Assembly: GCA_001797815.1 (NCBI GenBank)
Contig: MGQK01000052.1
Location: 9,002 to 22,672 of the forward strand
DNA length: 13,671 nt
Direction of reading: 5' to 3'
Source: Deltaproteobacteria bacterium RBG_13_61_14
GTDB taxonomy: Bacteria; RBG-13-61-14
In this document: positions 1-13,671 of the stretch, one piece after another
How the letters are laid out: the number at the start of each line of letters is the position of its first letter
Numbering within the stretch: position 1 is the first letter of the stretch
Position numbers and translations under genes: made by a program
Notes under the pieces: model-generated
What the model was told of the DNA's origin: nothing
Database searches by the model: none
The model's input: only the letters and a program-made list of their open reading frames with translations

Positions 1-3000
1 GGTGTTGAGGTTGGCCAGCCAGGCGGGGCTGCCAAAGGGAGAGCCGAGGCTGGGCCTTTGCGCCAGGAGCAGGTTGTAGTTCCAGGTGGAGTCGATCCAC
101 TGGACAAAGTAAAGGCGGAGCTGGTCGTCGCTGGGCATGGGATGCAACTGCCATTGAGAGGTGTTGAGTTCGGTAATGGGCTGAGGTGCCCCAAAGGACT
201 GGTCCCAAGCCGGCCGGGTCGCGGTAAACAGGTTAAAGTCGGTGGCGACCGTGCCGCTGGCGAAATACAAGGTCAGCCGGTCGGCGGAGATGGAAGGCCC
301 GGTCTCATCATCCAGGGTGTTAATTTCGCTGACATTGACCGGGGGTCCAAAGGGTTCATTGACGCTGCCCCGGACTGCGCGGTAAATATCCAGCCCACCC
401 GAACCACCGGCCTGGTTGGAGGCAAAGAAGATCTCAAGGCCATCGCGGGAGACGGAAAAGGCCGACTCGCGGGAGATCGAATTGAGGGCGGAGTGCTCGG
501 CCAAGGTGCGGCGGGGCGGGGTCTCGCCGTCGCCGCCGAAAAAGATGCCGCTGCCGGAGATCACCTCAAAGACCACGGCCAGGCCGGGCCGCGGGGTTCC
601 ATAGTTGAGGGCATGAGTCTCGGCGGTGATGCGAAGGGTAGCCCCGACCTGGACCGAGGGAGAGGATCCCGCGGGTTCCAGCAGGGTCATGGGCCCGGGG
701 TATCCGGAGCAGGGCGACTTTCGTCCGTTGAGTATAATCGAATAGCAGTTCAGGTCCGGAACACCCAAGATTCCATTTCCGTCTAAATCCTGGGTGTCGC
801 CATTGGGCGGGACCACCTGGCTGTAGCTGGGATTCCGGCCGTTAAGGTAGAGGGACAACGTGTTCTTGTCTGGAACCCCGATGATCTGATTTCCGTCGGC
901 GTCGAGGAAGAAACAGCCGGCCGGGTAGCAGGTGAGGTCGGGCTGTTGAGGATCCGACTCGTTAAAGAACTCGTTCAGGTTGGCCAGGCCGTCGCTGTCC
1001 GGGTCGGTCAGGGGGTTGAGGTCGAGGCCGCCATCGCTGGGGTCATAAGCATTCAGGCCGTTCGCCGTCTCCCAGGCGTCGGGCATCTGGTCGTTGTCGT
1101 CGTCCGGGTCGAGGTAGTCAATCACGGTGTCGCCGTCACTGTCGCGGTTGGCATCGGAAGTGACGGTGGTGTAGGCCTTGAAGCTCCAGACCTCGTTGTC
1201 CCGGACCCGGAGGCTGAGCAGGTAGATGCCCGGCACGTCGTCGTCAAAAGTGGGCTGAGGGGAAGAGGGATCGGAGAGGGTGGCCGCGCTTCCGGCCGGC
1301 CGCGATTCCAGCTCCCAGGCGTAACCCAGGATGGTTCCATCCGGGTCGTAACTGGCGGTTCCGTCCAAGGGGACCGGCGCCGGGTCGTAGAAGCTGACGA
1401 TCTGATCCGGCCCGGGCACCGGGACCGGCAACTGGTTGCCCAAGGTCTTGACGATAATTTCCACGGTATCGGCATTGAGGCTGTCATCAAAGCCGTCGTT
1501 GACCCCGAGGTCAAAGACATAATTGCCCACGGTATCGGGTTGAAAGGTCGGGTGCACCGGGTCCGAGGTATTCAGGGTCACCGCCGGCCCGGAAGTTTGG
1601 GTCCATTGGTAGGACAGGGTGTCGCCGTCCAGGTCGGAGCTTCCCGACCCGTCCAGGGTGACGAGGGTGTTGACGAGCGCGACCTGGTCCGGCCCGGCCG
1701 CGGCCACGGGCAGGTGGTTCAACACCTGGACCTGGACCGTGTCGCCGAGGCTGACGGAAAGCCCATCGCTGACCACCAGGGAGAAAAGGTAAAGGCCGAT
1801 ATAGCTCGGGTCCGAACTGAAGGTAGGCATTTCGGCCGTGCCGCCGGGCAGGAGAGTAACGGCCGGGCCTTGGAGCTGTGACCACTGGTAGGTGATGGGT
1901 TCGGCATCGGGATCGTAGCTCCCCGATCCGTCGAGCAGGAAGCTGTCGGCGCGGTAGCCCTGCCGATCCGGTCCGGCAATCGCGACCGGGGCATGGTTGA
2001 AGTGGGGGGTGACCTCGGCCAGGACCATGTCCTCGTTCAGGCTCCAATCATAGCCGTCAAAGACGCGCAGGCCGAAGCGATAGGTGCCGACCTGGGGCGC
2101 GTTAAAATAGGGATGGACCGGATCGTCGGTGTTCAAGGTGGCCGGCAAACCTTGGTATTGCACCCAGCTATATTCCAGGAGGGGATCGTTATCCGGATCG
2201 GCGCTCAAGCTGGCGTCGAAGGTGATGCGTTTGAGCACCTCGTTGGTCTGATCGGGACCGGCGTCGGCGACCGGGGGTTGATTGAGGACCGTGATCCACA
2301 CCGTGTCCCCGGGGCTGGGATCGTAGCCGTCAAAGACGACCAGGGAGAAGAGGTAACTGCCGGCCCGGGCCGGATCGAAGCTGGGCGCGACCGCGGTATT
2401 GCCGGGGACAAGGGTGACCGTGGCGCCTTCGAGTTGGGTCCACTGGAAGGTCAGCGGATCGCTTTCGGGGTCGGAGCTTCCTGAGCCGTCCAACACAAAA
2501 GGGCTGCCGCGATAATCGGCCTGGTCCGGGCCGGCGTTCGCCGAGGGCGGCAGGTTCCAGACCGTGACGGTTACCGTGTCCGCGTCGCTGGCCAGGTTGA
2601 GGGCGTCATAGACGGTGAGGGAAAAAATATACTTGCCCGCATAGGAGGGATTGGGCGTGAAGGAAGGTTGCGCAGCCGTATCGCTGGGGAGCAAGGTGAC
2701 GGAGGCCCCTTGCACCCGGGTCCACTTGTAGCGGATGGGGTAGTCGTAGTCCGGGTCCGAGCCGGATCCTTCCAGGGTGAAGCTGTCCGAGCGATAGCCG
2801 GCTTTATCCGGTCCGGCGTTGGCGACGGGTTTCTGGTTGGGAAGCATCGGTCCCACCACCCGAAAATATTTGTCCAGGACAATGCTGGGACCGCTCGGGT
2901 TTTGAGCGGCCAGGGTATGATAGTCGTAACGCGCGTTGTAGGCGATCCGGATGGTGATCTGGAACTGGCGGTCGCTGATATACTGCTGGTTGGTGATGGT

Positions 3001-5427
3001 GATGCCGCCGAGGGGGAAGGCAAAGGTGGTGGAGGGTTGGAAGTTGATCCCCGTGATAGTTAGCAATTCATTGAGTTGCTTGAGCTGGCCCGAGCCGGGG
3101 TTGATATCCCACACGAAGGGTTCGCCGGTCTGGTAGCTGAAACCGTTGAAGTAGCGGCGAAGCAGGAAGGGAAGGTTTGCCTTGTTGTAACTGCTTTCCA
3201 GGGCATAGGCGAGGAAGATCACGCGCGGCCCGGACACATACGGCTCCGGATAACGGATCACGGTGAAGTGGCTGTAGTCGTTGTAGACCGAGCCGGCGGC
3301 GCCGGCGCCGGGGACGAGGCCGACGGTCCGGTTATACAGGGGAAAGTAAGGCCATCCGAGAAGGTAATTGAAGGAAGCGCTGCTATGGCTGATCGGATCA
3401 TTGGTGATGCCCTGGATTCTTTCCACGGCATAGCGATCGTCGAAGTGGCCGGCGACGTGGAGGTAATTCTGGGCAAAGGTCAGGGTCTCGGCCGAGGGAT
3501 TGACGAGGAGGTAGGGACTGGAGAGGAGGAGCTGGCCGCCGGCATCGAGGTAGCCGGCCAGGGCGCTTTGCTCGGCCGGGCTGAGCGGCTCGGGCCGGTC
3601 GGTGCCGGTGGCCCAGAGGACTCGGGCATAGTTGGACAGGTCGGCGGCCGCCGGAGCGCCTTTTTGGGCCACTTCCCAGGTGTCATAAAAATAGAGGTAG
3701 TAATCCAGCCCGGGTTTCAGGTAATTATCCACATACTGACCGCCGTCATCGTCCACGTAGAGCAAGGCCGGATGCCCGATCCGAAAATAAATGTATGCCG
3801 TTTTGGAATAAGCCCCGGCATTGGCCTTGAGACTAATGCTCCAATAATACCGGGAATAGTTGTAGGCGCTCGTGATCTCGGATTTGATGGTCGAATCCAG
3901 GGCGGGCGCGCCGCCGGCCGTGCCCCCGGGGGCCAGGTCCGGGAAGCTGGAGGTGTTTTGATTCACCGTATACCAACCCGCCGGGTTCAGGGTGGCGGTC
4001 ACTCCGGTGGCGGTGGCGCCGTCATTCACCAGGGTTAAAGCCAATTGAAAGCGCTCGCCCGGCTCGAAATACCAATCGCCGTCGCCCGTCACCGGGATGA
4101 CCTGGTAGCTCTTGATTTTCAGATCGGGCGCGGAAAGCCCGGAGACATAGCGGTCCAACCAAACCTCCGCGGTCATCATCGCCGCGGGATCGCTGATGTT
4201 TGCCACCGCTACCCCGGAGAGATAGCAGGCGTAGTTCTTGCTGCTCGGGGTCGTGGATCCCTCAAAGCTCCGATACGCACCGCCTCCGGGGTAGAGATCA
4301 GTGGTATCTCCCCAATTCACCTTGTCCTCCAAATCGAAGTAGCCGTCGGCCTGTTCCAGGGCCAGGCGGGGGAAAATACTCGTGCAGCCTCGGCTCTCCC
4401 GTTCGTTCTGGAACAAGGCCCGGTCGTCCACATGCCAGATGGACAGGCCTTCACTGGGAAGCAAGGCATGGTTTCCGGTGCGGGTGAGATTGGCCAGTAA
4501 AAAATACTCCCGGTTGTCATCCGGATTGGCCGGCACTTTCCAGACCACAGGATTCGTTTCAAAAGCCGGCACGCTCTGGAGTCCCTGGGTGGCAGGGGTT
4601 ACCAGGGTGGGCGTGATCCAACCCATCTGCACCTTTTGCCAGGGCGAGGGATGCGCCGGCGGCTGGTCCGGGGTATAAACCCCCGGGTCCACGCCCCACA
4701 CCCCCCTGCACATCAAATCATAAACCCCGACCCCGTTGGAGCTGGCGTCATAATCGTAGCTGTCAATCATTCCCATCAGGTGTCCGAACTCGTGGGCAAT
4801 CGGGCCGATATTGAAAATCCCGCCCCAGGGACTGATTTCCGGGACAATCATAAAGGCGTCCACGATCACCCCATCGTAGGCGCGAGCCTGGCCCCCACCC
4901 CTGCTGATCATGTCTATGGTGGTCCAAATATCATTGCTATGACCATTGATCTCGCCGCCTTCGCCCTGGTGGAGGATGATAATCGCGTCGGCCTCGCCGT
5001 CGCCGTCATTGTCATAGAGCGAGAAGTCCACCCCGGCGGCCTGGGCCGCATCCACCGCTTCTTCAGCCAGCCGATACATGTTTTGCGGATAATAAGAGGC
5101 CCAGCGGCCGTAAGTGCCTGGGCTGTAATAGTCGTGGCTCTGGCTGGCCGGATACCAGCCATAAACGTCCCCTTGCAGGTCGAGTTGGCCATAGGAGACA
5201 TCCAGGAAATAATCCCGGACGCTGCCGACCCCAAGGCCGAAAATCCTCTGGTTTAACTCCGCCGGCGAATAGGTGGTGGTGGTGTTATTGAAGTTGATGA
5301 GAAGGACCAGGACGCGGGGAGAGCCGACGGCCGGAACCCATCCCGCCTGGACCGAAGTCCCGGCAACGGCCGTGAGAAGCACGAGAACCAAGCCTGCGAG
5401 CCAGCGATGAGAATCCCGGAGATTCAC
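1..5427 (-). CDS. Secreted M6-type metalloprotease with six PKD domains, dockerin-like doublet and PD40 propeller (partial, C-terminus off window)
   Basis: The frame is open without a stop for 1809 codons to the left edge. GTG at 5425-5427 is chosen because AGAGG lies about 10 nt upstream and a clean signal peptide follows (Arg4/Arg8, hydrophobic 10-23, likely cleavage after VQA28). An in-frame GTG at 5443-5445 is the alternative. HEFGHLMGMID at residues 212-222 is the M6 (immune inhibitor A-like) zinc site, so this should be an exported peptidase. Then, roughly: CARDB-like region 438-530; Rossmann/ThuA-like segment 552-640 (LLYVDDDGG); IPT/TIG-like 771-859; six PKD/K319L-type domains with GPD motifs at 872, 966, 1057, 1152, 1245 and 1339; acidic thrombospondin-3-like calcium-binding stretch 1429-1485; dockerin-like loops at 1509 (DADGNQIIG) and 1547 (DLDGNGILG); short Ig-like strand region; PD40/TolB-like propeller repeats from about 1640. 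Substrate is unknown. The protease call is firm; domain edges are approximate. Confidence 0.9.
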   Translation of the reverse strand, partial: MNLRDSHRWLAGLVLVLLTAVAGTSVQAGWVPAVGSPRVLVLLINFNNTTTTYSPAELNQRIFGLGVGSVRDYFLDVSYGQLDLQGDVYGWYPASQSHDYYSPGTYGRWASYYPQNMYRLAEEAVDAAQAAGVDFSLYDNDGDGEADAIIILHQGEGGEINGHSNDIWTTIDMISRGGGQARAYDGVIVDAFMIVPEISPWGGIFNIGPIAHEFGHLMGMIDSYDYDASSNGVGVYDLMCRGVWGVDPGVYTPDQPPAHPSPWQKVQMGWITPTLVTPATQGLQSVPAFETNPVVWKVPANPDDNREYFLLANLTRTGNHALLPSEGLSIWHVDDRALFQNERESRGCTSIFPRLALEQADGYFDLEDKVNWGDTTDLYPGGGAYRSFEGSTTPSSKNYACYLSGVAVANISDPAAMMTAEVWLDRYVSGLSAPDLKIKSYQVIPVTGDGDWYFEPGERFQLALTLVNDGATATGVTATLNPAGWYTVNQNTSSFPDLAPGGTAGGAPALDSTIKSEITSAYNYSRYYWSISLKANAGAYSKTAYIYFRIGHPALLYVDDDGGQYVDNYLKPGLDYYLYFYDTWEVAQKGAPAAADLSNYARVLWATGTDRPEPLSPAEQSALAGYLDAGGQLLLSSPYLLVNPSAETLTFAQNYLHVAGHFDDRYAVERIQGITNDPISHSSASFNYLLGWPYFPLYNRTVGLVPGAGAAGSVYNDYSHFTVIRYPEPYVSGPRVIFLAYALESSYNKANLPFLLRRYFNGFSYQTGEPFVWDINPGSGQLKQLNELLTITGINFQPSTTFAFPLGGITITNQQYISDRQFQITIRIAYNARYDYHTLAAQNPSGPSIVLDKYFRVVGPMLPNQKPVANAGPDKAGYRSDSFTLEGSGSDPDYDYPIRYKWTRVQGASVTLLPSDTAAQPSFTPNPSYAGKYIFSLTVYDALNLASDADTVTVTVWNLPPSANAGPDQADYRGSPFVLDGSGSSDPESDPLTFQWTQLEGATVTLVPGNTAVAPSFDPARAGSYLFSLVVFDGYDPSPGDTVWITVLNQPPVADAGPDQTNEVLKRITFDASLSADPDNDPLLEYSWVQYQGLPATLNTDDPVHPYFNAPQVGTYRFGLRVFDGYDWSLNEDMVLAEVTPHFNHAPVAIAGPDRQGYRADSFLLDGSGSYDPDAEPITYQWSQLQGPAVTLLPGGTAEMPTFSSDPSYIGLYLFSLVVSDGLSVSLGDTVQVQVLNHLPVAAAGPDQVALVNTLVTLDGSGSSDLDGDTLSYQWTQTSGPAVTLNTSDPVHPTFQPDTVGNYVFDLGVNDGFDDSLNADTVEIIVKTLGNQLPVPVPGPDQIVSFYDPAPVPLDGTASYDPDGTILGYAWELESRPAGSAATLSDPSSPQPTFDDDVPGIYLLSLRVRDNEVWSFKAYTTVTSDANRDSDGDTVIDYLDPDDDNDQMPDAWETANGLNAYDPSDGGLDLNPLTDPDSDGLANLNEFFNESDPQQPDLTCYPAGCFFLDADGNQIIGVPDKNTLSLYLNGRNPSYSQVVPPNGDTQDLDGNGILGVPDLNCYSIILNGRKSPCSGYPGPMTLLEPAGSSPSVQVGATLRITAETHALNYGTPRPGLAVVFEVISGSGIFFGGDGETPPRRTLAEHSALNSISRESAFSVSRDGLEIFFASNQAGGSGGLDIYRAVRGSVNEPFGPPVNVSEINTLDDETGPSISADRLTLYFASGTVATDFNLFTATRPAWDQSFGAPQPITELNTSQWQLHPMPSDDQLRLYFVQWIDSTWNYNLLLAQRPSLGSPFGSPAWLANLNT
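1405..2845 (-). repeat. Six tandem PKD-type domain repeats inside the protease gene
   Basis: The translated minus strand repeats a module opening with N-x-x-P-V-A-x-A-G-P-D, then an L-x-G-S-G-S-x-D-P strand, a Y-x-W-x-Q strand, and a final F-x-L-x-V-x-D-G strand. The GPD glycine codons are at 2812-2814, 2530-2532, 2257-2259, 1972-1974, 1693-1695 and 1411-1413, a period of 91-95 residues. The copies differ at DNA level, so this is an old protein-level duplication, not a recent tandem duplication. Such domains usually form a stiff extracellular stalk. Confidence 0.85.
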
Positions 5428-5436
5428 CCAAGCTCT

Positions 5437-5486
5437 ACCTCTCACCGAAACGCTTTTTCTTGGCCGAGCCCAAACCCCTCACCGAA
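5437..5486 (-). repeat. 13-bp imperfect direct repeat before the protease start
   Basis: ACCTCTCACCGAA (5437-5449) and ACCCCTCACCGAA (5474-5486) match at 12 of 13 positions, 37 bp apart. On the transcript (TTCGGTGAGRGGT) the proximal copy contains the AGAGG ribosome-binding element and the alternative GTG. Confidence 0.45.
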
Positions 5487-5507
5487 GGGCAAGAAAAAAT
5501 TCTTCCC
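5487..5507. other. Hairpin in the leader of the protease gene
   Basis: GGG-c-AAGAA-AAAA-TTCTT-CCC forms an 8-bp interrupted stem with a 4-nt A-rich (U-rich on the transcript) loop. It lies in the roughly 150-nt untranslated leader of the metalloprotease transcript, 60-80 nt upstream of the GTG. Role unknown; it could affect mRNA stability. No riboswitch class is recognised in the leader. Confidence 0.4.
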
Positions 5508-5564
5508 TCTTCAGGCCAGGACCATTTTCCTAAGGTTAGCGCTGAGGATAAAATCAAAAAGACT

Positions 5565-5586
5565 CAATTATAATTGTCTAATAGAC
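5565..5586. promoter_or_regulatory. Two abutting palindromes over the protease promoter start site (possible operator)
   Basis: CAATTATAATTG (5565-5576) is a perfect 12-bp palindrome. GTCTAATAGAC (5576-5586) is a perfect palindrome around a central A, sharing one base with the first. They cover the -10 element and the predicted transcription start of the metalloprotease gene, which is where a repressor would bind. No regulator family is assigned. Confidence 0.45.
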
Positions 5587-5611
5587 TAGCACAAGCCAGG
5601 AGCCGCGTCAA
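5583..5611 (-). promoter_or_regulatory. Sigma-70-type promoter of the metalloprotease gene
   Basis: On the minus strand TTGACG (5606-5611) is followed after 17 bp by TAGTCT (5583-5588), preceded by TG in extended -10 position. The predicted transcription start is near 5576, giving a leader of about 150 nt. It is the only good promoter-like match seen upstream of this gene. Confidence 0.55.
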
Positions 5612-5680
5612 GCTTTTTCTACATTTTGTCCATCATTTGTTTTTTGCGGGAATAGGCTGGGGACGGGCAGATGAGCGACC

Positions 5681-5700
5681 GGGCGCAAGAGCTTGCGCTC
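5681..5700. repeat. Short hairpin in the divergent intergenic region
   Basis: GCGCAAG (5683-5689) and CTTGCGC (5692-5698) form a 7-bp inverted repeat around AG, extended by a wobble pair and a G-C pair. There is no T-run, so it is not a terminator. It resembles short palindromic repeats dispersed in many GC-rich genomes, but only one copy is seen here. The rest of 5612-5752 shows no gene: the minus-strand frame through it has low-complexity, Pro/Lys-rich content and no ribosome-binding site. Confidence 0.35.
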
Positions 5701-5752
5701 CCAGGCGGGGCGATAATGGACCTTAAAAATTGGGAATGGGCCGCACCAGGGC

Positions 5753-5780
5753 TTGACTTTGGTTCGGGTTGGAATAGAAT
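5753..5780 (+). promoter_or_regulatory. Promoter of tRNA-Val
   Basis: TTGACT (5753-5758), 16-bp spacer, TAGAAT (5775-5780). The mature tRNA begins 20 bp past the -10, consistent with a short 5' leader removed by RNase P. Confidence 0.65.
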
Positions 5781-5799
5781 AAATTAAACCGAAAATTCC

Positions 5800-5875
5800 A
5801 GGCACGTAGCTCAGCTGGGAGAGCGCTACCTTGACACGGTAGAGGTCGGGAGTTCAATCCTCCCCGTGCCTACCA
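5800..5875 (+). tRNA. tRNA-Val (anticodon GAC)
   Basis: A complete 76-nt cloverleaf: acceptor AGGCACG (5800-5806) pairs with CGTGCCT (5865-5871); D-stem GCTC/GAGC; anticodon stem CTACC/GGTAG with loop TTGACAC, placing anticodon GAC at 5833-5835; T-stem GGGAG/CTCCC with loop TTCAATC; discriminator A and encoded CCA (5873-5875). GAC reads valine codons GUC and GUU. An A1-U72 first pair is less usual than G1-C72 in bacteria. It stands alone, with its own promoter and terminator. Confidence 0.95.
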
Positions 5876-5884
5876 TGCCCTCCC

Positions 5885-5913
5885 CGCCGCCGATTCCATC
5901 CCGGCGGCGTTTT
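5885..5913 (+). terminator. Rho-independent terminator after tRNA-Val
   Basis: CGCCGCCG (5885-5892) and CGGCGGCG (5902-5909) form a perfect 8-bp GC stem with a 9-nt loop, followed directly by TTTT. It lies 10 nt past the encoded CCA, ending the tRNA transcript before the next gene's promoters. Confidence 0.75.
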
Positions 5914-5952
5914 GATTTCCGGCCCAGGCCCCGGCGCCCCGGCCAACGAGTA

Positions 5953-5981
5953 TTGCCTGAGGCGCCGTCCTCCTCTATACT
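5953..5981 (+). promoter_or_regulatory. Promoter P1 of the DUF6206-like gene
   Basis: TTGCCT (5953-5958), 17-bp spacer, TATACT (5976-5981). Predicted start near 5988 gives a leader of about 44 nt before ATG 6032. Confidence 0.5.
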
Positions 5982-5990
5982 ATTTTGCAT

Positions 5991-6020
5991 TTGAACCCGG
6001 TCCGGCCGGCGTGCTAGATT
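5991..6020 (+). promoter_or_regulatory. Promoter P2 of the DUF6206-like gene (near-leaderless)
   Basis: TTGAAC (5991-5996), 18-bp spacer, TAGATT (6015-6020) with TG in extended -10 position. Predicted transcription start near 6027 is only about 5 nt before ATG 6032 and coincides with an in-frame TTG at 6026. No Shine-Dalgarno precedes either start. Confidence 0.4.
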
Positions 6021-6031
6021 GATGCTTGAGC

Positions 6032-6940
6032 ATGGTCACGATCCAGATCCTGGGCATCGGCGAGATTACCACCACCGTGGCCCTCCAGGGTCCCCTGGAC
6101 CACCGCCACCCTCAGACCGGCCGGCGCGTCACCTGGGCCTACAAGCGTTTACCCTCTTTCCCTTCCGAGGCGGAAGCCCGCGACTACATGCAACTCTTCT
6201 CCGACTACCAGGACGCTCTCGCGCAAGCCGGCATCCGGCTGCCCTATCAACGGCCGCGGCTGGTTCGCTCGCAAGGAAAAATCTGGGTCTACGTCTGCCA
6301 GGAGCGGCTCCCGGCCGAGACCATCGCCTCCCGCGCCATCGGCCCGGCCCCGATCGCTAAATGCCGGGAGATCTTCGGGCAAGTGCTGAACGAGCTCCTC
6401 AAGGTCTTCCTCTGGAACGCGGCCCATCCCCAACTCCTCCTCGGCTTTGACGGCCAGATCCCCAACTGGGTGATCGCCGATCCGGGGCTCCTCTACCTCG
6501 ATACCTCCACCCCGCTGCTCCGCCGCCACGGCCAGGAACTCCTCAACACCGAGCTCTTCCTCAAAGCCATCCCCATCCTGCTCCGGCCCCTGGTCCGCGC
6601 CTTCCTGCTCCAAGACGTGCTCGACCGCTACTACAACCCCCGCCTGGTCACCCTCGACCTGATCGCCTCCTTCTACACCTTCCGCCGGCCCGACGCGGTG
6701 CCGGCGCTGGTGGACCACGCCAACCTTTTCCTGGCCCGGGAGATGGCGGCCTTCTCGCTAGAGCCCTTCACGGTCCAGGAGATCCATTCCTACCACCGCT
6801 CCGACCTTTGGCTCTGGAAGTTCCTGCGCGCCATGAAGCGGCTGGACCGTTTCCTCAGCGAGGACCTCCTGGGCCGGCCCTACGAGCAGCGCCTCCCCAG
6901 GGACCGCAAGCTCGAACAAGCTATTCGCGGAAGCCGCTGA
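6032..6940 (+). CDS. DUF6206-like protein (kinase-fold-like, function unknown)
   Basis: A 302-residue soluble protein. I recognise a likely DUF6206 pattern: GIGEIT (8-13), AYKRLP (36-41), VYVCQE (87-91 region), GFDGQIPNW (138-146) and ADPGLLYLDTSTP (149-161). By position these resemble the glycine loop, ATP-binding lysine (K38), hinge, catalytic loop (D140, N145) and metal-binding Asp (D150 or D157) of an aminoglycoside-phosphotransferase-like kinase. That fold assignment is inference, and the usual HxD is absent, so activity is uncertain. ATG 6032 is preferred; TTG 6026 is in frame, and TGA at 6020-6022 blocks further extension, so a longer N-terminal arm is excluded. No signal peptide or membrane segment. 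It is the only plus-strand protein gene here, is monocistronic behind two promoters, and converges on the glycosyltransferase gene 52 bp away. Confidence 0.75.
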   Translation: MVTIQILGIGEITTTVALQGPLDHRHPQTGRRVTWAYKRLPSFPSEAEARDYMQLFSDYQDALAQAGIRLPYQRPRLVRSQGKIWVYVCQERLPAETIASRAIGPAPIAKCREIFGQVLNELLKVFLWNAAHPQLLLGFDGQIPNWVIADPGLLYLDTSTPLLRRHGQELLNTELFLKAIPILLRPLVRAFLLQDVLDRYYNPRLVTLDLIASFYTFRRPDAVPALVDHANLFLAREMAAFSLEPFTVQEIHSYHRSDLWLWKFLRAMKRLDRFLSEDLLGRPYEQRLPRDRKLEQAIRGSR

Positions 6941-6992
6941 ATTGGTTTCCAGCGCCGAGTTCCTTTTTTTCGTTGTGGAAACTAAGCGGGTT

Positions 6993-8717
6993 CTATCTCG
7001 CCGAGGGCCCGAAATGAAAAACCCAGATGGAGCTGTCCATCTTGGCGAGGGGTTGGCGGAAAGAGAGCCAGGTGTAGCACAGGCCCTGGCGGTGGATGGG
7101 GTCCATCCCGTGGACGAGGTTGACGCTGATCGCCACGTAGCCCTCGACCGGCTCGCAGCCCAGGGGCTCGCCCTTCACCCCGTAACCCTCCGGCTCGATC
7201 ACTCCGAACTGCGCATAGTGCAGCGGCTCCCAGTGGTTTTGTTCTTGCGCCCGCGCGAACCGGAGCCAGTCCTGGTCCCAGTCCAGGTTGGAGTCGAGCA
7301 GGATCTCGTGGCCGCGATGCGGGTTGAACGGGCCGCCGGCCAGCTCGTTGAAGTAGGAAATGTAGAAGGGGAAGGCCAGCAAGGTGCTCGCGGCGTACCA
7401 AGTTAGAAGGGCACAGGCAAGAATGCCTGTGCTCCTGGCAAGAATGCCTGTGCTCCTTTTCCTGAAGGGAATGCCTGTGCTTCTAAGCATGGCGGCCAGG
7501 GTGTCAGCGGCGAAGAGTTGGAGGAAGGGAATGGCCGGGATCAGGAGTCGGACCCCGAATTGGCTGGAGCCGAGGAAAGAAAGCGCGGCCACCCAGGCGG
7601 CGGCTGGGTGGAGGGTCCACCAAAGGTTCCCGGACCAGAATGTCTGTGCCCCTGGTTTTTTTGCGGGAATTTTATGGAGGATCAGGGACAAAAGCCCTAA
7701 AGCCAGAATGATAATTAAGGAGAGAGGAAGTTTATAGAGCAAGACCACCAGTTGATAGTAACGGGATCCCCGGGTGGAAAGCCTTCCCAGGAGGTAGATG
7801 GGCCAGGGCCGGGCGATGTCAAAGCTTTGCAGGTCCAGGCCCTCGATGAACTGGCGCGGAAAGGGCAGGGGCAGCCAGCCGGGCAGCGCCGCCTGCAGTC
7901 CCTGCCACCATCCACTTTTGAAAGTGAAGGCGCGGAGCGGCTCGAAGCAGTGGTCCCAGGAATAGCCGAGGAGCAGCACCAGCCAGGCGATCAGCCCGAG
8001 GCCGAGGGTGGCGAGGATCGTGGCCGGCGCTCGGCGGAGAAGAAACGGCCGGGGCAGGCGCGGCTGGTCCTTACTCGCGCCGAAGGCCAGGAGGATCGGG
8101 ACGAGCAAGACCAACAGACCGGCGGTATACTTGGAGAGCAGGGCGCCGCCGAGCGCGGCTCCGGCCAGTGCCAGCCGGGGCCAGGAGGGCCTTTGCAGAT
8201 AGAACCACAGCGCGGCCACGGACGCGAAAGAGAAAGCGGTGACCGCCAGGTCGGTGGTGGCGAGCCCGGCATGGGCGATCAGGTTGGGGCCGAAGGCGAA
8301 GAGGAAGAGGGCGAGGATGGCGGTGAGTCGGTCGCGCCGCTTTCGGGTCCAGGCGAAGACCAGGAGGCCGAGGCCCAGCGCCAGGACCAGGATCGGGATG
8401 CGGCCGAGGCGGAAGAGGTGGAGGTAGTGGGTGGGGTTCTGCTCGAAAAAGGCATAGGCGGTGCGCCAAAAGTCGAGGTCGGTCTGCGGCGCCTGGATCT
8501 CGCAGCGAGCGTCCGAGAGGCTTAAGCCCAGCGCGGCCAGCAACTCGGCCAGGGGGCCGTGCATCAGGGCATAAGCCGGGTTGCCGGTCCGGAGGTAGCA
8601 GAGCCCGAGCGGCAGATGCGCCGACTCGTCCACCGTCACCGAGTTGTTATACGAGCTGGCGCCGACCAGCAGGCCGAAGACAGAGAGCAGAAGCGCCGGG
8701 GCAATCCCTTTGCGCAT
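6993..8717 (-). CDS. GT-C membrane glycosyltransferase, family 39-like (PMT/ArnT type)
   Basis: A 574-residue polytopic protein expected in the inner membrane, transferring a sugar from a lipid-phosphate carrier. Seen: hydrophobic helices from residue 5 onward; acidic pair D30-E31 in the first extracytoplasmic loop (VTVDESAH), the position of the catalytic Asp in PMT/ArnT enzymes; TTD at 154-156; LSKYT at 194-198; SSQFGVRLLIPAIPF at 384-398, matching the GxRxxxPxxPF pattern of these proteins; YFNELAGGP at 455-463 and DSNLDWDQD at 475-483, typical of the GT39-like bacterial family. Residues 412-434 (RSTGIPF, RSTGILA twice) come from a DNA repeat in the loop between two helices and are probably not part of the ancestral protein. 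ATG 8717 is chosen because an extended -10 element ends 7 nt before it; no Shine-Dalgarno is present. Acceptor and donor are unknown. Confidence 0.88.
   Translation of the reverse strand: MRKGIAPALLLSVFGLLVGASSYNNSVTVDESAHLPLGLCYLRTGNPAYALMHGPLAELLAALGLSLSDARCEIQAPQTDLDFWRTAYAFFEQNPTHYLHLFRLGRIPILVLALGLGLLVFAWTRKRRDRLTAILALFLFAFGPNLIAHAGLATTDLAVTAFSFASVAALWFYLQRPSWPRLALAGAALGGALLSKYTAGLLVLLVPILLAFGASKDQPRLPRPFLLRRAPATILATLGLGLIAWLVLLLGYSWDHCFEPLRAFTFKSGWWQGLQAALPGWLPLPFPRQFIEGLDLQSFDIARPWPIYLLGRLSTRGSRYYQLVVLLYKLPLSLIIILALGLLSLILHKIPAKKPGAQTFWSGNLWWTLHPAAAWVAALSFLGSSQFGVRLLIPAIPFLQLFAADTLAAMLRSTGIPFRKRSTGILARSTGILACALLTWYAASTLLAFPFYISYFNELAGGPFNPHRGHEILLDSNLDWDQDWLRFARAQEQNHWEPLHYAQFGVIEPEGYGVKGEPLGCEPVEGYVAISVNLVHGMDPIHRQGLCYTWLSFRQPLAKMDSSIWVFHFGPSAR
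7411..7484. repeat. In-frame 21-bp tandem repeat with 9-bp inverted repeat inside the glycosyltransferase gene
   Basis: Two identical 21-bp units (7416-7436 and 7437-7457) lie head to tail; a partial third copy is at 7467-7484. GCACAGGCA (7411-7419) and TGCCTGTGC (7424-7432) form a perfect 9-bp stem around AGAA. A diverged match, AGAATGTCTGTGC with one mismatch, is at 7638-7650. The unit is seven codons long (RSTGILA on the minus strand), so copies add residues without shifting the frame. The TGIL-type translation resembles repeats dispersed in several uncultured bacterial genomes (from memory). Confidence 0.8.
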
Positions 8718-8724
8718 GCCCCCG

Positions 8725-8733
8725 ATTATAACA
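8725..8733 (-). promoter_or_regulatory. Extended -10 promoter directly before the glycosyltransferase start
   Basis: TGTTATAAT on the minus strand is a perfect TGnTATAAT. Only 7 nt separate it from ATG 8717, so transcription would begin at or next to the start codon (leaderless mRNA). No -35 hexamer is seen at 15-18 bp. It lies in the 21-bp gap after the cupin stop codon. Confidence 0.5.
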
Positions 8734-8738
8734 CCGGA

Positions 8739-9131
8739 CTATGGCCGGCCGCGATAGATGGTGGAAAACTGATCGCGCTCGACCACTAACGCCACGCCGG
8801 TGTGCGGCCCTTTGGGGCAATAACCTGCGTGCCAGCCGCTGACCATGACCGGCTGCATGGGCACGAGCCGAAGCTCGTATTCGCCGTGGCCGTCGTCCAG
8901 GACCAGGGTGATGGAGCCGGAGAGGAGCAGAAACAGCTCGACGCAGGTATGCTTTTCCAGGAAGGTAAGCTCGGAGGCTTTCTTTTGCGGCGGGCTGAAA
9001 TAGCCGACCCGCCAGTGGTTCCGGTCCCCGCAGAGGACTTGCCACTCTTTTTTCGGCAGGGCGGCGAGACCCTGGTGCAAGGGGAATTTAGGAAAGGAAC
9101 CGGCGGAAGTCTGAATGCGTTTGGCTTTCAT
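8739..9131 (-). CDS. Small cupin-fold protein
   Basis: A 130-residue soluble protein with a single-domain cupin pattern: HTCVELFLLLSG at about 61-72 supplies a His and Glu spaced as in cupin motif 1, and MVSGWHAGYCPKGPHTGVAL follows as motif 2 with further His residues. The central DDGHGEYELRLVP stretch fits the loop and strands between the motifs. A bound metal is plausible; no ligand or reaction can be assigned. ATG 9131 is the first in-frame start and no strong Shine-Dalgarno precedes it. It starts 29 bp after the DUF4276 gene with no terminator between them, so co-transcription with the ATPase/DUF4276 pair is possible, though its base composition matches the GC-rich chromosome rather than that pair. 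Confidence 0.7.
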   Translation of the reverse strand: MKAKRIQTSAGSFPKFPLHQGLAALPKKEWQVLCGDRNHWRVGYFSPPQKKASELTFLEKHTCVELFLLLSGSITLVLDDGHGEYELRLVPMQPVMVSGWHAGYCPKGPHTGVALVVERDQFSTIYRGRP

Positions 9132-9160
9132 ATAAATTAACCGCTCATTTCGGGAAAGAT

Positions 9161-9763
9161 TTAAAGAAGGGTTGAAGTAAGGTTTTTCACTAAGAATTCA
9201 ATATCGCGACAAAGTTTATCAAATGAAGGGCATGTTTCACGCGCTAAGTTAAGATCCATACCCTTAGAGAGGGCGGCTTGGTCAATAGTTTCTTTGTATT
9301 TTTTATCCATGGATCGCGAGAGCCATGTCTTGGCATCGCGGATTTCTTCCGGGTTGGCGGGCCTGGTAGCTTGATCGGATATCCCCCGCTGACCGCGTAA
9401 GGAATCAATGCAACCAATGAACCAAGCCTCATATTCTCTTTTAGCCAATACCACACTCACGGGAATGGAGGGGCTGGTTCGTCTGGCTCTTTTCAGGAGA
9501 ATTGGGGCGAGTCGCTTCGGGCAGTCTTGATCGTCATCGGCATCCAGAATGATGATGATTCCGGCGCAAGCGGGATGAAGTCTCGCCAGCCTCACGGCGT
9601 TTTCGATTCCGCCCTTTTTAAGTAATCTCGTTTTGGGGATCCGGATCGGCCGCGCCACGCCGACTTGATAAACCTTCGCGCTCTCCAGAAGTCTTCTTAA
9701 GAGAATGGGCACCGCTTCCACTTCGCCGTAGCCTTCTACAATGGGCACGAGAGAGGGAGGCAT
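9161..9763 (-). CDS. DUF4276 family protein (TOPRIM-like), partner of the upstream ATPase
   Basis: 200 residues. The DUF4276 pattern is clear: VPIVEGYGEVEAVPILL at the N-terminus with E10 and E14; IIIILDADDDQDCP (69-82) with the acidic D74-x-D76; VLAKREYEAWF (105-115); and a C-terminal YKETIDQAA...MDLNLARE...SFDKLCRDIEFL region. The N-terminal Glu and the DxD match TOPRIM metal-binding positions, so a nuclease or nucleic-acid-acting role is likely by family, not shown. ATG 9761-9763 overlaps the TGA of the ATPase gene by one base (TGATG), indicating translational coupling. The gene is AT-richer than the flanking genes. DUF4276 proteins are often encoded next to AAA ATPases in defence contexts. 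Confidence 0.88.
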   Translation of the reverse strand: MPPSLVPIVEGYGEVEAVPILLRRLLESAKVYQVGVARPIRIPKTRLLKKGGIENAVRLARLHPACAGIIIILDADDDQDCPKRLAPILLKRARRTSPSIPVSVVLAKREYEAWFIGCIDSLRGQRGISDQATRPANPEEIRDAKTWLSRSMDKKYKETIDQAALSKGMDLNLARETCPSFDKLCRDIEFLVKNLTSTLL

Positions 9764-10968
9764 CAGGATTTCTCGGAGGGAGGGAAATCAAACAGGTCTT
9801 GCGATTTCCAGGGGACATAATCTTCATCAGCCACGAGCTGGTTGGCGCGGAGGAGTTCCCCCAAGGTAGCAAGCCTTTTCTTGATCGCCAACTTAGAAAT
9901 GGCCCCAACTGGTAAAAGCCAGGTTTCCCCTTCGCGGAATTCTACGAGACGGAGGTTGGCCTCGGTCACCGTCGAATGATCCAAGAGATCTGGGCAATGG
10001 GTTGTCACCAGGATCTGAGAACGGGTTCGGGCCTCAGCCAAAGCATCTATCAGGACGCCAAGCGCGCCGGGATGAATCGTGGATTCGGGTTCCTCAATGG
10101 CGACCAAAGGCGGGGGTGGTACTTGGTTCAAGGCCGTGAGTACCCCCAAGGCTCGAAGAGTACCATCCGACATATTCAAGGCTGGAAAACTCCATTTGTA
10201 TTCTTTATTCCCCTTACGGGTCTTTTGCCAAAACTTCAGCGTTAGTTTGTTGCCTTGGGGCAAAGGTTCGACTGCGGTCACTCCCGGAAGAACTTGGCTT
10301 AGCAGCTCACATACCGACTGATACCCGTTTTTTTCTCCCGCTTGTTTGAGTTCGCGAAGCATGGAAGCAAGGTTGCTCCCATCCTTTTTCAAAGCCAGGC
10401 CCGGGTCCGGTTCTTGCAATTCCCGAATCCGATCCGGAACCAGATTATAGAATCTCCAGTTGCAAAGATTATCAAAGAGACCGGAAAATTCTTCTACCGC
10501 CGAAGTAATTTGAAGTGCCAACCGATGACGATCCAGTTTAGCTCGAACCCCTTCCACTCCCACCACAAATCTTCCTTCCCGAACTTCATAGGAGGAGACG
10601 GAAAGCTTCTCCTTGGATTCCACCCGGCATTTTTCTTGCTTGATTTCAAAATCTCCATTCGTCTTGGCCGCCACTTCAAAAGCATAATGAGCAGTTTTAT
10701 TTTCTCCTCGATCTTCATATTCGAGGATAAGAGAAATCCCGAAATCTCGTGGTTTCGATTTCGAATGGTACCGAACGGTTTGAATTCCCCCGCGGTTTTC
10801 AAAAGCCGTTTGCACCGATTCCTTCACCGATTCTTGAACAAAACGCAGCGCGTCTAGAAAGTTGCTCTTCCCGGAGCCATTGGGTCCCACTAGAAAGGTA
10901 AGAGCATCTAAAGAAATCCGGATATTAGCCAGGCTCCGAAAATTCTTGATGGTGACTTGACGGATCAT
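9763..10968 (-). CDS. AAA/ABC-type ATPase (AAA_21/AAA_15, OLD/RecF-like)
   Basis: 401 residues. N-terminal IKNFRSL then Walker A GPNGSGKS (28-35); a long insert (about 60-260) replaces the usual coiled-coil arm; an ABC signature-like NMSDGTL (265-271); Walker B PLVAIEEPE (287-295); STIHP D-loop region; and switch His324 in LVTTHCPD. This is the head domain of SMC/RecF/OLD-type ATPases, close in layout to ATPases of defence systems. It lacks a C-terminal TOPRIM; that function seems supplied by the downstream DUF4276 protein. ATG 10968 fits the conserved start (MIRQVTIKNFRS). A near-consensus promoter lies 14 nt upstream. Codon third positions are visibly AT-richer than in rnj or the glycosyltransferase, suggesting acquisition. 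Nucleic-acid sensing is an inference. Confidence 0.9.
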   Translation of the reverse strand: MIRQVTIKNFRSLANIRISLDALTFLVGPNGSGKSNFLDALRFVQESVKESVQTAFENRGGIQTVRYHSKSKPRDFGISLILEYEDRGENKTAHYAFEVAAKTNGDFEIKQEKCRVESKEKLSVSSYEVREGRFVVGVEGVRAKLDRHRLALQITSAVEEFSGLFDNLCNWRFYNLVPDRIRELQEPDPGLALKKDGSNLASMLRELKQAGEKNGYQSVCELLSQVLPGVTAVEPLPQGNKLTLKFWQKTRKGNKEYKWSFPALNMSDGTLRALGVLTALNQVPPPPLVAIEEPESTIHPGALGVLIDALAEARTRSQILVTTHCPDLLDHSTVTEANLRLVEFREGETWLLPVGAISKLAIKKRLATLGELLRANQLVADEDYVPWKSQDLFDFPPSEKS

Positions 10969-10981
10969 CTCAGCAGATTCA

Positions 10982-11010
10982 TTTATAGCAAGTTTGAGAA
11001 ATTATGTCAA
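10982..11010 (-). promoter_or_regulatory. Near-consensus sigma-70 promoter of the ATPase/DUF4276 operon
   Basis: TTGACA (11005-11010), 17-bp spacer, TATAAA (10982-10987). Predicted start near 10975 leaves a leader of only about 7 nt before ATG 10968. The -35 begins 18 nt after the rnj stop codon, and no terminator separates the two. Confidence 0.7.
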
Positions 11011-11028
11011 GAACCAGAAATCCCCAAA

Positions 11029-12708
11029 TCAGATTTCCACCACCACCGGCACCACTTCGGGCCGGCGGAAGATGGCCTTCTTGAAGAAGCGGCGCAGCGT
11101 GATCCGGATTTCCTCGCGCAGGGCGTCAACCGAGGCGCGTCGCTCCGGCGGAAGGTTGGCCAGGGCTTCGGCCAGGTGGTCTTTGGCCGCTTGGAGCAAG
11201 GTCTGGCTCTCTTCCTCGAAGATGAAACCCCGACTCTCGAGGCAAATCTCTCCCTGCAAAGCCCGGCTCGCCTGGTCCACCAGCACCGTGGCCACCACCA
11301 CCCCGTCCTCGCCCAAAATCCTCCGCTCCCGCAAGACCCGGTCGCCCACGTCGCCCACGCCCTTGCCGTCCACCAAAATCCGGCCGGTGGGGATGCGGCC
11401 GGCCAAAAACCCGCCCTCCTCGTCAAAGCTGATAATGTCACCGTCCTCGGCCAGGAAGCAGTTCTCCGCGGGAATGCCCATTTGCCGGGCGAGCCTGATA
11501 TGGCGGACCAGGTGGCGGTATTCGCCGTGGATGGGCACAAAATACTGGGGCCGGACGAGCCCGATCATCAGCTTCAACTCTTCCTGGCTGGCGTGGCCGG
11601 AGACGTGGATCTCGCTCACCTTCTCGTGGATGACCTCGGCCCCCCGCCGGCACAGCTCGTTGATCAGGTTGTGGATGGCCTTCTCGTGGCCGGGGATGAA
11701 CTTGGAGGACAGCACCACGGTGTCGCCGCGCTTGATCCGGACCTGCTTGTGCTCGTCCCGGGCCATGCGGGCCAGCGCCGAGAGCGGCTCGCCCTGGGAG
11801 CCGGTGGTGAGCACGACCAGGCGGTCTTCCGGGATCTGGTCCAACTGGTCCAGGCCCGCGATCAGGTTGGCCGGCAGACGAAGGTAGCCGAGCTCGGAGG
11901 CGATCCGGGTGTTGGACTCCATGGAGCGGCCGTGGATGATGACCTTGCGGCCGAACTGGGCGGCGGTGTCCAGCACCTGCTGGACCCGGTGGATGTTGGA
12001 GGAAAAGGCGGCGACGATGATCCGGGCCGGCGCGTTGTGGAAGACCTCGTCCAGCGCCCGGCCCACCTCCCGCTCCGAGGGCGTGTAGCCCTCCTGCTCG
12101 ACGTTGGTGGAATCGGAAAGGAGCGCGAGCACGCCCTGGTCGCCGTAGCGGGCAAAGGCGTTCAAGTCCATGCGCCGGCCGTCCACCGGGGTGGGGTCGA
12201 GCTTGAAATCGCCGGTGTGGATGACCGTGCCCGCCGGGGTCTGGATGGCAAGCCCGACCCCGTCGGCAATGGAGTGGCTGGTGGCGATCAACTCCACCCG
12301 GAAGGGGCCCAGCTCCAGGGTCTGACCGGGCGCGGCCTCGATCAACTCGGCCTTGCCGTGGAGGTTGAACTCCTGGAGCTTTTCCCGGACCAGGCCCAGG
12401 GTGAGCCGGGTGCCGAAGACCGGGACCGAAATTTCCGGGAGCAGATAAGGGAGCGCGCCGGTGTGGTCCTCGTGGCCGTGGGTGAGGATGATGCCGCGGA
12501 TCTGATTTTTCCGCGGGCGCAAATAGGAGAAGTCGGGCAGGACCAGGTCCACCCCGAGCATGTAGTCTTCGGGGAACATCAGACCGGCGTCCACCACCAG
12601 GATCTGGTCCTGGGTCTCGAACACCATCATGTTCAGGCCGATCTCGCCCAGGCCGCCGAGGGCGATCACCTGGAGCATGGAGCTGGTCGAAGGAGAAAGA
12701 TCGCGCAA
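11029..12708 (-). CDS. rnj: Ribonuclease J
   Basis: A 559-residue metallo-beta-lactamase/beta-CASP RNase, cytoplasmic, with 5'-3' exonuclease and endonuclease roles in mRNA decay and rRNA maturation by family knowledge. Seen: GGLGEIGLN (18-26); zinc motif HGHEDH (77-82); TSHSIADG (143-150); HTGDFKLD (164-171); beta-CASP region with TTGSQGEP and KFIPGHE; SGHASQEEL; and PIHGEYRHL, the late zinc/phosphate-binding His motif; then the C-terminal dimerisation domain ending VVPVVVEI. Length matches full-length RNase J. TTG 12708 is chosen: AAAGG lies 9 nt upstream and TAG stops the frame just before. ATG 12678 (residue 11) is possible but has no ribosome-binding site. It lies 76 bp after the TIGR02265-like gene, same strand, and may share its transcript. 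Confidence 0.97.
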   Translation of the reverse strand: MRDLSPSTSSMLQVIALGGLGEIGLNMMVFETQDQILVVDAGLMFPEDYMLGVDLVLPDFSYLRPRKNQIRGIILTHGHEDHTGALPYLLPEISVPVFGTRLTLGLVREKLQEFNLHGKAELIEAAPGQTLELGPFRVELIATSHSIADGVGLAIQTPAGTVIHTGDFKLDPTPVDGRRMDLNAFARYGDQGVLALLSDSTNVEQEGYTPSEREVGRALDEVFHNAPARIIVAAFSSNIHRVQQVLDTAAQFGRKVIIHGRSMESNTRIASELGYLRLPANLIAGLDQLDQIPEDRLVVLTTGSQGEPLSALARMARDEHKQVRIKRGDTVVLSSKFIPGHEKAIHNLINELCRRGAEVIHEKVSEIHVSGHASQEELKLMIGLVRPQYFVPIHGEYRHLVRHIRLARQMGIPAENCFLAEDGDIISFDEEGGFLAGRIPTGRILVDGKGVGDVGDRVLRERRILGEDGVVVATVLVDQASRALQGEICLESRGFIFEEESQTLLQAAKDHLAEALANLPPERRASVDALREEIRITLRRFFKKAIFRRPEVVPVVVEI

Positions 12709-12784
12709 AATGAACTACCTTTCTAAATATTGATCAGGCGATTGGTGAGATGGAAAAAAGTTGGGTTCGGGTGGAAGGCATTCG

Positions 12785-13333
12785 TCAAAGTTTCCAGGAA
12801 ATCTTGACCTGGGTCTGCGGCGCGCCCTGCCAGGTGGCGGTCAGGATCTCGTTCTGGATATTTTTGGCGCCGCACATTTCCAGGGACCGTTCCATCCAGC
12901 CAAACATGATGTAATAGAGGGGCACGAAGGCGGGGTCGAAGTCCGTGACCGTGACCAGGGCCTCGCTCGGCCCGAGCTCTTTGACCTCCACTTTTCCGAA
13001 ATCGAACATGTTGCGGAGGTAGGTCGGGTATTTGAGCAGGGAGTCCATGGGGTGGCCCTCGCGGATGATCCCCTTGTAGAGGTTGCTCACGATCGCCTCG
13101 CCGTAGAACCCGCCCCACTTCCGGACCGTTTCCACATCCTTCTTGGCCAGGATCTCGAACACCCCCTGGAAGACGTGCTTGAAAGTTTCGAAAGGATACC
13201 AGGCGCTCGGAAGCAGGCGCTGGGAGAAAAGTTTCCTGTCTTCCTCCGTGAGGTATTTCTCGTACGCTTGACTTTTGCTGGCCTTGATGGTCTTGACAAA
13301 GTCAATCAAAATGCTGCCCTTAACTCGCTTCAT
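12785..13333 (-). CDS. TIGR02265/DUF2378-like protein, function unknown
   Basis: 182 residues from ATG 13333, preceded by GGGAG 7 nt upstream; a longer frame from 13387 exists but its extra 18 residues (APERPRLHTG) look non-coding and lack a ribosome-binding site. The sequence has MKRVKGSILIDFVKTI, then EDRKLFSQRLLPSAWYPF (about 30-50), an amphipathic helical part with GGFYGEAIVSNLYKG, and a beta-rich C-terminus with VTVTDFDPAFVPLYY and GWMERSLEMCG. This order (WYPF motif, helical middle, a 'GWMERSLEMxG' segment) fits the TIGR02265/DUF2378 family best known from Myxococcota, related in fold to heme-NO-binding/V4R sensor domains. No known function and no membrane segment. It could be co-transcribed with rnj. 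Confidence 0.72.
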   Translation of the reverse strand: MKRVKGSILIDFVKTIKASKSQAYEKYLTEEDRKLFSQRLLPSAWYPFETFKHVFQGVFEILAKKDVETVRKWGGFYGEAIVSNLYKGIIREGHPMDSLLKYPTYLRNMFDFGKVEVKELGPSEALVTVTDFDPAFVPLYYIMFGWMERSLEMCGAKNIQNEILTATWQGAPQTQVKISWKL

Positions 13334-13566
13334 CGCACTTCTCCCTGTGTGAAGTCTTGGCCTCTCTGGAGCAGAAGCCGTCGGCATCAGGCATCAGACT
13401 CCATTTAAAAATTTTTTTAAGTTTATCATGAATTAGACCCAAAGTCCAGAAAAATTTAGCCGGCCCTTGCCCCCAAAACCCCCAAACAAATACCCGAACC
13501 TGGGTCGCTGGAAAAGATAAGACAAGAGCCCGCCCCGCCTTTGAGGTGGGTTGGCCTGGCTAAATT

Positions 13567-13584
13567 CTGATCCAGTCGGATCAG
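13567..13584 (-). terminator. Hairpin overlapping the stop codon of the right-edge gene (possible terminator)
   Basis: CTGATCC (13567-13573) and GGATCAG (13578-13584) form a perfect 7-bp stem with a 4-nt loop; on the minus strand it is followed by AATTT, a weak T-tract. The remaining intergenic stretch to 13334 (about 230 bp) holds an AT-rich tract near 13400-13430, possibly part of the promoter of the TIGR02265-like gene, but no convincing -35/-10 pair. Confidence 0.4.
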
Positions 13585-13671
13585 GGTTCCACGTTGATCA
13601 GAACGCTTGGGTCCGGGGTCAGGGCCAGCGCCTGCGTATGCACTTCCGGATCATAAGGCAGCGCCACCTCC
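13581..13671 (-). CDS. C-terminal end of an unidentified protein (5' part off window)
   Basis: Reading from 13670 leftward, the frame codes 29 residues, EVALPYDPEVHTQALALTP and DPSVLINVEP, before TGA at 13581-13583. Codon third positions are G/C-biased like the chromosomal genes, and the residue pattern is protein-like with strand-like hydrophobic alternation. Too little is present to name a family. The stop codon lies inside a hairpin. Confidence 0.5.
   Translation of the reverse strand, partial: EVALPYDPEVHTQALALTPDPSVLINVEP

Follow-up and report, generated by a model that had tools for sequence, protein, structure and literature searches.

In OLD proteins of classes 1-3, the ATPase and the TOPRIM domain are fused in one polypeptide. 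In BpOLD, the ligands of metal A are E400, D455, and D457; those of metal B are E404, T506, and E508, with E508 located in helix 1 of the helical domain (PMC6755086). PARIS (AriA/AriB; OLD class 4) instead has a separate OLD-type ATPase and TOPRIM effector encoded in one operon. There, AriA forms a hexamer that sequesters AriB. The effector stays inactive as long as no phage protein is bound; once one binds, tRNA is cut (PMC12409363). TOPRIM-linked OLD-ABC dyads were described as a class before PARIS (PMC12839542), and TOPRIM_OLD toxins are neutralised by an AAA partner (PMC10440598). Several of the Hma-embedded candidates (HECs) are active against phages (PMC12988326), and HEC-04/IbfA is active against coliphages (PMC12111858). 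HEC-01 is listed in one Desulfovibrio piger strain in one paper, and text searches of the literature returned no functional description of DUF4276 or HEC-01.

Here we describe a gene pair encoding an ATPase and a DUF4276 protein in a stretch of 13,671 nucleotides from Deltaproteobacteria bacterium RBG_13_61_14 (contig MGQK01000052.1), which as a whole is called the window. In this pair, the OLD architecture of an ATPase and a TOPRIM nuclease is divided between two coupled genes.

Locus organization and membership in HEC-01

The pair and its neighbors are listed in Table 1. The reading frames and the junction letters (CC TGATG CC) agree with the stop/start overlap described in the initial annotation, one base being common to the ATPase stop and the DUF4276 start, and translational coupling of the two genes through TGATG is likely. 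The upper coordinate given there, 11010, additionally takes in a near-perfect sigma-70-like promoter site. TTGACA-17-TATAAA has one match with no mismatches in the window, where 0.01 would be expected; a promoter scan demanding T at the last -10 position misses the TATAAA site. As 13 bases lie between this site and the ATPase ATG, the ATPase transcript would be near-leaderless.

Table 1 Positions of the features of the gene pair and its neighbors in the window
Feature	Position	Strand	Remark
ATPase HEC-01A, OLD/Rad50-type ABC, predicted sensor/regulator	9763..10968	-	401 aa, ATG start
HEC-01B, DUF4276 TOPRIM nuclease, predicted effector	9161..9763	-	200 aa, ATG start
TGATG stop/start overlap	9761..9765	-	ATPase stop and DUF4276 start
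Sigma-70-like promoter TTGACA-17-TATAAA	10982..11010	-	13 nt before the ATPase ATG
ATPase C-terminal tail, residues 376-401, NQLVADEDYVPWKSQDLFDFPPSEKS	9766..9843	-	holds SQDLF
Low-GC island spanning both genes	9161..10968		from GC and codon model
RNase J	12708-11029	-	first in transcription order, directly before the ATPase
Small cupin-like ORF	9131-8739	-	directly after the DUF4276 gene
PMT-family membrane protein	8717-6993	-	after the cupin-like ORF

Three other genes of the window were recorded. A DUF2378/TIGR02265 protein (12785-13387, minus strand), whose family is named from Myxococcus, adjoins RNase J. A DUF6206 protein with a TTG start and a GC content of 65.6% is encoded on the opposite strand (6026-6940, plus strand). 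At the window edge, a very long ORF (1-5445, minus strand) running off the edge looks secreted, with a metallopeptidase-like start and PKD-like repeats as judged by eye.

Compared with the models of PADLOC-DB 2.0.0, the ATPase matches HEC-01A (PDLC04178, 6.1e-124, residues 2-385 of 401) and the DUF4276 protein matches HEC-01B (PDLC04196, 9.3e-69, residues 4-193 of 200). The window pair further resembles HEC-01 in adjacency, in its shared strand, and in the ATPase-first order. On these sequence matches, the pair is a member of HEC-01, an already listed candidate virus-defence system. The proposal that the pair is not well described therefore needs correction, since PADLOC-DB lists it as candidate HEC-01 and TOPRIM-linked OLD-ABC dyads were described earlier (PMC12839542). 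The window copy differs from the Hma-embedded arrangement, being located between RNase J and the cupin-like ORF among housekeeping genes, whereas the relative at L009 is embedded in Hma. Such embedding led to the discovery of the family and is no requirement for every copy.

The association of the two genes extends to relatives. With DUF4276 alone as the query, the ATPase was found directly upstream of DUF4276 on the same strand in all 32 outside loci (28 genome loci, three plasmids, and one phage contig), mostly with an overlap of 4 nt. Other queries yielded 20 further loci, every one of which showed the same pairing, and DUF4276 was present in 26 of 30 loci found through the ATPase, within the DNA stretch covered. 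The HEC-01B model matched by the window protein is also matched by each of the 31 DUF4276 relatives. This pairing is far beyond chance, and the ATPase and DUF4276 almost certainly form one unit.

The ATPase is of the OLD type

The ATPase contains Walker A (G28-P-N-G-S-G-K-S35), the signature S267-D-G-T-L, a Walker B motif ending in I291-E292-E293, and the switch histidine H324, so that all four motifs by which the initial annotation had recognized a RecF/OLD-type ATPase are located at the stated residues. They are invariant or more than 90% conserved among 31 relatives. Pfam AAA_21 matches the protein with 7.6e-28 and 98.9 bits, and AAA_15 with 82.8 bits; both are the families used for the ATPase of PARIS. 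The AF2 model (pLDDT 92.7) resembles Rad50 and SMC heads (Z 19-22) as well as PtuA of Septu (Z 19.9), and the family profile finds PtuA, OLD, GajA, and AriA among its matches to solved structures. The protein is an OLD-type ABC ATPase. In one relative, L012, the ATPase carries a frame break.

Predicted fold and metal site of the DUF4276 protein

Pfam matches were considered at E<=0.1, and DUF4276 is the only family matched by the small protein (5.6e-17, 63.1 bits against a cut-off of 30.2). Its AF2 model has a mean pLDDT of 95.8 and a pTM of 0.91. In a Foldseek search of this model against 350,542 PDB chains, the C-terminal regions of OLD occupy ranks 1-4 with a best E of 6.8e-4, although the match is distant, with a TM of 0.47 and 16% identity. 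VIA-align superposes the model on OLD over 170 residues (Z 9.7, rmsd 4.2-4.3); lumazine synthases equal OLD in Z but cover only about 133 residues of the model. The best PDB match is thus the TOPRIM-plus-helical region of OLD, and AriB is absent among the structural matches listed by VIA-align and Foldseek, which carries no weight in either direction. A designed repeat protein, 7ue2, appeared as a relative with the single sequence (1.6e-7) and was lost with the family profile, and this hit was rejected as spurious.

In the alignment of 31 relatives, V9-E10-G11-x-G13, D74, E110, E112, W114, E139, Y156, Q162, and S180 are invariant, and E14, D76, and D77 are more than 90% conserved. With model residue 1 and OLD residue 391 as the starts of the aligned ranges, E10 falls on E400 and E14 on E404. 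In addition, D74/D76 match D455/D457, and E110-x-E112 match T506-x-E508 in order and place, a parallel rather than a superposition of coordinates; E110 and E112 are placed at the start of the helical part of the model. We infer from the model that DUF4276 is a putative two-metal nuclease of the OLD/RNase M5 type. The TOPRIM-like E10 and DxD 74-76 pointed out beforehand are accordingly conserved residues, and the structure prediction suggested for the 200-residue protein yields an OLD-type TOPRIM match, not the lack of a TOPRIM fold. To the extent that the model is accurate, this residue-level assignment of DUF4276 as a predicted OLD-type nuclease is new.

Comparison with described systems and proposed mechanism

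The window pair shares with class 1/2 OLD and GajA the ATPase type, the TOPRIM-plus-helical nuclease, and the succession of E, E, DxD, and a later acidic metal-B residue. Unlike the fused OLD proteins, it consists of two ORFs. It also differs from Gabija in its neighbors: the GajB helicase does not adjoin the pair, which is accompanied by RNase J, the cupin-like ORF, and the PMT-family protein. HEC-04/IbfA resembles the pair in having an ATPase and a TOPRIM domain and in its screening origin, and differs in being a single fused protein. AbiL/AAA-TOPRIM_OLD toxin-antitoxin pairs likewise combine an ATPase with a small TOPRIM-like partner, but the partner in AbiLii is RloB, for which the window pair has no match at E<=0.1. 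The closest likeness in organization is to PARIS, whose effector AriB is a DUF4435 protein (PF14491; PMC9122126), whereas the effector of the window pair is DUF4276. DUF4435 has no match in the pair at E<=0.1 and none in the genome, and membership in PARIS was ruled out for want of it. The window pair is therefore PARIS-like in logic and not PARIS. For the proposal that the pair follows an ATPase-sensor/TOPRIM-effector logic with another effector family, the split OLD architecture is supported, and the PARIS-like logic is its likely reading.

From these comparisons, HEC-01 is probably best explained as a horizontally acquired split OLD pair, in which the ATPase would act as sensor and holder and DUF4276 as effector, with PARIS-like logic. 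The ATPase would be an oligomeric sensor that keeps the DUF4276 nuclease inactive. A signal of phage infection would alter its ATP or partner state, and the nuclease would be freed or activated. DUF4276 may then cut RNA or DNA by two-metal catalysis and the infected cell would be stopped, an abortive infection comparable with that of PARIS or AbiL. Counting against this explanation are the location of all three copies of the pair in its own genome outside defence islands and the distance of the modelled nuclease from its structural match.

Another way in which the same proteins could protect the cell is direct restriction, in which a standing complex like OLD or GajA cuts phage DNA on a nucleotide-level or DNA-end signal and the cell survives. 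In its fold and in the residues of its metal site, DUF4276 comes closest to Class 2 OLD DNA nucleases, the ATPase is nearest to Rad50/SMC heads, which bind DNA, and the clamp-binding peptide considered below would suit DNA-tethered cutting. The domains are, however, encoded apart, an arrangement shared with PARIS and AbiL, whose effectors are kept inactive, and release is better served by separate coupled genes than by a fused nuclease; this argument is not decisive, and we consider direct restriction unlikely.

Horizontal transfer and genomic neighborhoods

The GC content of the pair is 49.8-50.6%, compared with 66.0% for RNase J, 64.3% for the PMT gene, 60.8% for the cupin ORF, and 61-66% for most window genes; the spacers have 35%. 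When a codon model is trained on the flanks, it misses both the ATPase and the DUF4276 gene. The same bias is found in relatives, the pair being below its flanks in GC in 24 of 28 outside loci. In the ATPase tree, phyla are mixed at short distance, for example Nitrospirota with Planctomycetota and Acidobacteriota with Latescibacterota, and relatives are found on Streptomyces plasmids and on one phage-labelled contig. The family of the window protein is present in 9 of 290 surveyed genomes. Low GC together with the mixed-phylum ATPase tree indicates horizontal transfer, by which the window pair would have been acquired. No insertion-element ends were found around the pair, and the flanking repeats are short and at chance level only. 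Same-order relatives offered no clean empty site, because the genes neighboring RNase J differ and the identity is only 51%. A pseudogene reading of the copies in G234 and G202 ("stop inside") was discarded, as the ORFs are open and the matches run past the gene end.

The genome itself contains three copies, in the window and on contigs C53 and C9, all among housekeeping genes, which means that there is no defence island here. The pair on C53 (L081, 9953-11846), near the contig end, is a second paralogous pair with 43-45% identity; its GC is about 50% in surroundings of 60%, and its ATPase tail is without QLxLF. On C9 (L082, 1247-3036), a divergent third pair of an ATPase and a DUF4276-like gene lies between ribBA and ribH, followed by nusB, seemingly inside the riboflavin operon, and its ATPase ends in KQLSLFR. 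A same-order relative (G002, L086-L090) has five DUF4276 genes of other subfamilies on several contigs, each adjoining an ATPase.

The surroundings of relatives were surveyed over 213 neighbors within 6 kb of 31 loci. Three loci have the pair within or beside Hma genes, arranged as HmaB-pair-HmaC (L009), pair-HmaC (L017), and HmaA-PDC-S01-pair (L011). On a Streptomyces plasmid (L079, 10186-14569), the pair adjoins a Gabija system and a fic-family toxin-antitoxin gene. Moreover, ZacC (L028), a type IIG enzyme (L024), a BrxH-like helicase (L030), and PDC-S60 (L016) are located near the pair. A control of 143 genes on 14 arbitrary stretches, taken almost entirely from other genomes and not genome-matched, contained a PD-T4-6 kinase, mad6, and one CARF-HEPN gene (among 25 of 49 families listed). 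Because HEC-01 owes its name to Hma, the Hma cases are partly circular; this does not apply to those of Gabija, Zac, IIG, and BrxH. A survey without enrichment near defence genes or mobile elements, or a DUF4276 model lacking a TOPRIM fold, had been named in advance as evidence against the interpretation; instead, relatives lie beside or inside defence systems and the fold is of the OLD type. A defence role is accordingly kept as a candidate function of the pair, judged from sequence and gene context.

These neighborhoods also bear on whether the pair could be selfish, with a nuclease toxin and an ATPase antitoxin maintained by addiction and no real defence role. Related AAA/TOPRIM_OLD pairs do act as toxin and neutraliser (PMC10440598), and the window pair has its own promoter and occurs in up to three copies per genome. 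Such an addiction pair is nevertheless very improbable here, as relatives are embedded in and beside dedicated defence systems, the sensor-type ATPase has been conserved for long and across the tree, and deletion of ariA or ariB in PARIS is non-toxic (PMC9122126).

A fixed locus in a probable Poribacteria lineage

Of 84 genomes in the phylum of G041, 60 contain the ATPase. This phylum is probably Poribacteria, since the copy groups with a named Poribacteria copy (L003) with support of 98/95. More than 20 of its genomes have the pair at a fixed locus, PhyH-pair-sulfatase, where the names phytanoyl-CoA-dioxygenase-like and sulfatase are read from the sequences. Within one probable Poribacteria family (L126-L153), the pair is nearly universal at this locus, sometimes as two tandem copies, e.g., in G340, G357, G365, and G371. 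Over 210 genome pairs, dS is 1.2-1.6, near saturation and similar for all four genes, and dN/dS is 0.115 for the ATPase and 0.160 for DUF4276, against 0.044 and 0.015 for the neighbors. The fixed locus and these ratios show that the pair is old in the lineage and under purifying selection while changing faster than its surroundings.

One fixed, nearly universal locus is unusual and counts against a purely mobile defence role. It brings in the alternative that the pair, in some lineages at least, serves replication-linked housekeeping or genome surveillance, as reported for the archaeal OLD protein Cran1 (PMC12796447). Besides this precedent, the prevalence and fixed locus in the probable Poribacteria, the purifying selection, and the QLxLF tails described below would all fit such a function. 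Elsewhere the distribution is patchy, the tree mixes phyla, GC is low, and defence genes are neighbors, and the pair evolves faster than adjoining genes at similar dS, as expected of an immune gene. We consider such a replication-linked function quite improbable. The pattern in this lineage fits a long-kept immune gene and leaves room for a replication-linked function.

A clamp-binding-like tail in the ATPase family

Many ATPases of relatives have tail peptides such as QLDLF, QLELF, QLRLF, QLNLF, and QLSLF, mostly 6-12 residues from the end and beyond the folded part; in the window ATPase, pLDDT drops from about 97 to 42-77 in the tail. Sliding-clamp-binding motifs follow Q-aliphatic-x-[LM]-[FL], with QLxLF as the best form; they are C-terminal in several partners and slightly favor D at position 3 (PMC11139829). 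To remove redundancy, the ATPases were clustered at 60% identity. Of the resulting 32, Q[LI]x[LM]F is present within the last 30 residues of 12, compared with 0 of 356 control proteins and with 0.07 expected from shuffled tails (at most 2); the pattern has no match elsewhere in the ATPases. The pattern was then fixed and applied to ATPases collected later, of which 12 of 23 (80% clusters) carry it against 0.04 in shuffled tails; these are not independent events, as they belong to one lineage. Altogether, 33 of 66 tails are canonical and 9 more have Qxx[LM]F; Q1, L2, L4, and F5 are kept, and position 3 is free, with D the commonest residue. These sequences suggest a clamp-binding-like tail as a new feature of the HEC-01 ATPase family, and the literature searched reports no clamp-tethered OLD/TOPRIM defence system.

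Tentatively, HEC-01 ATPases could thus be replisome-tethered infection sensors, docked on DnaN through QLxLF, with takeover or stalling of replication freeing the TOPRIM nuclease. In many relatives, the ATPase would then probably dock on DnaN in addition to holding its partner, placing the sensor at replication forks. The main rival is that QLxLF docks the DUF4276 partner or serves ATPase oligomerisation, and not the sliding clamp. In favor of this, the peptide is located C-terminally in the ATPase, next to the gene of the partner. On the other hand, the pattern of kept and free positions, including the mild preference for D, is the published clamp profile (PMC11139829), and the peptide recurs (...SKQLSLFR) in the divergent clade of the C9 copy, whose partner barely matches DUF4276; partner docking therefore appears rather doubtful.

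As for clamp tethering in the genome studied, the window tail SQDLF deviates from the canonical Q-aliphatic-x-[LM]-[FL] and is a degenerate form. DnaN docking is doubtful for the window pair on this account, and as the C53 copy has no such peptide, the clamp hook may be weak or lost in this genome. If tethering is true, the window copy would be a variant in which the tether is partly lost.

Implications for the HEC-01 family

Our analysis provides a mechanistic placement for HEC-01, a listed but little-described defence candidate. For DUF4276, whose name marks a function not yet assigned, it predicts a two-metal nuclease of the OLD type and names residues suited to mutation. If the clamp tail is real, the sensor would notice infection by watching the replication fork. 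The fixed, near-universal copies in one probable Poribacteria lineage invite us to ask at what point an immune module passes into the core genome.
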